This document shows, piece by piece, positions 1 through 64,000 of a stretch of 64,000 bases of DNA. A program made the position numbers and the translations under genes. Within the stretch, counting starts at the first letter, position 1. Each line of letters begins with the position of its first letter. The notes under the pieces were generated by a model. It saw only the letters and a program-made list of their open reading frames with translations. It was not told the DNA's origin and made no database searches. The stretch covers positions 1 through 64,000 of the forward strand of contig NZ_POTC01000001.1 of assembly GCF_002906255.1 (NCBI RefSeq), read 5' to 3'. Origin of the DNA: Novacetimonas maltaceti. GTDB lineage: Bacteria > Pseudomonadota > Alphaproteobacteria > Acetobacterales > Acetobacteraceae.

Positions 1-72
1 ATCCGTTTTCTTGCCAAGGCACAGCGGTTCCATTTTCGCCCATTGGGCGTCTGTCAGTACGAAGCGATCCAT
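1..72 (-). CDS. IS5-family (IS427-like) transposase, N-terminal fragment cut by the window edge
   Basis: Reading the minus strand from an ATG at 72 gives 24 residues beginning MDRFVLTDAQWAKMEPL. This strongly resembles the N-terminus of the IS5/IS427-type DDE transposases common in acetic acid bacteria, with the L-T-D-x-Q-W-x-x-x-x-P-L pattern of the DUF4096-like domain. The product would cut and rejoin element ends during transposition. The catalytic domain lies outside the window, so whether the gene is intact cannot be judged. Confidence 0.72.
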   Translation of the reverse strand, partial: MDRFVLTDAQWAKMEPLCLGKKTD

Positions 73-127
73 GCAGACCTTGAATCACAATCACACGCTT
101 TTAAAAACCATAATTCCCAACAGACCC
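1..127 (-). mobile_element. Left-edge fragment of an IS5-type insertion sequence
   Basis: The minus strand from position 72 down to the edge encodes the start of a transposase (separate entry). Positions 73-127 would be the non-coding end of the element. The outer boundary near 127 is inferred: from there to about 191 the sequence resembles the dispersed repeat seen at 16983-17074 and 53365-53454, and that resemblance stops at about 127. The rest of the element, including its other inverted repeat and any target duplication, is outside the window. Confidence 0.6.
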
Positions 128-191
128 CAAAAAAGCTTCAGAAGACGCTGTCTTTTTTTTAAAGGACAGCGCCATTTCGGATTGTTTTTCT
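127..191. repeat. Dispersed hairpin-rich repeat, copy 1 (truncated)
   Basis: Read on the minus strand, this stretch has the same order of blocks as the copies at 16983-17074 and 53365-53454: a short hairpin (CTGTCC, A/T-rich loop, GACAG), then GCGTCTTC and GAAGCTTTTTTGGG. The conserved GCTTCACCAA-AACTTT end found in the other copies is missing. It is replaced at about 127 by the sequence leading into the transposase gene. Confidence 0.55.
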
Positions 192-205
192 GTCCTCCGC
201 GCCTT

Positions 206-1207
206 TCAGGGTGTGGGGCGGGGAAATGATCCGTCCGTAGTGGGTGTAGCACGTCGCGCCAGGCGCAGTGCGGTCTGTCCACGGCCCGGACGCAGGTTGG
301 GCATGACCAGCATGCAGTCGTCATAGGGTGTACGGATTTCATCATCGCCGTCGCGGGCCAGGAGCGTGCCGCGCCGGGCGATGATGTCACCACCACGAAA
401 AGGGGCGACAAAGGCAAAGCGTGAGGAGTGGGCACGGACAAGGTCGGTGACCATCATGCATTGCGCGGTCTCGCGGCCCTCCCGTCCTGCAGTGTCCGCT
501 GCCACGAAGCACGATGGGCGCAGCACCGCGCGCACGGCCCTGCGTGCGGTCTGCAGCGTCTGTGCCTGCCAGTGCTGCCCGGCTTCGAGCAGGCAGGCGC
601 GTGCCTGCGTCCGGGGGGAGGAAAATCGCGCGAAATCGATCAGCCGCGTGCCATCGGCATGCCCGTCGTCGGCCACGATCAGTTTCGTCGCCCCGATCTG
701 CCGGGCAAGTGTCACGCCACGCGGGGCGCGTCCGGACAGGACCAGCGGCCTGCCGGGCCATAGCATGGAGTGCAGGTCGATCAGAATGTCCGCCGTATGG
801 ATGACCGGCAGGATCTGTCGCGCGCGGTCAAGTTCATGGGACGAGCGCGTGCCATGCAGCGTGTCCTCGGACCAGACACGGTTCATGTCCTCGTCAATGA
901 AGCGCGAGGCTACGGGATGGTCGGGATCGAACTGCGCCAGTGCCGCCATGTTGGCGAAAATGACGGACAGGCGCCCCGATCCGGGGCGTATGCGCGCGCG
1001 CAGCAGTTCGTCCATCACGATCGCGCCGGTATATTCATTGCCGTGGATCAGGCACACCACGACCACATGTGGCCCGACGCGGCGGCTTTCGAAATGCATG
1101 ACGCCGGGGATGCCGCAGTTTCCCTCCCGCCATGCCGACAGGTCGGGCGGGGGGACCTCGACCTCGAAGCGCGGCAGCGGGGCAGGGGGCGGGGGAAGCG
1201 TTTCCAT
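206..1207 (-). CDS. AstE/AspA-like zinc deacylase (succinylglutamate desuccinylase/aspartoacylase family)
   Basis: A 333-residue protein of the M14-like AstE/AspA family of metal-dependent N-acyl amino acid hydrolases. Visible features are HGNEYTG (His55 and Glu58, the first zinc ligands), DEDMNRVW at 105-112, DLHSM at 144-148 (third ligand His145) and LEAGQH, where the catalytic Glu lies. The substrate cannot be read from the sequence, and no arginine succinyltransferase genes are nearby. I prefer the start at 1207 because METLPPPP begins the conserved region; in-frame starts at 1285 and 1267 would add up to 26 residues. No convincing ribosome binding site decides between them. Confidence 0.8.
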   Translation of the reverse strand: METLPPPPAPLPRFEVEVPPPDLSAWREGNCGIPGVMHFESRRVGPHVVVVCLIHGNEYTGAIVMDELLRARIRPGSGRLSVIFANMAALAQFDPDHPVASRFIDEDMNRVWSEDTLHGTRSSHELDRARQILPVIHTADILIDLHSMLWPGRPLVLSGRAPRGVTLARQIGATKLIVADDGHADGTRLIDFARFSSPRTQARACLLEAGQHWQAQTLQTARRAVRAVLRPSCFVAADTAGREGRETAQCMMVTDLVRAHSSRFAFVAPFRGGDIIARRGTLLARDGDDEIRTPYDDCMLVMPNLRPGRGQTALRLARRATPTTDGSFPRPTP

Positions 1208-1443
1208 GAAGACGCCGCTGCGGCGCGTGCGCACCGGACCGCGCTCTGCGGAGGTGGCGCGCTTCATGTGGACCGCACGTCCCATGAAAATACGGCCCGT
1301 ACATCAGCGCGGTATGCACCGACAGAATGCCAGTCGTGACGGGGGGGCGGGATCATGGGGGCAAGTTTATCGCCTCGGCCGCAGGCCGCAATCCATGGTG
1401 CGTTCATTTATGCGCCAGCGTCACACGCGGGTCACGTGGCGAT

Positions 1444-2583
1444 TCACACGGGGGCTTCGATCGCTTTCAGCCGTGCTCCGGTTACCCGTTCGATTTCCTT
1501 GAGCGCCAGCCGCTCCTCCGGCGCACACAGTGACAGCGCGCTTCCCTGCCTGCCGGCACGCGCCGTGCGCCCGACGCGGTGCACATAGGATTCGGGCAGG
1601 GCAGGAATATCATAATTGACCACCAGCGTGACGTCTTCGATGTCAATGCCGCGGGCCATCACGTCCGTTGCGATCAGGACATGCAGCCTGTGGTCACGAA
1701 AATCACGCAGCGTACGTTCCCGCCGGGCCTGCGTGTGTTCGCCATGCATGACGCCACACGCCATGTCCCGCCCCAGCGCCTTCGCCAGGTCATCGGCCTG
1801 CCGCCGGGTTTGCGTAAAGATCAGGATCCGTCGCGCCGGGTGGGTGGACAGGAAGGAGACGAGCGCGGGCACCTTGCGCCGCGACGGGACGAACATGACC
1901 TGCTGGCGGATGCGGGGTGGTGGCGCGTCGGTGATGTCCACCTTTACCCGGACCGGTTTGTGCAGCAGTTTCCGTCCCAGTTCGACAATCCCGTCCGGCA
2001 TGGTGGCGGAAAACAGCAATGTCTGGTGCGTGACCGGCAGGCGTGAGGCAATCGCCATCATGTCGTCGATGAAGCCGAGGTCGAGCATCCGGTCCGCCTC
2101 GTCTACGACAAGGGCGACCGTCTGTTCCAGCGCAACCGCGCCGTCGGACATCAGGTCCACAAGCCGTCCCGGCGTTGCAACAAGGATATCCGTTCCTGCC
2201 TCCAGGTCGCGCGCCTGTCGCGCCTTCGGCACGCCGCCGATGGCCACCGTGACCTTCAGGCCCGTGCCCCGCGCACATCCACGCCATGCGCCGCCCGTCT
2301 GGTTGGCCAGTTCGCGCGTGGGCGACAGGCATACGATCCGCGCCAGATGCGGTGTGCGTTCCTGTGGTGCCGCCAGCAGGCGCTGCGTCAGGGGGGCGGC
2401 GAAGGCGACGGTCTTGCCCGTGCCGGTGGGGGCGATTCCTTCGACATCCCGCCCGGCCAGAATCGGGGGGATGGCCTGTATCTGGATGGGCGAGGGAATG
2501 CGTACCCCCATGCGCGACAGGTTGTCACCCACAGGCGTCGCAAGCCCGGTTTCGGCAAAGGAGGTGCAGGAATCTTCGGTCAT
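1444..2583 (-). CDS. DEAD-box ATP-dependent RNA helicase (RhlE/DbpA-like)
   Basis: A 379-residue minimal DEAD-box helicase for ATP-driven RNA unwinding, probably in ribosome assembly or RNA turnover. In order: Q-motif region with PSPIQIQAIP (30-39), Walker A APTGTGKT (51-58), PTRELA (88-93), TPGR (137-140), DEAD (161-164), SAT (192-194), and motif VI HRVGRTARAG near 336-345. Motif I normally reads AQTGTGKT or AxTGSGKT, so the proline at its second position is uncommon. The protein ends soon after the second RecA domain, without the basic C-terminal tail common in RhlE. It is divergent from the gene at 2659. Confidence 0.93.
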   Translation of the reverse strand: MTEDSCTSFAETGLATPVGDNLSRMGVRIPSPIQIQAIPPILAGRDVEGIAPTGTGKTVAFAAPLTQRLLAAPQERTPHLARIVCLSPTRELANQTGGAWRGCARGTGLKVTVAIGGVPKARQARDLEAGTDILVATPGRLVDLMSDGAVALEQTVALVVDEADRMLDLGFIDDMMAIASRLPVTHQTLLFSATMPDGIVELGRKLLHKPVRVKVDITDAPPPRIRQQVMFVPSRRKVPALVSFLSTHPARRILIFTQTRRQADDLAKALGRDMACGVMHGEHTQARRERTLRDFRDHRLHVLIATDVMARGIDIEDVTLVVNYDIPALPESYVHRVGRTARAGRQGSALSLCAPEERLALKEIERVTGARLKAIEAPV

Positions 2584-2658
2584 CGGGTCAAGCCATACAG
2601 TGCTTTGCCCCCGCAGGAAAAGGGAAAGGGATTGACGCTGCGATTCCGCGTACGCCAG

Positions 2659-3660
2659 ATGCGTACCATGACGAGTTCCTTCCCCTCCGATGCCGTACCC
2701 GATGACGGGGCATCAGGCCCTGTGGCAGGCGTGATTGCCGAAGACTTTGCCGGGATGAAGTCGCAGGCTTTCGGGCTTGCGCGGCGTGCGGGGCTGGAGC
2801 CTGTGCTCTGTCCCGTCAGCGTGCGCCCCGTCTGGCGTCACCTGCCCGCGTCGTGGTGGCCCAGCCCCCTGCGTGCGATCCATCCGCTACGGGTGCCCCC
2901 GGCCTGCATGAAGCCACCGGGCCTGATGATCAGCATCGGCGGCACGGGCGGGGCGGTGGGTGCGGCCATGCGGGCACAGGGCGGCCAGGTGGTGCAGATA
3001 CAGAACCCGCGCATGGACCTGCGGAAATTCGACCTGGTGATCGCCAATCGCCATGACGAGATTTCAGGCCCGAATGTCCTGCTGTCACGCACCGCGCTGC
3101 ACGGGGTTTCCCCCGACTGCCTGGCGCGGGCCCGGCGGGAATGGGCACCGCGACTGGCCCACCTGCCGCGCCCACTGGTCAGTGTCCTAGTCGGTGGGGG
3201 GAACGGGCGTTTCCGGCTGGGAGAAGCGGAAGGGCATGCGCTTGCCATGCAGCTTGGGCGGATGATCGATCGTGACGGGGTGGGCATGGCGATCACGCCA
3301 TCGCGCCGGACCAGCGCGCAGGTGCGTGAAATCCTGTCGCGCCATCTGTCGCCCAAGGGGGCATGGGTCTGGGACATGGAGGGGGAAAACCCCTATCTCG
3401 GCCTTCTGGCCTGCGCGGACGCCATTGTGGTGACAATGGACAGTGTCTCGATGATATCGGAAGCCGTGGCGACGGAGGTGCCGGTCATGGTCGCCACGCT
3501 GCCGGGACGTTCGCGCAGGATCGGCCTGTTCATGCAGGACCTGTTGCAGGCGGGGCGTGTCCGGATGTTCGATGGGCGCATGCGCGACTGGCAGGTCGCG
3601 CCACTTGATGACACGCAGGCCATCGCACAGGAAATGCGCCACAGGCTGGGCCTGAAATGA
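2659..3660 (+). CDS. ELM1/GtrOC1-like protein (mitochondrial fission ELM1 family homologue)
   Basis: A 333-residue protein of the family named after plant ELM1, found widely in alphaproteobacteria. It has a GT-B-like layout: an N-terminal half with SIGGTGGAVGAA and VQIQNPRMD, then VSVLVGGGNGRFRLGEAEGH, ITPSRRTSAQV, and a C-terminal TMDSVSMISEA plus GRSRRIGLF. These resemble nucleotide-sugar glycosyltransferase folds, but the bacterial function is not established. ATG at 2659 or 2668 is the likely start, since upstream in-frame codons run into the divergent helicase. It is 48 bp from the next gene on the same strand, so the two may be co-transcribed. Confidence 0.8.
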   Translation: MRTMTSSFPSDAVPDDGASGPVAGVIAEDFAGMKSQAFGLARRAGLEPVLCPVSVRPVWRHLPASWWPSPLRAIHPLRVPPACMKPPGLMISIGGTGGAVGAAMRAQGGQVVQIQNPRMDLRKFDLVIANRHDEISGPNVLLSRTALHGVSPDCLARARREWAPRLAHLPRPLVSVLVGGGNGRFRLGEAEGHALAMQLGRMIDRDGVGMAITPSRRTSAQVREILSRHLSPKGAWVWDMEGENPYLGLLACADAIVVTMDSVSMISEAVATEVPVMVATLPGRSRRIGLFMQDLLQAGRVRMFDGRMRDWQVAPLDDTQAIAQEMRHRLGLK

Positions 3661-3708
3661 TTCACGAATTATGCGTGTTTCCAGCAGGTAATTATGACAT
3701 AAGCAGGT

Positions 3709-5595
3709 ATGCTCGATATCCGCACCTATGATGCACGCACCGGTGGCAATATCGCCTACAAGGCATTCTCCCATCCCTTGGCGGCGGAGCGTCTGGCGGC
3801 GCTGGCGCGGGTGCTGGGCGACAGGGGGCCTGTTGCAATCTATGACCCCGCGGGCCATGCACGCACGCTTCTTGCACTGCTGCCGCACGATGTGCAGGTC
3901 GAGGGTATTTATGTCCATGACTGCGAAAAGGTAGGCGAACCCACGCCCGTCGGCCCGGCCCGGCCACTGGCCGACCTGCCGCATGCGCCCGTGCGGGTGG
4001 TATGGGCGCTGGATTTCGAGCATGAGCGGGTCTGCATCCGGCTGCGCGATATCCTGCCCGACGGGATGGAAATCTTCACGCTGGCGGATGCCCGGCTGCC
4101 TGACGACATGCTTACGGTGGCCGGTACCTATCTCAACCGCCTCAATTTCGCGACGAATTATGCGTTCTTCCGCGATGAAGGGGGGCTTTCCACCCGTCTG
4201 GTCACCACCAATTACTGGGCGCGTTATGGCGCGGGGGATGTCAGGCTCTGGCTGCGGCTGTTCGGACAGGATGGCCGCCCCCTTGCCAGCTGGGTCGAAG
4301 GTCCTTTCGCGCCGGAACAGTCGATCGTGCTGGAGAGTGGCGAGGTCCGGCATCGGTTGGGGCTGGGTGCGTTTACGGGGCAGTTGTTCATCCATGTCCT
4401 TGGCGTGGCGGGACATGATGTCGTCAAATACGCACTGGAAATCCATGGCGATGCGGCCAGCCATACCCTGTCCGTCACCCATGACGCCAATGCGTGGCCC
4501 GCCGAACGCTATGCCAACCTGCCTGCGCCACGGCGGGGCGAAGAGGTGATCCTGTGGGTCCAGAACAGCCATGCGGTGCCCATTCCCGCCGGAGCGATGG
4601 CGCTGGGCCGCATGGGGCATGACGGGCGGGCGCCGATTGAGCGGATACTTGGTCCATATGAAACGATGGCCCTGTGTGTGAACGAGTACCTTCCACATGC
4701 TTCCTGGCCGGAACAGCTTGAATTCCATGGCGGTCATCATGTGGTGCGGCCGCGTTACGAAATCCGCGCGGACAGCGGGACCCGCATCGCCCACCTGAAT
4801 GTGGAACGCAGCGACCTTGCCCATGATCCCGGGATCGTCACCCTGTCGCCGCGCTTTTTCGGGCGCGGATACCTTCTGCCATTTCCCATCCCTGATCCGG
4901 CGCGTTACCGCACGATCGTGCAACCCGCGCCGATGTCGCATGCGCTGCAGACGCTGCCGGTGCGCGTCGACTGTTTCGATGAGGGCGGCCAGCCATCAGG
5001 GGAGCGGTTCCTTGGCTGCCTTGCGCGTGGCCATGCGATCGCGCAGGACCTGTCGGATGTTGCCGGCCGGGCGGGGCATGGGGAACTGGTCTATGATTTC
5101 CGTGATGGCGGGCAGGCGGATGGATGGCTGCATGCCCTGATCCGGTACGAGGACCTGCAGACGGGTCATGTCGCGGAAACCAGTTTCGGAGCCCACATCT
5201 TCAACACGGTCATGACCTACCGCAATGAGCCGCAATCCTATTCCGGGCCGCCGCCGGGCCTGACGACGCGACTGTTCCTGCAGGCCGGTGCGGGCCATGC
5301 GCCGAGTTTCTGCCACCTGATCTATCCCGTTTCGGCCATATGGCATGATGGTTCCGAAACCGTGCTGAGCCTGCATGATGAAAAAGGCGGGAAGGTCGCG
5401 GAACAGCAGGTCAGCATTCCCGCGCGGGGATCGATGACGCTCTGGCCCCACCGGATTTTCGGGGCGGAGGCCATGGCGCGCACGGGGGCGGGGGGCTATG
5501 TCATGATCCGTGACCAGTCCTGTCGCCTGTTCGGATACCATGGCCGCCTGCGTGACGATGGCGTGTTCTCACTGGATCACATGTTCGGCTTCTGA
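3709..5595 (+). CDS. Uncharacterised 628-residue protein: Rossmann-like N-terminal segment plus beta-rich repeats
   Basis: I do not recognise this as a named family. Residues about 30-130 look Rossmann-like: GPVAIYDPAGHARTLLALLP, then a strand GIYVHD, E-K-V-G-E-P, and LADLP before another strand. This resembles the nucleotide-binding tail of some C-methyltransferases and sugar-modifying enzymes. From about 145 on, the protein is rich in predicted beta strands, in three or more blocks that each begin near a TTNYWARYG-like or MTYRNEPQSY-like stretch and end in a P-x-G-S-M/A-L segment. There is no signal peptide or membrane segment. It lies just downstream of the ELM1-like gene. A cytoplasmic role in glycan or envelope metabolism is possible, but this rests only on the neighbour. 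Confidence 0.75.
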   Translation: MLDIRTYDARTGGNIAYKAFSHPLAAERLAALARVLGDRGPVAIYDPAGHARTLLALLPHDVQVEGIYVHDCEKVGEPTPVGPARPLADLPHAPVRVVWALDFEHERVCIRLRDILPDGMEIFTLADARLPDDMLTVAGTYLNRLNFATNYAFFRDEGGLSTRLVTTNYWARYGAGDVRLWLRLFGQDGRPLASWVEGPFAPEQSIVLESGEVRHRLGLGAFTGQLFIHVLGVAGHDVVKYALEIHGDAASHTLSVTHDANAWPAERYANLPAPRRGEEVILWVQNSHAVPIPAGAMALGRMGHDGRAPIERILGPYETMALCVNEYLPHASWPEQLEFHGGHHVVRPRYEIRADSGTRIAHLNVERSDLAHDPGIVTLSPRFFGRGYLLPFPIPDPARYRTIVQPAPMSHALQTLPVRVDCFDEGGQPSGERFLGCLARGHAIAQDLSDVAGRAGHGELVYDFRDGGQADGWLHALIRYEDLQTGHVAETSFGAHIFNTVMTYRNEPQSYSGPPPGLTTRLFLQAGAGHAPSFCHLIYPVSAIWHDGSETVLSLHDEKGGKVAEQQVSIPARGSMTLWPHRIFGAEAMARTGAGGYVMIRDQSCRLFGYHGRLRDDGVFSLDHMFGF

Positions 5596-5741
5596 CGCCG
5601 TATTTCGGAATTTCCCCGCAGGTCATGCATTCGGTGCGGGGCTGGGTTTCGCGACATTCACGTAACCCCGCCATGCCCATGCGTTTCTTACCGGAGTGCC
5701 ATCGCCACGATAGAGTGATGGAATCACAAAGGAATACTGAA

Positions 5742-5984
5742 ATGACCGATTCGCATACGCCTTCCGCTACCGAACACCTGCAGAAACTCGCGGCCCGTGG
5801 CCAGCACGAGCCCAAGCTGCTGACCCGCGAGGAAGTCACCATGCTGGCCGCACATGTCGGCAAGGAGCATGCCGGGGTTGAAAAGGAAATCGCCAAGAAG
5901 GCGGAACATAACCCCGAAGGTGTGACGGCGGACGAGCTGCGCACGCTGTGCAAGCACATTCTGGGTGAAAAGAAGGTCCGTTAA
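5742..5984 (+). CDS. Small conserved-looking hypothetical protein (80 residues)
   Basis: An 80-residue, charged, mostly helical protein (MTDSHTPSATEHLQKLAARG...). AAAGGA sits about 9 bases upstream of the ATG at 5742, which supports this start over the in-frame ATG at 5718 and earlier ones. It is rich in Lys, Glu and His, has one Cys, and has no signal or membrane segment. The composition suggests a small soluble stress-type protein, but I cannot assign a function. Confidence 0.65.
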   Translation: MTDSHTPSATEHLQKLAARGQHEPKLLTREEVTMLAAHVGKEHAGVEKEIAKKAEHNPEGVTADELRTLCKHILGEKKVR

Positions 5985-6116
5985 TCCGGGCTGACGGCTC
6001 ATGCGTCCTGTCCCGGACAAGGGGATGGGGCGCAGGCACGTCCCGTAGCATAAATGCAGCAGTCGTGATCCATGCGGACGCAGGTATATGCGCCTGTATC
6101 CCAAGTCATGCCAATC

Positions 6117-6141
6117 GTCGCAGTGTTCGTATACCTGCGAC
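6117..6141. other. Inverted repeat downstream of tRNA-Val
   Basis: GTCGCAG (6117-6123) and CTGCGAC (6135-6141) form a 7-bp stem around an 11-base loop. It lies 33 bp past the 3' end of the minus-strand tRNA-Val. There is no T run on either strand, so its role as a terminator is uncertain. Confidence 0.3.
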
Positions 6142-6173
6142 ATGCACTCTATTTATTTTATGTGAAGTCCGGA

Positions 6174-6248
6174 TGGTGGGTGCGACAGGGATTGAACCTG
6201 TGACCCCCGCCGTGTGAAGGCGATGCTCTACCGCTGAGCTACGCACCC
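6174..6248 (-). tRNA. tRNA-Val (anticodon CAC)
   Basis: The minus strand folds as a complete cloverleaf. The acceptor stem pairs GGGTGCG with CGCACCC, the D arm is GCTC...GAGC, and the anticodon stem TCGCC/GGCGG carries loop TTCACAC, giving anticodon CAC. The T arm is ACAGG-TTCAATC-CCTGT, the discriminator is A, and the 3' CCA is encoded. It reads GUG codons. No integrase or duplicated tRNA 3' end is visible, so there is no sign that it serves as an attachment site. Confidence 0.97.
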
Positions 6249-6314
6249 ATCCGCTCGGTGAGGTGTTATTAGTCGATCCTTCCTTCGGATGCAAGCACCT
6301 GAAGACAGGATTTT

Positions 6315-7829
6315 TTATCTTCGTACCGGACGCCGCAGCCGGTAGGCGAGTGCTTCGGCAATATGGGCCTGTTCGATGTCCACCGCTGCCGCCAGATCGG
6401 CAATCGTGCGCGCCACGCGCAGCAGGCGGGTATAGCCGCGGGCCGACAGGTGCAGGCGCTCCGATGCCATGACGGCGTAATCGCGCGCCGCCGCCTGTAT
6501 GGGGAACAGGTCGATACTGGCCTCGGCATTGCGCAGGCCGTCCTGACGGCTGGCCTGGCGCGCATATGCCGCTTCGACCCGTTCGGCCACGATGGCGCTG
6601 CTTTCCCCACGGGCAAGCCCGGCAATCTGCCCGAGCGGGACGGGTTCGACGCGTACGTACATGTCCATGCGGTCCAGCAGCGGGCCTGAAATGCGGGCCT
6701 GGTAATCCTCGCCACAGCGGGGGGCCTTGCGACATTCCTGTGCTGCATCGCCAAGGTATCCGCAGCGGCAGGGATTCATCGCGGCGATCAACTGGAAGCG
6801 GGCAGGGTAGGTGACATGCGCCGCCGCGCGGGCGATGGTGATGGAGCCGGTTTCAATGGGCTGGCGGAGTGTTTCCAGCGCGTGGCGGGAGAATTCCGGC
6901 AGTTCGTCCAGGAACAGCACGCCCCGGTGCGCAAGGCTGACTTCACCCGGCCGTGCGCGGGCGCCACCGCCGCTCAGCGCGGCCTGGCTGGTGGAATGGT
7001 GGGGGTCACGGAAAGGAGGACGCACGATGGGGTTGCCATCCGACAGCAGGCCGCTGACGCTGTGGATGCGGCTGACCTCAAGGATGTCTTCGGCCGTCAG
7101 GTTGGGCAGGATGCCCGGCAGGCGCGCGGCCAGCATGGATTTCCCGGCACCCGGCGGCCCGGACATCAGCAGCGAATGGCCGCCCGCCGCCGCAATTTCG
7201 AGCGCCCGTTTCGGGCTTTCCATGCCGCGCACGTCCGCAAGGTCAGGCTCCGGCATGATTGACGCAGCACGCCGGAGGTCCGGAAGTTCAACGGGTGTGA
7301 GGACCTGCTGGCCCCGGAAATGATTGACAAGGGCAGGGAGGCTGTCAGCGGCGAGGATGTCCATGTCCTCGCTGGCCCAGCGTGCCTCCACACCCTGTGC
7401 GCGCGGGCAGATCAGGCCCAGAGACAGGTCATGCGCGCTCATGGCTGCGGAAAGCACGCCGCAGACGGGATTGAGGCCGCCATCAAGCGAAAGCTCGCCC
7501 AGGGCGGCGTAACGTGCCGCCATGTCATGCGGCACGACACCCATGACACATAAAAGGGCAAGGGCGATGGGAAGGTCGAAATGCGATCCTTCCTTGGCCA
7601 GGTTGGCGGGCGCAAGGTTCACGACGATCCGCTTGGCCGGCAGAGCCAGTCCCATGGCGGAAAGTGCCGCGCGCACGCGTTCACGGGATTCCGCGACGGC
7701 CTTGTCCGGCAGGCCGACAATCAGGAACGATGGCAGTCCGGTCGAAAGCTGCACTTCAACCTTAACGGGTGTGGCGTCAATGCCACAGAAGGCAAAGCCA
7801 TGAACACATGCGAGCAACGTGTCAGCCAT
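6315..7829 (-). CDS. comM: YifB/ComM family Mg-chelatase-like AAA+ ATPase
   Basis: A 504-residue protein of the YifB/ComM family. The N-terminal Lon-protease-like domain begins LACVHGFAFCGIDATPV and includes GLPDKAVAESRERVRAA. The central Mg-chelatase AAA+ module has Walker A GPPGAGKS (224-231), LFLDELPEF and a Cys-rich CRCGYLGDAAQEC segment. The C-terminal domain is of the Mg-chelatase type. In Vibrio and Haemophilus, ComM is a hexameric helicase for branch migration during natural transformation; here that is inference from the family. No other competence gene is nearby. Confidence 0.92.
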   Translation of the reverse strand: MADTLLACVHGFAFCGIDATPVKVEVQLSTGLPSFLIVGLPDKAVAESRERVRAALSAMGLALPAKRIVVNLAPANLAKEGSHFDLPIALALLCVMGVVPHDMAARYAALGELSLDGGLNPVCGVLSAAMSAHDLSLGLICPRAQGVEARWASEDMDILAADSLPALVNHFRGQQVLTPVELPDLRRAASIMPEPDLADVRGMESPKRALEIAAAGGHSLLMSGPPGAGKSMLAARLPGILPNLTAEDILEVSRIHSVSGLLSDGNPIVRPPFRDPHHSTSQAALSGGGARARPGEVSLAHRGVLFLDELPEFSRHALETLRQPIETGSITIARAAAHVTYPARFQLIAAMNPCRCGYLGDAAQECRKAPRCGEDYQARISGPLLDRMDMYVRVEPVPLGQIAGLARGESSAIVAERVEAAYARQASRQDGLRNAEASIDLFPIQAAARDYAVMASERLHLSARGYTRLLRVARTIADLAAAVDIEQAHIAEALAYRLRRPVRR

Positions 7830-7922
7830 CGGTCAGAATTCAATCCGTCAGTCAGTAGAAATCCATGATGCCGGAATGCAGCGCAAAGCGCCAATTTCCA
7901 TCTTCCCGGAAACATTTGTTGG

Positions 7923-7938
7923 CATAATATATATTATG
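7923..7938. promoter_or_regulatory. Perfect 16-bp AT palindrome upstream of comM
   Basis: CATAATATATATTATG is its own reverse complement and sits 94 bp upstream of the comM start, between comM and the glycosyltransferase gene. In a GC-rich genome such a site could be a promoter -10 region, an operator, or both. No known consensus was matched. Confidence 0.4.
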
Positions 7939-8060
7939 AGACTTTTGACGCAGACCGGACGGGGACGAATTCCGGGCTGTCCGGATGCTGCCTGATGTCC
8001 GCCATGCGCATCACCAGCGCCAGTCATGGCATCAGCCCATCTGGCGCTGGTTCGCTTTTA

Positions 8061-9155
8061 TTATTTATGGAGTCCCGTAATTGCCTGCACACGCTCCAGG
8101 ATGTCCATCCCCGCTCTGGTGAAGTTTTCCTCGCTGAACTGGGTGCAGACGTAATTGCGTGCCTGCTGCCCCATGTCATGGAAGCGTTCCGGCTGGGACA
8201 GCGCCCGGATCAGTACATCCGCCAGCGATTGCGGGTCACGTGGTGCGGCACGCCAGCCGGTTTCCCCTTCCCGCACCGAGTAGCGCATTTCCCCCACGGC
8301 AGTCCCCAGTACGGGCAGCCCCGCCTGCATCGCTTCGTGCATGGCGACGCAGAACCCTTCCCAGCGCGATGGCTGCACATACATATGCTGTGATGCGAGG
8401 AAATCGCGTGTATCGGTCACAAATCCCGGAAAATGGATCATGTCGAGGCCATGCGCCCTGCATCGTTCTTCGATGAAAGCGCGATGGTTGCCCTCACCGC
8501 GGACGGTAATTTCGTAAGGCGGCAGGTTGTGCCGGGCTTTCTGCACCAGCGCCAGCGCGGCACAGAGGTCGCCATATCCCTTTTCACGCGACAGGCGTCC
8601 CAGTGACCCGATGCGGATCACTTCTCCTTTCTGCCATGGCTGCGCCTGCGGGGCCTGCGGGGTGGCATAGAAGATGGGCCAGCACGCCAGGCGTTCACGC
8701 GGGATTCCGAGGATCCTGTGCGTTTCATCGGTCACGAATTGCGAATCCCCCACCCAGAAGCACGACAGCCGGCGCATCGACAGCAGGAGGCGCCGGTTGA
8801 TGGGTTTGGGGTTCGCGTTGTGCTGCCAGCTGACCACGGGCCAGCGATGGCGCGTGCCAAGGATCTGCCCAAGGAGCGTGGCGCGGATCAGTGATGTCCA
8901 CAACAGGTCCGGCTTCCACGCTGTCAGGGCATGGTTGAGCCAGCGGAGCGTCTGGACCTGCTGTTTTTCCCCTGCGGGGCAGATCTCGACCCTCAGGCCC
9001 GCCTCTTCCAGTCGTGGCAGCGCCAGTCCGTCACGTCGCGACAGCGCGAAGACGGCAACTTCATGCCCGGCCTTGCGAAAGACGGATGTGATGGCGGGAA
9101 CCGGGAAACATGCGCCGCCGCCTTCAAGTGAGTTTATGATATAGGCAATGCGCAT
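8061..9155 (-). CDS. Glycosyltransferase, GT4 family
   Basis: A 364-residue GT-B fold glycosyltransferase. The N-terminal MRIAYIINSLEGGGA is a typical GT4 nucleotide-sugar-binding start. The acceptor-side domain contains WTSLIRATLLG and WQHNANP. The donor-binding half has SLGRLSREKGYGDLCAAL and the E-x7-E region RWEGFCVAMHEAMQAGLPVLGT. It probably adds a sugar to a cell-surface glycan or lipid carrier. No polysaccharide cluster surrounds it, so donor and acceptor are unknown. No signal peptide; likely cytoplasmic or membrane-associated. Confidence 0.9.
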   Translation of the reverse strand: MRIAYIINSLEGGGACFPVPAITSVFRKAGHEVAVFALSRRDGLALPRLEEAGLRVEICPAGEKQQVQTLRWLNHALTAWKPDLLWTSLIRATLLGQILGTRHRWPVVSWQHNANPKPINRRLLLSMRRLSCFWVGDSQFVTDETHRILGIPRERLACWPIFYATPQAPQAQPWQKGEVIRIGSLGRLSREKGYGDLCAALALVQKARHNLPPYEITVRGEGNHRAFIEERCRAHGLDMIHFPGFVTDTRDFLASQHMYVQPSRWEGFCVAMHEAMQAGLPVLGTAVGEMRYSVREGETGWRAAPRDPQSLADVLIRALSQPERFHDMGQQARNYVCTQFSEENFTRAGMDILERVQAITGLHK

Positions 9156-9365
9156 TGTCCGTCACGTTCCGTCCATGTTTCCACAATGCGCGGTTTTAAC
9201 AAAAAAACCGTGGAAAACCAGTATCGGATCCGCGCTCCCCTGCTTCGGGGCCGGATGGCTGGTAATGGGAAGAACTGCCGTTCCATAGACATGGATAATC
9301 GCATGACGGACTTCACATGTCCGCAGCATATCACACAGGAACTTTTATGTTTTGGAAGGAAGTTT

Positions 9366-9439
9366 TGGCTGGGGGACCTGGATTCGAACCAGGGCTGACC
9401 GGGTCAGAGCCGGTAGTTCTACCGCTAAACTATCCCCCA
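9366..9439 (-). tRNA. tRNA-Gln (anticodon CTG)
   Basis: On the minus strand the acceptor stem pairs TGGGGGA with TCCCCCA. The anticodon stem ACCGG/CCGGT carries loop CTCTGAC, giving anticodon CTG for CAG codons. The T arm contains TTCGAAT, the discriminator is G, and the 3' CCA is encoded. The U1-A72 first pair is the classic glutamine tRNA identity element and supports the call. Confidence 0.96.
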
Positions 9440-9617
9440 GCAGTTCCGCCTGAGTGGCGGAGGCGCTGTCGTTGCGGTGAAGGGGTGATAGCACCGGGCC
9501 GGGGGGTATGCAACCACCTTTTTTCGATCTTTTCACAAGATCACATATTTGACTTGCGTTTAATGCAGGACAGTCCCCACAATGATGGAATGCCTTGAAA
9601 GGCAAAGGATTGCACGC

Positions 9618-10775
9618 ATGCTCCATGACGTTCCCCGTCCCGCAGCGCCGGGACAAGGTCTGCAGATGTTCGGGATGCCTGATTTCAGGCGTCTTCCGTA
9701 TGCCGCCCCCCTGTACGCGGCGCTGGACCTGGGAACGCATAACTGCCGCCTGATGGTTGCCGCCCCCGCGGGGCGCGGCTTTCGGGTGATCGACAGCTTC
9801 AGCCGCGTCGTGCGCCTTGGCGAAGGGCTGCACCATACCGGGCGCCTCGGGCATGAAGCCATGGAACGTACGGCCGATGCCCTGCGCGCATGCGCCGTGC
9901 GGATGCGCCGTGCGGGCCTGCGGAAATATACCGCCATCGCGACAGAGGCCTGCCGCCGTGCTGAAAATGGCCCGGCATTCCTTGATGGCATCCGCGATGA
10001 GACCGGCCTGTCCATTTCCATCATCTCCGCGCGGGAGGAAGCCGAACTTGCCCTGACAAGCTGCGCCTCCCTCCTGCATGATGGCCGCTTCTCTCCCCTG
10101 CGCGAACGTGCGCTGCTGTTCGATATCGGCGGCGGCTCGACGGAAATCGCATGGGTGCGGACGGATCACGCACGCAGGCGGCAGTCCCTGATCGGGTATC
10201 TGAGCCTGCCGATGGGCGTCATCACCATATCCGAACAGATGGGCGATGCGGCCTTCACGCCCGAAGGATACGGGCGCATGGTCTCGATGGTGCGGCAGCG
10301 GCTGGAGGCGTTCGAGGACGTCCACTGCATCCGGCGTGAAATTGCATCTGGCAATGTCGTGCTGATGGGAACCAGCGGTACGGTGACGACCCTGGCGAGT
10401 GTCGCGATGGGGCAGGTCCGCTATGACCGTGCCATGATCGATGGCGCGACCCTGCCGATGGAGCAGGCGCTGGCGGTGATCCGGCGGCTCAACGGCATGG
10501 ATCGGGCGGGATTGTCCGGCCATGTGGGAATCGGGCCTGACCGCGCCCGTTACATCATGGCGGGATGCGCGATTTTCGAAGCGATTCAGCAGGCATGGTC
10601 GGTGCCCGAAGTGGTCGTGGCGGATCGAGGATTGCGTGACGGCATGCTTTTGCGCATGATTGACAGGAGTTCGCGTATCGCTTTTCAGCCGGTACCTTCT
10701 TCCTTTTCTCCTGTCCGGCACAAGCTGAAGCCGACGAGCGGCCCCTTACATGAAACGACGACCAGCAGACCCTAA
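9618..10775 (+). CDS. Ppx/GppA family exopolyphosphatase / pppGpp phosphohydrolase
   Basis: A 385-residue member of the ASKHA-fold Ppx/GppA family, which removes terminal phosphates from polyphosphate or pppGpp. The phosphate-1 motif is ALDLGTHNCRLMV (about residues 35-47); the phosphate-2 region has LLFDIGGGSTEIAW, followed by GTSGTVTTLASV. AAAGGA at 9604-9609 is 8 bases before the ATG at 9618, so I prefer this start to ATG 9582. The 3' end overlaps rlmE by 26 bp, a pairing often seen in alphaproteobacteria, implying co-transcription. Which substrate it uses cannot be told from sequence. Confidence 0.9.
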   Translation: MLHDVPRPAAPGQGLQMFGMPDFRRLPYAAPLYAALDLGTHNCRLMVAAPAGRGFRVIDSFSRVVRLGEGLHHTGRLGHEAMERTADALRACAVRMRRAGLRKYTAIATEACRRAENGPAFLDGIRDETGLSISIISAREEAELALTSCASLLHDGRFSPLRERALLFDIGGGSTEIAWVRTDHARRRQSLIGYLSLPMGVITISEQMGDAAFTPEGYGRMVSMVRQRLEAFEDVHCIRREIASGNVVLMGTSGTVTTLASVAMGQVRYDRAMIDGATLPMEQALAVIRRLNGMDRAGLSGHVGIGPDRARYIMAGCAIFEAIQQAWSVPEVVVADRGLRDGMLLRMIDRSSRIAFQPVPSSFSPVRHKLKPTSGPLHETTTSRP

Positions 10776-11520
10776 ACCCAGAATCCCGGGAAAATCACGC
10801 ACCAGCAGTCTGACGCCCGGCGAATCCCTCGCCAGTGCGGACTCCGGTGCCGTCCGCTCCGCGCGCAACCAGACCGTTACCGTCAAGAAGGCGCGCGGCC
10901 GCACCACGGCGCAGCATCGCTGGCTTCAGCGGCAGCTCAATGATCCCTATGTGCAGGCGGCCCAGAAACAGGGATGGCGGTCGCGTGCCGCTTTCAAGCT
11001 GATAGAACTCGATGACCGCTTCCACCTGATCCGGCCGGGCATGCGCGTGGTCGACCTTGGCGCGGCACCCGGTGGATGGGCGCAGGTGGCGGTCAAGCGC
11101 GGCGCAGGCCACGTCGTGGGGGTGGACCTGCTGCCGGTTGATCCCGTTCCCGGCGCCACGATCATCGAGGGGGACTTCAACGATCCCGACATGCCGGACC
11201 GCCTGCGTGAACTGCTTGATGGGCCGCCCGACCTTGTCATGTCGGACATGGCCCCCAATACGACCGGCCATGCGCCAACCGATCACCTGCGCATCATCGG
11301 CCTTGCCGAACTGGCGCTGGATTTTGCGGTCCAGATACTGGCGCCGGGCGGCAGTTTCATCGCCAAGGTCTTTCAGGGTGGATCGGAAAAGCAGATGCTG
11401 CAGGCGCTGAAACGCGCCTTCGGGCAGGTCCGCCATGCCAAGCCACCGGCAAGCCGCAAGGAATCCAGCGAACTCTACGTCATCGCCACTGATTTCAAGG
11501 GGCGCGCGCCTGCATCCTGA
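10750..11520 (+). CDS. rlmE: 23S rRNA (uridine-2'-O-)-methyltransferase RlmE (FtsJ/RrmJ)
   Basis: A 256-residue RrmJ-type methyltransferase, which 2'-O-methylates U2552 of 23S rRNA in the 50S subunit. SAM motif I is VVDLGAAPGGWAQVA (about 100-114), followed by GVDLLPVDPVPGA and LVMSDMAPNTTGHAPTD; the catalytic Lys-Asp-Lys-Glu set is consistent with AFKLIELDDRF, the SDMAPN aspartate, FIAKVFQG and the late E of ESSELY. The first ~55 residues are a basic extension, common in alphaproteobacteria and absent from the E. coli enzyme. The start overlaps the preceding ppx-type gene. Confidence 0.95.
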   Translation: MKRRPADPKPRIPGKSRTSSLTPGESLASADSGAVRSARNQTVTVKKARGRTTAQHRWLQRQLNDPYVQAAQKQGWRSRAAFKLIELDDRFHLIRPGMRVVDLGAAPGGWAQVAVKRGAGHVVGVDLLPVDPVPGATIIEGDFNDPDMPDRLRELLDGPPDLVMSDMAPNTTGHAPTDHLRIIGLAELALDFAVQILAPGGSFIAKVFQGGSEKQMLQALKRAFGQVRHAKPPASRKESSELYVIATDFKGRAPAS

Positions 11521-11527
11521 AGCCGTG

Positions 11528-11566
11528 AATGTCCCATCCGCCACCCCATCAGGACCGGGGGATGGG
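11528..11566. terminator. Possible bidirectional terminator hairpin between rlmE and the ROK kinase gene
   Basis: GTCCCATCC and GGATGGGAC form a 9-bp stem across a 20-base loop, between two convergent genes. There is no T run, so intrinsic termination is only suggested by position. Confidence 0.35.
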
Positions 11567-11578
11567 ACTGTCAGAGGA

Positions 11579-12478
11579 TTACGGCGTATTCCACAGCCAC
11601 GCCGCACCGCGCACGCCGGAACTGTCGCCATGGACGTTCTTGACGATCGGGGTGTTGCAGTTCGGGGTGATCGCATAGCGCCGCATCATCGGCGGCACCC
11701 GTTCATAGATTTCCTTGATGTTCGAAACGCCCCCGCCCAGCACGATGACGTCGGGATCAAGGAAATTGATCGCCAGCGCGCAGGCGCGCGCCATGCGTTC
11801 CATGTAACGGTCCAGCGCGCCGATGGCCGTGATGTCGCCACCTTCGGCGGCTTCCACGATTCCGCCCGCGCTGCGGTGCCCCGGTCCCTTCCAGTCCTGC
11901 GCCAGTGCGGAACCGCTGAGGAAGCGTTCCATGCAGCCCTCATTGCCGCAGAAGCATTTCGGCATGGGAAATTCTTCCAGCCGTGGCCACGGCAGCGGCA
12001 CATGCCCCCATTCACCGGCAATGTGATGCGCGCCGATGATCAACTGGTGGTCCGTGACGATCCCTGCCCCCATGCCCGTGCCGATGATGACGCCGAACAC
12101 GGTCTTGTAACCCTGCCCCGCCCCGTCGATGGCTTCGGAAAGGGCAAAGCAGTTGGCGTCATTTTCCACGCGGACATCGCGGCCAAGGGCCTCGGTCATG
12201 TCCTTGTGCAGGGGCTGGTTGTTCAGCCATGTCGCATTTGCATTCTTGATGACGTTCGTGTCGGGACTGATGGAGCCGGGAATGCCGATTCCCACGCTGC
12301 CCTGCCCGCCATGTTCCTGGTCCACGCCCGCGATCAGGTCGCACATGGCGCGGATGGCGCCACTGTAATTGCCGGGATTGGTAATGCGACGACGGACCAG
12401 TTCCCTGCCGTCCTGGCCCAGGGCCGCGATCTCGATCTTGGTGCCGCCAAAATCGATTCCGATACGATAAGGCCCCAT
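11579..12478 (-). CDS. ROK family sugar kinase (fructokinase-like)
   Basis: A 299-residue ROK kinase. It has the N-terminal ATP motif IGIDFGGTKIEIA, the catalytic region AGEWGHVPL, and the zinc motif CFCGNEGCMERF (C-x-C-G-x-x-G-C-x-E). The family phosphorylates hexoses such as fructose, glucose or N-acetylglucosamine. Overall appearance is closest to Mak-type fructokinases, which would fit sugar-consuming acetic acid bacteria, but specificity cannot be fixed from sequence. It lies alone on its strand, convergent with rlmE and divergent from the TusA-like gene. Confidence 0.9.
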   Translation of the reverse strand: MGPYRIGIDFGGTKIEIAALGQDGRELVRRRITNPGNYSGAIRAMCDLIAGVDQEHGGQGSVGIGIPGSISPDTNVIKNANATWLNNQPLHKDMTEALGRDVRVENDANCFALSEAIDGAGQGYKTVFGVIIGTGMGAGIVTDHQLIIGAHHIAGEWGHVPLPWPRLEEFPMPKCFCGNEGCMERFLSGSALAQDWKGPGHRSAGGIVEAAEGGDITAIGALDRYMERMARACALAINFLDPDVIVLGGGVSNIKEIYERVPPMMRRYAITPNCNTPIVKNVHGDSSGVRGAAWLWNTP

Positions 12479-12613
12479 CAGCAGCTACTTTCGTGCGTCA
12501 TGATTACATCCATGGCTTGATTTTCTTTTATGATCCGAATTGGCTCAGACTTCAAACCCCGTCCCGGCCCTCATGCCGGGGATGGGCCCCGTATCATAAG
12601 GAACAGACGTGGC

Positions 12614-12856
12614 ATGAACGAAATCCTACTTGATGCACGCGGACTGACATGTCCACTCCCCGTGCTGAAGGCGAACCGGATATTGCGTGGCATGCCTGCT
12701 GGTGGCCGCCTGCGTGTCATGGCCACGGATCGTGCGTCGGTTGCCGATTTTCAGACCTTCTGTCGGGAGACCGGGCATGCGCTTATCGCATTCGGCGAGG
12801 AAGGAGGAACCCTGTCCTTTGTCATTCGCCGGAAACAAGATACTGAAAATAAATAG
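12614..12856 (+). CDS. TusA/SirA family sulfur-carrier-like protein
   Basis: An 80-residue protein with the TusA fold signature LDARGLTCPLPVLKA, in which Cys13 sits in the C-P-x-P motif. TusA proteins carry persulfide sulfur to tRNA thiolation or molybdenum-cofactor pathways. AAGGA about 10 bases upstream supports the ATG at 12614. No dsrE/tusBCD genes adjoin it, so its pathway is open; some members of this family have no known sulfur role. Confidence 0.88.
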   Translation: MNEILLDARGLTCPLPVLKANRILRGMPAGGRLRVMATDRASVADFQTFCRETGHALIAFGEEGGTLSFVIRRKQDTENK

Positions 12857-13009
12857 TTTTTTATGATCTGGCGGCAGCATTGACAGCGATCGGTGCAAAA
12901 TGCCGTACCCGTGACACCCGCGGCGCGGGATAATCCGTTGATATGTCCCCTTGGCAGAAGGCCGCCCAAGGTTGTAATTCCTGCGCCACCATGATGATGA
13001 AAGTGTGAC

Positions 13010-13246
13010 ATGCCGATGACAGATGACCTGACTTCCCTTTCCTTCGAGGACGCGCTTGCCGAACTGGAAGGCATTGTCCGTCAGCTGGAAGGCGGTCAGC
13101 TCAGGCTGGAGGATGCCATCAAGGCATATGAGCGTGGCGCCGCCCTTCGACAGTATTGTGAGACCAGGTTGAACGAGGCCGAGGCCCGCGTTCAGGCGAT
13201 CATCCAGCGCGCCGACGGCACGCTGGATGCGAAATCTATGGATTGA
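13010..13246 (+). CDS. xseB: Exodeoxyribonuclease VII small subunit
   Basis: A 78-residue protein with the XseB pattern: LSFEDALAELEGIVRQLEGG, LRLEDAIKAYERGAAL and CETRLNEAEARVQ. XseB coats the XseA large subunit of the single-strand-specific nuclease used in mismatch and crosslink repair. xseA is not in this window. The stop codon overlaps the ispA start as TGATG, implying translational coupling. ATG at 13016 is an alternative start. xseB next to ispA and dxs is a common bacterial order. Confidence 0.95.
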   Translation: MPMTDDLTSLSFEDALAELEGIVRQLEGGQLRLEDAIKAYERGAALRQYCETRLNEAEARVQAIIQRADGTLDAKSMD

Positions 13247-14190
13247 TGCATCAGATGAGCCAAACAACAGCACCCTCGCCCGAAAAAGACGGCAAGGACC
13301 GTATGGTCCGTCTGCGTGCGTCACTCGCCACGCGGGCCGAAGCCGTCGAGCATGCGATTGATCGCCTGCTGGCCCCGGTCAGGGGCGGCGAAGCCCGCCT
13401 GATCGATGCCATGCGCTATGCCACGCTTGGCGGCGGCAAGCGCCTGCGCGGATATCTCGTGGCCGAAGTCGCCAGCATGTTCAGGGTGGACGAGGCCGGG
13501 GCCTATCGCGCCGCCGCGTCGGTCGAAATGCTGCATGCCTATTCCCTGGTGCATGACGACCTGCCGGCCATGGATGACGACGACCTGCGTCGTGGCCAGC
13601 CCTCCACCCATCGCAAGTTTGACGAGGCCACGGCCATCCTGGCGGGCGATGCGTTGCAGACCATGTCGTTTGGCATCCTTGCCGATCCTGCGACCCACCC
13701 CGATGCCGGCGTGCGCATCGACCTTGTCACCACGCTTGCCGCCGCGTCTGGCGCCGCGGGCATGGTCGGGGGGCAGATGATCGACATGGAAGGCGAAGGC
13801 CGTTCGCTGTCGCTTGAGGAAGTGGCGCGGCTGCATGCGCTCAAGACCGGCTGCCTGATCCGCTATTCGGCGGAAGCCGGGGCGATCCTCGGTCAGGCCG
13901 CCCCGGACGTACGTGCCCGCATCGCGGCCTATGGGCGTGACCTTGGCGCGGCCTTCCAGGTTGCGGACGACGTGCTCGATGCCACGGCAAGTGCCGAGGA
14001 ACTTGGCAAGACGGCGGGCAAGGACGAGGCGGCCGGCAAGTCCACCTATGTCGCCCTCCTCGGCGTGGAAGGCGCCGCGCGGGAAGCGCGTCGCATCGCC
14101 GCGCAGGCCGAGGCACATCTCGATATCTTCGGGTCCGAGGCCGATCGCCTGCGTGACCTTGTGAATTACGTGGTAGAGCGCAGGAACTGA
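13246..14190 (+). CDS. ispA: Farnesyl diphosphate synthase (polyprenyl synthetase)
   Basis: A 314-residue short-chain trans-prenyltransferase that condenses isopentenyl diphosphate with dimethylallyl or geranyl diphosphate to give farnesyl diphosphate. The first Asp-rich motif, DDLPAMD (104-110), has two extra residues between the aspartates, typical of bacterial type II FPP synthases; the second is [13 protein letters not shown] is the IPP-binding segment. The start overlaps the xseB stop as TGATG; an upstream TTG at 13243 is possible but less likely. It supplies precursors for undecaprenyl phosphate, hopanoids and the quinone side chain. Confidence 0.95.
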
Positions 14191-14194
14191 GTGC

Positions 14195-16201
14195 ATGACT
14201 GATACCCCGACACCCAAGGCGGACACATGGGGGGCGATCCCGACGCTGGGGCGTTTTCCGCAACTGGACCGTGTGCGCTACCCGCATGACATGCGCAACC
14301 TTTCTGTGGAGCAGTTGAAGGCGCTTGCGGACGAACTGCGGGCGGAGACGATCGACACGGTCTCCACCACCAGCGGGCACCTTGGCGCGTCGCTGGGCGT
14401 TGTGGAACTGACGGTCGCGCTGCATGCCGTGTTCGACACGCCCGATGACCGCGTGATCTGGGATGTCGGCCACCAGACCTACCCGCACAAGATCCTGACC
14501 GGGCGGCGCGACCGCATCCGCACCCTGCGCCAGCCGGGCGGCCTTTCGGGCTTCACCCGCCGCAGCGAGAGCGAATACGACCCGTTCGGCGCGGCGCATT
14601 CCTCCACCTCCATTTCCGCGGGGCTTGGCATGGCGGTGGCGCACCACCTGCGCGCCGAACATGACCCCTCCTACCGCGAACGCAACGTCATCGCGGTGAT
14701 CGGCGATGGCTCCATCTCCGCCGGCATGGCGTACGAGGCGATGAACAACGCCTCGCACTGCGGCCCGGGCGCGGAGCGGCTGATCGTCATCCTCAATGAC
14801 AACGAGATGTCGATCGCGCCCCCCGTCGGCGCGATGTCGAGCTACCTTTCGCGGCTGATGTCCTCGCGCAAGTTCCTCAGCCTGCGCGACCTCGCCGCCA
14901 AGATGGCAAAGCGCCTGCCCGACCGGCTGGAGCGCACGGCGAAGAAGGCCGACGAATACGCACGCGGCATCATCACCGGCGGCACGCTGTTCGAGGAACT
15001 CGGCTTTTACTATGTCGGCCCGGTCGATGGCCACGACATGACGCAGCTTGTCCAGATCCTGCGCAACCTGCGCGACGCGGACGACCTCGGCCCCGTGCTG
15101 CTGCATGTCATAACAGAGAAGGGGCGTGGCTATACCCCTGCCGAATCGGCGGGTGACAAGTACCATGCCGTCGCCAAGTTCAACGTCGTCACCGGCGAGC
15201 AGAAGAAAGGCCCCGCCGGGCCGCCGTCCTACACGTCCGTCTTCTCGCGCGAGCTGCTGCGCCAGGCGGAGGCGGATGACCGGATCGTGGCGATCACGGC
15301 GGCGATGCCGTCGGGCACGGGCCTCGACAAGTTCGCCAAGGCGTTCCCCGAGCGCTTCTTTGACGTCGGCATTGCCGAACAGCACGCCGTGACGTTCGCC
15401 GCCGGCCTTGCGACCGAGGGGATGCGCCCGTTCTGCGCGATCTATTCCACCTTCCTGCAGCGCGCCTATGACCAGGTGATGCATGACGTGGTGCTGCAGA
15501 ACCTGCCGGTGCGCTTCGCCATCGATCGCGCGGGCCTTGTCGGCGCGGACGGCGCGACGCATGCCGGCGCGTTCGACCTGAACTACCTCGGCTGCCTGCC
15601 GGGCATCACCATCATGGCGCCGAGTGACGAGCTGGAACTGCTCAACATGACCACCACGGCGGCGGCGTTTGACGAGGGGCCGATCGCCCTGCGCTACCCG
15701 CGTGGCGGCGGGTTCGGCCTCGACCTGCCGGCGGCGGGCAGCGTGATGGAGATCGGGCGCGGACGCATCGTGCGCGAGATGACGCGCCAGTCCGGGCCGG
15801 AACGCGGCGGGATCGCGATCCTGTCGCTCGGCCCGCGCCTGGCCGAGGCGCTGAAGGCCGCCGACATGCTGGCGGCGCAGGGGCTGTCGCCCACGGTGGC
15901 GGACGCGCGCTTCGCCAAGCCGCTGGATACCGCGCTGATCGAGCAGCTGGCGCGCAACCATGCCGTGCTGATCACCATCGAGGAAGGCGCCCCCGGCGGG
16001 TTCGGCGCGTTCGTGATGATGCACCTTGCGAAAACCGGCCTGCTGGACCGCGTGCGTTTCCGCCCCATGGCCCTGCCCGACCGCTTCATCGACCACAACA
16101 CCCAGACCGCCCAGTATCACGAGGCAGGCCTCGATGCGCAGGCGATCGTGGATACGGCGCTTGGGGCTCTGGGGCGTTCCCCGTCGCAGCAGATGGCCTG
16201 A
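14195..16201 (+). CDS. dxs: 1-deoxy-D-xylulose-5-phosphate synthase
   Basis: A 668-residue thiamine-diphosphate enzyme for the first step of the MEP isoprenoid pathway (pyruvate plus glyceraldehyde 3-phosphate). Visible features are [14 protein letters not shown], the ThDP motif [16 protein letters not shown], and in the C-terminal half [17 protein letters not shown] and the transketolase-C segment. AGGA about 10 bases upstream supports the ATG at 14195, 4 bp after ispA. By eye, third codon positions are more uniformly G/C than in ispA and tlyA. It forms a tight ispA-dxs-tlyA run. Confidence 0.98.
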
Positions 16202-16237
16202 TTGCCGGGCAGCCGGGTCAGGAAACAGGGGGCAGGC

Positions 16238-16978
16238 ATGGCAAAGCGGCGCGTGGACCAGATGCTGGTTGACCGGGGACTGGTTGAAACGCGCACGCGT
16301 GCGCAGGCCCTTATCATGGCGGGTCTGGTCTTTACGCCCAACCGCCGCATTGACAAGCCCGGCGACCAGTTGGCCGAGGATGTGCCCCTGACGGTCAAGG
16401 GACAGGATCACCCGTGGGTATCGCGCGGTGGGATCAAGCTGGCGCACGGGCTGGAGCATTTCGGCTTTTCGCCGCAGGGTCTGACCTGCCTTGACGTTGG
16501 TGCTTCGACGGGCGGCTTTACCGATGTCCTGCTGAGCAACGGCGCGTCGAAGGTCTATGCCGTGGATGTGGGGCATGGGCAGATCGCATGGAAACTGCGC
16601 AATGACCCACGGGTTGTCGTGCTGGAAAAGTGCAATGCGCGGCATCTGGATGCCGGTGTGATCCCTGATCCCGTCGGTGCGCTGGTCTGTGATGCCAGCT
16701 TCATCGGGTTGCGCACGGTCCTGCCTGCGGCCATTGACCTGTGCGCGCCCGGCGCGTGGGCGATCGCGCTGATCAAGCCGCAGTTTGAGGCAGGGCGGGA
16801 AGCCATCGGTCCGAAGGGGGTGGTGCGTGATCCCGCCATTCATGATGCCGTATGCACCATGATCCATGACTGGTGGCAGTCGCTGCCGGGATGGTCCGTG
16901 ATCGGGATTGAGCCCAGCCCCATCACCGGTCCGGAAGGCAACCGCGAATTCCTGATCGCGGCGCGCAGGGATGCCTGA
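16238..16978 (+). CDS. tlyA: TlyA family rRNA (cytidine-2'-O)-methyltransferase
   Basis: A 246-residue protein: an S4 RNA-binding domain (RVDQMLVDRGLVETRTRAQALIM split over residues 4-27) followed by an FtsJ-like methyltransferase with CLDVGASTGGFTDVLL and GHGQIAWKLR. TlyA enzymes 2'-O-methylate cytidines in 16S and/or 23S rRNA; older records call them haemolysin A. ATG at 16238 fits the S4 start; an upstream TTG at 16202 is possible. It follows dxs, a frequent alphaproteobacterial order. Confidence 0.92.
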   Translation: MAKRRVDQMLVDRGLVETRTRAQALIMAGLVFTPNRRIDKPGDQLAEDVPLTVKGQDHPWVSRGGIKLAHGLEHFGFSPQGLTCLDVGASTGGFTDVLLSNGASKVYAVDVGHGQIAWKLRNDPRVVVLEKCNARHLDAGVIPDPVGALVCDASFIGLRTVLPAAIDLCAPGAWAIALIKPQFEAGREAIGPKGVVRDPAIHDAVCTMIHDWWQSLPGWSVIGIEPSPITGPEGNREFLIAARRDA

Positions 16979-16982
16979 TAAC

Positions 16983-17074
16983 AGATAAAAGTTTCCGGAC
17001 ACTGTCTTTTCCTGAAAAGGCAGCGTCTTTCGAGGCTTTTGGGAAAGAGCTTCACCAAAAACTTTCTGAAATTT
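16983..17074. repeat. Dispersed hairpin-rich repeat, copy 2
   Basis: Between tlyA and rlmN. On the plus strand it runs GATAAAA, CTGTCTTTTCCTGAAAAGGCAG (a hairpin), CGTCTTTCGAGGCTTTT, then GCTTCACCAAAAACTTT. The reverse complement of 53365-53454 has the same block order. It is AT-rich compared with its surroundings. It lies in a gap between co-directional genes and could act at the RNA level. Confidence 0.7.
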
Positions 17075-17207
17075 CGATATGGTCTGCGGGTGGGCTTTTG
17101 AAACCGCCTTTTAGTCTGTGGTCGCTTTCGGTGGGGCAGATGTGTTAGGGAGCGGGCAATCCCATTCCTGAACCTGTCCCGGTCCGAACATCAAGGCGTG
17201 TTTCGTT

Positions 17208-18440
17208 ATGTCCGCAGTCCCTCCCCCTTATGCCAGTCCCGTTCGGGAGGCCGCGTCGGCAGCGGCGCTGACCGATGATGAACGCAGCCGCATCCTTGCG
17301 AAATCGGCGCAGTTCGCCCCCCCTTCGGCCGTGCTGCCGGACGGGCGGCGTGAACTGGTGGGGCTGTCGCGGGAGGAACTGACGGAAATCCTGCTGGAAA
17401 TCGGGGAAAAGCCCTTCCGCACCAAGCAGTTGTGGCACTGGATCTACCATCAGGGTGTGACCGACTTTTCCCGCATGAGTTCGATTGCCAAGCCCCTGCA
17501 GGAAAAGCTGGCGGAGCGTTTCGTCGTCAGCCGCCCGCAGGCGGCGACCGTCCAGACGTCGAGCGACGAGACCCGTAAATTCCTGTTCCGTTTCCGCGAC
17601 GGGCAGGAGGCGGAGACCGTCTATATCCCCGACCGGCGCGAAGACCGGGGGGCCGTGTGCATTTCGTCGCAGGTTGGCTGCACGCTGTCGTGCACCTTCT
17701 GCCATACCGGAACGCAGGGGTTGGTGCGCAACCTCGGTGCTGCGGAAATCGTAGGCCAGTTCATGGCCGCGCGCGACAGCTATGGCGAATGGCCCAGCCC
17801 CAAGGGGGAGACGCCGCGCCTTTTGTCCACCATCGTGCTGATGGGCATGGGCGAGCCGCTGTACAATTATGAAAACATCGCCAAGGCCATGAAGATCATC
17901 ATGGATGGCGAAGGGATCGGCCTGTCGCGGCGGCGCATCACCCTGTCCACGTCCGGTGTCATCCCGATGATGGACCAGTGTGGCGACGAACTCGGCATCA
18001 ACCTCGCCATTTCGCTGCATGCGGTGCGTGACGACCTGCGCGATGAACTTGTGCCGCTGAACCGCAAATATCCCATCGCCGACCTGATCGCCGCATGCCG
18101 CCGGTACCCGGCCGCCAGTAACGCCCGGCGCATCACATTTGAATACATCATGCTGCGTGGCGTGAACGATAGCGAGGCCGATGCACGCGAACTGGTGCGC
18201 CTGATCGCCGGCATCCCGGCCAAGGTCAACCTGATTCCGTTCAACCCGTGGCCCGGCAGCAGGTTCCAGCCCTCCACGCGCGAACAGCTGGACCGTTTTG
18301 CGAATATTGTCATGGATGCCGGCTTCGCCTCCCCCATCCGCATGCCGCGCGGGCGTGATATCCTTGCCGCGTGCGGGCAGTTGCGCACCGAAAGCCAGCG
18401 CGCGCGCCGACAGCCTGCCGCGACCACGGGCGACGCCTGA
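17208..18440 (+). CDS. rlmN: Dual-specificity RNA methyltransferase RlmN
   Basis: A 410-residue radical-SAM enzyme that methylates C2 of A2503 in 23S rRNA and A37 in some tRNAs. It has the KPFRTKQLWHWIY-type N-terminal domain, the iron-sulfur motif CTLSCTFC (C-x3-C-x2-C), GMGEPLYNYENI and LSTSGVIP. The methyl-carrying Cys is expected near the C-terminus, in RGRDILAACGQL. The start at 17208 has a modest AAGG upstream. The repeat in the preceding gap separates it from tlyA. Confidence 0.96.
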   Translation: MSAVPPPYASPVREAASAAALTDDERSRILAKSAQFAPPSAVLPDGRRELVGLSREELTEILLEIGEKPFRTKQLWHWIYHQGVTDFSRMSSIAKPLQEKLAERFVVSRPQAATVQTSSDETRKFLFRFRDGQEAETVYIPDRREDRGAVCISSQVGCTLSCTFCHTGTQGLVRNLGAAEIVGQFMAARDSYGEWPSPKGETPRLLSTIVLMGMGEPLYNYENIAKAMKIIMDGEGIGLSRRRITLSTSGVIPMMDQCGDELGINLAISLHAVRDDLRDELVPLNRKYPIADLIAACRRYPAASNARRITFEYIMLRGVNDSEADARELVRLIAGIPAKVNLIPFNPWPGSRFQPSTREQLDRFANIVMDAGFASPIRMPRGRDILAACGQLRTESQRARRQPAATTGDA

Positions 18441-18534
18441 CGCCGGGGGCATGGGCGCATGACTTCGTGGCGGGGCGGATAAAACCTGTCCTCGCTGCTG
18501 GTCGTGGGCGCGTGGGGATGCTAGGACGGCATGC

Positions 18535-18554
18535 TGCCGACAGGGTGGTCGGCA
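18535..18554 (+). promoter_or_regulatory. Hairpin in the argG leader
   Basis: TGCCGAC and GTCGGCA form a 7-bp stem around AGGGTG, 38 bp before the argG start codon. It could be a terminator of the previous unit or an mRNA leader structure. The T-rich AATTTTCAGTTTTG follows about 5 bases later. No peptide leader or known riboswitch is recognised. Confidence 0.35.
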
Positions 18555-18591
18555 GGAAATTTTCAGTTTTGTCGACAGGAGACCTCTCCCC

Positions 18592-19821
18592 ATGGCCGCC
18601 AAGGACGTCAAGAAGGTTGTGCTCGCCTATTCAGGCGGTCTCGATACGTCCGTGATTCTTCGATGGTTACAGACCGCGTATGGCTGCGAAGTCGTAACCT
18701 TTACCGCCGACCTTGGTCAGGGCGAGGAACTGGAACCCGCGCGCAAGAAGGCCGAGATGTTCGGCGTGAAGGAAATCTTCGTCGAGGATCTCCGCGAGAC
18801 GTTCGTCAAGGACTTCGTCTTCCCGATGTTCCGGGCGAATGCGCTGTATGAAGGCCAGTACCTGCTGGGCACCTCCATCGCGCGCCCGCTGATCGCGCAG
18901 CGCCAGATCGAGATCGCCGAGCAGGTCGGCGCCGACGCCGTGGCGCATGGCGCGACCGGCAAGGGCAATGACCAGGTCCGCTTTGAACTGGCCTATTACG
19001 CGCTGAAGCCCGACATCACCGTGATCGCCCCGTGGCGCGAATGGGACCTGACGTCGCGCACGAAGCTGCTTGCCTTTGCCGAGGAACACCAGATCCCCAT
19101 CGCCAAGGACAAGCGCGGCGAGGCCCCCTTCTCCGTCGATGCCAACCTGCTGCATTCCTCGTCCGAGGGGAAGCTGCTTGAGGACCCGGCGGTCGGACCT
19201 GACGAGATCGTCTTCCAGCGCACCATCTCCCCCGAGGCGGCCCCCGACAAGGCGACGGAAATCACGATCGATTTCGTCTCCGGCGATCCGGTTGCGCTGA
19301 ATGGGGAAACCCTGTCGCCCGCGACGCTGCTGACGCGCCTGAATGAACTGGGCCGGGCGAATGGCATCGGGCGTCTGGACCTGGTGGAAAATCGTTTTGT
19401 CGGCATGAAGTCGCGCGGCATCTATGAAACGCCGGGCGGCACGATCCTGCTGACCGCGCACCGCAGCATCGAGAGCATCACGCTCGACCGCGAGGCGATG
19501 CACCTCAAGGACAGCCTGATGCCCCGCTATGCGGAGATCATCTATAACGGGCTGTGGTTCTCCCCGGAGCGGCGGATGCTCCAGGCCCTGATCGACCAGA
19601 GCCAGCATTCGGTAAGCGGGCGCGTGCGGCTGAAGCTGTACAAGGGCAACGTGATCTGCGTTGGTCGCGAAAGCCCCAACAGCCTGTATGACACGCGCGT
19701 CGTCACGTTCGAGGATGACGAGGGTGCGTACAATCAGGCCGATGCACAGGGCTTCATCCGCCTGAACGCCCTGCGCCTGCGCCTTGGCGCCAAGATCGGC
19801 CGTCGTGGCGGCGCCCTTTGA
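18592..19821 (+). CDS. argG: Argininosuccinate synthase
   Basis: A 409-residue cytosolic enzyme that joins citrulline and aspartate using ATP in arginine biosynthesis. The N-terminal ATP pyrophosphatase motif reads [18 protein letters not shown]. Further family features are [26 protein letters not shown] and the [15 protein letters not shown] segment in the C-terminal oligomerisation domain. A GACAGGAG sequence just upstream acts as ribosome binding site for the ATG at 18592. No other arg gene is adjacent. Length is normal for the family. Confidence 0.98.
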
Positions 19822-19862
19822 GGAGTCGCGCCGTTCATTTCCATTCCATCAACCGAGGTGTC

Positions 19863-20357
19863 ATGAAACGTTTTTCACGCGTCATTCCCTTTCTTCTGGC
19901 GACTGCGCTGGCGGTACCGCTGGTGGCATGTGGCGGCAGCAAAAAAGAAGATGAGCCCGAACTGACGCCTGCGCAGTTCATGGCAAACGTGAAGACGCAG
20001 CCCGGCGTGAAGGTCCTGCCGGACGGACTGGCGTACAAGGTGCTGAAGTCCGGGCCGAAGGACGGGGCGCAGCCCACGGTCAATGACAGCGTCATGGTCA
20101 TCTATGAAGGCCGCCTGCCTGATGGCGGGATCTTTGACAGTTCGGACCAGCACGGGCATGGCGCCTACATGCAGATGCCGCTGGAAATGGTCATCAAGGG
20201 CTGGCAGGAAGCCGTGCCCATGATGCATGTGGGTGACGTCTGGATGCTCTATGTCCCGCCGGAACTGGCCTATGGGCACAAGTCGATGGGAATCATCCAG
20301 CCTGACAGCCCGCTGATCTTCAAGATCCAGCTCCTCGGTGTCGCGCGCTCCCACTGA
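19863..20357 (+). CDS. FKBP-type peptidyl-prolyl isomerase, lipoprotein
   Basis: A 164-residue protein. Its N-terminal signal MKRFSRVIPFLLATALAVP ends in the lipobox LVAC (Cys23), so it should be lipid-anchored in the cell envelope. A short linker is followed by one FKBP domain with VMVIYEGRLPDGGIFDSS, IKGWQEAVPMM, VGDVWMLYVPPELAYG and PLIFKIQLL. It likely assists folding of periplasmic or outer-membrane proteins by proline isomerisation. The start is the ATG after a 41-bp gap from argG. A strong hairpin terminator follows at 20391. Confidence 0.93.
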   Translation: MKRFSRVIPFLLATALAVPLVACGGSKKEDEPELTPAQFMANVKTQPGVKVLPDGLAYKVLKSGPKDGAQPTVNDSVMVIYEGRLPDGGIFDSSDQHGHGAYMQMPLEMVIKGWQEAVPMMHVGDVWMLYVPPELAYGHKSMGIIQPDSPLIFKIQLLGVARSH

Positions 20358-20390
20358 GGGAGGCCGACTGGCAGGGACACCGGTTTTGGA

Positions 20391-20424
20391 AACGCCATCA
20401 GGGTCAGCCCTGGTGGCGTTTTTC
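20391..20424 (+). terminator. Rho-independent terminator after the FKBP gene
   Basis: AACGCCATCAGGG and CCCTGGTGGCGTT form a long stem (one G-T pair or mismatch) around TCAG, followed directly by TTTTTC. It is a convincing intrinsic terminator for argG/FKBP transcripts. Confidence 0.85.
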
Positions 20425-20459
20425 GTATCCCTTCCCGGCCGCTGGCGGTATCGTTGGGC

Positions 20460-20945
20460 ATGTTGACTTTTCCAGACATGCCGCGCCTCGCGAAAGGCAT
20501 GATTCTTCTCTGTCTCGGGACATTTTCGCTGGCGGCCTGTTCGGGCAAGCATGAAGGTGCCGCGCGCTACCGTACCAACTGTGGCATCTGCCATCATAAT
20601 GGCGAGGGCATGAAAGGTGAGATCCCGCCCCTGATCGGGCGGATCGACCTGATCGGGTCCTCTGCCGAAGGGCGGCATTACCTGGCGGATGTCCTGCTCA
20701 ATGGTCTGAATGGACCGCTCGACATCCGCAGCGTGCATTACAATTTTTCGATGCCATCGTTTCGCACGCGGCTGTCGGACCATGAAATCGCGTCCATCCT
20801 CACCTATCTTGCGGCGCGTGGGGATTCACCGACCCCGCCGGTCTTTACTGCTGAGGAAATCGCGGCCGTGCGGGCGCATCCCATTCCCACCAGCGCGGTG
20901 GCGGAGGAGCGGCGCCGGCTTGATCAGATTCATCGCCTCCCCTGA
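20460..20945 (+). CDS. c-type cytochrome, putative lipoprotein
   Basis: A 161-residue envelope protein with one haem-binding motif, CGICHH (Cys41, Cys44, His45), and a distal Met candidate in FSMPSF, the usual axial ligand arrangement of class I cytochromes c. A hydrophobic N-terminus ends in LAAC (lipobox, Cys27). The second half has YNFSMPSF and [15 protein letters not shown], the normal C-terminal helix. Probably a membrane-attached electron carrier for periplasmic dehydrogenases. ATG 20460 is used here; 20478 is possible. Its TGA overlaps the trpS ATG (TGATG). Confidence 0.85.
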
Positions 20946-21988
20946 TGTCAACGCGCTTGACGTATGGGCGCGAAAGAGCGGAAAACAGCGGGATGCGACG
21001 CATATTTTCCGGCATCCAGCCGACTGGAATTCCGCAGCTTGGCAACTATCTCGGTGCGATACGCAACTGGGTTGGGCTGCAACGTGACAATGAATGCATA
21101 TTCTGCCTTGTGGACATGCATGCCATCACCGTCTGGCAGGACCCTGCGGCCCTGCGCGAACAGACGCTGGCGCAGACGGCTGTCCTGCTGGCCTCGGGCA
21201 TTGATGTGCAGCGTCACATCCTGTTCAACCAGTCCGCCGTGACGGCGCATGCGCGTCTTGCGTGGATATTCAACTGTGTGGCGCGCCTTGGCTGGCTGAA
21301 CCGTATGACGCAGTTCAAGGACAAGGCGGGCAAGGACCGTGAAAACCATTCGGCGGGTCTGTATGTCTATCCCGACCTGATGGCGGCCGACATCCTGACC
21401 TACAAGGCGACGGCGGTGCCCGTGGGCGATGACCAGCGCCAGCATCTGGAACTGACCAACGATATCGCACAGAAATTCAACCATGATTACGGGCTGGACT
21501 TCTTTCCTATCGTCGAGGCGCTGATCCCGCCGCAGGGCGCACGGATCATGAGCCTGCGTGACGGCACGAAGAAGATGTCCAAGTCCGACCCTTCGGCCCA
21601 GAGCCGGATCGAGATGACGGATGATGCCGATACGATCGCGCTGAAGATCCGTCGGGCGAAGACCGACCCCGAACCCCTCCCTGCTGAGGAATCCGGCCTT
21701 GAAAACCGGCCCGAGGCCCGTAACCTCGTGACGATCTATGCCACCTTGCAGCAGTGCAGCATTCAGGATGTGCTGAACCAGCATGGTGGCGAAGGGTTTG
21801 GCCCGTTCAAGAAGGCGCTGACCGATGTGCTGGTGCAGCATATCGCCCCCATCGCGGACGAGACGACGCGCCTGCTGAAAGAACCGGGTTTCCTGCGCGA
21901 TACGCTGCGTGACGGTGCGCGCCGCGCCAACGTGATTGCCGAACCCATCGTGGCCGAGGCGGAAGCCCTCGTCGGGTTTCTGAAATAA
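20945..21988 (+). CDS. trpS: Tryptophan--tRNA ligase
   Basis: A class I aminoacyl-tRNA synthetase that charges tRNA-Trp. The conserved [20 protein letters not shown] start contains the HIGH-like signature, with Gln-Leu-Gly-Asn rather than the usual His-Leu-Gly-Asn; KKMSKSDPS is the KMSKS loop and [12 protein letters not shown] binds tryptophan. The ATG at 20945 gives 347 residues and overlaps the cytochrome stop; the ATG at 20993 (MRRIFSGIQ) gives a typical family N-terminus and 331 residues, and could be the true start. Confidence 0.95.
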
Positions 21989-22004
21989 CCACAAGGAGCA
22001 TGCC

Positions 22005-22424
22005 ATGCGTCAGGAACTGCACACCCTGCATGTCAGGACGCATGGCAAGGGGCTGGTGCCCATCACCCGTCCCGTCATCGACTGGGTTGCATCCACCGGG
22101 ATCGGCACCGGTCTGCTGACGCTATGGTGCCGGCATACCTCGGCCAGCCTGACCGTGCAGGAAAATGCCGATCCCACGGTGCGCGAGGATATTGCCCGTT
22201 ATTTCGAGGCGCTGGTACCCGAAGACCCGTCGCGCTACATCCATGATGATGAAGGGCCGGATGACATGCCTGCCCACCTGCGCACCATGCTGACCAACAC
22301 GCAACTTTCGATCCCTGTCGCGGACGGGTGTCCCGTGCTGGGCACGTGGCAGGGCCTGTATCTGTTCGAACACAGGCGCATGGCCCATCGGCGTGACATT
22401 GTGCTGCACATCATCGGCGCCTGA
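22005..22424 (+). CDS. yjbQ: YjbQ family protein (UPF0047, secondary thiamine-phosphate synthase-like)
   Basis: A 139-residue protein of the YjbQ/UPF0047 fold. Motifs include GLLTLWCRHTSASLTVQENAD, with the conserved His and Thr-Ser-Ala-Ser region, then RYIHDDEGPDDMPAHLR and LGTWQGLYLFEHR. Some members make thiamine phosphate weakly in vitro; the physiological role is not settled. AAGGAG just upstream (ACAAGGAGCATGCC, spacing about 7) supports the ATG at 22005, 16 bp after trpS, so it is likely co-transcribed. Confidence 0.92.
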   Translation: MRQELHTLHVRTHGKGLVPITRPVIDWVASTGIGTGLLTLWCRHTSASLTVQENADPTVREDIARYFEALVPEDPSRYIHDDEGPDDMPAHLRTMLTNTQLSIPVADGCPVLGTWQGLYLFEHRRMAHRRDIVLHIIGA

Positions 22425-22429
22425 TATGC

Positions 22430-22452
22430 CAGCGGGCATGAGCCCGCCGGTG
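22430..22452. terminator. Possible bidirectional hairpin between yjbQ and fghA
   Basis: CCAGCGGGC and GCCCGCCGG pair with one mismatch around ATGA, between two convergent genes. There is no clear T run. Confidence 0.4.
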
Positions 22453-22456
22453 TCGT

Positions 22457-23347
22457 TTATCGGGCAGGTGTGCCGTTCAGGATCGCGGCATGGTGGCGGA
22501 CATGGTCCTCGATAAAGGACTGGATGAACCAGTAGGAATGGTCGTATCCCGCATGCAGGCGCAGGTCCAGCGCCTGCCCGGCGGTGGCCGCCGCGTCACG
22601 GAACAGGTCCGGACGCAACTGGTCATGCAGGAACTGGTCCGCCTCCCCCTGATCGATCAGGATGGTGGTGGGATGGGTATGACCCACCCCCAGCAGCAGT
22701 GTTGCGTCATGCGCGGCCCATGTGGCGCGGTCGGCCCCGAGATAGGTGGAAAATGCCTTCTCCCCCCACGGCACGATGGCCGGATGGACAATCGGGGCAA
22801 AGGCGGAGACCGATTTCCATTTCTGCGGTGCACGCAGGGCATGGACCAGCGCGCCGTGCCCGCCCATGGAATGTCCCATGATCCCGCGGCGTGATCCATC
22901 CAGTGCGAACAGTCGTTCCGTAAGGCTGGGCAGCTCCTCGCCCACATAGGTTCCCATGCGGTAATGCGCATCCCATGGCGCGCGCGTGGCGTCGAGGTAG
23001 AAGCCTGCGCCGGTGCCAAGGTCGTAGGCATCGTCTTCGCCCGGCACCCCTGCCCCGCGCGGCGAGGTATCGGTCGCCACCAGCGCAATGCCATGGCGTG
23101 CGGCAAAGCGGATGGCGTTGGACTTGATCAGGAACGTCTCCTCGGTGCAGGTCAGGCCCGCAAGCAGGTGAATGACCGGCACGCGTTCCGCCATGCTGGC
23201 CCCTGCTGGCATGAATACGGCGAAACGCGCCTCCAGCCCCAGCGCGTGGGAGGCATGGCTGTAGAAGCCGACCCGGCCGCCACAGCACGCATGTTCCGCA
23301 CGGATCGTCAGTTCCCCGCCCGGATCGGACAGCATCGCGGCATCCAT
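22457..23347 (-). CDS. fghA: S-formylglutathione hydrolase
   Basis: A 296-residue esterase D-type alpha/beta hydrolase that converts S-formylglutathione to formate and glutathione, the second step of glutathione-dependent formaldehyde oxidation. The nucleophile elbow is GHSMGGHG with Ser160; the other triad residues are likely the Asp of DQGEADQF and the His of GYDHSYWF. HLLAGLTCTEETF is the family oxyanion segment. It starts 2 bp after the class III ADH gene, so the two form one operon and one pathway. Confidence 0.96.
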   Translation of the reverse strand: MDAAMLSDPGGELTIRAEHACCGGRVGFYSHASHALGLEARFAVFMPAGASMAERVPVIHLLAGLTCTEETFLIKSNAIRFAARHGIALVATDTSPRGAGVPGEDDAYDLGTGAGFYLDATRAPWDAHYRMGTYVGEELPSLTERLFALDGSRRGIMGHSMGGHGALVHALRAPQKWKSVSAFAPIVHPAIVPWGEKAFSTYLGADRATWAAHDATLLLGVGHTHPTTILIDQGEADQFLHDQLRPDLFRDAAATAGQALDLRLHAGYDHSYWFIQSFIEDHVRHHAAILNGTPAR

Positions 23348-23349
23348 GG

Positions 23350-24465
23350 TCAGAATTCGACCACGGTGCGGATGCTTTCGCCGCGCGCCATCATGTCAAA
23401 GCCTTCATTGATGCGCTCCAGCGGCAGGCGATGGGTGATCAGGTCGTCGATGTCGATGCGGTTTTCCATGTACCAGTCCACGATCTTCGGCACGTCGGTG
23501 CGCCCGCGCGCGCCACCGAAGGCCGAGCCGATCCAGCGCCGCCCGGTTACAAGCTGGAACGGGCGCGTGCTGATTTCCTGTCCCGCGCCCGCAACGCCGA
23601 TGATGGTGGACACGCCCCATCCCCGGTGTGCGCATTCCAGCGCCTGACGCATCAGGGTGGGATTGCCGACACATTCAAAGGAATAGTCCGCCCCGCCCCC
23701 GGTCAGTTCGACCAGGTGCCCGACGATGTCACCATCGGGGCCAAGGTCATTCGGGTTGACGAAGTCGGTCATGCCGAATTTGCGGGCGATGGCTTCGCGC
23801 GCGGGGTTGATGTCTACGCCGATGATCCTGTCCGCGCCCACCATCTTCGCGCCCTGTATGACGTTCAGGCCGATCCCGCCCAGCCCGAAGACCACGACGG
23901 AGGCCCCGGCCTCCACCTTGGCGGTGAACAGGACCGCGCCGATGCCGGTGGTCACCCCGCAGCCGATATAGAACACCTTGTCGAAGGGCGCGTCGGGGCG
24001 GATTTTCGCCAGCGCGATTTCAGGCAGCACCGTATAGTTCGCAAATGTCGAGCAGCCCATGTAGTGGTGGATCGGCTGTCCCCTGAACGAAAAGCGCGAC
24101 GTTCCGTCGGGCATCAGGCCCTTGCCCTGGGTTGCACGGATGGCGGTGCACAGGTTCGTCTTGCGCGACAGGCACGACTTGCATTCGCGGCATTCGGGGG
24201 TATAGAGCGGGATGACATGGTCGCCCGGCTTCAGGTGGCGCACGCCCGGCCCGACCTCGACCACGACGCCGGCGCCTTCATGGCCAAGGATTGCGGGAAA
24301 CAATCCTTCGGGATCGGCGCCGGAGAGGGTGTACTTGTCAGTATGGCACAGGCCGGTCGCCTTGATTTCCACCAGAACCTCGCCCTCGCGCGGCCCTTCG
24401 AGCTGCACGGTCTCGATTTCCAGCGGTTTCCCTGCTTCGAACGCAACGGCGGCCCTGACATCCAT
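23350..24465 (-). CDS. frmA: S-(hydroxymethyl)glutathione dehydrogenase / class III alcohol dehydrogenase
   Basis: A 371-residue zinc medium-chain dehydrogenase that oxidises S-hydroxymethylglutathione with NAD+. Catalytic zinc ligands are Cys40 (GLCHTD) and His62-Glu63 (GHEGAG); the structural zinc cysteines are 92, 95, 98 and 106 in ECRECKSC...NLC. The NAD fold has [17 protein letters not shown] and ends its beta strand at IGVDIN. The ATG at 24465 ([12 protein letters not shown]) gives the standard length. No FrmR-type regulator gene is next to it; upstream is a 244-bp divergent spacer shared with the bestrophin gene. Confidence 0.97.
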
Positions 24466-24709
24466 GATCTGTAAACCCTTTTCCAGCAAGATAAAGTGAC
24501 GGGTGGCGGGGACACATAAGAAACGCCCGACGCCCCTTGCGTCAATGTCGATACGACAGTGTGGGCGTGTGTGGCGGGTATTACAAATCATGCAATCGTG
24601 AGGGCGGGACGTTTCCCCCCATGCCGATATGGTATGTGCGGAAACCATGGTACGGGCCATCCGGTCCGTGCCATTTCCATCGACCCCATCATTTCAGGAC
24701 ATTGCCCAG

Positions 24710-25585
24710 ATGATCGTGAATCGCCGGATCGGACTGTGGATACTCATGCGCGAGAGCCTGCTGTCGCTCGTGCTGCTGTGCGCGTGGGATGTGGTGGTTG
24801 TCGTCATGTTCCAGATCTATCATCAGGACTGGATGGAGCAGCCGACGCTGCCGATCTCCCTGATCGGCTCGGCGCTGGTGCTGTTCATGAGCTTCCGCAA
24901 CAACACGGCCTACAACCGCTGGTGGGAGGCGCGCACCCTGTGGGGGGCGGTCACCAACAACAGCCGTTCCTTCGGGCGCCAGGTCGGGACGATCCTGCGC
25001 GGCAGCCCGGAACTGGCGCGTGCGATGGCGGCCTATCCGCATGCGCTGCGCGGCGCGCTGGGCCGCATCGACACGATGGAGGATGTCAGGCGTCTCCTGC
25101 CCGAAGAGATGCTGCGCGGGATCGAGGGACGCGCCAACATCCCGGCGGCGATCCTGTTCCAGCTGGGCCTCGGCGTTGACGCCCGTGCCCGCGCGCTGGG
25201 AATCGATGGCGCGCTGCAGGGGCAGATCGACCGCATCCTGTCGGACCTGAGCAACGCCCAGGGCGGGCTGGAGCGGATCCGCAACACGCCGCTGGCGATC
25301 CAGTTTTCCGTGCTGCCCAAGCTGGTGGCGACGGTCTTCTGCATCATCCTGCCGCTGTCGATGGTGCAGACGCTGGGATGGATCACGCCGCTGGGGTCGT
25401 CGCTGGTCGGGCTGCTGTTCGTTGCGCTGGACAAGATCGGCAGCGACCTGCAGGAACCCTTTGCCTCCACCCCGCATGGCATGCCGATGCGCACGATCGC
25501 GCGCACCATCGAAATCGACCTGCTGCAGTCATGTGGGGAAGCAGCCCCCCCTGCCCTTGCCGCCGTGCGGGGCGTGCAGAACTGA
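24710..25585 (+). CDS. Bestrophin family (UPF0187) membrane protein
   Basis: A 291-residue inner-membrane protein of the bacterial bestrophin-like family, related to anion channels. It has four main hydrophobic segments: LSLVLLCAWDVVVVVMF, PISLIGSALVLFMSF, VATVFCIILPLSMV and LVGLLFVALDKIG. The family signature FRNNTAYNRWWEARTLWG follows the second. CAGGA about 10 bases upstream favours the ATG at 24710 over 24647 or 24629. It is divergent from frmA; a functional link to formaldehyde metabolism is not implied. Confidence 0.92.
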   Translation: MIVNRRIGLWILMRESLLSLVLLCAWDVVVVVMFQIYHQDWMEQPTLPISLIGSALVLFMSFRNNTAYNRWWEARTLWGAVTNNSRSFGRQVGTILRGSPELARAMAAYPHALRGALGRIDTMEDVRRLLPEEMLRGIEGRANIPAAILFQLGLGVDARARALGIDGALQGQIDRILSDLSNAQGGLERIRNTPLAIQFSVLPKLVATVFCIILPLSMVQTLGWITPLGSSLVGLLFVALDKIGSDLQEPFASTPHGMPMRTIARTIEIDLLQSCGEAAPPALAAVRGVQN

Positions 25586-25661
25586 AAACATTTGGCGGAC
25601 ACACCCTCATGGCTTTCGATCAGTCAAGACATATGGGGAAATTTATGTTATATGACATGTC

Positions 25662-26258
25662 ATGAGCATGTTCAGAACGACCCCGAAGGGCAGTGTGACC
25701 GATGCAATGGCGCGGACCGCCGCAGCAGTGACCGCCGCCGAAGCCAAGAGCAGCAAGCCGGAAAAGGACGAGGATCCGTTCCGCGAAGGTGACGCCATCG
25801 TCTATGCGGCGCATGGCGTGGGACGGGTTGACCGGATCGGCATTGACGAGATCGCGGGAACGAAGCTGGAAATGATCCAGATTTCGTTCCCCGGCAACCA
25901 GATGACGTTGCGTATCCCCCTGTCCAAGGCCCGCAAGTCCGGCCTGCGCAAGATCGTCTCGCGTGAGATCGTGGACAAGGCCATGGCGATCATCAAGGGC
26001 AAGCCGCATGTCAGTCGTGGCATGTGGGCGCGTCGTGCCGTCGCCTATCAGGAAAAGATCAATTCGGGCGATCTGGTCCAGATTGCCGAAGTGCTGCGCG
26101 ACCTGCGCCGCAATGTCGACAGTCTCGACGGCAGCTTCAGCGAACGCAAGCTGTTCGAAGCCGCGCAGGAGCGTTTCGTGGCGGAGGTCGCTGTGCTCGA
26201 AGGCAAGGAACCCGCCATCGTGCTGGAAACGCTGACCGCCGTCATGAAGGCCGCCTGA
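25662..26258 (+). CDS. CarD family transcriptional regulator
   Basis: A 198-residue protein. After a basic, Ala-rich leader of about 35 residues comes a CarD/TRCF RNA-polymerase-interacting domain: FREGDAIVYAAHGVGRVDRI and GTKLEMIQISFPGNQMTLRIPLSKA. The helical C-terminal half has IVDKAMAIIKGKPHVSRGMWARRAVAYQEKINSGD split across residues 110-145. CarD proteins bind the polymerase beta subunit and stabilise open promoter complexes, notably at rRNA promoters. An AT-rich stretch just upstream (TATGTTATATGACAT) may hold its promoter. A strong terminator follows. Confidence 0.93.
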   Translation: MSMFRTTPKGSVTDAMARTAAAVTAAEAKSSKPEKDEDPFREGDAIVYAAHGVGRVDRIGIDEIAGTKLEMIQISFPGNQMTLRIPLSKARKSGLRKIVSREIVDKAMAIIKGKPHVSRGMWARRAVAYQEKINSGDLVQIAEVLRDLRRNVDSLDGSFSERKLFEAAQERFVAEVAVLEGKEPAIVLETLTAVMKAA

Positions 26259-26291
26259 CCTTCCTGACCCCTTCCTTGACGTCTTTCCCCC

Positions 26292-26323
26292 GCCTGCCAG
26301 GCCTTTTGCCTGGCAGGCTTTTT
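26292..26323. terminator. Strong intrinsic terminator between carD-type gene and tamB
   Basis: GCCTGCCAGG and CCTGGCAGGC form a perfect 10-bp stem around CCTTTTG, followed by TTTTTC on the plus strand. It ends transcription of the CarD gene and may also block read-through from the convergent tamB. Confidence 0.9.
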
Positions 26324-26359
26324 CATGTTCCAGACCAGTGCCCTGCCCTGGAACATGCC

Positions 26360-29300
26360 TCAGTAATTGAACTGGTAGAGCAGGCCGATGCTGCTGCCGG
26401 GGTCATTTTCAGGGGTCGTGAAGCCGGTCACGTTGCCGCCGGTCCCGACCGTCGTGTTGAGCTTGAGGCGCTTGGTCAGGTCCACCTGCACCTGTGCCTG
26501 CGTGCCGGACCCCGATGTCGCCTGTTTCGCCCCGACATAGACGCCGCGCATGACGTATTTCCCGGCCTCGATACTGCCGGTGTCGTTGCCGCCCGAACCG
26601 TTGGACGAACTGCTCATCTGCAGGCGGTCGAGATGCAGCGTCTTGCGCACGATGCCCAGCGGGTCGAAGGCCGAGCCGCCGCTGATGGTGGCGATGGCCG
26701 AGGCGATTTCCGCCATCTGCGTGGGCGACAGCGACTGTGAATCCGTTCCGAACAGCAGGATCGCAAGGATCTGGTCCTGCGACAGCGGCGGGGTGGAGGA
26801 GAAGGTGATCTTCGGCGCGCTGGCGTAACCGCCGACATTCAGTCGCGCCGTGCCTTCGTTCGTGCTGCGCTCCGCCACGAAATCAAGGCTGGGGTCGATG
26901 GTGTGGGTGACGCCCATGCCATCGAACCCGACCTTGCCCTTGCTGAAGCTGAGTGAAATTCCCCCAAGGGCGAAGGTGCCCTTGGCCATGGAAAATGACC
27001 ATGTCACTACGGGCGTGTCGGTGGTTCCGCCCAGATGCAGGTTGCCGTGCATTTCGGTATTCAGCCCATGCCCGCGCACAAAGAACTGCCCCGGGGAGCG
27101 CAGCGCAAGGTCAAGGCCGATGACCAGCGGGGATTGCGGCTGCTGGGCAGGCGTCGTGGCGTCTTCGGGGCGGATGACATTGAGGTGCGCGACCGATGTC
27201 GGCAGGGAATCCGGAATGTTCACGTCCACGCGTGACAGGGTGATATCCCCGCCTGCGTTGATGCGTGATGCAAGCTGCCCCTTGACGTTCAGGTTGGCGT
27301 CAAGGGTCGCGGTGATGAGGTCGCTCGCCAGCGGGCGGGCATTGCGTGCCGTCAGGGTCAGGTCAATGGGATGTCCGGGTTCGAATATGCCATAGGACCC
27401 TGCGGCCGTGATGGTCCCCTTGCCCGCGTTGGCATTGAGCGACTGGATGACAAGCCGGTTGCCCTGCGCCAGCACGCTGCCCCTGATTGCCGAAAGCTGC
27501 ACGCCCTGCGCGTAATCATGGAACGTGCCGTCCGCAAGGTCGAGCGTGCCGGAGACAAGCGGGACTTTCGGCGTGCCGCGGACATCCACGTTCATCCGCA
27601 GCATGCCGCCCGCCTGCCGGGCCTGCGCGCCGAGATAGGCGTTCGCCGCGGCCAGGTCGATCGTGCCGGCGGAATGCAGCGCCAGCGTGCCGTTCATGCT
27701 GGTCGGCGCCTCCCCCTTCACGCTCAGCGCGACCTGCCGCCCGGCATTGAGGCTGGCGTCCACGCGCGCCGTGGCCCCGTTCAGCACCGCAGTCGCGTCA
27801 AGGCTGGCGGCGGCAAGGGAGGACGTATAGTCCGTATGGTATTTCAGTCCTTCGGCCTGCAGCGCAATCCGCCCGCCCGGTCGCGCCAGTATCCCGGTCA
27901 GCCGCGCCTGGGCCGAGATCTCGCCTTCCGCGCGCAGCGACGGCATCAGCGGGCGCAGCAGTGCTGGCGTGACATGCGCAAGGTCGGCCTTGAGGTCGAG
28001 GGCCGGCCGAACCGACCCGGCAATGTCGAGGCTTGCGGCCTGTCCCTGCGGTGGTGCAAGGCTCGCGCGTACATGATCGACGCCCAGTGTCGCGCCATAA
28101 TTGACGGTAGCCGGGGCCAGCAGTTGCAGCCGTTCGCCGCGTGCCTCGGCCGACAGGGTGCGCGCCGTGGCCCTGTGTCCAGGGATGTCCAGCAGCAGCG
28201 CCGTATCAAAGCCCGCCGGGCCGAGTTGCGTCGTGCTCAGGCGTGACGTGGCGCTGACCAGCAGGGCGTTCAGCGGCCCCTTTGCGGTGACGTGGGCATT
28301 GGCCCGGATATCGTTGATGGCCGCATTGTCAATGCGCAGGTCCAGGTCCGGGTGCGGTGCATCCACCGGGTCGCGGATCGTGCCGCCAAGTTGCAGCCGC
28401 CCGATATTGGCCCAGGGCGAACCGATGGCCCCGTCAAGGTTGAGCGAGACGACCGGCGGCACCGTCGCCGTGCCGGCGGTGGTGTGTACGGCGGTTGCGA
28501 CATGCCCGGTGATGTCATGCCCCAGAAGGTCGCGCCAGTCCGCCAGTCGCGCCATATGGATGTCCATCGTGCCCGATGGCACCATGTGCCCTTCCGGCAG
28601 GGCCATGTCCGCCTGTCCTGACAGGCTTTTCCACGACAGTTGCGCAAGGCGCAGGTGGCGTGTCCCGTCCCCGTCCGTCGCCAGTGATGCGGCCAGTGCG
28701 ACTGGTGCGTGATCGAGCGTCCCCCTGATGGTGGCCTGTCCTTCACGCACTGCGGGCAGGTGGCGGAAATCCAGGTCGGTCGTCAGGTTCCCCGGCTGGA
28801 TCTGTGGCGTTCCGATCTGTGTCTGCGCATGCACGATCGCGGCAAGGTCGTTGACCGGTCCCTTCGCCGTCAGCGTCACATTGCTCTGCCCGCGCAGGGA
28901 GGGCGCGAGTTTCTGCAGGTCAAGCAGCGCAAGCCGTGCCGTGAGGTCGAGTTGCGTGGGCGATGACAGCGTGACCGTGCCGCCGCTCGCATCCAGATGC
29001 AGGGTCTGCCCATCCACCGTCAGGGTCTGCAGGCGCATGATGCGCGGCGAACCGTCGGCGGGCGGCAGGCTGGCCATCACCTGCACCTGTCCCGTCCTGC
29101 CGATCAGGCCGACGGCCTGTGCCTGCCCGCCCGTCAACGCCACCTGACCATCAAGTGCGACCCGTCCCGCCGTTTTCGCGTCCGGCACGTCGAAATTCGC
29201 ATGCAGGTGCGCGTTGCCGTCCAGTCGGGTGGAGGCGAGTGCCGCAAGCGGGGTGAGTTGCGGCAGGTCGAGCGTCACGTCGCCCTGTCGCGGGGCCGTG

Positions 29301-30547
29301 GTGCGGATGTTCCCCTTCAGTTGCATCAGGTCGTGATGCACCGTGATGTCGGCGGGCGCGCCCTGCGCATCGGGGTGCCATGTCAGGTCGATGGCAACCG
29401 GGCGTGCCGCAAACACGGTGGGATGCGCGCCCGGTATCCGCAGTCCGTCGATATCGGCATGGACGTTGATGGCATCGCCCGCGCCCTGACCCGAAAGCCC
29501 GCTGAAGACGGCGTGCAGGGTATTGAGGCCGGTCGCCCCCTGGTTCAGTTGCCCGATATCGAGGGTGCCCTGCCCGGTGGGGCGTTCCATCGTCCCGCCA
29601 AGTTCGGTGCGCAGCGCGATCGACTGCCATCCCGTATCCGGCCCCAGCATCATGGCCGGGGCGTCAAGGCTGGCGCGCAGGCGCATGGCATGGTGGATCA
29701 GCCCGACCTGCCCGTCGATCTGTGCCCGTGCCGCGCCCGCCTGCATCGCCAGCGCAAGGGTGCTGTGGTCACGCGGGCCGCTGGCATGCATGTCGAGGTT
29801 GAGCGGCGCGAGCATTGGCAGGCCGCTCAGCGTGCCGAGGAACCCTTCTTTCTCCTCATGGGCATGGACATCGAGTGCCAGGGTGCCGGTATCAAGCACC
29901 GTGTGGACCGACAGTTGCCCCGGCCGGTCCAGCCGATGGACCGCAAGGTCGATGTCGGCCGCAGGCAGCGTCGCGACCGATATGCCATTGAGGACGGGCG
30001 CGATATCCGCGAGGCGCGCATGCCCGTCCAGGCTGAAGGTCGCGGGCAGGCGCGCGATGGGCGCGCCGACATCGATGCGTGCGATATGGGCATGGCGGAT
30101 ATCCACGCCCATATGCAGGTTGTCGCTGCCCGGCTTGCCCGGCGGCGACGGGTGCGCGGGGTCTTCCTCGCTCAGGCGTGGAATGGACAGGTGGGCAATG
30201 GTGATATTGTCCACCACCGCCCTGCGCAGCAGCAGGCGCAGGGGCGACCAGTCCAGCGCAAGGTCGTCGATTGCAAGCCAGGTGCCGCGATAGTCGTCAA
30301 GTTCAAGATGCGCGATCCGTAGCGAATCAGGAAACCGCCCCGACAGCCCCGTCATCCGCACGCTGCCGCCCGTAAGGCCCGGCAGGCGGCGTTCGATTTC
30401 GTGGCGGCCCATCCCGGTATTGGCCCCCACAAGGATCAGCGCGAACGCCAGCACCACCAGCCCGGCAGGCACGCCCAGCAGCAGTCCGCCGAGTTTCAGC
30501 AGTTTCCGCCAGATGGCGGGACGGGCTGGTTCCTGCGTCTCGCTCAT
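26360..30547 (-). CDS. tamB: Translocation and assembly module subunit TamB
   Basis: A very large (1395 residues) envelope protein: one N-terminal membrane anchor (LLKLGGLLLGVPAGLVVLAF, about 17-36) and a long beta-rich repeat region. The C-terminal DUF490/TamB domain holds FAVRG-type strands, VTHTIDPSLDFVAE, QDQILAILLFGTDSQSLS and the terminal LLYQFNY. TamB spans the periplasm as a hydrophobic groove, moving phospholipids toward the outer membrane and aiding autotransporter assembly. The ATG overlaps the tamA stop (TGATG), supporting this start and translational coupling. Confidence 0.95.
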   Translation of the reverse strand: MSETQEPARPAIWRKLLKLGGLLLGVPAGLVVLAFALILVGANTGMGRHEIERRLPGLTGGSVRMTGLSGRFPDSLRIAHLELDDYRGTWLAIDDLALDWSPLRLLLRRAVVDNITIAHLSIPRLSEEDPAHPSPPGKPGSDNLHMGVDIRHAHIARIDVGAPIARLPATFSLDGHARLADIAPVLNGISVATLPAADIDLAVHRLDRPGQLSVHTVLDTGTLALDVHAHEEKEGFLGTLSGLPMLAPLNLDMHASGPRDHSTLALAMQAGAARAQIDGQVGLIHHAMRLRASLDAPAMMLGPDTGWQSIALRTELGGTMERPTGQGTLDIGQLNQGATGLNTLHAVFSGLSGQGAGDAINVHADIDGLRIPGAHPTVFAARPVAIDLTWHPDAQGAPADITVHHDLMQLKGNIRTTAPRQGDVTLDLPQLTPLAALASTRLDGNAHLHANFDVPDAKTAGRVALDGQVALTGGQAQAVGLIGRTGQVQVMASLPPADGSPRIMRLQTLTVDGQTLHLDASGGTVTLSSPTQLDLTARLALLDLQKLAPSLRGQSNVTLTAKGPVNDLAAIVHAQTQIGTPQIQPGNLTTDLDFRHLPAVREGQATIRGTLDHAPVALAASLATDGDGTRHLRLAQLSWKSLSGQADMALPEGHMVPSGTMDIHMARLADWRDLLGHDITGHVATAVHTTAGTATVPPVVSLNLDGAIGSPWANIGRLQLGGTIRDPVDAPHPDLDLRIDNAAINDIRANAHVTAKGPLNALLVSATSRLSTTQLGPAGFDTALLLDIPGHRATARTLSAEARGERLQLLAPATVNYGATLGVDHVRASLAPPQGQAASLDIAGSVRPALDLKADLAHVTPALLRPLMPSLRAEGEISAQARLTGILARPGGRIALQAEGLKYHTDYTSSLAAASLDATAVLNGATARVDASLNAGRQVALSVKGEAPTSMNGTLALHSAGTIDLAAANAYLGAQARQAGGMLRMNVDVRGTPKVPLVSGTLDLADGTFHDYAQGVQLSAIRGSVLAQGNRLVIQSLNANAGKGTITAAGSYGIFEPGHPIDLTLTARNARPLASDLITATLDANLNVKGQLASRINAGGDITLSRVDVNIPDSLPTSVAHLNVIRPEDATTPAQQPQSPLVIGLDLALRSPGQFFVRGHGLNTEMHGNLHLGGTTDTPVVTWSFSMAKGTFALGGISLSFSKGKVGFDGMGVTHTIDPSLDFVAERSTNEGTARLNVGGYASAPKITFSSTPPLSQDQILAILLFGTDSQSLSPTQMAEIASAIATISGGSAFDPLGIVRKTLHLDRLQMSSSSNGSGGNDTGSIEAGKYVMRGVYVGAKQATSGSGTQAQVQVDLTKRLKLNTTVGTGGNVTGFTTPENDPGSSIGLLYQFNY

Positions 30548-32571
30548 CAGAACGTTTCCCCCAACCCGACATACAGTTCCCATTTATCGCCGCGTGGCGG
30601 GCGGTTGAGCGGGACCGCGATGTCCAGCCGCACCGGCCCGATGGGCGTGTAGTAGCGTGCCCCCGCGCCCGCGCCCGCACGCAGCGTTCCCTTGAACGGC
30701 GTGCTGCCGTCGGACACCTGTCCCGCGTCGATAAAGCCGACCGCGCCGAATTTCTGCAAGATGCGCTGCCGGTATTCCAGCGACCCCGCATCCATTGACG
30801 TGCCGCCAATGGCATAGCGGCTGTTGGGGAACTGTGGTCCCACCCCCTGGTAGCGATAGCCGCGCACGGTCGCGCTGCCACCGGCATACAGCCGCTGGTC
30901 GGGGGGGATGGCATAGGTGGAGGCCCCTTCGACATTGCCGATCGTCCCGCGCACGGCGAACACGCTGCGTCCCTTTCGCGCCAGCCCGAGGTTTGCGAGG
31001 TCGAAATAGGTCGAGACCGTCGCCTGCATGATCATGAAGAACGATGTCCCGTCCTCCAGCGAGGCGGAGGGCGTGACATTCATGCTGATGCGCACGCCGT
31101 GGGTCGCGGGCATGATGGGGTTGTCCACGCCGGTCCCGTCATAGGTCGCGCTCAGCGGCAGGGAGGCGATGAAGTAGCTGTTCGTGCGTGACATCTGGTC
31201 GATGCGCTCTTGCTCTATTTCCCCGCCAAAGGCGACGTTCCAGTGCGAACTGATGCGGCGCACGATGCCCGCGCGGGCCAGCACGGCGGTCTGGCGGTAG
31301 GAATACAGAAGCTGGCGGATCCCCTCGATCCGGGCGCTGAGGTTCTGGTTGCGAGACCCGAAATCCGGCTTCATCAGGTCGGCATACAGGTCATAGCCCA
31401 GCCCCTGTTCGGCCGAACCGCCAAGTCCGGTGGCAAGCGCGGTCAGGCGCAGGCGCTCGGCATTGCCGAACAGGTTGCGATGCGTCCACGACACGCCCAC
31501 GCGCCCGCCAAGGTCGGTGGAATATCCGCCCTCGACCCCGACGCTGTGCAGTTTCGATTCCGCGAAACTGAAATCCAGCGGCAATGTCCCGTCGGAGGCC
31601 AGTTTCTGGTCGTGATGGACCTGCACGTCGGAAAATACCCCCATCGACGACAGGCCCTGCCGGGCGGCTTCGATGCGTGACGGCTGGTACAGTTCGCCCG
31701 GCGCGATGGTCAGGCGCCGCACGACGTAGGCCGGATGGGTCCGGCGCAGCCCGCTGAAGCTGAAGGCGCCAAGGTTGACCACAGGCCCGCGCGTCACCGT
31801 GATGGCGACATCAATGGTGCGTGTCTGCGGACGCAGCCAGGCCTGCGGCGTGCTGACATCGGCCAGCGCATATCCCTCTTCCGCAAGTGTCGTCTGGAGC
31901 TGTGACTGGGCCTTGAGGATCGTAGCGGCCAGCGCGGGATCCCCGCTCCTGATGCCCAGCGCCTCATTTTCGTGGGCGTCGAGCCTTACCGCAGGCTGCC
32001 CCTTTGCCGCGACGATGCTGATGGCGCCGATATGGTACTGCGGCCCCTTGGTGATGGAAACGCTGATTTCCATCTTCTGGCTGGCGGGGATGGCCTGCAT
32101 CCATTCCGGCAGGTCGGGGTCATGCCCGTCCTGCGGCGTTGATGTCCCGTTCTTGGAGGCGATCGCCGCCTGTATTGCGATCGTGGGGGCGTAATAACCG
32201 AAGCTTTCCAGCGCGCTGCGGATGCGGGCGTAGTCGTTGTGGATGCGCCCGACAAGGGCGAACGGGCTGACGGTATGGGTCTTCTGCAGCCCCAGCAGGT
32301 CGGAGGACGCGCGCACGGCGGCGTCGAGGTCCGCATTCCCGGTGGGATGGATCACGGTGACGTAGGGCTGCGGGTCGGCCGCATGCGCGGGTGCTCCGGC
32401 CATGCACAGCGCGGCCATGCACAGCGTCATGGTGGTCAGGCATGCTGGCATCCGCCATGGGGACTTGCGCGAAAATGTCCCGGTTTCAGCCGGTGCGGGC
32501 CACGATTGCCGTGTCGTCAGAAAGTGACGCAAAAACGTCAAGCCGTCCCCATTCCCGGTTCTGTCATCCAT
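30547..32571 (-). CDS. tamA: Autotransporter assembly outer-membrane protein TamA (Omp85 family)
   Basis: An Omp85-type protein. A signal-like segment is seen at MTLCMAALCMAGAPAHA-A (about 48-65). POTRA domains follow, including IRSALESFGYYAPTI and FSFSGLRRTHPAYVVRRL. The C-terminal 16-strand barrel contains LYAGGSATVRGYRYQGVG (Omp85 motif with RGY), GFIDAGQV and the terminal VGLGETF ending in Phe, the beta-signal. It works with TamB. The upstream start at 32571 leaves ~40 residues before the signal; ATG at 32451 (MPACLTTM) is a more natural start. Confidence 0.93.
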   Translation of the reverse strand: MDDRTGNGDGLTFLRHFLTTRQSWPAPAETGTFSRKSPWRMPACLTTMTLCMAALCMAGAPAHAADPQPYVTVIHPTGNADLDAAVRASSDLLGLQKTHTVSPFALVGRIHNDYARIRSALESFGYYAPTIAIQAAIASKNGTSTPQDGHDPDLPEWMQAIPASQKMEISVSITKGPQYHIGAISIVAAKGQPAVRLDAHENEALGIRSGDPALAATILKAQSQLQTTLAEEGYALADVSTPQAWLRPQTRTIDVAITVTRGPVVNLGAFSFSGLRRTHPAYVVRRLTIAPGELYQPSRIEAARQGLSSMGVFSDVQVHHDQKLASDGTLPLDFSFAESKLHSVGVEGGYSTDLGGRVGVSWTHRNLFGNAERLRLTALATGLGGSAEQGLGYDLYADLMKPDFGSRNQNLSARIEGIRQLLYSYRQTAVLARAGIVRRISSHWNVAFGGEIEQERIDQMSRTNSYFIASLPLSATYDGTGVDNPIMPATHGVRISMNVTPSASLEDGTSFFMIMQATVSTYFDLANLGLARKGRSVFAVRGTIGNVEGASTYAIPPDQRLYAGGSATVRGYRYQGVGPQFPNSRYAIGGTSMDAGSLEYRQRILQKFGAVGFIDAGQVSDGSTPFKGTLRAGAGAGARYYTPIGPVRLDIAVPLNRPPRGDKWELYVGLGETF

Positions 32572-33039
32572 CCACCTGCCACAGGCATGTTAAGCACGGA
32601 GTCTGCGCATGGTGATATGGAAAATCCCTCTGTCTGGGTATCTGGCATTCCGGTGACGCATATTCAAACCCATATCCATTCAGGCCATCCGGGTCGAGGC
32701 CAGAATTAAGGGCCAAATATGGTCATAAGGTGAACATGGCCATGGAATGCGGGTGCAGGCCCAAGACCACGGGGCATGGCCCCGGCGTGTGCCGGTCATC
32801 CGGGCCGTCCCGTGGCGGCGGGAATGCCAAAACTGTCCTTGACAAAACCCCTGCGTCATCCGCCATGATCGGTGGGCACGATACATGAGTCGGTCATCCC
32901 ATCGGGGGATAATGTCACGATATGGGTCCTTCGTCCTTTATGACATGTGGTTTCGGGTCTTGACCATCCGCGCGACACACACGATGTGTTTGCGCCGCCC
33001 CGCGGGATCGTCCCGCCCGATGTCAAGGAACCCGTTTGC
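32572..33039. other. 468-bp intergenic region between divergent tamA and miaB
   Basis: No convincing gene. It contains a TTGACA at about 32838-32843 and GC-rich inverted stretches such as CCGGTCATCCGGGCC. Short frames on both strands have no ribosome binding site or recognisable product. Promoters for tamA and miaB are expected here, but I cannot place them. Confidence 0.5.
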
Positions 33040-34443
33040 GTGAATGAGATGACCCCCCTTCCCTGCGCCACCAGCGCGCGGTCCGGCAAGCAGGCACGCG
33101 GATTGCATGTCATTACGTGGGGCTGTCAGATGAACGTGTATGACAGCGAGCGGATGACCGATGTCCTGCGCCCGCTGGGCTACGAGGCGGTCGATGCGCC
33201 CGACCGCGCCGACATGATCATCCTTAATACCTGTCATATCCGTGACCGCGCGGCGGAGAAGGTGTTTTCCGAACTCGGGCGGCTGCGCCTGGTCAAGGAA
33301 GCCCGTGCGCAGGCCGGGCAGCAGACCGTTCTGGCCGTGGCGGGATGCGTGGCGCAGGCGGAAGGGCGCGAGATCCTGGCCCGTGCCCCCTATGTCGATA
33401 TCGTGCTGGGGCCGCAAACCTATCATCGCCTGCCCGAAATGGTCGCCCGTGCCGCCCGTGCTGCGGGCGCCGTGATCGAGACCGACTTCCCGGTGGAGCA
33501 GAAATTCGACTTCCTCCCCCCCGAACGCGAGGTGCCGGAAGGCGGGGCGGCGTTCCTGACCATCCAGGAAGGGTGTGACAAGTTCTGCTCCTTCTGCGTC
33601 GTGCCCTACACCCGTGGCGCGGAAGCAAGCCGTCCCGTTGCCGCCGTGCTGGAGGAGGCGCGCCGGCTTGTGGCGCATGGCGTGCGCGAAATCACGCTGC
33701 TGGGCCAGAACGTCAATGCCTATCACGGCGAAGGCCCGGATGGCGCGACATGGGATCTTGCACGACTGGCGACGGAACTGGCCGACCGGGTCGGGGTCGA
33801 ACGCATCCGCTACACCACGTCGCATCCGCGGGACATGGGTGACGGCCTGATCGCGGCCCATCGCGACCTGCCCGCGCTGATGCCGTTCCTTCACCTGCCG
33901 GTGCAGTCGGGTTCGGACCGGATCCTTGCGGCGATGAACCGTGGGCATACGGCGCAGGAATACCGCGACCTCGTGGTGCGCCTGCGTGCGGCGCGGCCAG
34001 ACCTTGCGCTGTCGTCGGACTTCATCGTCGGCCATCCGGGCGAAACCGATGAGGATTTTGAACAGACGATGCAACTGATCCGCGACGTCGGCTTTGCTCA
34101 GGCATACTCGTTCAAATACTCGCCGCGTCCGGGCACGCCGGCATCGAATGCCGGCGCGCAGGTGCCGGAGGATGTGAAGGACGCAAGGTTGCAGCGGTTG
34201 CAGGCGTTGCTGCGTGAACAGCAGGATGCCTTCAACGCGGCCAGCGTGGGGCAGCGTGTGCGTGTGCTGTTCACCGGCCGCGGGCGCAAGCCGGGGCAGA
34301 TTTCAGGCAAGAGCCCGTATCTGCAGGCCGTGCATGTCGAAGGTCCCGACAGCCTGATCGGACAGGTGGCGGAGGTCGATATCGTGAAGCTGTACACCAA
34401 TTCACTCGGTGGTGTGCTGACAGGGGAGACAGAGAGGGCTTGA
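33040..34443 (+). CDS. miaB: tRNA-2-methylthio-N6-dimethylallyladenosine synthase MiaB
   Basis: A radical-SAM methylthiotransferase (467 residues from this start) that adds the 2-methylthio group to i6A37 in tRNAs reading UNN codons. The auxiliary iron-sulfur cysteines are in [17 protein letters not shown] and AGCVAQAEG. The radical-SAM motif is [16 protein letters not shown] (C-x3-C-x2-C). A TRAM domain ends the protein, with [21 protein letters not shown] at 33025-33029 is 10 bases before a GTG at 33040; the ATG at 33049 lacks a well-spaced site. First gene of a miaB-phoH-ybeY-corC run. Confidence 0.95.
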
Positions 34444-34460
34444 GAGAACACGCGGCATCC

Positions 34461-35612
34461 ATGATCCCGTCCCGCCGCCCCGAGGGCGGCCGGAATCCTT
34501 CCGTCAACGGCAGGCCGCCCGCGGCGTCCGGCACCCATACCGTGACGATGCAGTTTGATGACAATGCCCTGCTTGCGCAGCTTGTGGGGGGACATGACCG
34601 CCATCTCCTCCACCTTGAGCGCGGGTTCGACGTGCGGCTGTCATGCCGGGGCAACAGGATCGCCATTACCGGAAGCCCCGAACGTGTTGCGGTGACGCAA
34701 TCCGCCCTGACATCGCTGTACCGTCGCCTGCAGGAGGGCCATGCCCTCGATAGCGGGGAAGTGGATGCGGCCATCCGCATGTCCGCCCAGCTTTTTTCCG
34801 CCCCGGACACCTCTCGCGACACGTCAAAGGATCCGCGCCCCATGGCCCCTGTCTCCCCCCTTGCGCGGCCGGAGGTCGCGGCCGCGCGCGTGGCCGACCT
34901 TCCCACCATCATGACGCGTCGTGGCGCGATTGCGCCGCGTTCCGCCGGGCAGGCGCGCTACATGGACATGCTGGCGCGGCAGGAAATGGTCTTCGGCATC
35001 GGGCCTGCGGGCACGGGCAAGACCTACCTTGCCGTGGCGCAGGCCGTCGCCATGCTGCAGGCCGGCCAGGTGGACCGCATCGTCCTGTCCCGTCCCGCCG
35101 TCGAGGCGGGGGAGCGGCTGGGCTTCCTGCCCGGTGACATGAAGGACAAGATCGACCCCTACCTGCGCCCGCTCTATGACGCGCTGCATGACATGATGCC
35201 GGGGGACCAGGTGGTGCGCCGCATGGCCACGGGGGAGATCGAGGTCGCCCCCCTCGCCTTCATGCGCGGCCGCACGCTGGCGCACAGTTTCGTGATCCTT
35301 GATGAAGCGCAGAACACGACATCCGCGCAGATGAAGATGTTCCTGACCCGCATGGGCACGGGCACTCGCATGGTCATTACCGGCGACCTGAGCCAGATCG
35401 ACCTGCCGCGCGGCGTGACATCGGGCCTGCGCGAGGCGGTGGAGACGCTCGAGGGGCTGCCCGGGATTGCCATGACACGGTTTGAATCGCGTGACGTAGT
35501 GCGTCATCCGCTGGTTGCGCGTATAGTGGATGCATACGATCAGCGTGCCGAGGCCAGCAAGGAGGCCACGCGCACCAGATCGCGGCAGGAGAACAATGGA
35601 ACCGCGAAGTAG
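34461..35612 (+). CDS. PhoH-like ATPase
   Basis: A 383-residue PhoH-family P-loop protein. An N-terminal KH-like region (LERGFDVRLSCRGNRIAIT) precedes the ATPase domain with Walker A GPAGTGKTYLAVAQAV, VEAGERLGFLPGD, Walker B FVILDEAQNTTSAQMKMFL and MVITGDLSQIDLP. Such proteins are linked to RNA metabolism together with YbeY. The start is uncertain: a TTG at 34440 overlaps the miaB stop, ATG 34461 is used here, and ATG 34548 lies just before the conserved region. The 3' end overlaps ybeY by 17 bp. Confidence 0.92.
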   Translation: MIPSRRPEGGRNPSVNGRPPAASGTHTVTMQFDDNALLAQLVGGHDRHLLHLERGFDVRLSCRGNRIAITGSPERVAVTQSALTSLYRRLQEGHALDSGEVDAAIRMSAQLFSAPDTSRDTSKDPRPMAPVSPLARPEVAAARVADLPTIMTRRGAIAPRSAGQARYMDMLARQEMVFGIGPAGTGKTYLAVAQAVAMLQAGQVDRIVLSRPAVEAGERLGFLPGDMKDKIDPYLRPLYDALHDMMPGDQVVRRMATGEIEVAPLAFMRGRTLAHSFVILDEAQNTTSAQMKMFLTRMGTGTRMVITGDLSQIDLPRGVTSGLREAVETLEGLPGIAMTRFESRDVVRHPLVARIVDAYDQRAEASKEATRTRSRQENNGTAK

Positions 35613-36189
35613 AATAGCCCCCGTCCCTTCACCGGACGGGGTGCATGAAGATACCAGGCCCGTCGGTCAGGATGACGGGCCGGTCCCACAATCGCCCTTT
35701 GGCGATGACATTGATGTCAGCATTACCGACCGGCGCTGGCATATGGCAATGCGTGACCCGGCACGCGAGGTGAAACGCGCGGTCCGGGCCGCGATGCGTG
35801 AACTGGGCGTGTCGGGGGGCGTAAGCGTCGTTCTGGCGGATGACCGCACCGTGCAGCGCCTGAACCACCTTCACCGCGACAGGAACAGGCCCACCAATGT
35901 CCTGACATTCGAATACGCCCCGGCGGGTTCGGGCGCGTGGCTGTGGGGCGGCGACATCATGCTTGCCTTCCCCACGGTCGCGCGGGAGGCGCGGGCGGCG
36001 GGGCGCACGGTGCGCAACCACATGATGCACCTGCTGGTCCATGGCGTGCTGCACCTGTCGGGATATGACCATCACCATGCGGGCGACGCGCGCGCCATGG
36101 AAATGGAGGAAGCGCGCATCCTGGGGCGGATGGGCATCCCCAACCCGTGGAAGCATCGCAATGGCCGCGCGGCCGGGGCCGCACGATGA
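35596..36189 (+). CDS. ybeY: Endoribonuclease YbeY, rRNA maturation factor
   Basis: A 197-residue zinc metalloendonuclease required for 16S rRNA 3'-end maturation and 70S quality control. The zinc motif HGVLHLSGYDH (149-159) gives the three His ligands; upstream are LNHLHRDRNRPTNVLTFEY and WGGDIMLAFP. GCAGGAGAAC just upstream supports the ATG at 35596. The ~38-residue acidic N-terminal extension before DVSITDRRW is longer than in E. coli. Its TGA overlaps the corC ATG. Confidence 0.95.
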   Translation: MEPRSRIAPVPSPDGVHEDTRPVGQDDGPVPQSPFGDDIDVSITDRRWHMAMRDPAREVKRAVRAAMRELGVSGGVSVVLADDRTVQRLNHLHRDRNRPTNVLTFEYAPAGSGAWLWGGDIMLAFPTVAREARAAGRTVRNHMMHLLVHGVLHLSGYDHHHAGDARAMEMEEARILGRMGIPNPWKHRNGRAAGAAR

Positions 36190-37121
36190 CGCGCACCCCT
36201 TCCCCGTCGGAAACCGGCGCGGCGGCGCCCCCGCCCCGCGGGCGTGGTTTCCTGTCCCTGTTCGGGCGGCGGCGCAACAGTGACCAGGGCCTGCGCCATT
36301 CGATCGCGGCGCTGGTCAAGGAAGCTGACGCGGCGGCTGACGACACGACGGAATCCCCGTCCTCGGAACTGGACCGGCAGGAACGGGCGCTTCTGGCCAA
36401 TGTCCTGCGCCTGCGGGGCATTACCGCCGATGACGTGATGATCCCGCGTGCCGACATCGTGGCCATGCCCGCCTCCATCAGTCTGGACGAGGCGCTGGCG
36501 ATGATGCGGCGCGAAAACCATTCGCGCATGCCGGTCTATCGCGACCAGCTTGATGACATCGTGGGCATGATCCATGTGAAGGACCTCATCGCCTATCTCG
36601 GCACCAGCGAGGCGTTCAGTATCGAACCACTGCTGCGCCAGCCATTGATGGTGGCGCCGCAACTGCCGGTGCTGGACCTGCTGTTGCAGATGCGGCTGCG
36701 GCATGTGCATCTTGCGCTTGTGATCGACGAATATGGTGGGATCGACGGACTGGTCACCATCGAGGACCTGATCGAAACCATCGTGGGCGACATCTCCGAC
36801 GAACATGACGAACCCACGGTGGCGATGCTGCAGGAACGCAATGACGGCACGTTCGATGTCGATGCGCGCCTGCCCATCGCGCAATTCGAACAGCGCACCG
36901 GCCCCATCCTGACGCAGGATGAGCGCGAGGCGGAAATCGAGACGGTGGGCGGTCTCGTCTTCCGGCTTGCTGGCCATGTGCCCACCCGTGGCGAGGTCGT
37001 GACGCATGAAAGCGGCACGGTCTTTCGCATCCTTGATGCGGATGCCCGCCACATCCGCAAACTGCGGGTGCGTCCCGTTGCCGATCCCGTGGCGGACCCG
37101 GTCCCCGCGCCACAGAAATAG
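36186..37121 (+). CDS. CorC/HlyC family CBS-domain protein
   Basis: A 311-residue protein with two CBS domains (from ITADDVMIPRADIVAM and from FSIEPLLRQPLMVAP) and the CorC_HlyC C-terminal domain. No N-terminal membrane (DUF21) domain is present, so it is the short soluble form, as in E. coli CorC. It is linked to magnesium/cobalt efflux, but the biochemical role is unclear. ATG at 36186 overlaps the ybeY stop as ATGA. In many alphaproteobacteria lnt follows next; here it does not. Confidence 0.92.
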   Translation: MTRTPSPSETGAAAPPPRGRGFLSLFGRRRNSDQGLRHSIAALVKEADAAADDTTESPSSELDRQERALLANVLRLRGITADDVMIPRADIVAMPASISLDEALAMMRRENHSRMPVYRDQLDDIVGMIHVKDLIAYLGTSEAFSIEPLLRQPLMVAPQLPVLDLLLQMRLRHVHLALVIDEYGGIDGLVTIEDLIETIVGDISDEHDEPTVAMLQERNDGTFDVDARLPIAQFEQRTGPILTQDEREAEIETVGGLVFRLAGHVPTRGEVVTHESGTVFRILDADARHIRKLRVRPVADPVADPVPAPQK

Positions 37122-37279
37122 GACGCGCCCGTCCCGGTCGCGTGATACGCAGGTGACGTCCGACAGGCCAGCCAGCCGTGCTGGTGGCCATGGTCGGGCG
37201 TCACTGGCCTTGACGCACCCGTCCTTTGACAGTTCTTTGCGATATCACGATGCGTTTTCTTATCCGGAGGTCCGCTGCA

Positions 37280-37900
37280 ATGCTTATCAAACGTCGCACA
37301 CTGCTTGCTTCCGCCGCGCCGGCCCTGCTCCTTGGCGCCGGGGTGGCTTCGGGCGCGCGGGCGCAGGCGGCCGACCCGCGCCTTGCGATCCGGGCGCTGG
37401 GCAATCCATCTGCCAAGGTGCATGTCGAGGAATGGTTCTCCCTGACCTGCACCCACTGCGCGCGCTTTTCGCAGGAAGTCTTCCCCGAGGTCCGCAGCAA
37501 GCTGATCGATACGGGGAAGGTCTATTACATCTTCTGTGATTTCCCGCTGGACCAGGTCGCGCTGTCGGCCGCGATGATCGCCCGCGCCCTGCCCGGCGAG
37601 CGTTATGAGGCGTTCGTGCTGGCCCTGCTCGCCAGCCAGGACCGCTGGGCGTTTGGCAAGGACGTCAATCCGCAGGACGAACTGCGCAAGATGGCGGCGC
37701 TTGCGGGCATGTCGGCGGACCAGTTCCAGCAGACGCTGGCCGATGACAAGCTGCGTCATGCCATCATGGACGAGGAAGACCGCGCCCAGGCCCAGTACAA
37801 GATCGACGGCACCCCGACCTTCCGTTTCAACGACAAGGAACAGGTCTCGCAGGAACTGACCTATGAGCAGTTCGCCCAGAAGGTTGAATCCCTTTCCTGA
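37280..37900 (+). CDS. DsbA-like periplasmic thiol oxidoreductase
   Basis: A 206-residue exported protein. The signal MLIKRRTLLASAAPALLLG has a twin-arginine-like KRRTLLAS pattern and an Ala-rich cleavage region near 26-31 (ARAQAAD), so Tat or Sec export is possible. The thioredoxin-fold active site is CTHC (Cys57 and Cys60), with the cis-Pro loop at GTPTFRF. It probably acts as a disulfide oxidase or isomerase in the periplasm. GGAGG sits about 10 bases before the ATG at 37280. It lies 24 bp upstream of smc, a pairing known from other alphaproteobacteria. Confidence 0.93.
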   Translation: MLIKRRTLLASAAPALLLGAGVASGARAQAADPRLAIRALGNPSAKVHVEEWFSLTCTHCARFSQEVFPEVRSKLIDTGKVYYIFCDFPLDQVALSAAMIARALPGERYEAFVLALLASQDRWAFGKDVNPQDELRKMAALAGMSADQFQQTLADDKLRHAIMDEEDRAQAQYKIDGTPTFRFNDKEQVSQELTYEQFAQKVESLS

Positions 37901-37924
37901 TTTTCCAAGGCAGCCGGTTTCTTC

Positions 37925-40900
37925 ATGACAGCACGTTTCGTCCGCCTTCGCATTGCCGGGTTCAAGAGCTTTGCCGATCCGGCTTCCATCGAGATCCTGC
38001 CGGGCCTGACGGGTATTGTCGGCCCCAACGGGTGCGGCAAGTCGAATGTGGTCGAGGCCCTGCGCTGGACCATGGGGGAAACGTCCGCGCGGTCCCTGCG
38101 CGGTGGGGAAATGGATGACCTGATCTTCGCAGGCACCGCAGCGCGCCCCGCGCGCAACACGGCGGAGGTCACGCTGTCGCTGGAAGGCACGGCCGAGGTC
38201 GCCCCGCCCCCGTTCCAGGGGCAGGATGAACTGCAGGTTGTCCGGCGTGCCGAACGTGGCGCGGGAAGCGGGTATCGCATCAATGGCAAGGCCATGCGCG
38301 CGCGTGACGTGCAGACACTGTTTGCCGACCTGGCGTCGGGGGCGCGTTCGTCCGCGATGGTCAGCCAGGGGCGCGTCTCCGCCCTTGTGAATGCCCGTCC
38401 GGAAGAGCGGCGCACAATTCTGGAAGAAGCCGCCGGGATTACCGGACTGCATGGCCGGCGGCATGAAGCGGAACTGAAACTACGCGCAACCGAAGCGAAC
38501 CTTGAACGTGCGGAGGACCTGCGCCTCCAGCTTGAGGCACGCCTTGGCGACCTGCAGGCACAGGCGACGCAGGCCGCGCGGTATCGCGAACTTTCGCAGG
38601 GCCTGCGTGAGAGCGAGACCATGCTGCTCGCGCTGCTGCATGCCCGCGCGCGCAATGCGGTGACGCAGGCGCGCGAGACCCTGCATGCCACCCGCCAGGC
38701 GCTGGTTGCGGCCGAGCAGGCGGCCGAGGATGCCACCATCGCGCAGTTCGAGGCGACACAGGCCCTGCCCGGCCTGCGCACGCAGGCCGACACCCAGCGC
38801 AGCCTGCTGGAACGGCACCGGGTGATGGCGGAAAATATCGCGGCCGAAGTCGCGCGGGCCAATGCCGCCGTGGCGGAGGCACAGGGCCGCCTTGGGCAGT
38901 GTCAGGACGATCATGAAGCCGCGCTTGCGCGTCTGGGGGACGCCCAAAGCATGCTGGAACGCCTGGAGGCGGAGCATGCGGACGCGCAGGCCGCCCTTGA
39001 GGCCCTGCCCGGCCGCCGGGAGCAGGCGCGTGAAGAACTCGCCCGTCTGGAGACGCAGTTGCGCGATCAGGGCGAGGCCCTTGAAAAGGCCAGCGTCGCC
39101 GCGCGGGAGGCGCAACTGCGTTTCACCCAGATGGAGGAAGCCCGCACGGCCGCCAGCGAACGGCAGGCCCAACTGCAGGCCCGCCATGATGACATCGCCG
39201 CCGAGGTCGCGCGCCTGCGTGCGGAAATGCCCGATGCGCAAACGCTTGCGGCGCTTGACGCGACGGTGGCGGCGGCAACGCAGGCCGCCCGGCAGGCCCG
39301 CGCCGAACTGGAAACGGCGACACAGCATCAGTCCGACTGCGTGCTGAAGGCGAATATCGCGCGCAACGAGGCGGCGGAGAGCCGTCGCCAGCACGAACAG
39401 GCCGCACAGGAACTGGAGCAGGCGACTGCACGGCTGGAGACCCTGCAGCGCGATCATGCCGCGCTGAACCAGCGCGAGGCGGAGGCACGCGGACTGCTGG
39501 TGGCGCAGGAGCGGATGGCGGCGCTGGAACGCGATGTCGCGACGTCCGAAGCTGCCTTTGACGCCGCGCGGGAGGTGCTGGAACGCGCGGAGGTGGTGCG
39601 CACCGAACGTGCGGCGATGGAAATGGAAGTCCGAGCCCGTGTGGAGCAGGCCGCCGCGCGGCGTAGTGCGCTGGAGCAGGCCACCCGTGCCGCACGTTCC
39701 GCCTGCGCCCGGGCAGCGGCCCAACTGGCCTCCCTCACGGAAGAAACCGCCCGGATCGAGCGCGAGGCCCTGCCCCCCGGAAAACTGGATGCCGCCATCG
39801 CGGCGCGCGAGGCGGCCGAGCAGGATCATGCCAGCGCGGAGGACGCCCTGCAGGCGGCTGAACGGCGGATTGCCGACAGCCGCACCGAAAGCGAGGCACA
39901 GGCACGGCGTCTGGGCGAACTGACCGCTACCGTGACGGGCATGGAGGCCGAGGCCGACGGACTGGCCAAGGCCCTTGCCGCCGATGGCGCGGCGCAGGAC
40001 AGCGATGCCCCCGACCTTGCCACGCTGCTGCATATTCCCGAAGGGCTGGAGACCGCCCTCGCCGTCGTGCTGGCCGAAGGGCTGGAGGCATCGGTTTCAT
40101 CCGGGGCGGCGCGGCAGTGGCGTGACCTGCCGGTCCTTGATGCCCCGGATTTTCCAGCGGGTGGCATCCGTCCCCTGCGCTCCCTGATTGACGCGCCGGA
40201 GGCACTGGCGCGCGTCCTCGCCTTTGCCGGTCTGCTTGACGATGGGGCGGATGGCGACGCATTGCAGCGCCAGCTTGCGCCGGGGCAATGCCTTGTAACG
40301 CGCGCTGGGGCATTGTGGCGGTGGGATGGGTACCGGCTTGCCGGAAACCTGCCCAGTCGCGCGGCGCTGAAACTGCGCCAGATCAACCGGCTGCGCGATA
40401 TCCGTGCGGAACTTGAGCGGCTGCGGGCCGAACTTCCGGGTCGCAGGCAGGCTGCGGATGACGCGCAGGCCGCACTGGATGCGGCCACCGTGGCCATGAA
40501 GGAAATCCGCGCCCGGCGGGCCGGTGTCGAGGAGAAACTCGGCCAGTTACGGCGGCATGAAGCGGAACTCGGGCGGCAGGATGCGGCGGTGCGCGCGCGT
40601 CTGGACACGATTGCCGTGCAACTCGAAGCTGCGCGTGCCGCCGATGCCGAGGCGCGCCAGACTCTGGAGGCCGCGCAGCATGAGGAAGAGGCCGAGCCTG
40701 CCCCTGCCCTGCTGCAGACGGAACTTGAGCGTGCAGCCGCCGCCGCGGTCGCGGCCCGGCAGGAGGAAGCGCAGGCCCGCCAGGCGCGGCAGGAGACTCA
40801 GGGTAAACTCGAAGCGGCGCGGCGTGCCCTTAACGAAGCGACCAACCGCCATGGTGAGGCCGAGACGCGGCTTCAGGCGATCACGCCTGCCCTTGCCCGC

Positions 40901-42481
40901 ATGGTGCAGGACCTGACGCAGGCGCGGCAGGATCATGAACGCGCGCAGGCCTATCAGGCGTCACTCCCGCCGCCGGCGCAGGCCACGGCCACGCTGGAAG
41001 CGGCGCAGCAGGCGGCGGAAGGTGCCGCGCAACGCCTGTCCGCCGCACAGGATGGCCGGGATCGGACGCAAAAGGCCCTTGAGGACGCAACGCAGGCCCG
41101 GACCGCAGCCGGAAACCGGCAGCATGAGATCCGCAGCATCCTTGATGCGCAGGAACCGCGCCTTGATGAGGTGACGCGGGAACTGGCCACCGTGTCCGAA
41201 ACCTGCGCGCGTATCCTTGCGGATCAGGCAGCCCTGCCCGATCGTGACGTACTGGCCCGCGAGCTTGAGGCGTTGCGGGAAAAAACGGTCGCGACCCGGC
41301 AGGCGGAACAGGAATTGCGTGACCTGCTGGGACGTATCGGCACGGAACACGACACCCTGACCCAGCGTATTGCCACGGCCGTTGCCGGCCTGGCGGAATG
41401 GCGCGAACGTGTGGAGGCGACACAGCGCGACGTGGCGGCAACGCACGAGCGCCTGCGTGTCGCGCGGGAAGAGCATGCGCGCACGGCCCTGCAGCCCGAG
41501 GAGATCACGTCACGCAGCGAAGCCGTCGCCACCGACCTGTCCACGGCGGAGGAGCGCCACAACCAGTCGGCGGAAGCGCTGAAGGTGGCGGAAAACAGGC
41601 TGGCTGCGGCGCAGGCCGCGCGTGAAAAGGCGGATGCCGCGATGATCGGCATGCGTGAGGACGTGCTGCGCGCCGAAGGCAGGCAGGAGCAGGCCGATGC
41701 CATCCTTGCCCAACTCCTTGCGGAATCTCAGCCCCCGGCCGGTATCGTGCCCACGGACCTGAGCGAGACGGCCGAGGCGGGATTGCGGCGCAAGGTTGGC
41801 CGCCTTGCGCGGCAGCGTGAGGAACTGGGGCCGGTGAACCTGCGAGCGGAGATCGAGGCCAACGAGGCGGGAGAGCAGATCAACACCATCATGACCGAAC
41901 GCGCGGAGCTTGAATCCGCGATAGCCCGGCTGCGTGGGACGATCGGTAACCTCAATCGTGAAGGCCGGGAACGGCTGATGGCGGTCTTTTCGCAGATCGA
42001 CCAGCATTTCCAGTCACTGTTCACCCGCATGTTCAATGGCGGGCGGGCGCATCTGGGCATGGTCGGCAATGACGATCCCCTGCAGGCGGGGCTGGAAATC
42101 TATGCCCAGCCGCCGGGCAAGAAACTGGCGACCCTTTCGCTGCTGTCCGGTGGGGAACAGGCGCTGACGGCACTGTCGCTGATCTTCGCGGTCTTCCGCT
42201 GCAATCCCGCGCCGATCTGCGTGCTCGACGAAGTTGACGCGCCACTGGACGATGCCAATGTCGGCCGGTTCTGTGGCCTGCTTGGCGATATGGTGGCGGA
42301 GGCCGGTACGCGCTTCCTGGTCGTTACCCACCATCAGTTGACGATGGCGCATATGGACCGGCTGTATGGCGTGACCATGCAGGAACGCGGGGTCAGTCGC
42401 GTGCTGTCGATCGACCTGGAACGTGCGTCGGCCATGGTCGCGCAGGAGAACGCATCCCCCGCGCAGGCCGTATCTTCCTGA
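37925..42481 (+). CDS. smc: Chromosome partition protein SMC
   Basis: A 1518-residue SMC ATPase for chromosome compaction. Walker A GPNGCGKSNVVEALRW begins near residue 33. Two long Ala/Glu/Arg/Gln-rich coiled coils flank a hinge at about 690-820 (LEASVSSGAARQW, CLVTRAGALWRWDGYRL). The C-terminal head carries the ABC signature LSGGEQALTALSL and Walker B ICVLDEVDAPLDDANV. Bacterial SMCs are usually about 1150-1200 residues, so the coiled coils here are unusually long. ScpA and ScpB are not in this window. Confidence 0.96.
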   Translation: MTARFVRLRIAGFKSFADPASIEILPGLTGIVGPNGCGKSNVVEALRWTMGETSARSLRGGEMDDLIFAGTAARPARNTAEVTLSLEGTAEVAPPPFQGQDELQVVRRAERGAGSGYRINGKAMRARDVQTLFADLASGARSSAMVSQGRVSALVNARPEERRTILEEAAGITGLHGRRHEAELKLRATEANLERAEDLRLQLEARLGDLQAQATQAARYRELSQGLRESETMLLALLHARARNAVTQARETLHATRQALVAAEQAAEDATIAQFEATQALPGLRTQADTQRSLLERHRVMAENIAAEVARANAAVAEAQGRLGQCQDDHEAALARLGDAQSMLERLEAEHADAQAALEALPGRREQAREELARLETQLRDQGEALEKASVAAREAQLRFTQMEEARTAASERQAQLQARHDDIAAEVARLRAEMPDAQTLAALDATVAAATQAARQARAELETATQHQSDCVLKANIARNEAAESRRQHEQAAQELEQATARLETLQRDHAALNQREAEARGLLVAQERMAALERDVATSEAAFDAAREVLERAEVVRTERAAMEMEVRARVEQAAARRSALEQATRAARSACARAAAQLASLTEETARIEREALPPGKLDAAIAAREAAEQDHASAEDALQAAERRIADSRTESEAQARRLGELTATVTGMEAEADGLAKALAADGAAQDSDAPDLATLLHIPEGLETALAVVLAEGLEASVSSGAARQWRDLPVLDAPDFPAGGIRPLRSLIDAPEALARVLAFAGLLDDGADGDALQRQLAPGQCLVTRAGALWRWDGYRLAGNLPSRAALKLRQINRLRDIRAELERLRAELPGRRQAADDAQAALDAATVAMKEIRARRAGVEEKLGQLRRHEAELGRQDAAVRARLDTIAVQLEAARAADAEARQTLEAAQHEEEAEPAPALLQTELERAAAAAVAARQEEAQARQARQETQGKLEAARRALNEATNRHGEAETRLQAITPALARMVQDLTQARQDHERAQAYQASLPPPAQATATLEAAQQAAEGAAQRLSAAQDGRDRTQKALEDATQARTAAGNRQHEIRSILDAQEPRLDEVTRELATVSETCARILADQAALPDRDVLARELEALREKTVATRQAEQELRDLLGRIGTEHDTLTQRIATAVAGLAEWRERVEATQRDVAATHERLRVAREEHARTALQPEEITSRSEAVATDLSTAEERHNQSAEALKVAENRLAAAQAAREKADAAMIGMREDVLRAEGRQEQADAILAQLLAESQPPAGIVPTDLSETAEAGLRRKVGRLARQREELGPVNLRAEIEANEAGEQINTIMTERAELESAIARLRGTIGNLNREGRERLMAVFSQIDQHFQSLFTRMFNGGRAHLGMVGNDDPLQAGLEIYAQPPGKKLATLSLLSGGEQALTALSLIFAVFRCNPAPICVLDEVDAPLDDANVGRFCGLLGDMVAEAGTRFLVVTHHQLTMAHMDRLYGVTMQERGVSRVLSIDLERASAMVAQENASPAQAVSS

Positions 42482-42505
42482 CGCCATAACGGCATGGCGC
42501 AGGTT

Positions 42506-42537
42506 GGGCCAGCACGTCCTGCCGGACGGACTGGCCC
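42506..42537. terminator. Hairpin between convergent smc and aarC
   Basis: GGGCCAG and CTGGCCC pair around an inner GTCC/GGAC stem and a TGCC loop, giving a stepped hairpin between convergent genes. No T run follows on either strand, so it would be a weak or factor-dependent terminator. Confidence 0.45.
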
Positions 42538-42547
42538 GCCGTCATGC

Positions 42548-44655
<2,108 letters not shown>

Positions 44656-45519
44656 TTGAGACGTCGATTACCCTCCCATCTTCCCCATGCCTTTCCGGGT
44701 GACATCGCCTCTCCTCCCGGTTTTCCTTCCCGCGTGCCTGTTCCGCCCACGGGGGGCGATCCGGTGGAGAGTCCGCGCCACCACCCGTCAGCGCCCGATA
44801 ATGATGCGATTGCCCGGATGATCGGGGGGCGCCGCATCCGCATCGTGGGGGATGTGCATGGTGACCTGCATGCGTTCCGGCACGCGGCGGCAACCGACCG
44901 GTTCCTGATACAGTTGGGGGACCTGGTGGATTATGGTCCCGATAGCGTGGGGACGTTCCGGTTGATGCAGCAACTGATCGACGAACGGCGCGGACTGTTC
45001 GTGCTGGGCAACCATGACCGCAAGCTTGCCCGGGCCCTGCATGGGCGCAAGATGCGGCGTGACCCGCCCCTGATGGAAACGCTGGCGCAGTTTCTGGCGC
45101 CGGAGAATGAAGATGTGCGCCTGCGTGCGATAGATGACCTGTCAATGGCGCCCGCATGGATCGTGCTGGGGAAATATGTCTTCGTGCATGGGGGCTTCCA
45201 TGTGCGCATGCTGGACGAGGCCCCGCCCCCCGGGCTGGGCACGGTCACACCCCTCCTTTCCCGCGCGCTGTTCGGAGAGACGACCGGCCGGATGCAGAAG
45301 GACGGATATCCCGAACGGCGTCTGAACTGGGTGGATCACATTCCCGCGGGCTATACCGTCTATTGCGGGCATGACCGGCGTTCTACAGACGGGCGGCCAT
45401 GGGTGCGCACGGGGCGGGCTGGGGGGACAGCCATCTTTACGGATACCGGCGCGGGCAAGGGTGGCCATCTGGCATGGATCGACCTGCCGGGGATCGAGCC
45501 TGCCCCCGCCGGGGCATGA
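44656..45519 (+). CDS. Calcineurin-like metallophosphatase (ApaH/PP1-type)
   Basis: A 287-residue phosphoesterase with the full two-metal motif set: GDVHGDLHAF, GDLVDYGPDS, GNHD, VHGGFH and GHD. This resembles bacterial serine/threonine phosphatases and ApaH/PrpE-type dinucleotide hydrolases; the substrate is not predictable. The N-terminal 55 residues are Pro-rich and unconserved. GGAGAGG precedes a TTG at 44656 by about 8 bases, so I take that as start; ATG 44818 is too close to the first motif, and earlier TTG/GTG codons lack a ribosome binding site. Confidence 0.82.
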   Translation: MRRRLPSHLPHAFPGDIASPPGFPSRVPVPPTGGDPVESPRHHPSAPDNDAIARMIGGRRIRIVGDVHGDLHAFRHAAATDRFLIQLGDLVDYGPDSVGTFRLMQQLIDERRGLFVLGNHDRKLARALHGRKMRRDPPLMETLAQFLAPENEDVRLRAIDDLSMAPAWIVLGKYVFVHGGFHVRMLDEAPPPGLGTVTPLLSRALFGETTGRMQKDGYPERRLNWVDHIPAGYTVYCGHDRRSTDGRPWVRTGRAGGTAIFTDTGAGKGGHLAWIDLPGIEPAPAGA

Positions 45520-45621
45520 GCATACCTATCCCCTCATCCTGATGGACCCCGTCCTGCAGACCTGCTTCCCCCGGCGTTTGCTGGTATTCCTATTGCGACT
45601 TTACTGGGAGCCTTGACCTAC

Positions 45622-45957
45622 ATGAACGAAACACCCGTGACGGCCGTGCCGGACGAAGCGCGCGACGCCCTGCTGGAACTGCGCCGCAGCATCGACAATA
45701 TCGACGCGGCGCTGGTTTACCTGCTGGCGGAGCGTTTTCGCCATACGCAGGCCGTCGGACGCCTGAAGGCCCGTTACCAGATGCCCCCGGCCGATACGGC
45801 GCGCGAAGCCCAGCAGGTCGAACGTCTGCGCGCACTGGCCCGCAGCGCGAATCTTGATCCCGATTTCGCGGAAAAATTCCTCGCCTTCATCATCAAGGAA
45901 GTCATCCGGCATCATGAGGCCATCGCCCGCCATGCCGATGACAGGCCCCAGTCCTGA
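45622..45957 (+). CDS. Chorismate mutase, AroQ type
   Basis: A 111-residue all-helical AroQ-fold protein: LRRSIDNIDAALVYLLAERF, HTQAVGRLKARYQMPPAD and FLAFIIKEVIRHHEAIA. The Arg, Lys and Glu positions for chorismate binding are in place. It converts chorismate to prephenate for phenylalanine and tyrosine synthesis, in the cytoplasm. GGGAG sits about 11 bases before the ATG at 45622. It is free-standing, not fused to prephenate dehydratase or dehydrogenase. SixA follows after 11 bp. Confidence 0.93.
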   Translation: MNETPVTAVPDEARDALLELRRSIDNIDAALVYLLAERFRHTQAVGRLKARYQMPPADTAREAQQVERLRALARSANLDPDFAEKFLAFIIKEVIRHHEAIARHADDRPQS

Positions 45958-45968
45958 GATCCCACGGC

Positions 45969-46520
45969 ATGTCAGGTCTCGAGGAAGGCTGGCGGCATTC
46001 CGCGCGCCGGCTCGTGCTGATGCGCCATGCGCAGGCGCGGCCTGCGGTCTTTGGTGATTTCGGGATGGATGCCGATATCCGCCGTCCGCTGACCCCGCAG
46101 GGACGCGAGGCCGCCCGCCAGCGCGGTCGCGACCTGCAGGCGATCGGGTTCGTTCCCGACCTTGCGCTGGTCAGCCCATCCGTGCGTACGCGTGAAACAT
46201 GGACGGGAATGGGATCATTTTTCGGAGATCGCGCGCCCGATGTCCAATATGTGAACGCACTTTACGAAACCTCTGCGGACCGTATCCGTGACGTGCTGTG
46301 CGAGGTTGATGAAAAATACAACAATATCATTGTCTTATCCCACAATCCGGGGATTGGAAACCTGGTCGTGGAACTGGCGGGACGCGACAGTTCGGGTAGC
46401 CTGCCCCCTGCCCTGTCATTTGGCTTCCCCCCAGCCGCGATGGCGTGCTTTTTCAGCGCAATTCCGTGGAATAATAACCGGAATTCCGAAATGGAACTGT
46501 ATCGCGCCCTGTGTGACTGA
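45969..46520 (+). CDS. sixA: SixA-like phosphohistidine phosphatase
   Basis: A 183-residue histidine-phosphatase superfamily protein with the phospho-acceptor RHA motif (Arg19-His20 in VLMRHAQARP), the second His in VLSHNPGI and SPSVRTRETW. SixA dephosphorylates phosphohistidine on signalling proteins such as PtsP/NPr or ArcB in E. coli; the target here is unknown. It is co-directional with chorismate mutase and lies 211 bp upstream of citrate synthase. Confidence 0.88.
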   Translation: MSGLEEGWRHSARRLVLMRHAQARPAVFGDFGMDADIRRPLTPQGREAARQRGRDLQAIGFVPDLALVSPSVRTRETWTGMGSFFGDRAPDVQYVNALYETSADRIRDVLCEVDEKYNNIIVLSHNPGIGNLVVELAGRDSSGSLPPALSFGFPPAAMACFFSAIPWNNNRNSEMELYRALCD

Positions 46521-46731
46521 TGCCTCCCGGGCATGGCTGCCCCGGATTGCCATGGATGCCATTTCGTCCTTATCTCGGTTTTAACGCCCGCCATGATCCG
46601 CATCGGACGGGTGGGCACATAAAACGTGGGCAGGCACGAAACTGTCGCCAGAACGACAGGCTGCCCCAAGGTTGGAGACACGTTTCGCCATACCGCGACA
46701 GCGACGGCGGACGACCAGGAGGAAGTGTTTG

Positions 46732-48030
46732 ATGAGAGAGTCAGGAAAAACCGCGACTATCTCGCTAGGCGAAACGAGCGCAACGCTGCCGGTTCTGTCC
46801 GGTACGCTGGGGCCGGATGTCGTTGATATCCGCAAGCTGCCTGCGCAGGCTGGCGTATTCACCTTTGATCCGGGCTATGGCGAGACGGCGTCGTGCACCA
46901 GCAAGATCACCTTCATCGATGGTGAAAAGGGCATCCTGCTGCACCGGGGATATCCGATTGCACAGCTGGCGGAAAAAGCCACTTTCATGGAGGTCGCCTA
47001 TCTCCTGCTCAATGGCGAACTGCCGGACCAGAAGGCCTATGACGCCTTCGTGACGGATATCAAGCATCATACCCTGCTGCATGAACAGATCCGCAATTTC
47101 TTCAACGGTTTCCGTCGTGACGCGCATCCGATGGCGATCCTGTGCGGCACGGTCGGCGCGCTGTCGTCCTTCTATCATGACGGGATCGACATCTCCAACG
47201 CGGCAAGCCGCAACCTGTCCGCGATGCGCATCATCGCGAAGATCCCGACCATTGCGGCCTGGGCCTACCGCTATACGCAGGGCGATACCTTCATTTACCC
47301 GCGCAATGACCTGTCCTATGCGGAAAACTTCCTGTCCATGATGTTCGCGGTTCCCAGTGAGCCGTACAAGATCAATCCGGTGCTTGCCCGCGCCATGGAC
47401 CGTATCCTGATCCTGCATGCGGATCATGAGCAGAATGCCTCGACCTCCACGGTGCGCCTTGCGGGGTCCACGGGGGCCAATCCGTTCGCCTGCATCTCCG
47501 CCGGCATCGCGGCGCTGTGGGGACCTGCGCATGGTGGCGCGAACGAGGCCGTGCTGAAGATGCTGGCCGCGATCGGGCACAAGGACAACATCCCCGACTT
47601 CATCGCCAAGGTGAAGGACAAGAGCAGCGGCGTGCGCCTGATGGGCTTTGGCCATCGCGTCTACAAGAACTTCGACCCGCGCGCCAAGATCATGCAGGCC
47701 ACCTGCCACGAAGTCCTGAGCGAACTGGGCATCAAGGACGATCCGCTGCTCGACCTTGCGATCGAACTCGAAAAGATCGCGATCAGCGACGAATATTTCG
47801 TCAAGCGCAGCCTGTATCCGAATGTCGACTTCTACTCCGGCATCATCCTCAAGGCCATGGGCATCCCGACCAGCATGTTCACGGTGCTGTTTGCCGTGGC
47901 GCGCACCACCGGCTGGATCAGCCAGTGGAAGGAAATGATCGAGGAACCGGGCCAGCGCATCGGCCGTCCGCGCCAGCTGTATGTCGGCTCCCCGCAGCGC
48001 GACTTCACCCCGATTTCCGAACGTCCCTGA
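46732..48030 (+). CDS. gltA: Citrate synthase (AarA-like, type II)
   Basis: A 432-residue citrate synthase of the larger Gram-negative type. The catalytic residues are the His of GPAHGGANE, the His of [13 protein letters not shown] and the Asp of [17 protein letters not shown] is the family signature. It condenses oxaloacetate and acetyl-CoA at entry to the citric acid cycle. In acetic acid bacteria the homologue (aarA) is needed for acetic acid resistance with aarC. AGGAGG about 9 bases upstream is a strong ribosome binding site. A terminator follows at 48090. Confidence 0.97.
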
Positions 48031-48089
48031 TCCCTTCCCTTTCCCCGGCCCTGACGGATCGGGGAAAGCAGAAGGAACGTGCCAATGGA

Positions 48090-48125
48090 AACGGGCCTCT
48101 CCCACCTGTGGAAGAGGCCCGTTTT
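48090..48125 (+). terminator. Intrinsic terminator after citrate synthase
   Basis: AACGGGCCTCT and AGAGGCCCGTT form a perfect 11-bp stem around a 12-base loop, followed by TTCC. The A/T ends suggest it may also serve the convergent minus-strand gene at 48157. Confidence 0.85.
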
Positions 48126-48156
48126 CCTGTCTGTGTCACGCCTGATGATGTGGTGT

Positions 48157-48396
48157 TCAGGCGCAGTCGCATCCGGCGGTCGGACCGGGCTTGTGATGGA
48201 TGACGTGGTGGTCGATCCATTCGGAGACCAGCCGCCGTGCCTCGTTCAGCGATGCCTCGGGATGATGAATGCGATACAGCGTTGTGCAGGCATGAAAGGC
48301 GGACACATCGGTTGTCCCCACCTGACGCAGTTCCTGGTACGCGGTAACGACGGCCCGTTCGCAGTTGCGAACGATATGGCTTGTTTCAGAACCCAC
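48157..48396 (-). CDS. Small hypothetical protein with His-rich and Cys-x-Cys tail
   Basis: A 79-residue protein I cannot assign. It is largely helical (CERAVVTAYQELRQV, ACTTLYRIHHPEASLNEARRLVSEWI). The tail is rich in possible metal ligands: DHHVIHHK and a C-terminal GCDCA. A 19-bp site matching 15 of 19 positions of the classical Fur box lies at 48412-48430, 15 bp before the start codon, so iron-responsive expression is plausible. It is alone on its strand between citrate synthase and pyrE. Confidence 0.72.
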   Translation of the reverse strand: MGSETSHIVRNCERAVVTAYQELRQVGTTDVSAFHACTTLYRIHHPEASLNEARRLVSEWIDHHVIHHKPGPTAGCDCA

Positions 48397-48411
48397 GATA
48401 AGACACCACCC

Positions 48412-48430
48412 GAAAATGAGAATTATTATT
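48412..48430 (-). promoter_or_regulatory. Candidate Fur box
   Basis: GAAAATGAGAATTATTATT agrees with the Fur consensus GATAATGATAATCATTATC at 15 of 19 positions. It lies directly upstream of the 79-residue protein gene (start at 48396) in a GC-rich genome where such AT-rich matches should be rare. In alphaproteobacteria Irr/ICE sites are alternatives. Confidence 0.6.
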
Positions 48431-48629
48431 AACTAGGTGCAGTCTAGTCGATAAGTTGCCCTGAAATCAAGAAAACACTTGTGACCATTTCTCAAATTCA
48501 TGTTTTTTCAAGGAAATCGCGCAGGTGCGGCACAATGTTGCGTCTGCCTGCGCTAATTATGGATTTTCCGCGCTTTTCCCGGTAAGCGTCTTTTCAACAT
48601 TTCACATCCCTCATCTGGAGTCAGGTTAG

Positions 48630-49391
48630 ATGCACGACGCAACAGGAAATGGCGCTGGTCTTTCAACCGGTTCAACCGCATGGGATCGGGACGCCGCGCT
48701 GACGACCGCGCGTCTCCTGCTGGAAATCAAGGCTGTCAATTTCCGCCCTGACGAGCCCTATACCCTGACGTCTGGCTGGAAGTCGCCGGTTTACATCGAC
48801 TGCCGCCGGATCATTTTCTTCCCCCGCGCACGCCAGAAGATCATGGAGCTGGGTGTGGAGAAGATCGGCCGCCATGTCGGTTATGAAAGCATCGACGCCG
48901 TGGTCGGTGGGGAGACGGCGGGGATTCCCTTTGCCGCGTGGATTGCCGACCGGATGATGGCGCCGATGGCCTATGTCCGCAAGAAGCCCAAGGGCTTTGG
49001 CCGCAATGCCCAGATCGAGGGCGATGTGCCGGAGAACATGCGCACCCTGCTGGTGGAGGACCTGACGACGGACGGCTCCTCGAAAGTGCAGTTCGCGCAG
49101 GCCCTGCGTGATGCGGGCGCGATCGTGAACCATACGTTCGTCGTGTTCTTCTACGGCGTCTTCCCCGGCGCGTACCAGACCCTGGCGGACATGGACATCA
49201 CGCTGCATGCCCTGTGCACGTGGTGGGACATCCTTGAAGCCTGCTCTGGCAAGCCGTACTTCTCTGAAAAGGATGCGAACGAGGTCCGCCGCTTCCTTGA
49301 AAATCCCTGTGCGTGGTCGGCCAAGCATGGTGGCGTCGCCAGCGCGGAAGAAGCCCTGGCCCGCAAGCTTGCCGCCGCCAAGGGAGCGTGA
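48630..49391 (+). CDS. pyrE: Orotate phosphoribosyltransferase
   Basis: A 253-residue enzyme that makes orotidine 5'-phosphate from orotate and PRPP in pyrimidine synthesis. The PRPP-binding loop is [20 protein letters not shown]; the family start is [29 protein letters not shown] follows. About 20 residues at the N-terminus and about 35 at the C-terminus extend beyond the compact form. The 233 bp upstream are AT-rich and contain the Fur-box-like site of the divergent gene. It is followed after 29 bp by murI. Confidence 0.95.
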
Positions 49392-49420
49392 CCATAAGGT
49401 GACGGATGGCGTGACGGGAC

Positions 49421-50224
49421 GTGCGGATACTTGCATTTGATTCAGGTATCGGGGGTCTGGGAATCGTGCGCTGCCTCAGGAAGGACATTCCCGGGGCCTG
49501 TATCGACTACCTCGCCGATACGGCTGTTTTTCCCTATGGGGAACAGGCGGACGATTTTCTGGTCGCACGTATTGTCATGCTTGTTGGACAGGCCATCGCA
49601 CGTCTGCAGCCGGATCTGGTTGTCATTGCCTGCAATACAGCCAGCACGCTGGCCTTGGGTGAATTACGTGCACGTTATGATGTGCCCTTCGTGGGGTGTG
49701 TGCCCCCCATAAAATGGGCGGCCGACCTGACGCAAAGCGGGACAATCGGCCTGCTGGCCACGCGCGCGACGCTGACGCGTTCCTATCTGCATGACCTGCA
49801 GAGTCGGTTTGCGCCTGACTGTACCCTTGTCACCTATGGTACGCGCAATCTGGCGGACCTGTCGGAGCAGGCCTTTCGCGGGCACCTGATCCCGGATCAG
49901 GTTCTCAGGGCTGAAATGGCGGGGCTGTTTTCCCAACCGGGCGGGGATGGCATTGATGTGGTGGGGCTGGGCTGCACCCATTACACATTCCTGCTGGATC
50001 ACTTCCAGCGGCTTGGCCGTCCCGGCGTGCGCTGGATCGACCCGGCGCACGCCGTGTCACGACAGGCCGCACGTCTCGCCCGGAGCCTCGATAATGTCGC
50101 CCCCGACCGGGAGGAGACGGGACAGGCATTCTTTACGGCCCTGCCGGGAGATATCGAGGCGTTGCTGCCGGGATTGCGCCACATGGGATATGATACGGCC
50201 TGCCCCTTTACGGAGCAGGCATGA
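49421..50224 (+). CDS. murI: Glutamate racemase
   Basis: A 267-residue cofactor-independent racemase supplying D-glutamate for peptidoglycan. The active-site cysteines are Cys71 (ACNTAS) and Cys185 (GCTHYTF); DSGIGGLGIV near the N-terminus carries the conserved Asp-Ser pair. The start is a GTG at 49421. It follows pyrE closely on the same strand and is convergent with the polyprenyl synthase gene. Confidence 0.95.
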   Translation: MRILAFDSGIGGLGIVRCLRKDIPGACIDYLADTAVFPYGEQADDFLVARIVMLVGQAIARLQPDLVVIACNTASTLALGELRARYDVPFVGCVPPIKWAADLTQSGTIGLLATRATLTRSYLHDLQSRFAPDCTLVTYGTRNLADLSEQAFRGHLIPDQVLRAEMAGLFSQPGGDGIDVVGLGCTHYTFLLDHFQRLGRPGVRWIDPAHAVSRQAARLARSLDNVAPDREETGQAFFTALPGDIEALLPGLRHMGYDTACPFTEQA

Positions 50225-50236
50225 TGGCAGGTCCGG

Positions 50237-51241
50237 TTATCGCAGGCGACTGACGGTGTAGGACGCCGTATCCTGCAGCAGTTGCTTCAGGCGCGAGGGC
50301 GGGAACATGTCCAGCGCCTGAGACGCCGCCTCGGCATAGCGCGTGGCATGGTCCAGCGTAATGCCGATCGCATTGGTGCGGGCAATCAGTTCGAGCGCAT
50401 GCTCAAGGTCGCCGGGCTTCTGCTCGCTCTCCTCAATGACGCGGCGCCAGAAGGCGCGGTCTTCCTCGGAGCCGGCCGTATAGGCCGTCAGCACCGGCAG
50501 GGTGATCTTTCCTTCGCGGAAGTCGTCGCCGATGGTCTTGCCCAAGGTGGCCTGATCCGCTGCGTAATCCAGCGCGTCATCGACAAGCTGGAACGCCATG
50601 CCCAGGTTTGTGCCGTAGGAATCCAGCGCCTCTTCCGCCTTGAGCGGCTGGTCGGCCACGACGGCGCCAACCCGGCAGGCCGCGGCGAACAGGGCTGCCG
50701 TCTTGCCGTGGATCACTTCGAGGTATTTTTCGATGCTGGTCGAAAGGTCGTTCTGCGTGGACATCTGCAGCACCTCCCCTTCCGCGATGGTCGCGGAGGC
50801 GGAGGAGAGGATGCCCATGACCTTCAGCGAGCCATCATCCGTCATCAGCTGGAACGAGCGGGCGAACAGGAAGTCCCCCACCAGCACCGATGCCTTGTTG
50901 CCGAAGATGGCGTTGGCGCTGGCCAGGCCGCGCCGCAGGGTGCTTTCGTCCACCACGTCGTCATGCAGCAGGGTTGCGGTGTGGATGAACTCCACACACG
51001 CCGCAAGGGCCACGTGACGCTGGTGGGTGGCATCGGGTTTGTACCCGCACAGCCGCGCCGACGCGAGCGTCAGCAACGGGCGCAGCCTTTTCCCACCTGC
51101 CGCGACAAGATGTGCCGCCAACTGGGGGATCAGCGCGACCGGACTGTCCATGCGTTCAACGATCGCGCGATTGCATGCCGCCATGTCATCGGCGAGATAT
51201 TCAGCCAGGTCGCGCAGGGCAACCTCAGATCCGTCTGCCAT
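50237..51241 (-). CDS. ispB: Long-chain polyprenyl (octaprenyl/decaprenyl) diphosphate synthase
   Basis: A 334-residue trans-prenyltransferase that makes the ubiquinone side chain. The first Asp-rich motif is DDVVD (94-98), with no residue insertion, and the second is DDALD; AAGGKRLRPLLTL binds IPP. Small residues before the first motif (FIHTATLLH) allow long products, but whether the chain has 8, 9 or 10 isoprene units (Q-10 is usual in Komagataeibacter) is not readable by eye. The ATG at 51241 matches the family start. It uses the IPP made through the dxs pathway. Confidence 0.94.
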   Translation of the reverse strand: MADGSEVALRDLAEYLADDMAACNRAIVERMDSPVALIPQLAAHLVAAGGKRLRPLLTLASARLCGYKPDATHQRHVALAACVEFIHTATLLHDDVVDESTLRRGLASANAIFGNKASVLVGDFLFARSFQLMTDDGSLKVMGILSSASATIAEGEVLQMSTQNDLSTSIEKYLEVIHGKTAALFAAACRVGAVVADQPLKAEEALDSYGTNLGMAFQLVDDALDYAADQATLGKTIGDDFREGKITLPVLTAYTAGSEEDRAFWRRVIEESEQKPGDLEHALELIARTNAIGITLDHATRYAEAASQALDMFPPSRLKQLLQDTASYTVSRLR

Positions 51242-51417
51242 CGGGCGTCGAGCCCCTTTGTCTTTCTGACTTGCCGTTTTATCGGATTCCGGCAGACTAA
51301 CTGCAAGGCCCAAAAGGTTATTCTCCCGGTTCCGAAGGTTCAATCTATCAGAGTATATGAGCGGCGCCGGAAAGGCGGTCAAGCCGGAGGACGAAACCGA
51401 ATGCTTAATGCGCACGT

Positions 51418-52194
51418 ATGACGGCGATCTCGCGCATGGATACGCTGCCCCCCGTGACGGTGGGAACGCTCCTTGATGGGCGGGTCCGTTACCGCCAGTT
51501 TTGCGATGGATACCGTACAGGACTGGAACCTGTCCTGATGGCGGCCTGTGTTCCCGCGCGTGCCGGACAGTATGTGCTGGAAGGGGGATGTGGCGCGGGT
51601 GCAGGACTGCTGTGTCTTGCGACACGGGTGCGCGGCGTTCGCGGGATCGGGCTGGAATGCGATTCCCCTACCGTCCTGCTGGGGCGGGCAAACATGGATG
51701 AGAACGGATTCGATGCGATTCGCATCCTGCAGGCGATCCTGCCGGTCCTGCCCGATGACCCGCTGCTCAGTGGTCCGGGCACACGGCGCATCGACCATGC
51801 CTTTGCCAACCCCCCATGGCACGACCATGCCAGTACTCCCTCCCCCATGCCCCGCCGTGACCGGGCGCGTCGCCTGCCACGGGCGGGTCTGGCACAATGG
51901 GTCGGAAGCCTGGCGACGCAGTTGCGCCATCACGGTACCCTGACGCTCGCGGTGCCGGCGACCCTGCTTGACCATACGATTGGCTGCATGGTGGAAAACC
52001 GGATGGGGGATGTCACGGTATTCCCCTGCTGGCCCCGGCAGGGCGTCGCGGCGAAGATCGTGCTGATACGCGGCCGTATGGGGTCACGTACTCCGGCGCG
52101 GCTTCTGCCGGGGATCGTGCTGCATCACGCGGATGGCACCTTCACGCCCGAAGCCCGCGCCGTGCTGCGTGATGGTCAGGCCCTGCTCGACTGA
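51418..52194 (+). CDS. TrmN6-like SAM-dependent methyltransferase
   Basis: A 258-residue class I methyltransferase resembling tRNA1(Val) adenine-N6 methyltransferase (TrmN6/YfiC). It has the N-terminal RYRQFCDGYRTGLEPVLMAA segment, SAM motif I VLEGGCGAGAGLLCL (53-67) and the N6-adenine motif NPPW (131-134) followed by a Pro-rich loop. The usual motif I Asp-x-Gly is replaced by Glu-Gly-Gly, common in this branch. It is divergent from ispB, a neighbour seen in other alphaproteobacteria. Confidence 0.88.
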   Translation: MTAISRMDTLPPVTVGTLLDGRVRYRQFCDGYRTGLEPVLMAACVPARAGQYVLEGGCGAGAGLLCLATRVRGVRGIGLECDSPTVLLGRANMDENGFDAIRILQAILPVLPDDPLLSGPGTRRIDHAFANPPWHDHASTPSPMPRRDRARRLPRAGLAQWVGSLATQLRHHGTLTLAVPATLLDHTIGCMVENRMGDVTVFPCWPRQGVAAKIVLIRGRMGSRTPARLLPGIVLHHADGTFTPEARAVLRDGQALLD

Positions 52195-52260
52195 GCCGGA
52201 ACCCCACCATCCGGCAACGCGGCCTCCAGAAATGTTTGAGTTTCCAACAGGCGGAGCGTT

Positions 52261-53265
52261 TCAGTCGAAGGCTTCATCCCATGTGCCCTGTGTGGCGGCA
52301 CGACTGTATTCGGTGGAGCGGTTTTCAAAGAAATTCGCATGCTCCACCGCATTGACCATTTCATCCACCCACGGCAGCGGATTGGTCGCGACGTCATACA
52401 GCCCGTCAAGGCCAAGCTGCCCCAGTCGCCGGTTGGCGACGAAGCGGATATACTGCTTCACCTGCGCGGCATCGAGCCCTTCCACCGGTCCCATTTCAAA
52501 CGACAGGTCGATGAAGGCGTCTTCATGCTCGACGATGTCGCGGCAGATCTGGCGGATGTCGTCCTGAAGCTTTTCCGTCCAGATTTCCGGGTTTTCCTGA
52601 ATGAACACCCGGAACAGTCGCGCCATGGAAACACAGTGCAGCGTTTCATCGCGCACCGACCATGACACGATCTGCCCCATGCCCTTGAGCTTGTTGAAGC
52701 GTGGGAAGTTCAGCAGGATCGCGAACGAGGCGAACAGTTGCAGCCCCTCGGTAAACGCGCCGAACGCGGCCAGCGTGCGGGCGATCTCGTATTTGTTCGA
52801 GACCGAGAATTTCTGCATGTAGTCATACTTGTCCTTCATTTCCTTGTATTTCAGAAATGCGGAATATTCGGCCTCTGGCATGCCGATCGTATCAAGCAGA
52901 TGGCTGTAGGCGGCAATGTGGATCGTCTCGATATTGGAAAATGCCGACAGCATCATCAGCACTTCGGTCGGTTTGAAGACCTGGCTGTAATGCTTCATGT
53001 AGCAGTTGTTCACTTCCACGTCCGACTGCGTGAAGAAGCGGAAGATCTGCGTGACGAGGTGCCGTTCGCTTTCCGTCAGGCTGCGGTGCCAGTCCTTGAC
53101 GTCATCGGCAAGGGGCACTTCCTCGGGCAGCCAGTGGACCTGCTGCTGCGTCAGCCACGCATCATAGGCCCAGGGGTAGCGGAAGGGCTTGTAGACCGGG
53201 TTCGCGGTCAGCAGGTCAAAGTGCTGCTCGGTCCGGGTGTCCGGGCCGGATTGTGTGTCGCTCAT
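52261..53265 (-). CDS. nrdB: Ribonucleoside-diphosphate reductase class I, beta subunit
   Basis: A 334-residue radical-generating subunit. The metal ligands fit Asp82, Glu113, His116 and the later E/E-x2-H set (GLQL-preceding Glu, RDETLH), and the radical tyrosine is Tyr120 in ETIHIAAYSH, spaced as in E. coli (E, +3 His, +7 Tyr). No ATP-cone is fused to it. It pairs with nrdA upstream on the same strand, separated by 213 bp that hold a dispersed repeat copy. The ATG at 53265 fits the family start. Confidence 0.96.
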   Translation of the reverse strand: MSDTQSGPDTRTEQHFDLLTANPVYKPFRYPWAYDAWLTQQQVHWLPEEVPLADDVKDWHRSLTESERHLVTQIFRFFTQSDVEVNNCYMKHYSQVFKPTEVLMMLSAFSNIETIHIAAYSHLLDTIGMPEAEYSAFLKYKEMKDKYDYMQKFSVSNKYEIARTLAAFGAFTEGLQLFASFAILLNFPRFNKLKGMGQIVSWSVRDETLHCVSMARLFRVFIQENPEIWTEKLQDDIRQICRDIVEHEDAFIDLSFEMGPVEGLDAAQVKQYIRFVANRRLGQLGLDGLYDVATNPLPWVDEMVNAVEHANFFENRSTEYSRAATQGTWDEAFD

Positions 53266-53364
53266 GATGCTCACCCTATCTGAAGCCAAATAGGGTCAGG
53301 GCATATCGGCAAGCGCAACCGCGCGCAACTGGAAAAACGGCACCGGAACTGTTGAGCAGATCAT

Positions 53365-53454
53365 CAAAAGTTCTTGGTGAAGCCTTTTTCAAAACGCTTC
53401 GAAGAACACCACCTTTTTGAAAAAGGTGGCCCCGGAAGCTTCTGATTTTTTATC
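53365..53454. repeat. Dispersed hairpin-rich repeat, copy 3, between nrdA and nrdB
   Basis: It contains two hairpins: CCACCTTTTTGAAAAAGGTGG (53409-53429, a perfect palindrome) and GAAGC...GCTTC (53379-53400). The reverse complement matches the copy at 16983-17074 block by block, ending GGCTTCACCAAGAACTTTTG. It lies inside the likely nrdAB transcript. Confidence 0.75.
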
Positions 53455-53478
53455 ACCGCATTCTTTCCAAATGCGCCC

Positions 53479-55434
53479 TTACTGGCAGGCAAGGCATTCC
53501 TCGTAATCTGTGGAGGATGCAGAAGGTGGCAGCGGCGGCAGGGCAGCATCATTTTCCTTCTGCATGATGTCGCTTTTCCCCTTGCCGTCACTGACGGCGT
53601 CAGCCCGCTGCACCGACAGCGAACGGCAGTAGTACAGCGATTTCACACCGCGTTTCCACGCCATGTAGTGGATCTGGTGCAGGTCGCGCTTGTGCACGTT
53701 GGCTGGCAGGAACAGGTTGATCGACTGCGCCTGGCAGATGAAGGGGGCACGGTCGGCTGCATGTTCGACAACCCAGCGCTGGTCCAGTTCAAACGCGGTC
53801 TTGAACACGTCCTTTTCCTGCTGGCTCAGGAAATCCAGATGCTGCACGCTCCCCTTGTTCAGGGTGATGGAGGACCAGACCTCGTCAGTGTTCCGTCCTT
53901 TCTGCGTCAGCAGGCGGTCCAGATGCCGGTTGCGCACGGTGAAGGAGCCCGAGAGTGTCTTCTGCAGGAACACGTTCGCCGCGATCGGTTCGATCCCCGG
54001 GCTGGCATTGCCGGCTATGATCGAGATCGACGCCGTTGGCGCAATCGCCATCTTGTTCGAAAACCGCTCCATCACGCCATATTCCGCAGCGTCGGGACAG
54101 GCGCCAAGCAGGTGCGCCAGCTTCCGGGAGGCCGCGTCGGCCTGCTTGCGGATATGTTCGAAAATCCGCTTGTTCCAGACCTTGGCGATCACGCTTTCAA
54201 ACGGGATGTTCTTTGCCTGCAGGAAGCTGTGGAACCCCATCACCCCCAGCCCGACCGAACGTTCGCGCGCGGCGGCGTATTTCGCGCGTTCCATGTCATC
54301 GGGCGCGCGGTCGATGAAGTCCTGCAGCACCCGGTCGAGGAACAGCATCACGTCCTCGATGAACTGCGGGTCGTCTTTCCATTCATCCCACGTCTCGAGG
54401 TTCAGCGACGACAGGCAGCAGACGGCCGTGCGTTCCCTGCCATGATGGTCCATGCCGGTCGGCAGCGTGATTTCCGCGCACAGGTTGGAGGTCTTGACCT
54501 CCAGTCCCGCCAGTTTGTGATGCTGCGGGCGCGCGTTGTTCACATGGTCGGAATAGATGATGTAAGGCTCGCCCTGCTCCATGCGGGCGGTCAGGATGCG
54601 GATCCACAGCGCGCGGGCGGAAACCTTGCGGATGTGGCTGCCATCCTTGGGCGACAGCAGCGCCCATTCCTCGTCCGCCGCCACGGCGCGCATGAACGCG
54701 TCGGACACCAGGACCCCGTGATGGAGGTTGAGCGCCTTGCGATTGGGGTCCCCGCCGGTGGGGCGGCGCAGTTCGATGAATTCCTCGATCTCAGGATGCC
54801 AGACCGGCAGGTAGACCGCAGCAGAGCCACGACGCAGCGAACCCTGGCTGATGGCCAGCGTCAGGCTGTCCATCACCCGGATGAAGGGGATGACGCCCGA
54901 GGTCTTTCCATTGCGTCCGACATTTTCGCCGATCGAGCGCAGGTTGCCCCAGTAGGAACCGATGCCGCCGCCCTTTGAGGCCAGCCACACATTTTCATTC
55001 CACAGGTCGACAATGCCGCGCAGGCTGTCATTGGCTTCGTTGAGGAAGCACGAAATCGGCAACCCGCGTGTCGTGCCCCCGTTCGACAGCACCGGCGTCG
55101 CGGGCATGAACCAGTGGCGCGAGATGTAGTCATACAGGCGCTGCGCATGTCCCTCGTCCGCGCCGTAATAGGACGCGACACGGCCGAACAGGTCCTGGTA
55201 CCCCTCGCCCGGCAGAAGGTAGCGGTTGTCCAGCGTCGCCTTGCCAAACGCCGTCAGCAGTTCGTCACGGCTGCGATCAACGCGGACGGGGAAGCCGCCC
55301 GGCAACTGGACGACGTCATCAAACATCTCGGGCATGGTGGCCGCATCCTTTCCGTGGATGGCATCCTGTTCATTACCGTAACCCTCGACCCCAGAACCGG
55401 AGATGCCATCCAGACTCATCCACTTGAACTCCAT
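53479..55434 (-). CDS. nrdA: Ribonucleoside-diphosphate reductase class I, alpha subunit (no ATP-cone)
   Basis: A 651-residue catalytic subunit that reduces ribonucleotides. The redox and thiyl cysteines are seen as ISCFLN (Cys129), the N-x-C-x-E catalytic set in TSNLCAEI, and TAVCCLSS. The radical-transfer Tyr pair is in SLYYCRSL; the C-terminal shuttle pair is in ECLACQ. The N-terminus lacks the ~90-residue ATP-cone of E. coli NrdA, so dATP overall-activity control at that site is not expected. ATG 55419 is an alternative start. Two NrdR-like boxes lie 68-115 bp upstream. Confidence 0.96.
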   Translation of the reverse strand: MEFKWMSLDGISGSGVEGYGNEQDAIHGKDAATMPEMFDDVVQLPGGFPVRVDRSRDELLTAFGKATLDNRYLLPGEGYQDLFGRVASYYGADEGHAQRLYDYISRHWFMPATPVLSNGGTTRGLPISCFLNEANDSLRGIVDLWNENVWLASKGGGIGSYWGNLRSIGENVGRNGKTSGVIPFIRVMDSLTLAISQGSLRRGSAAVYLPVWHPEIEEFIELRRPTGGDPNRKALNLHHGVLVSDAFMRAVAADEEWALLSPKDGSHIRKVSARALWIRILTARMEQGEPYIIYSDHVNNARPQHHKLAGLEVKTSNLCAEITLPTGMDHHGRERTAVCCLSSLNLETWDEWKDDPQFIEDVMLFLDRVLQDFIDRAPDDMERAKYAAARERSVGLGVMGFHSFLQAKNIPFESVIAKVWNKRIFEHIRKQADAASRKLAHLLGACPDAAEYGVMERFSNKMAIAPTASISIIAGNASPGIEPIAANVFLQKTLSGSFTVRNRHLDRLLTQKGRNTDEVWSSITLNKGSVQHLDFLSQQEKDVFKTAFELDQRWVVEHAADRAPFICQAQSINLFLPANVHKRDLHQIHYMAWKRGVKSLYYCRSLSVQRADAVSDGKGKSDIMQKENDAALPPLPPSASSTDYEECLACQ

Positions 55435-55501
55435 AAGCCGGCCGTGACATGTCGCAGGATCGGGTGATCCTGTTCCTGTGTGCCCGGTCATTGCTGCTGT
55501 G

Positions 55502-55517
55502 GCGCTATATATGGACC
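55502..55517 (-). promoter_or_regulatory. Candidate NrdR box 1 upstream of nrdA
   Basis: Plus strand GCGCTATATATGGACC; on the minus strand it matches the NrdR consensus ACACWATATATWGTGT at 10 of 16 positions, including the TATATA core. It is paired with a similar site exactly 31 bp away, the spacing NrdR dimers prefer. Confidence 0.55.
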
Positions 55518-55532
55518 AATCCGCGCATTGAT

Positions 55533-55548
55533 GCACTACATATATGAC
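55533..55548 (-). promoter_or_regulatory. Candidate NrdR box 2 upstream of nrdA
   Basis: Plus strand GCACTACATATATGAC; the minus strand matches the consensus at 10 of 16 positions, with CAC/GTG on one flank and an ATATAT-type core. The centres of the two boxes are 31 bp apart, about three helical turns. Confidence 0.55.
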
Positions 55549-55605
55549 CGTGGCGACTGCTCTCGAATCTCGGGAAAACCGGCGTCAAGGGAAAAAAGTT
55601 ATTTT

Positions 55606-56124
55606 TCACTCCGCTTTTGAAGGCGGGGCCGGGGACGATGGCGACGCGATTCCGGGACTGTCCCCCTGCCCGTCCTCCCACCTCTGCAGGCTGTGTGCAT
55701 CCTGTTCGCGTGGCTGCACCCACTGGATGCGACCGTCGCTGAATTCCTCTTTTTTCCAGAATGGCGCGCGGCTCTTGAGCCAGTCCATGACGAACTCGAC
55801 CGCTGCGAAGGCAGTGCCCCGATGGGCCGCCGTGCACAGGACCAGCACGATCGGCGCCCCGACCGTCAGTCGCCCGACACGGTGGATGATCGTGCAGCCC
55901 AGAAGTCCGAATCGGGAGACTGCCGATTCGGCGATTCGCGTCATCATCGATTCGGTCATGCCGGGATAATGTTCCAGTTCCATGGAGCATAGCCCCCCGT
56001 CCCCACGGACCAGTCCGACGAACGACGCCATGGCCCCCACATCGGGATGTCCCGCCAGCAGGAGCGTGCTTTCATGCGTGGGATCGAATGGTTCGGTCTG
56101 CACCTGGACATGGATGCGTGGCAT
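55606..56124 (-). CDS. moaE: Molybdopterin synthase catalytic subunit MoaE
   Basis: A 172-residue protein that inserts two dithiolene sulfurs into cyclic pyranopterin monophosphate. The family pattern is clear: GAMASFVGLVRGDGG, LEHYPGMTESMM, IIHRVGRLTVGAP, and the active-site Lys region AFAAVEFVMDWLKSRAPFWKKE (split as ...SRAPFWKKEEF near residue 130). The last ~30 residues are an unconserved Ser/Pro tail. It follows moaD by 7 bp. The cofactor would serve molybdenum dehydrogenases of acetic acid bacteria. Confidence 0.95.
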   Translation of the reverse strand: MPRIHVQVQTEPFDPTHESTLLLAGHPDVGAMASFVGLVRGDGGLCSMELEHYPGMTESMMTRIAESAVSRFGLLGCTIIHRVGRLTVGAPIVLVLCTAAHRGTAFAAVEFVMDWLKSRAPFWKKEEFSDGRIQWVQPREQDAHSLQRWEDGQGDSPGIASPSSPAPPSKAE

Positions 56125-56131
56125 GGCGGTC

Positions 56132-56386
56132 CTATCCCCCCGTAACTGGTGGGAAGAAGGCGATCTCGTCATCCGGTCCGATGCTGGCATCCAGCGTCGC
56201 GAAGGACTGGTTGACCGCAACGCGCACCAGTTCCGGCTGCCCGAAGATTTCGCCATAGGCGCCCCCACGCGCCTGCAGCACGGACACGAGGTCGCTGACC
56301 CGCGTCACGCCGGAGGGCAGGACCATGGCTTCGCGATCATGGCCAAGGCGATCCCGTAGCCATGCGAAGTAGAGAATGTCCGGCAT
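56132..56386 (-). CDS. moaD: Molybdopterin synthase sulfur carrier subunit MoaD
   Basis: An 84-residue ubiquitin-like protein ending in Gly-Gly (PPVTGG), the residue that is thiocarboxylated and donates sulfur to MoaE. ILYFAWLRDRLG and AVNQSFATLDASIGPDDEIAFFPP are typical. It lies directly upstream of moaE; MoeB, which would activate it, is not in the window. Confidence 0.95.
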   Translation of the reverse strand: MPDILYFAWLRDRLGHDREAMVLPSGVTRVSDLVSVLQARGGAYGEIFGQPELVRVAVNQSFATLDASIGPDDEIAFFPPVTGG

Positions 56387-56433
56387 CCGCCCACCCTTTT
56401 CCTGCCTCAGGTTCTGCTGTGCGTAGCGCTATA

Positions 56434-56940
56434 TCAGGGATGGGGTTGCTCGACCACCGCGCCATCGGCCTGGATCACGGTTTTGCTGCCATCCGCATGG
56501 GGGACGATGATGGCGGCATTCGCGGCCTCGGCATGGTTCATGGCAGCGTGCACCGCGTCGCGGCGTCCTTCCTGCACGGCAGGCATGTCGGTCGCCGGGT
56601 CGTCGTCGTCACCGATGCTCAGCGATGCCCCATCGAGCAGTTGCTGCGTGCCATTGGCGGAGCGTCGCACGAAATGCCCGGAGTCCGCATGCACGCGGCC
56701 CGAACTGATGTCCGCCAGTGTCGGCATGGACTGGATCTGGTTGGCCCATATGTCATGCCCCTGCGACAGGATCGGCGGCTCTGCCACCGCATGGCCCATG
56801 GAACGGCGCACATTTTCGGATTCCATCTTCGGCATGTTCGGCAGGCTGCCGGGCAGTTCCGTGCTGTCGGCAAGGATATCGCCAAATCCTCCACACCCCG
56901 TCAGGCATAACAGCAGCAGGAACGGGGCCTTGGGACGCAT
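56434..56940 (-). CDS. Putative lipoprotein of unknown function
   Basis: A 168-residue protein with a short signal (MRPKAPFLLLLCLTGC) ending in lipobox LTGC (Cys16), so probably lipid-anchored. The mature part is polar and low in hydrophobic residues, suggesting an extended or weakly folded protein: Ser/Asp/Ala-rich, with GDDDDPATD and HAAMNHAEAANAAIIVPHADGSKTV split near residue 130-155. I recognise no domain. It lies between pgsA and moaD on the same strand, where these genes are usually adjacent. Confidence 0.78.
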   Translation of the reverse strand: MRPKAPFLLLLCLTGCGGFGDILADSTELPGSLPNMPKMESENVRRSMGHAVAEPPILSQGHDIWANQIQSMPTLADISSGRVHADSGHFVRRSANGTQQLLDGASLSIGDDDDPATDMPAVQEGRRDAVHAAMNHAEAANAAIIVPHADGSKTVIQADGAVVEQPHP

Positions 56941-57044
56941 CGCACTCTCCTTGGTTCATGGCGCATACAACCATAAGGAGAATTTGCCCGGATATTCACA
57001 CAACCACAAGTGGTATATGTGGTGGCGATGACGTGGCGGCCCGG

Positions 57045-57644
57045 TCAGGGAACGATGTTGCCCACCGACTGGTTGTTGCGGGTAACGTGCTGGATGCCGG
57101 TGGACAGGTAATCCCATCCCGTAACCAGGGTCAGGGCTGCCGCGATCCACAGCATGATCGCCCCCAGCAGGTCGACCGGAAGCCAGGTGATGTGCAGCAG
57201 TCCGGCCGTGCTGTCCCCCGCCAGCAGGAAACCGATGGCTGTCATCTGTACCCCGGTTTTCCATTTGGCAAGCCGCGTGACCGGCAGTCCCACCTTGGTG
57301 GTCGCCAGATATTCACGCAGACCGCTGACCAGGATCTCACGCGAGAGGATGATGATCGCGGGATAGAGCGTCCAGTAAGGAAGCCGTGCCAGTCCGGCAA
57401 GCACCATCAGGCACGCCCCCACCAGCAGTTTGTCGGCGATGGGGTCGAGCATGCGGCCAAGGTCGGAATTCTGGTGCCATGCGCGCGCCAGTTTGCCATC
57501 GAGGTAGTCGGTAATCCCGGCCAGGATGAAAATGACGCACGCGGCGCAGTCCGTGCCCGGTGTGTTGATGACAACCAGCAGCACAACGACCGGCACCGCA
57601 ACAATCCGCGACAGGGTCAGGAGGTTAGGCAGGTCAGTAAGCAT
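57045..57644 (-). CDS. pgsA: CDP-diacylglycerol--glycerol-3-phosphate 3-phosphatidyltransferase
   Basis: A 199-residue inner-membrane enzyme that makes phosphatidylglycerophosphate, the committed step to phosphatidylglycerol and cardiolipin. The CDP-alcohol phosphotransferase motif D-G-x2-A-R-x8-G-x3-D-x3-D is complete: DGKLARAWHQNSDLGRMLDPIAD. Hydrophobic segments fit about five to six membrane helices (LTLSRIVAVPVVVLLVVI near the N-terminus). It lies 93 bp downstream of uvrC, a common order. Confidence 0.95.
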   Translation of the reverse strand: MLTDLPNLLTLSRIVAVPVVVLLVVINTPGTDCAACVIFILAGITDYLDGKLARAWHQNSDLGRMLDPIADKLLVGACLMVLAGLARLPYWTLYPAIIILSREILVSGLREYLATTKVGLPVTRLAKWKTGVQMTAIGFLLAGDSTAGLLHITWLPVDLLGAIMLWIAAALTLVTGWDYLSTGIQHVTRNNQSVGNIVP

Positions 57645-57737
57645 GGTTCACCAGCTATATCCAAGGACAGCGCGAAACAAAAACATCTATAACGCTGGTC
57701 TGCCCGCTCATTTGCTCACATCTGCATGACATGAGGG

Positions 57738-59675
57738 TCATTCCCCGGTCCACTCGGGATGGAAAAAACCGTATATTGTCCGTGCCGTATCCCGGCTGAT
57801 GCCCGGTGCGGATTCCAGTTCCCCCAACCCCGCCTGACGCACGCCCCGCGCTGAACCGAAGCGGTTCAGCAAGGCACGCTTGCGGGCCGGACCGACACCG
57901 GGAATATCATCGAGTTCGGATTTGACCAATGTTTTTGACCGCCCCGCCCGGTGGGTCGTGATCGCAAAGCGGTGGGCTTCGTCACGCAGGCGCTGCAGAT
58001 AGTACAGCACCGGGTCGCGCGGGGGCAGCTGGAACGGGGGGCGGTCTGCGGTATGGAACCACTCGCGCCCGGCATCACGGTCGATGCCCTTGGCAATCCC
58101 GACCAGCGTCACATCCGTCACCCCGAGTTCGTCAAGCACCGCGCGCACGGCCGAATACTGCCCCGCGCCACCGTCGATCAGCAGGATGTCGGGCCAGTCG
58201 TCAGGTCGCGTCCCCTCCTCGCGGTCGCGCATGGCGCGGCTGAAACGTCGCTCCAGCACCTCGCGCATCATGCCGAAATCGTCGCCCGGCGTGACCGGCC
58301 CCTTGATGCCGAATTTGCGATAGGCCCGTTTTTCAAAACCTTCCGGTCCCGCCACCACCATCACGCCATAGGCATTCGTTCCCATGATGTGGCTGTTGTC
58401 ATAGGTTTCGATCCGGCGCGGCGGCGCGGGAAGATCAAACAGGTCAGCCACGCCCTGCAGCAGGCGGGCCTGTCCCGCTCTTTCCGCCAGCCTGCGTTCC
58501 AGCGCTTCGCGCGCGTTCAGTTCGGCATGTTCGAGCACCGCGCGTTTTTCCCCGCGTTGCGGATGGATGATCTCAACACGCCGCCCCCGGCGGAGTTCCA
58601 GCGCACGGGTCAGCAGTTCATTATCGGAAATGGCGTGGTTGACCAGGATCTGGCCCGGCGGGGGCTTGTCGTCATAAAACTGGGCAAGGAACGCGGCCAG
58701 CACGTCCGCTGCATCCTCGTCACGGGCATGGCTGGGGAAAAAGGCGCGGTTGCCGTTGTTGCGGCCGCCGCGGATGAAGAAGACCTCGATGCACGACTGC
58801 CCCGCGATCTGCCAGATGGCGACGATATCGGCATCCGACATCGTGGTCGGATTGATGACGCTGGCGTCCTGCTGCATGGCCGACAGGCCGCGGATACGGT
58901 CGCGGATGGCGGCCGCGCGCTCGAACTGCAGCGCCTCTGCGGCTTCTTCCATCTGCTGGACCAGTTCTTCGTGCATGCGCGGGTTCTTGCCGGACAGGAA
59001 GTCGCGTGCCTGCTGGACCAGGTCGCCATAATCCTCCTGGCTGATCATGTCGACGCACGGGGCGGAACACCGGTGGATCTGGTGCAAAAGGCAGGGCCGT
59101 GTGCGTGATTTCAGCACGGAATCCGTGCACGAACGCAGCAGGAACGCCTTTTGCAGCAGGTTCAGGGTCTGGTTGACCGACCAGGCGGAGGCGAACGGCC
59201 CCCAGTAGGATGCCCCCTTGACCGGCTTTCCCCGGTGTTTCGCGATCTGGGGGAATTCATGACGGTCGGTCAGGATGATCCATGGATAGCTTTTGTCGTC
59301 ACGCAGCAGGATGTTGTAACGCGGCTGCATGCGCTTGATGTAATTGGCCTCCAGCAGCAGGGCTTCGGCCTCGGTATGGGTGGTCACGATCTCCATGTAT
59401 GCCGTTTCCGACACCATCCGACGCAGCCGCTCCGGCAGGCGGTTGATCTGCGTATAGGACGTGACCCGTTTCCTGAGCGCCAGCGCCTTGCCGACGTACA
59501 GCACCTCCCCCTTCCGGCCGAGCATGCGATAGACCCCCGGTGACAGGGGCATGGTCTGCAGCGCCTTCTGGATTGCGGCAACGCCTGTCAGTGGCGGATC
59601 CGCAGGTGCATGGGCGTCCGAGGGAGGGGCAGCGGGGGCGGATGTCGTGGCGATGGTCTTCTCGTCCGGGGTCAT
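57738..59675 (-). CDS. uvrC: Excinuclease ABC subunit C
   Basis: A 645-residue nuclease that makes both incisions in UvrABC nucleotide excision repair. It has the N-terminal GIY-YIG domain ([27 protein letters not shown] split near residues 44-66), a UVR motif ([17 protein letters not shown]) for UvrB, the RNase H-like domain with [12 protein letters not shown] and [11 protein letters not shown], and C-terminal helix-hairpin-helix repeats. The ATG at 59675 (MTPDEKTIA) is the likely start, leaving a ~40-residue unconserved leader. Confidence 0.95.
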
Positions 59676-59699
59676 TGAAAATCGTTCATCCACCGATCT

Positions 59700-59708
59700 T
59701 GTGGATAA
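59700..59708 (-). other. DnaA-box-like 9-mer in the uvrC leader
   Basis: TGTGGATAA is the exact complement of the DnaA consensus TTATCCACA. A second weaker hit (TGTGGAGCA) follows about 11 bp later. Isolated 9-mers occur by chance, so a function is uncertain. Confidence 0.3.
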
Positions 59709-59886
59709 GTCTGTGGAGCAGAGGCAGAAAAAATCATGCGCATGGCGGTTTTCCTCCCCTGCCCTTGGATTGCCCAAAAAAACATCACAACGCATAACCT
59801 ATTGATATAAAACAACTATGGGTGGATGCTAGGCGCCGGGCATTCAACAGGGATCGCAACTTGCTGGAAAACAATGATGTCAAGCC

Positions 59887-59911
59887 CTCGGGTGAATAAA
59901 ATTCACCCGAG
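59887..59911. repeat. Perfect 11-bp inverted repeat
   Basis: CTCGGGTGAAT and ATTCACCCGAG flank a three-base AAA loop. There is no T run, so it could be a protein-binding palindrome or a hairpin in the xthA leader rather than a terminator. Confidence 0.55.
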
Positions 59912-60097
59912 CAGGCCCGTTCCGCGTATTTCGAGGTTTTTGCATGTGATTTCAAGGCTTCTTCGGGATCCGTTCTGCTTTCGTACGGTGCAGGATAGCC
60001 TGCGTGGTCGCGACCCATACGTTTTTTTCGGGACATGTTCGTCCCGCATATCGCGAATTGCCCTTGTCAGGGTCGGGGCAATGGGTAATGCACCCAT

Positions 60098-60892
60098 ATG
60101 CGTATCGTGACATGGAATATCAATTCGCTTCGCCTGCGGATGCCCCTGCTGGAACGGCTGTGCGGGGAAAACCGGCCCGACATTGTCTGCCTGCAGGAAA
60201 CCAAGGTGACCGATGACCTGTTCCCGCTGGAAGCGGTGCGGGCGCTGGGGTTTGACCATGTGTGCTTTCGCGGGATGAAAAGCTACAATGGCGTCGCGAT
60301 CCTCAGTCGCCAGCCGATACGGATGCTGACGGACATGCCGGACTGGTGTGGCAAGGGCGATTGCCGCCATCTGGCCGTGCAATACGGCGAAGGCCCGGAT
60401 GCCATCATCGTGCATGATTTTTATGTGCCGGCGGGTGGCGATATTCCTGACCCGGTGGAAAACCCGAAATTTGCCCACAAGCTTGCATTCGTTGAGGAAG
60501 CCCGGGCCTGGTTCGCGCAACGCGATGTCCGACGGACGGTGGTGGTCGGTGATCTGAACATCGCACCGCTGGAGCATGATGTCTGGAGCCACCGGCAGCT
60601 TCTGAAGATCGTCAGCCATACGCCCGAGGAAACGTCACGCCTGCTGGCATGGCAGGATAGCGGGTTTGTCGACGCCATGCGGCATTTCGTTCCGCCCGGG
60701 GAGAAGCTGTATACATGGTGGTCGTACCGCAACCGGAACTGGAGTGTCTCCAACCGTGGGCGGCGACTGGATCATGTCTGGGTAACGCCCGACCTGGTGC
60801 CCGCGCTGCGTGACATGTCCGTGCTGCGCCCTGCCCGCGATTGGGAAAAGCCATCGGATCATGTGCCGGTGATGGTCGATCTGGCGATATAG
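60098..60892 (+). CDS. xthA: Exodeoxyribonuclease III
   Basis: A 264-residue AP endonuclease/3' exonuclease of base-excision repair. Metal and catalytic residues are visible: Asn7 (WNIN), Glu34 (LQETK), Asp152 and Asn154 (GDLNIAP) and the C-terminal His in SDHVPV; also RRLDHVWV. The start at 60098 has no strong Shine-Dalgarno sequence. Confidence 0.96.
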   Translation: MRIVTWNINSLRLRMPLLERLCGENRPDIVCLQETKVTDDLFPLEAVRALGFDHVCFRGMKSYNGVAILSRQPIRMLTDMPDWCGKGDCRHLAVQYGEGPDAIIVHDFYVPAGGDIPDPVENPKFAHKLAFVEEARAWFAQRDVRRTVVVGDLNIAPLEHDVWSHRQLLKIVSHTPEETSRLLAWQDSGFVDAMRHFVPPGEKLYTWWSYRNRNWSVSNRGRRLDHVWVTPDLVPALRDMSVLRPARDWEKPSDHVPVMVDLAI

Positions 60893-60965
60893 GGGCGTAA
60901 AACGCGTATCCAGGGCTGACACGGTCATCCCGCGCGCCGTGTTGTGTGCCCATGACTGCGCCCCG

Positions 60966-60996
60966 TGCGGTGAAACGTCCGGGACATTTCACCGCA
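60966..60996. terminator. Hairpin between convergent xthA and response regulator genes
   Basis: TGCGGTGAAA and TTTCACCGCA form a perfect 10-bp stem around 11 bases, between convergent genes. The T/A ends of the stem could aid termination on both strands, although no long T run follows. Confidence 0.5.
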
Positions 60997-61014
60997 TGGC
61001 ATCAGGCGTAAGGC

Positions 61015-61731
61015 TCAGGCCGCGCTCTTGCCGCCTTCGGGATCAAGGCGATATCCGCCACCTTCGGTGACGAGCAGCGTGGCGTTGGTCGGATCGGGTT
61101 CGATCTTCTGGCGCAGGCGATAGATATGCGTCTCGAGTGTATGGGTCGTCACGGCCGCGTTGTAGCCCCAGACCTCGTTGAGCAGTACCTGGCGCGGCAC
61201 GGGACGCGTTCCGGCGCGGTACAGGAATTTCAGGATCGCCGCTTCCTTTTCCGTCAGGCGGATGCGGCGGTTCTTTTCCGTCTCCTGCAGCAGCTTGGCC
61301 GAAGGGCGGAAAATATACGGACCAATGGCGAAAACGGCGTCCTCGCTGTTTTCGAAGATGCGCATCTGCGCCCGCAGCCGCGCCAGCAGCTCCGCGATAC
61401 GGAACGGCTTTGCCACATAGTCGTTGGCGCCGGCATCAAGCCCGCGCACCACATCCGTTTCATCATCCGAGCCGGTCAGGATGATGATCGGGATGCGCTT
61501 GCCCTTGCGCCGCAGGTCGGCACAGAAATCCCGCCCATCACCGTCAGGCAGTGAAACATCAAGGATGATCGCATCGAAACGGGCCCCCGGCGCATTCAGC
61601 TTTTCCCATGCTTCAGCGACGGACCCTGCCTCGATTGCTTCAAATTCACTTTCAACCTGCAGCTGTTCAACGAGCATTTGACGTAACGTCTGATCGTCGT
61701 CCGCTATCAGAATGGGACGTGCACCCGCCAT
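61015..61731 (-). CDS. OmpR-type response regulator (orphan)
   Basis: A 238-residue two-component regulator. The receiver domain has the acidic triad Asp11-Asp12-Asp13, phosphorylation site Asp58 (IILDVSLPD), Thr in ILTGSDD and Lys108 (VAKPF). The C-terminal winged helix has RIRLTEKEAAILKFL, RQVLLNEVWGYN, THTLETHIYRLRQKI and GGGYRL. No histidine kinase gene is adjacent, so the partner and target genes are unknown. Confidence 0.94.
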   Translation of the reverse strand: MAGARPILIADDDQTLRQMLVEQLQVESEFEAIEAGSVAEAWEKLNAPGARFDAIILDVSLPDGDGRDFCADLRRKGKRIPIIILTGSDDETDVVRGLDAGANDYVAKPFRIAELLARLRAQMRIFENSEDAVFAIGPYIFRPSAKLLQETEKNRRIRLTEKEAAILKFLYRAGTRPVPRQVLLNEVWGYNAAVTTHTLETHIYRLRQKIEPDPTNATLLVTEGGGYRLDPEGGKSAA

Positions 61732-61897
61732 CGAACCCTCTTTTATAACTTTGTCCGTTCCGAGATTCGGAATCGGTTATTCGACTTTCATGATACGATA
61801 ACATGTCGCATCAGGCTGTCGCCCAATGATCGCGAAACCATATCCAGCCATACGCAGGCCGGACATAACACACATGCGACCTTACACAGAGAAATTC

Positions 61898-62419
61898 ATG
61901 ATACGCGCTATTTTGCAATCGAATACCGGTCTGGACGCACAACTGCATTGCATGAACGGGCGGATGCCCGCCACCATCGGCGCGGCCGGCGTCGTCGCCC
62001 ATAAAGTCGAGGGAGATCATGGCACTCCGGTCGGAACCCTTCCGCTGCGGCGGGTTTTCTACCGTGCCGACCGGGTCGCGGCACCTGCCTGCCACCTGCC
62101 GGTGGAGCCGATATCGCCGCATGACGGATGGTGTGATGATCCGGCCGATGCCGATTATAACCAGTATGTGATGCTGCCCCATGCCGGGCGGCATGAACGC
62201 CTGTGGCGTGAGGATCACGTTTACGACATCGTGGTCGTGCTGGGATACAATGATTCGCCGCCCGTGCGGGGACGCGGCTCCGCGATTTTCCTGCACCTTC
62301 CCCCCGCAGGCGGTCGCCCGACCGAGGGCTGCATCGCGGTGCCGGAAGCGGAACTGCGTCGCCTGCTGGCAATGGGCCTGTCGGAAATCGAGGTCCTGCC
62401 CCCTGGCGTGGCACCCTGA
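61898..62419 (+). CDS. L,D-transpeptidase (YkuD) family protein
   Basis: A 173-residue protein with a YkuD-like catalytic core: IFLHLPPAGGRPTEGCIAVPEAEL, with His133 and nucleophile Cys145. Homologues cross-link peptidoglycan or act on related substrates. Unlike most, it has no visible signal peptide, so where it acts is unclear. ATG 61898 is preferred; 61874 and 61826 are other possible starts. It lies near the antiporter gene, convergent with it. Confidence 0.82.
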   Translation: MIRAILQSNTGLDAQLHCMNGRMPATIGAAGVVAHKVEGDHGTPVGTLPLRRVFYRADRVAAPACHLPVEPISPHDGWCDDPADADYNQYVMLPHAGRHERLWREDHVYDIVVVLGYNDSPPVRGRGSAIFLHLPPAGGRPTEGCIAVPEAELRRLLAMGLSEIEVLPPGVAP

Positions 62420-62434
62420 CCCCGTATTCCCCTC

Positions 62435-64000
62435 CTATGCCGTCGTCGGGGGTAATGCAGGCGCTGCCGCGGGCTGAGGCTGGAGCATGATGACCATGTC
62501 GCCTTCCGCGGCTTCGGCCTCGATCTCATCCTCGGCGGAGACGATCCATATCGCCACTCCCTTGCGGATGACCATGAAAACCAATGACTGCCCGCCGGTG
62601 ATGTCATTTTCCTGCAACGGGTCTGTTATAACATGGCAGTGAAAGCGCCATCCCCTGTCAAAAAGGGAATCGATCATGGAGAAATTCCATGACGGTTCCC
62701 CCAGCACCTTGCCCCGCGATTCCCGGCTGACGCCGCGGTACAGGTCCAGGCGCGCGATCCCCGGACTGACCTGGAATACGCGCTGGCGCCCGAAATCCGG
62801 TGCCAGTCGCGCGCAGACCAGTCCGTTATAGATTGCGTCGGGCGTCGCCGCGATCAGGTAGTCCGCCGGCCGTTCCTCCAGCCTTTCGAGCCCCTCTTCC
62901 GACAGGAGTTCCGCCTTCAGGGTCGGTACCCCCTGGCGATCGGCCTTCTCCAGCGCCCCGGAATAGGTATCGACCAGTACGACCGGTATGCCCTGCTGAT
63001 GCAGGGTGGTGGCAAGGTTCGTGGACCAGGCATTGGCCCCCATGATCGCCAGCGCGGGCTCATTTGAAAGCGTCAGGCCCAGATAGCGCGCCAGCGGCCG
63101 CAGTGAAAAGCCATGCAGGATCATGGTCGTGGCGATGACGGCGAACACGGCGGGTGTGATCAGCGCGGCGCTGGGATCGCCCGCGTCACGCAGTTGCAGG
63201 CCCGCCGCCCCCGCGACGGCGGCGGCGACGATCCCGCGCGGCGCGATCCAGCCGACAAACAGGCGTTCCTGCCATGACATGTCGGAACGGATGGTGGAGA
63301 GGAAAATGCCAAGCGGCCGGACCACGAACAGCACCGTCAGCGTCAGCGCGATGATGGGCAGCGAGAGTTTCTGCAGCACGTCACGGTGAAGGTCGGCGGT
63401 CAGGATCACGAACAGGCATGACACCACGATGACACCAAGGGATTCCTTGATGCGGCGGAGTTCGGACATGCCCACGACATTCAGGTTCGCAAGCGCCATG
63501 CCAAAGACGGTTGCCGCCATCAGGCCCGTGCTGGCCATGACCAGGTTGCAGATGGCGGCCATGCTCATGGCGAACGTCAGGATGATCGGGATGCGCAGGA
63601 TTTCAGGCAGGAGGTCGCGGCTGGAGAGGAATTTGACCAGCAGTGCGGGAAAGATGCCGCAGCCGATGGCGAACATGGTGCTGAACAGCAGATGCGGCCA
63701 GATCTCCATTGCCGCAAGGGAGACATCGCCCGTCGGTGATGGCTGCAGCAGCAGGAATTCCATGACCAGGGTGGCAAGGATCGCCCCGATCGGATCATTG
63801 ACGATGGCTTCCCATCGCAGGAAGGCCGCGACCCGTGGCCGCAGCTTGGTATGGCGCAGCAGGGGCAGGACGACCGTTGGGCCGGTCACGACGATGATGG
63901 CGCCAAACAGCCACGACGTGCCCCAGTGCAGGTGACCGACGAAATGCGCGGCAAGCGTGCCCAGCACCCAGTTGATCGGCAGCGCCACCGCCGTCAGGCG
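62435..64000 (-). CDS. CPA1-type cation/proton antiporter with TrkA-N-like domain, cut by the right edge
   Basis: A partial protein of at least 522 residues; the N-terminus lies beyond the window. The membrane part has many hydrophobic helices and the CPA1 signature region GAIIVVTGPTVVLPLL...RWEAIVNDPIGAILAT. The C-terminal half carries a nucleotide-binding RCK/TrkA-N-like domain (LAIMGANAWSTNLATTLH, VVLVDTYSGALEKAD). It probably exchanges Na+ or K+ for protons, useful in acid conditions. Acceptor ion is not readable. Confidence 0.9.
   Translation of the reverse strand, partial: RLTAVALPINWVLGTLAAHFVGHLHWGTSWLFGAIIVVTGPTVVLPLLRHTKLRPRVAAFLRWEAIVNDPIGAILATLVMEFLLLQPSPTGDVSLAAMEIWPHLLFSTMFAIGCGIFPALLVKFLSSRDLLPEILRIPIILTFAMSMAAICNLVMASTGLMAATVFGMALANLNVVGMSELRRIKESLGVIVVSCLFVILTADLHRDVLQKLSLPIIALTLTVLFVVRPLGIFLSTIRSDMSWQERLFVGWIAPRGIVAAAVAGAAGLQLRDAGDPSAALITPAVFAVIATTMILHGFSLRPLARYLGLTLSNEPALAIMGANAWSTNLATTLHQQGIPVVLVDTYSGALEKADRQGVPTLKAELLSEEGLERLEERPADYLIAATPDAIYNGLVCARLAPDFGRQRVFQVSPGIARLDLYRGVSRESRGKVLGEPSWNFSMIDSLFDRGWRFHCHVITDPLQENDITGGQSLVFMVIRKGVAIWIVSAEDEIEAEAAEGDMVIMLQPQPAAAPALPPTTA

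What the first reader, a model, noticed from the sequence alone, without database searches (positions are those of the whole stretch)
3709..5595. Unassigned 628-residue protein with Rossmann-like head and repeated beta-rich blocks
It matches no family I know. The N-terminal 130 residues look like the nucleotide-binding tail of sugar-modifying methyltransferases, while the rest is made of several beta-rich blocks. This domain mix is unusual for a protein without a signal peptide.
Basis: partly seen in the sequence, partly recalled or inferred. Interest (0 to 1): 0.6.

Follow-up and report, generated by a model that had tools for sequence, protein, structure and literature searches.

The report
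Rossmann-headed four-ASRAH-block protein beside ELM1
This is a real, widely conserved alphaproteobacterial protein of unknown function: a nucleotide-binding-like head joined to four copies of a sugar-binding-like beta domain, almost always encoded next to a probable sugar-transferring enzyme, so it probably helps build a cell-surface sugar structure.

Summary
Window 3709-5595 encodes a 628-aa protein that matches no Pfam, NCBIfam or PHROG model. It is a real gene: full-length relatives with 41-90% identity occur in about 40 alphaproteobacterial families (86 of 385 class genomes searched), with nine histidines invariant in 81 sequences. A confident model (pLDDT 88, pTM 0.90) shows a Rossmann-like head (about 13-142) and four eight-stranded beta-sandwich blocks. 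[quoted passage not shown] Blocks 1, 3 and 4 are in-register sequence repeats, and every block ends in an invariant His. I therefore read it as a single-chain tetrad of ASRAH (ASRT-type, predicted sugar-binding) domains, which no sequence profile detects. The gene follows an ELM1-type (PF06258, GT-B clan) gene in 68/70 Acetobacteraceae loci and 45/55 other loci, often with a 2OG-Fe(II) oxygenase gene between. Most likely it is a cytosolic sugar- or glycan-recognising partner of that glycosyltransferase in envelope-glycan synthesis. The architecture is well supported for three blocks; the function is inferred. New variant of a known kind.

The parts
3709..5595 (+). whole gene, 628 aa, Rossmann-like head plus four ASRAH-like beta blocks
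3745..4134 (+). residues 13-142: Rossmann-like head; K18 (80/81), H22 and D46 invariant (YDPxG in place of a GxGxxG loop)
   Evidence: (Rex family Z 7.0; 3nkl Z 6.9)
4135..4491 (+). residues 143-261: beta block 1 (8 strands, helix between strands 5 and 6; strand-2 Asn N168; strand-7 K240-Y241; last-strand H258)
   Evidence: (in-register profile repeat with blocks 3 and 4); not folded or searched on its own
4492..4824 (+). residues 262-372: beta block 2, TM1070-like; W263, strand-2 Asn N286, strand-7 R349-Y350, last-strand H362
   Evidence: (1nc7 Z 10.1, 103 residues, 3.0 A)
4858..5214 (+). residues 384-502: beta block 3, TM1070-like; strand-7 R479, last-strand H496, N499
   Evidence: (folded alone; 1nc7 Z 9.1, 101 residues, 2.9 A)
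5254..5592 (+). residues 516-628: beta block 4, ASRT-like; R606, last-strand H624 in the near-invariant C-terminus DHMFGF
   Evidence: (2ii7 Z 8.9, 93 residues, 2.9 A)
2659..3660 (+). upstream ELM1-type (PF06258, GT-B clan) gene; probable start 2659 or 2668, stop at 3660, 48 bases before the finding
   Evidence: (308.5 bits)

Best explanation
It is a cytosolic, single-chain protein made of a Rossmann-like head and four tandem beta-sandwich domains of the ASRAH kind (the Anabaena sensory rhodopsin transducer / TM1070 fold), so one chain carries the same number of ASRAH units as the ASRT homotetramer. It most likely recognises a sugar, nucleotide-sugar or glycan intermediate through the repeated sites and serves as the dedicated partner of the ELM1-type GT-B glycosyltransferase encoded just upstream, in making or modifying an envelope glycan such as the LPS core. 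In many families a 2OG-Fe(II) oxygenase is part of the same unit. Shown here: the gene, its conservation, the overall architecture, the TM1070/ASRT fold of blocks 2-4 (in predicted models), the repeat relation of blocks 1, 3 and 4, and the conserved ELM1 linkage. Inferred: the ASRAH assignment of block 1, ligand binding, the physical partnership, and the envelope-glycan role.
For: The model has pLDDT 88 and pTM 0.90. Block 2 best matches TM1070 (1nc7, Z 10.1, 103 residues, 3.0 A) and block 4 best matches ASRT (2ii7, Z 8.9, 93 residues); the best unrelated row for either block is at Z 6.4 or below. Block 3 folded alone best matches 1nc7 (Z 9.1, 101 residues, 2.9 A), with the next protein at 7.0 and ASRT at 5.9. 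Blocks 1, 3 and 4 align in register by profile (z 4.7-5.6 over column shuffles). All four blocks show eight strands with a helix between strands 5 and 6 (strand 5 of block 3 is only two residues in the full model). Each block ends in an invariant His at the end of strand 8 (12 of 400,000 random placements do as well), and each has an invariant Lys/Arg on strand 7. The strand-2 Asn of ASRAH domains is N168 (80/81) in block 1 and N286 (81/81) in block 2 (PMC2739507). An ELM1 gene lies upstream on the same strand in 68/70 Acetobacteraceae loci and 45/55 others; a 2OG-Fe(II) oxygenase (PF13640) lies just upstream in 29/55 of the others. ELM1-type proteins belong to GT-B clan CL0113 (PMC10327509), and the one in A. 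baumannii is needed for the third Kdo of the LOS core (PMC10936431). In two target-less Acetobacteraceae genomes ELM1 follows two GT4 genes. ASRAH domains occur as dyads or tetrads, one family beside or fused to a glycosyltransferase (PMC2739507).
Against: No sequence profile links the blocks to PF07100, although the ASRT set used held only six sequences. The ASRT pocket residues (SHEshChhN His and Cys) are absent, and blocks 3 and 4 have Pro in place of the strand-2 Asn. Block 1 was not folded alone. ELM1 is present without the protein in 26 of 32 target-less genomes, so ELM1 does not need it. trxB also follows it in 33 of 57 non-Acetobacteraceae loci, so linkage is not to glycan genes only. 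No ligand evidence exists.
Confidence: 0.45

Rival explanations
1. It is itself an enzyme (for example a glycan-modifying transferase, lyase or hydrolase) whose active site is built from the many invariant His, Asp, Arg and Asn residues, with the Rossmann head binding a nucleotide or nucleotide-sugar.
For: Nine His are invariant in 81 sequences, with many invariant Asp, Arg, Asn and Trp. The head is Rossmann-like. Strict conservation of THDANAW, HLNVER, FGAHIFN and DHMFGF exceeds what a passive binder usually needs.
Against: No solved enzyme aligns convincingly over more than one domain. The invariant His are spread one per repeat among others, which fits repeated binding sites as well as catalysis. 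No known catalytic motif was recognised.
Confidence: 0.2
2. It is an intracellular metabolite sensor that regulates the neighbouring genes or enzymes, as de Souza and colleagues proposed for stand-alone ASRAH proteins, rather than a glycan-synthesis partner.
For: Intracellular ASRAH proteins have been proposed to act as sugar sensors through protein contacts (PMC2739507). Neighbours include trxB, LysR and Lrp genes in many families. Rex-type Rossmann domains sense NAD(H) (fold only).
Against: The stable neighbour across families is ELM1, not a regulator. In Acetobacteraceae trxB was found downstream in 0 of 72 loci, while ELM1 stays.
Confidence: 0.17
3. The beta blocks are generic Ig-like or carbohydrate-binding-module-like sandwiches that converged on the TM1070 arrangement; there is no ASRAH relationship.
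For: Beta-sandwiches often reach Z 5-8 against each other. No sequence profile support for PF07100. CBM-type domains are the next matches of block 3 at Z 7.0.
Against: Three blocks all have TM1070 or ASRT as best match, 2 or more Z units above the next fold. The helix position and the strand-2 Asn in two blocks also agree.
Confidence: 0.14
4. One reading: a relative of sugar C-methyltransferases, the head being their PF08484 tail.
For: A colinear 92-column profile alignment of the head to PF08484, YDPAGHARTLL against YGAPAKGNTLL.
Against: Not significant: probability 1.1%, z 2.4, within the range of shuffles. No PF08484 match in any of 24 members. No methyltransferase catalytic domain in the protein.
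Confidence: 0.04

Closest known systems
ASRAH superfamily: Anabaena sensory rhodopsin transducer (2II7) and Thermotoga TM1070 (1NC7), PF07100; PMC2739507
   Same: Eight-stranded beta-sandwich as best solved-structure match for three blocks; strand-2 Asn in two blocks; four units as in the ASRT homotetramer and in the amidase-linked tetrads; cytosolic like the stand-alone family.
   Different: No PF07100 profile match; no SHEshChhN pocket residues; an invariant His at the end of strand 8 of each block instead; four units in one chain behind a Rossmann-like head; linked to ELM1 rather than to sugar catabolism, rhodopsin or amidase.
Actinobacterial ASRAH dyad lipoproteins with a neighbouring or fused glycosyltransferase (PMC2739507)
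   Same: ASRAH-type domains genetically tied to a glycosyltransferase.
   Different: Those are secreted lipoproteins with two domains; this one has no signal peptide, four domains, and a different neighbouring gene family (ELM1).
ELM1-type proteins (PF06258), e.g. A. baumannii 2903 of LOS core synthesis (PMC10936431)
   Same: Functional context: neighbour gene on the same strand across most families examined.
   Different: ELM1 is the putative partner, not a homologue; it is more widespread than this protein.
Methyltransf_14 (PF08484), PglD_N (PF17836) and Rex/CoA_binding Rossmann domains
   Same: Rossmann-like arrangement of the head.
   Different: No significant sequence relation; the glycine-rich loop is replaced by YDPxG with an invariant Asp.

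Membership tests
ASRT / PF07100 | significant match to the PF07100 profile | tested here: not met
   No match in P0001 or in any of 24 members at E<=1; hhalign against six PF07100 members 0.1-0.5% probability.
ASRAH superfamily (fold level) | eight-stranded TM1070-type beta-sandwich | tested here: met
   Blocks 2, 3 and 4 each best match TM1070 or ASRT at Z 8.9-10.1. Block 1 not folded alone; its strand and helix order is the same.
ASRAH superfamily (fold level) | nearly absolute Asn at the end of strand 2 | tested here: inconclusive
   N168 in 80/81 (block 1) and N286 in 81/81 (block 2); Pro at the corresponding place in blocks 3 and 4.
ASRAH superfamily (fold level) | Trp at the start of strand 1 | tested here: inconclusive
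   W263 (80/81) lies just before strand 1 of block 2; the other blocks were not examined for it.
ASRT-like family | SHEshChhN pocket signature (His and Cys) | tested here: not met
   Equivalent positions, placed by the strand-2 Asn or Pro, are S161/V165, E279/W283, R399/I403 and S533/L537, not His/Cys.
ASRAH superfamily (fold level) | tetrameric arrangement, or dyads/tetrads in one chain | tested here: met
   Four blocks in one chain. Whether they pack as the ASRT tetramer could not be measured (no coordinates available).
ASRAH superfamily (fold level) | binds a sugar or related small molecule (itself only predicted in the literature) | not testable with these tools
   Needs purified protein.
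ELM1 (PF06258) for the upstream gene | profile match above cut-off | tested here: met
   308.5 bits against a cut-off of 27.
Methyltransf_14 (PF08484) for the head | significant profile match | tested here: not met
   No hmmscan match; hhalign 1.1% probability, z 2.4.
Rossmann dinucleotide or nucleotide-sugar binding | glycine-rich GxGxxG loop after strand 1 | tested here: not met
   The loop reads YDPxG with D46 in 81/81 and G49 in 62/81.
Rex-type Rossmann fold for the head | fold match to Rex | tested here: inconclusive
   Z 7.0, 98 residues, 3.4 A, a level that common arrangements also reach.

The most novel reading that the evidence does not exclude
A fourth, undescribed ASRAH family: a single-chain pseudo-tetramer that is the dedicated glycan- or nucleotide-sugar-binding subunit of bacterial ELM1 glycosyltransferases, so that ELM1, the 2OG-Fe(II) oxygenase and this protein form a conserved, unrecognised alphaproteobacterial envelope-glycan module.
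Probability: 0.3. Interest if true: 0.65.

Novelty: new variant of a known kind. Interest (0 to 1): 0.47.

Why it matters
The function of ELM1-type proteins in bacteria is described in the literature as ill-defined (PMC10936431). A protein that is mostly encoded beside ELM1 when it is present gives a direct handle on that question. It would also extend the ASRAH superfamily from small sensors and secreted proteins to a one-chain, four-unit cytosolic protein with its own conserved site pattern, in a family that current profile libraries miss.

Tried and rejected
Sequence searches against Pfam, NCBIfam, PHROGs and PDB gave nothing usable; weak RskA_C, MucB and FlgD_ig matches covered 20-55 residues below cut-off and were dismissed as noise. 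Whole-model Foldseek hits (complement C3, PorU, viral proteins) have TM-scores near 0.1 and rmsd around 20 A or more and are not meaningful. The first domain comparison used overlapping slices and gave trivial hits at the shared ends; it was repeated without overlaps. Head against Methyltransf_14, PglD_N, CoA_binding_3 and CoA_binding: none significant. Phage or plasmid origin: no match in either collection. Simple co-occurrence with ELM1 is uninformative because ELM1 is nearly universal; adjacency is the informative signal. An antisense ORF over 3187-4941 is the reverse strand of this conserved gene and was not pursued. No sigma-70-like promoter pattern was found in 2300-6200, which says little. 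The careful ELM1 tree did not finish; only a quick tree was used. No coordinates of the models were available, so clustering of the invariant residues in space could not be tested.

Full report
Observation. The ORF at 3709-5595 (+) encodes 628 residues without internal stop. Pfam, NCBIfam, PHROGs and the PDB sequence search give no family. The same genome has one copy. Relatives are full length: 28 of 60 near genomes, 86 of 385 genomes drawn from the class, in about 40 families. In a draw of 398 genomes from the phylum, the only hits were four genomes of the same class. There is no match in phage or plasmid collections. Identity falls to about 41% while motifs such as HDANAWP, QNSH, VRPR, HLNVER, FGAHIFN and the C-terminal DHMFGF stay. 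Nine His are invariant in 81 sequences. It is a real chromosomal gene under strong constraint.

Anatomy. AlphaFold2 with 47 aligned sequences gives pLDDT 88.0 and pTM 0.90: a Rossmann-like head (about residues 13-142) and four beta-sandwich blocks (about 143-261, 262-372, 384-502, 516-628). Each block has eight strands and a helix between strands 5 and 6 (strand 5 of block 3 is only two residues long in the full model). No signal peptide or membrane segment is apparent.

What the beta blocks are. On the whole model, residues 261-369 best match TM1070 (1nc7, Z 10.1, 103 of 116 residues, 3.0 A), and residues 520-619 best match ASRT (2ii7, Z 8.9, 93 residues, 2.9 A). Block 3, folded alone with 47 sequences (pLDDT 83.5), best matches 1nc7 again (Z 9.1, 101 residues, 2.9 A); the next protein, a carbohydrate-binding module, is at 7.0 and ASRT at 5.9. 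TM1070 and ASRT belong to one superfamily, named ASRAH by de Souza et al. 2009 (PMC2739507). Three separate blocks thus point to the same small family. Block 1 was not folded alone, but its profile aligns in register with blocks 3 and 4 (z 4.7 and 5.6 over column shuffles), as do blocks 3 and 4 with each other (z 4.8). The alignments cover strands 3-5, with a shared turn containing an invariant Gly. The ASRAH strand-2 Asn is present as N168 in block 1 and N286 in block 2 (80/81 and 81/81); blocks 3 and 4 have Pro there. The His/Cys pocket signature of the ASRT-like family is absent. Instead each block ends in an invariant His at the end of strand 8 (H258, H362, H496, H624). Random placement of nine His does as well in 12 of 400,000 trials, counting any strand end. 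Strand 7 carries an invariant Lys or Arg in each block (K240, R349, R479, R606) and an aromatic nearby (Y241, Y350, Y480, Y610; in block 4 R606 lies just before the strand). Sequence profiles alone do not connect the blocks with PF07100, so I do not file the protein under PF07100. I say it has the ASRAH fold, most likely as a distant, unlisted family.

The head. Best fold matches are Rex-family NAD-binding domains (Z 7.0) and 3nkl (Z 6.9), at a level that common arrangements reach. Profile comparison with PF08484, PF17836, PF13727 and PF02629 gives non-significant alignments to the first two (z 2.4 and 2.7) and nothing for the others. The glycine loop is replaced by YDPxG with D46 invariant. 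Nucleotide binding is possible, not shown.

Surroundings. The gene directly upstream (PF06258, 308.5 bits) ends 48 bases before it. Across loci, an ELM1 gene lies upstream on the same strand in 68 of 70 Acetobacteraceae loci (all within 300 bases) and 45 of 55 loci mostly from other families. A 2OG-Fe(II) oxygenase of PF13640 lies immediately upstream in 29 of those 55, and trxB follows in 33 of 57, against 0 of 72 in Acetobacteraceae. A typical order elsewhere is carB-greA-(Lrp, opposite)-ELM1-oxygenase-this gene-trxB-LysR; in L155 the oxygenase and this gene overlap by one base. ELM1 itself is wider: 53 of 60 genomes, including 27 of 28 with this protein and 26 of 32 without. The exception, G020, is a fragmented assembly with the protein at a contig end. 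In a quick tree, ELM1 proteins from genomes lacking this gene are scattered (8 changes), which is compatible with repeated loss but does not prove it. In two target-less Acetobacteraceae genomes ELM1 ends a run with two GT4 genes.

How it most likely works. ELM1-type proteins belong to the GT-B clan (PMC10327509). In A. baumannii one is needed for addition of the third Kdo in the lipooligosaccharide core and is argued to be a glycosyltransferase (PMC10936431). ASRAH domains are predicted to bind sugars, occur in dyads or tetrads when not stand-alone, and are tied to a glycosyltransferase in actinobacteria (PMC2739507). Put together, the likeliest role is a cytosolic, four-site sugar- or glycan-recognising partner of ELM1 in making or trimming an envelope glycan, with the head possibly holding a nucleotide or nucleotide-sugar. 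Shown: gene, architecture, predicted fold of three blocks, repeat relation, gene linkage. Inferred: ligand, partnership, pathway. Because ELM1 persists without this protein, it is an accessory to ELM1, not a condition for it.

Novelty. The combination (Rossmann-like head plus four ASRAH-type blocks, cytosolic, ELM1-linked) is not among the three ASRAH families described in 2009. A full-text search for the term found no other relevant paper among the ten listed of 19, and current profile libraries miss it. It is a new variant of a known kind of domain protein, with unknown function.

Noticed in passing
L141, L144, L145, L147, L155 and others, just upstream of the homologue: A ~210-aa 2OG-Fe(II) oxygenase (PF13640) sits between ELM1 and this gene in 29 of 55 non-Acetobacteraceae loci; in L212 it follows ELM1 in a genome where no homologue of this protein was found.
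   Followed up: partly
L208 6352-8681 (-), L209 2330-4676 (+): In two Acetobacteraceae genomes lacking this protein, ELM1 is the last gene behind two overlapping GT4 glycosyltransferase genes, a hint to the ELM1 pathway.
   Followed up: partly
window 5625-5984 (+): A 119-aa ORF right after the gene has no clear Pfam match; similarly sized ORFs sit in the same place in 11 Komagataeibacter loci.
   Followed up: no
window 6174-6248 (-) and 9366-9439 (-): tRNA-Val (cac) and tRNA-Gln (ctg) genes.
   Followed up: no
L064, L071: Contigs titled Acidobacteria and Solirubrobacterales carry copies whose ELM1 neighbours fall beside Acetobacteraceae in a quick tree; the source bins are probably mislabelled.
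   Followed up: no
G198:C55, G149:C8, G017:C166: Copies of the gene appear split in two pieces or carry an internal stop: sequencing errors or decaying genes.
   Followed up: no
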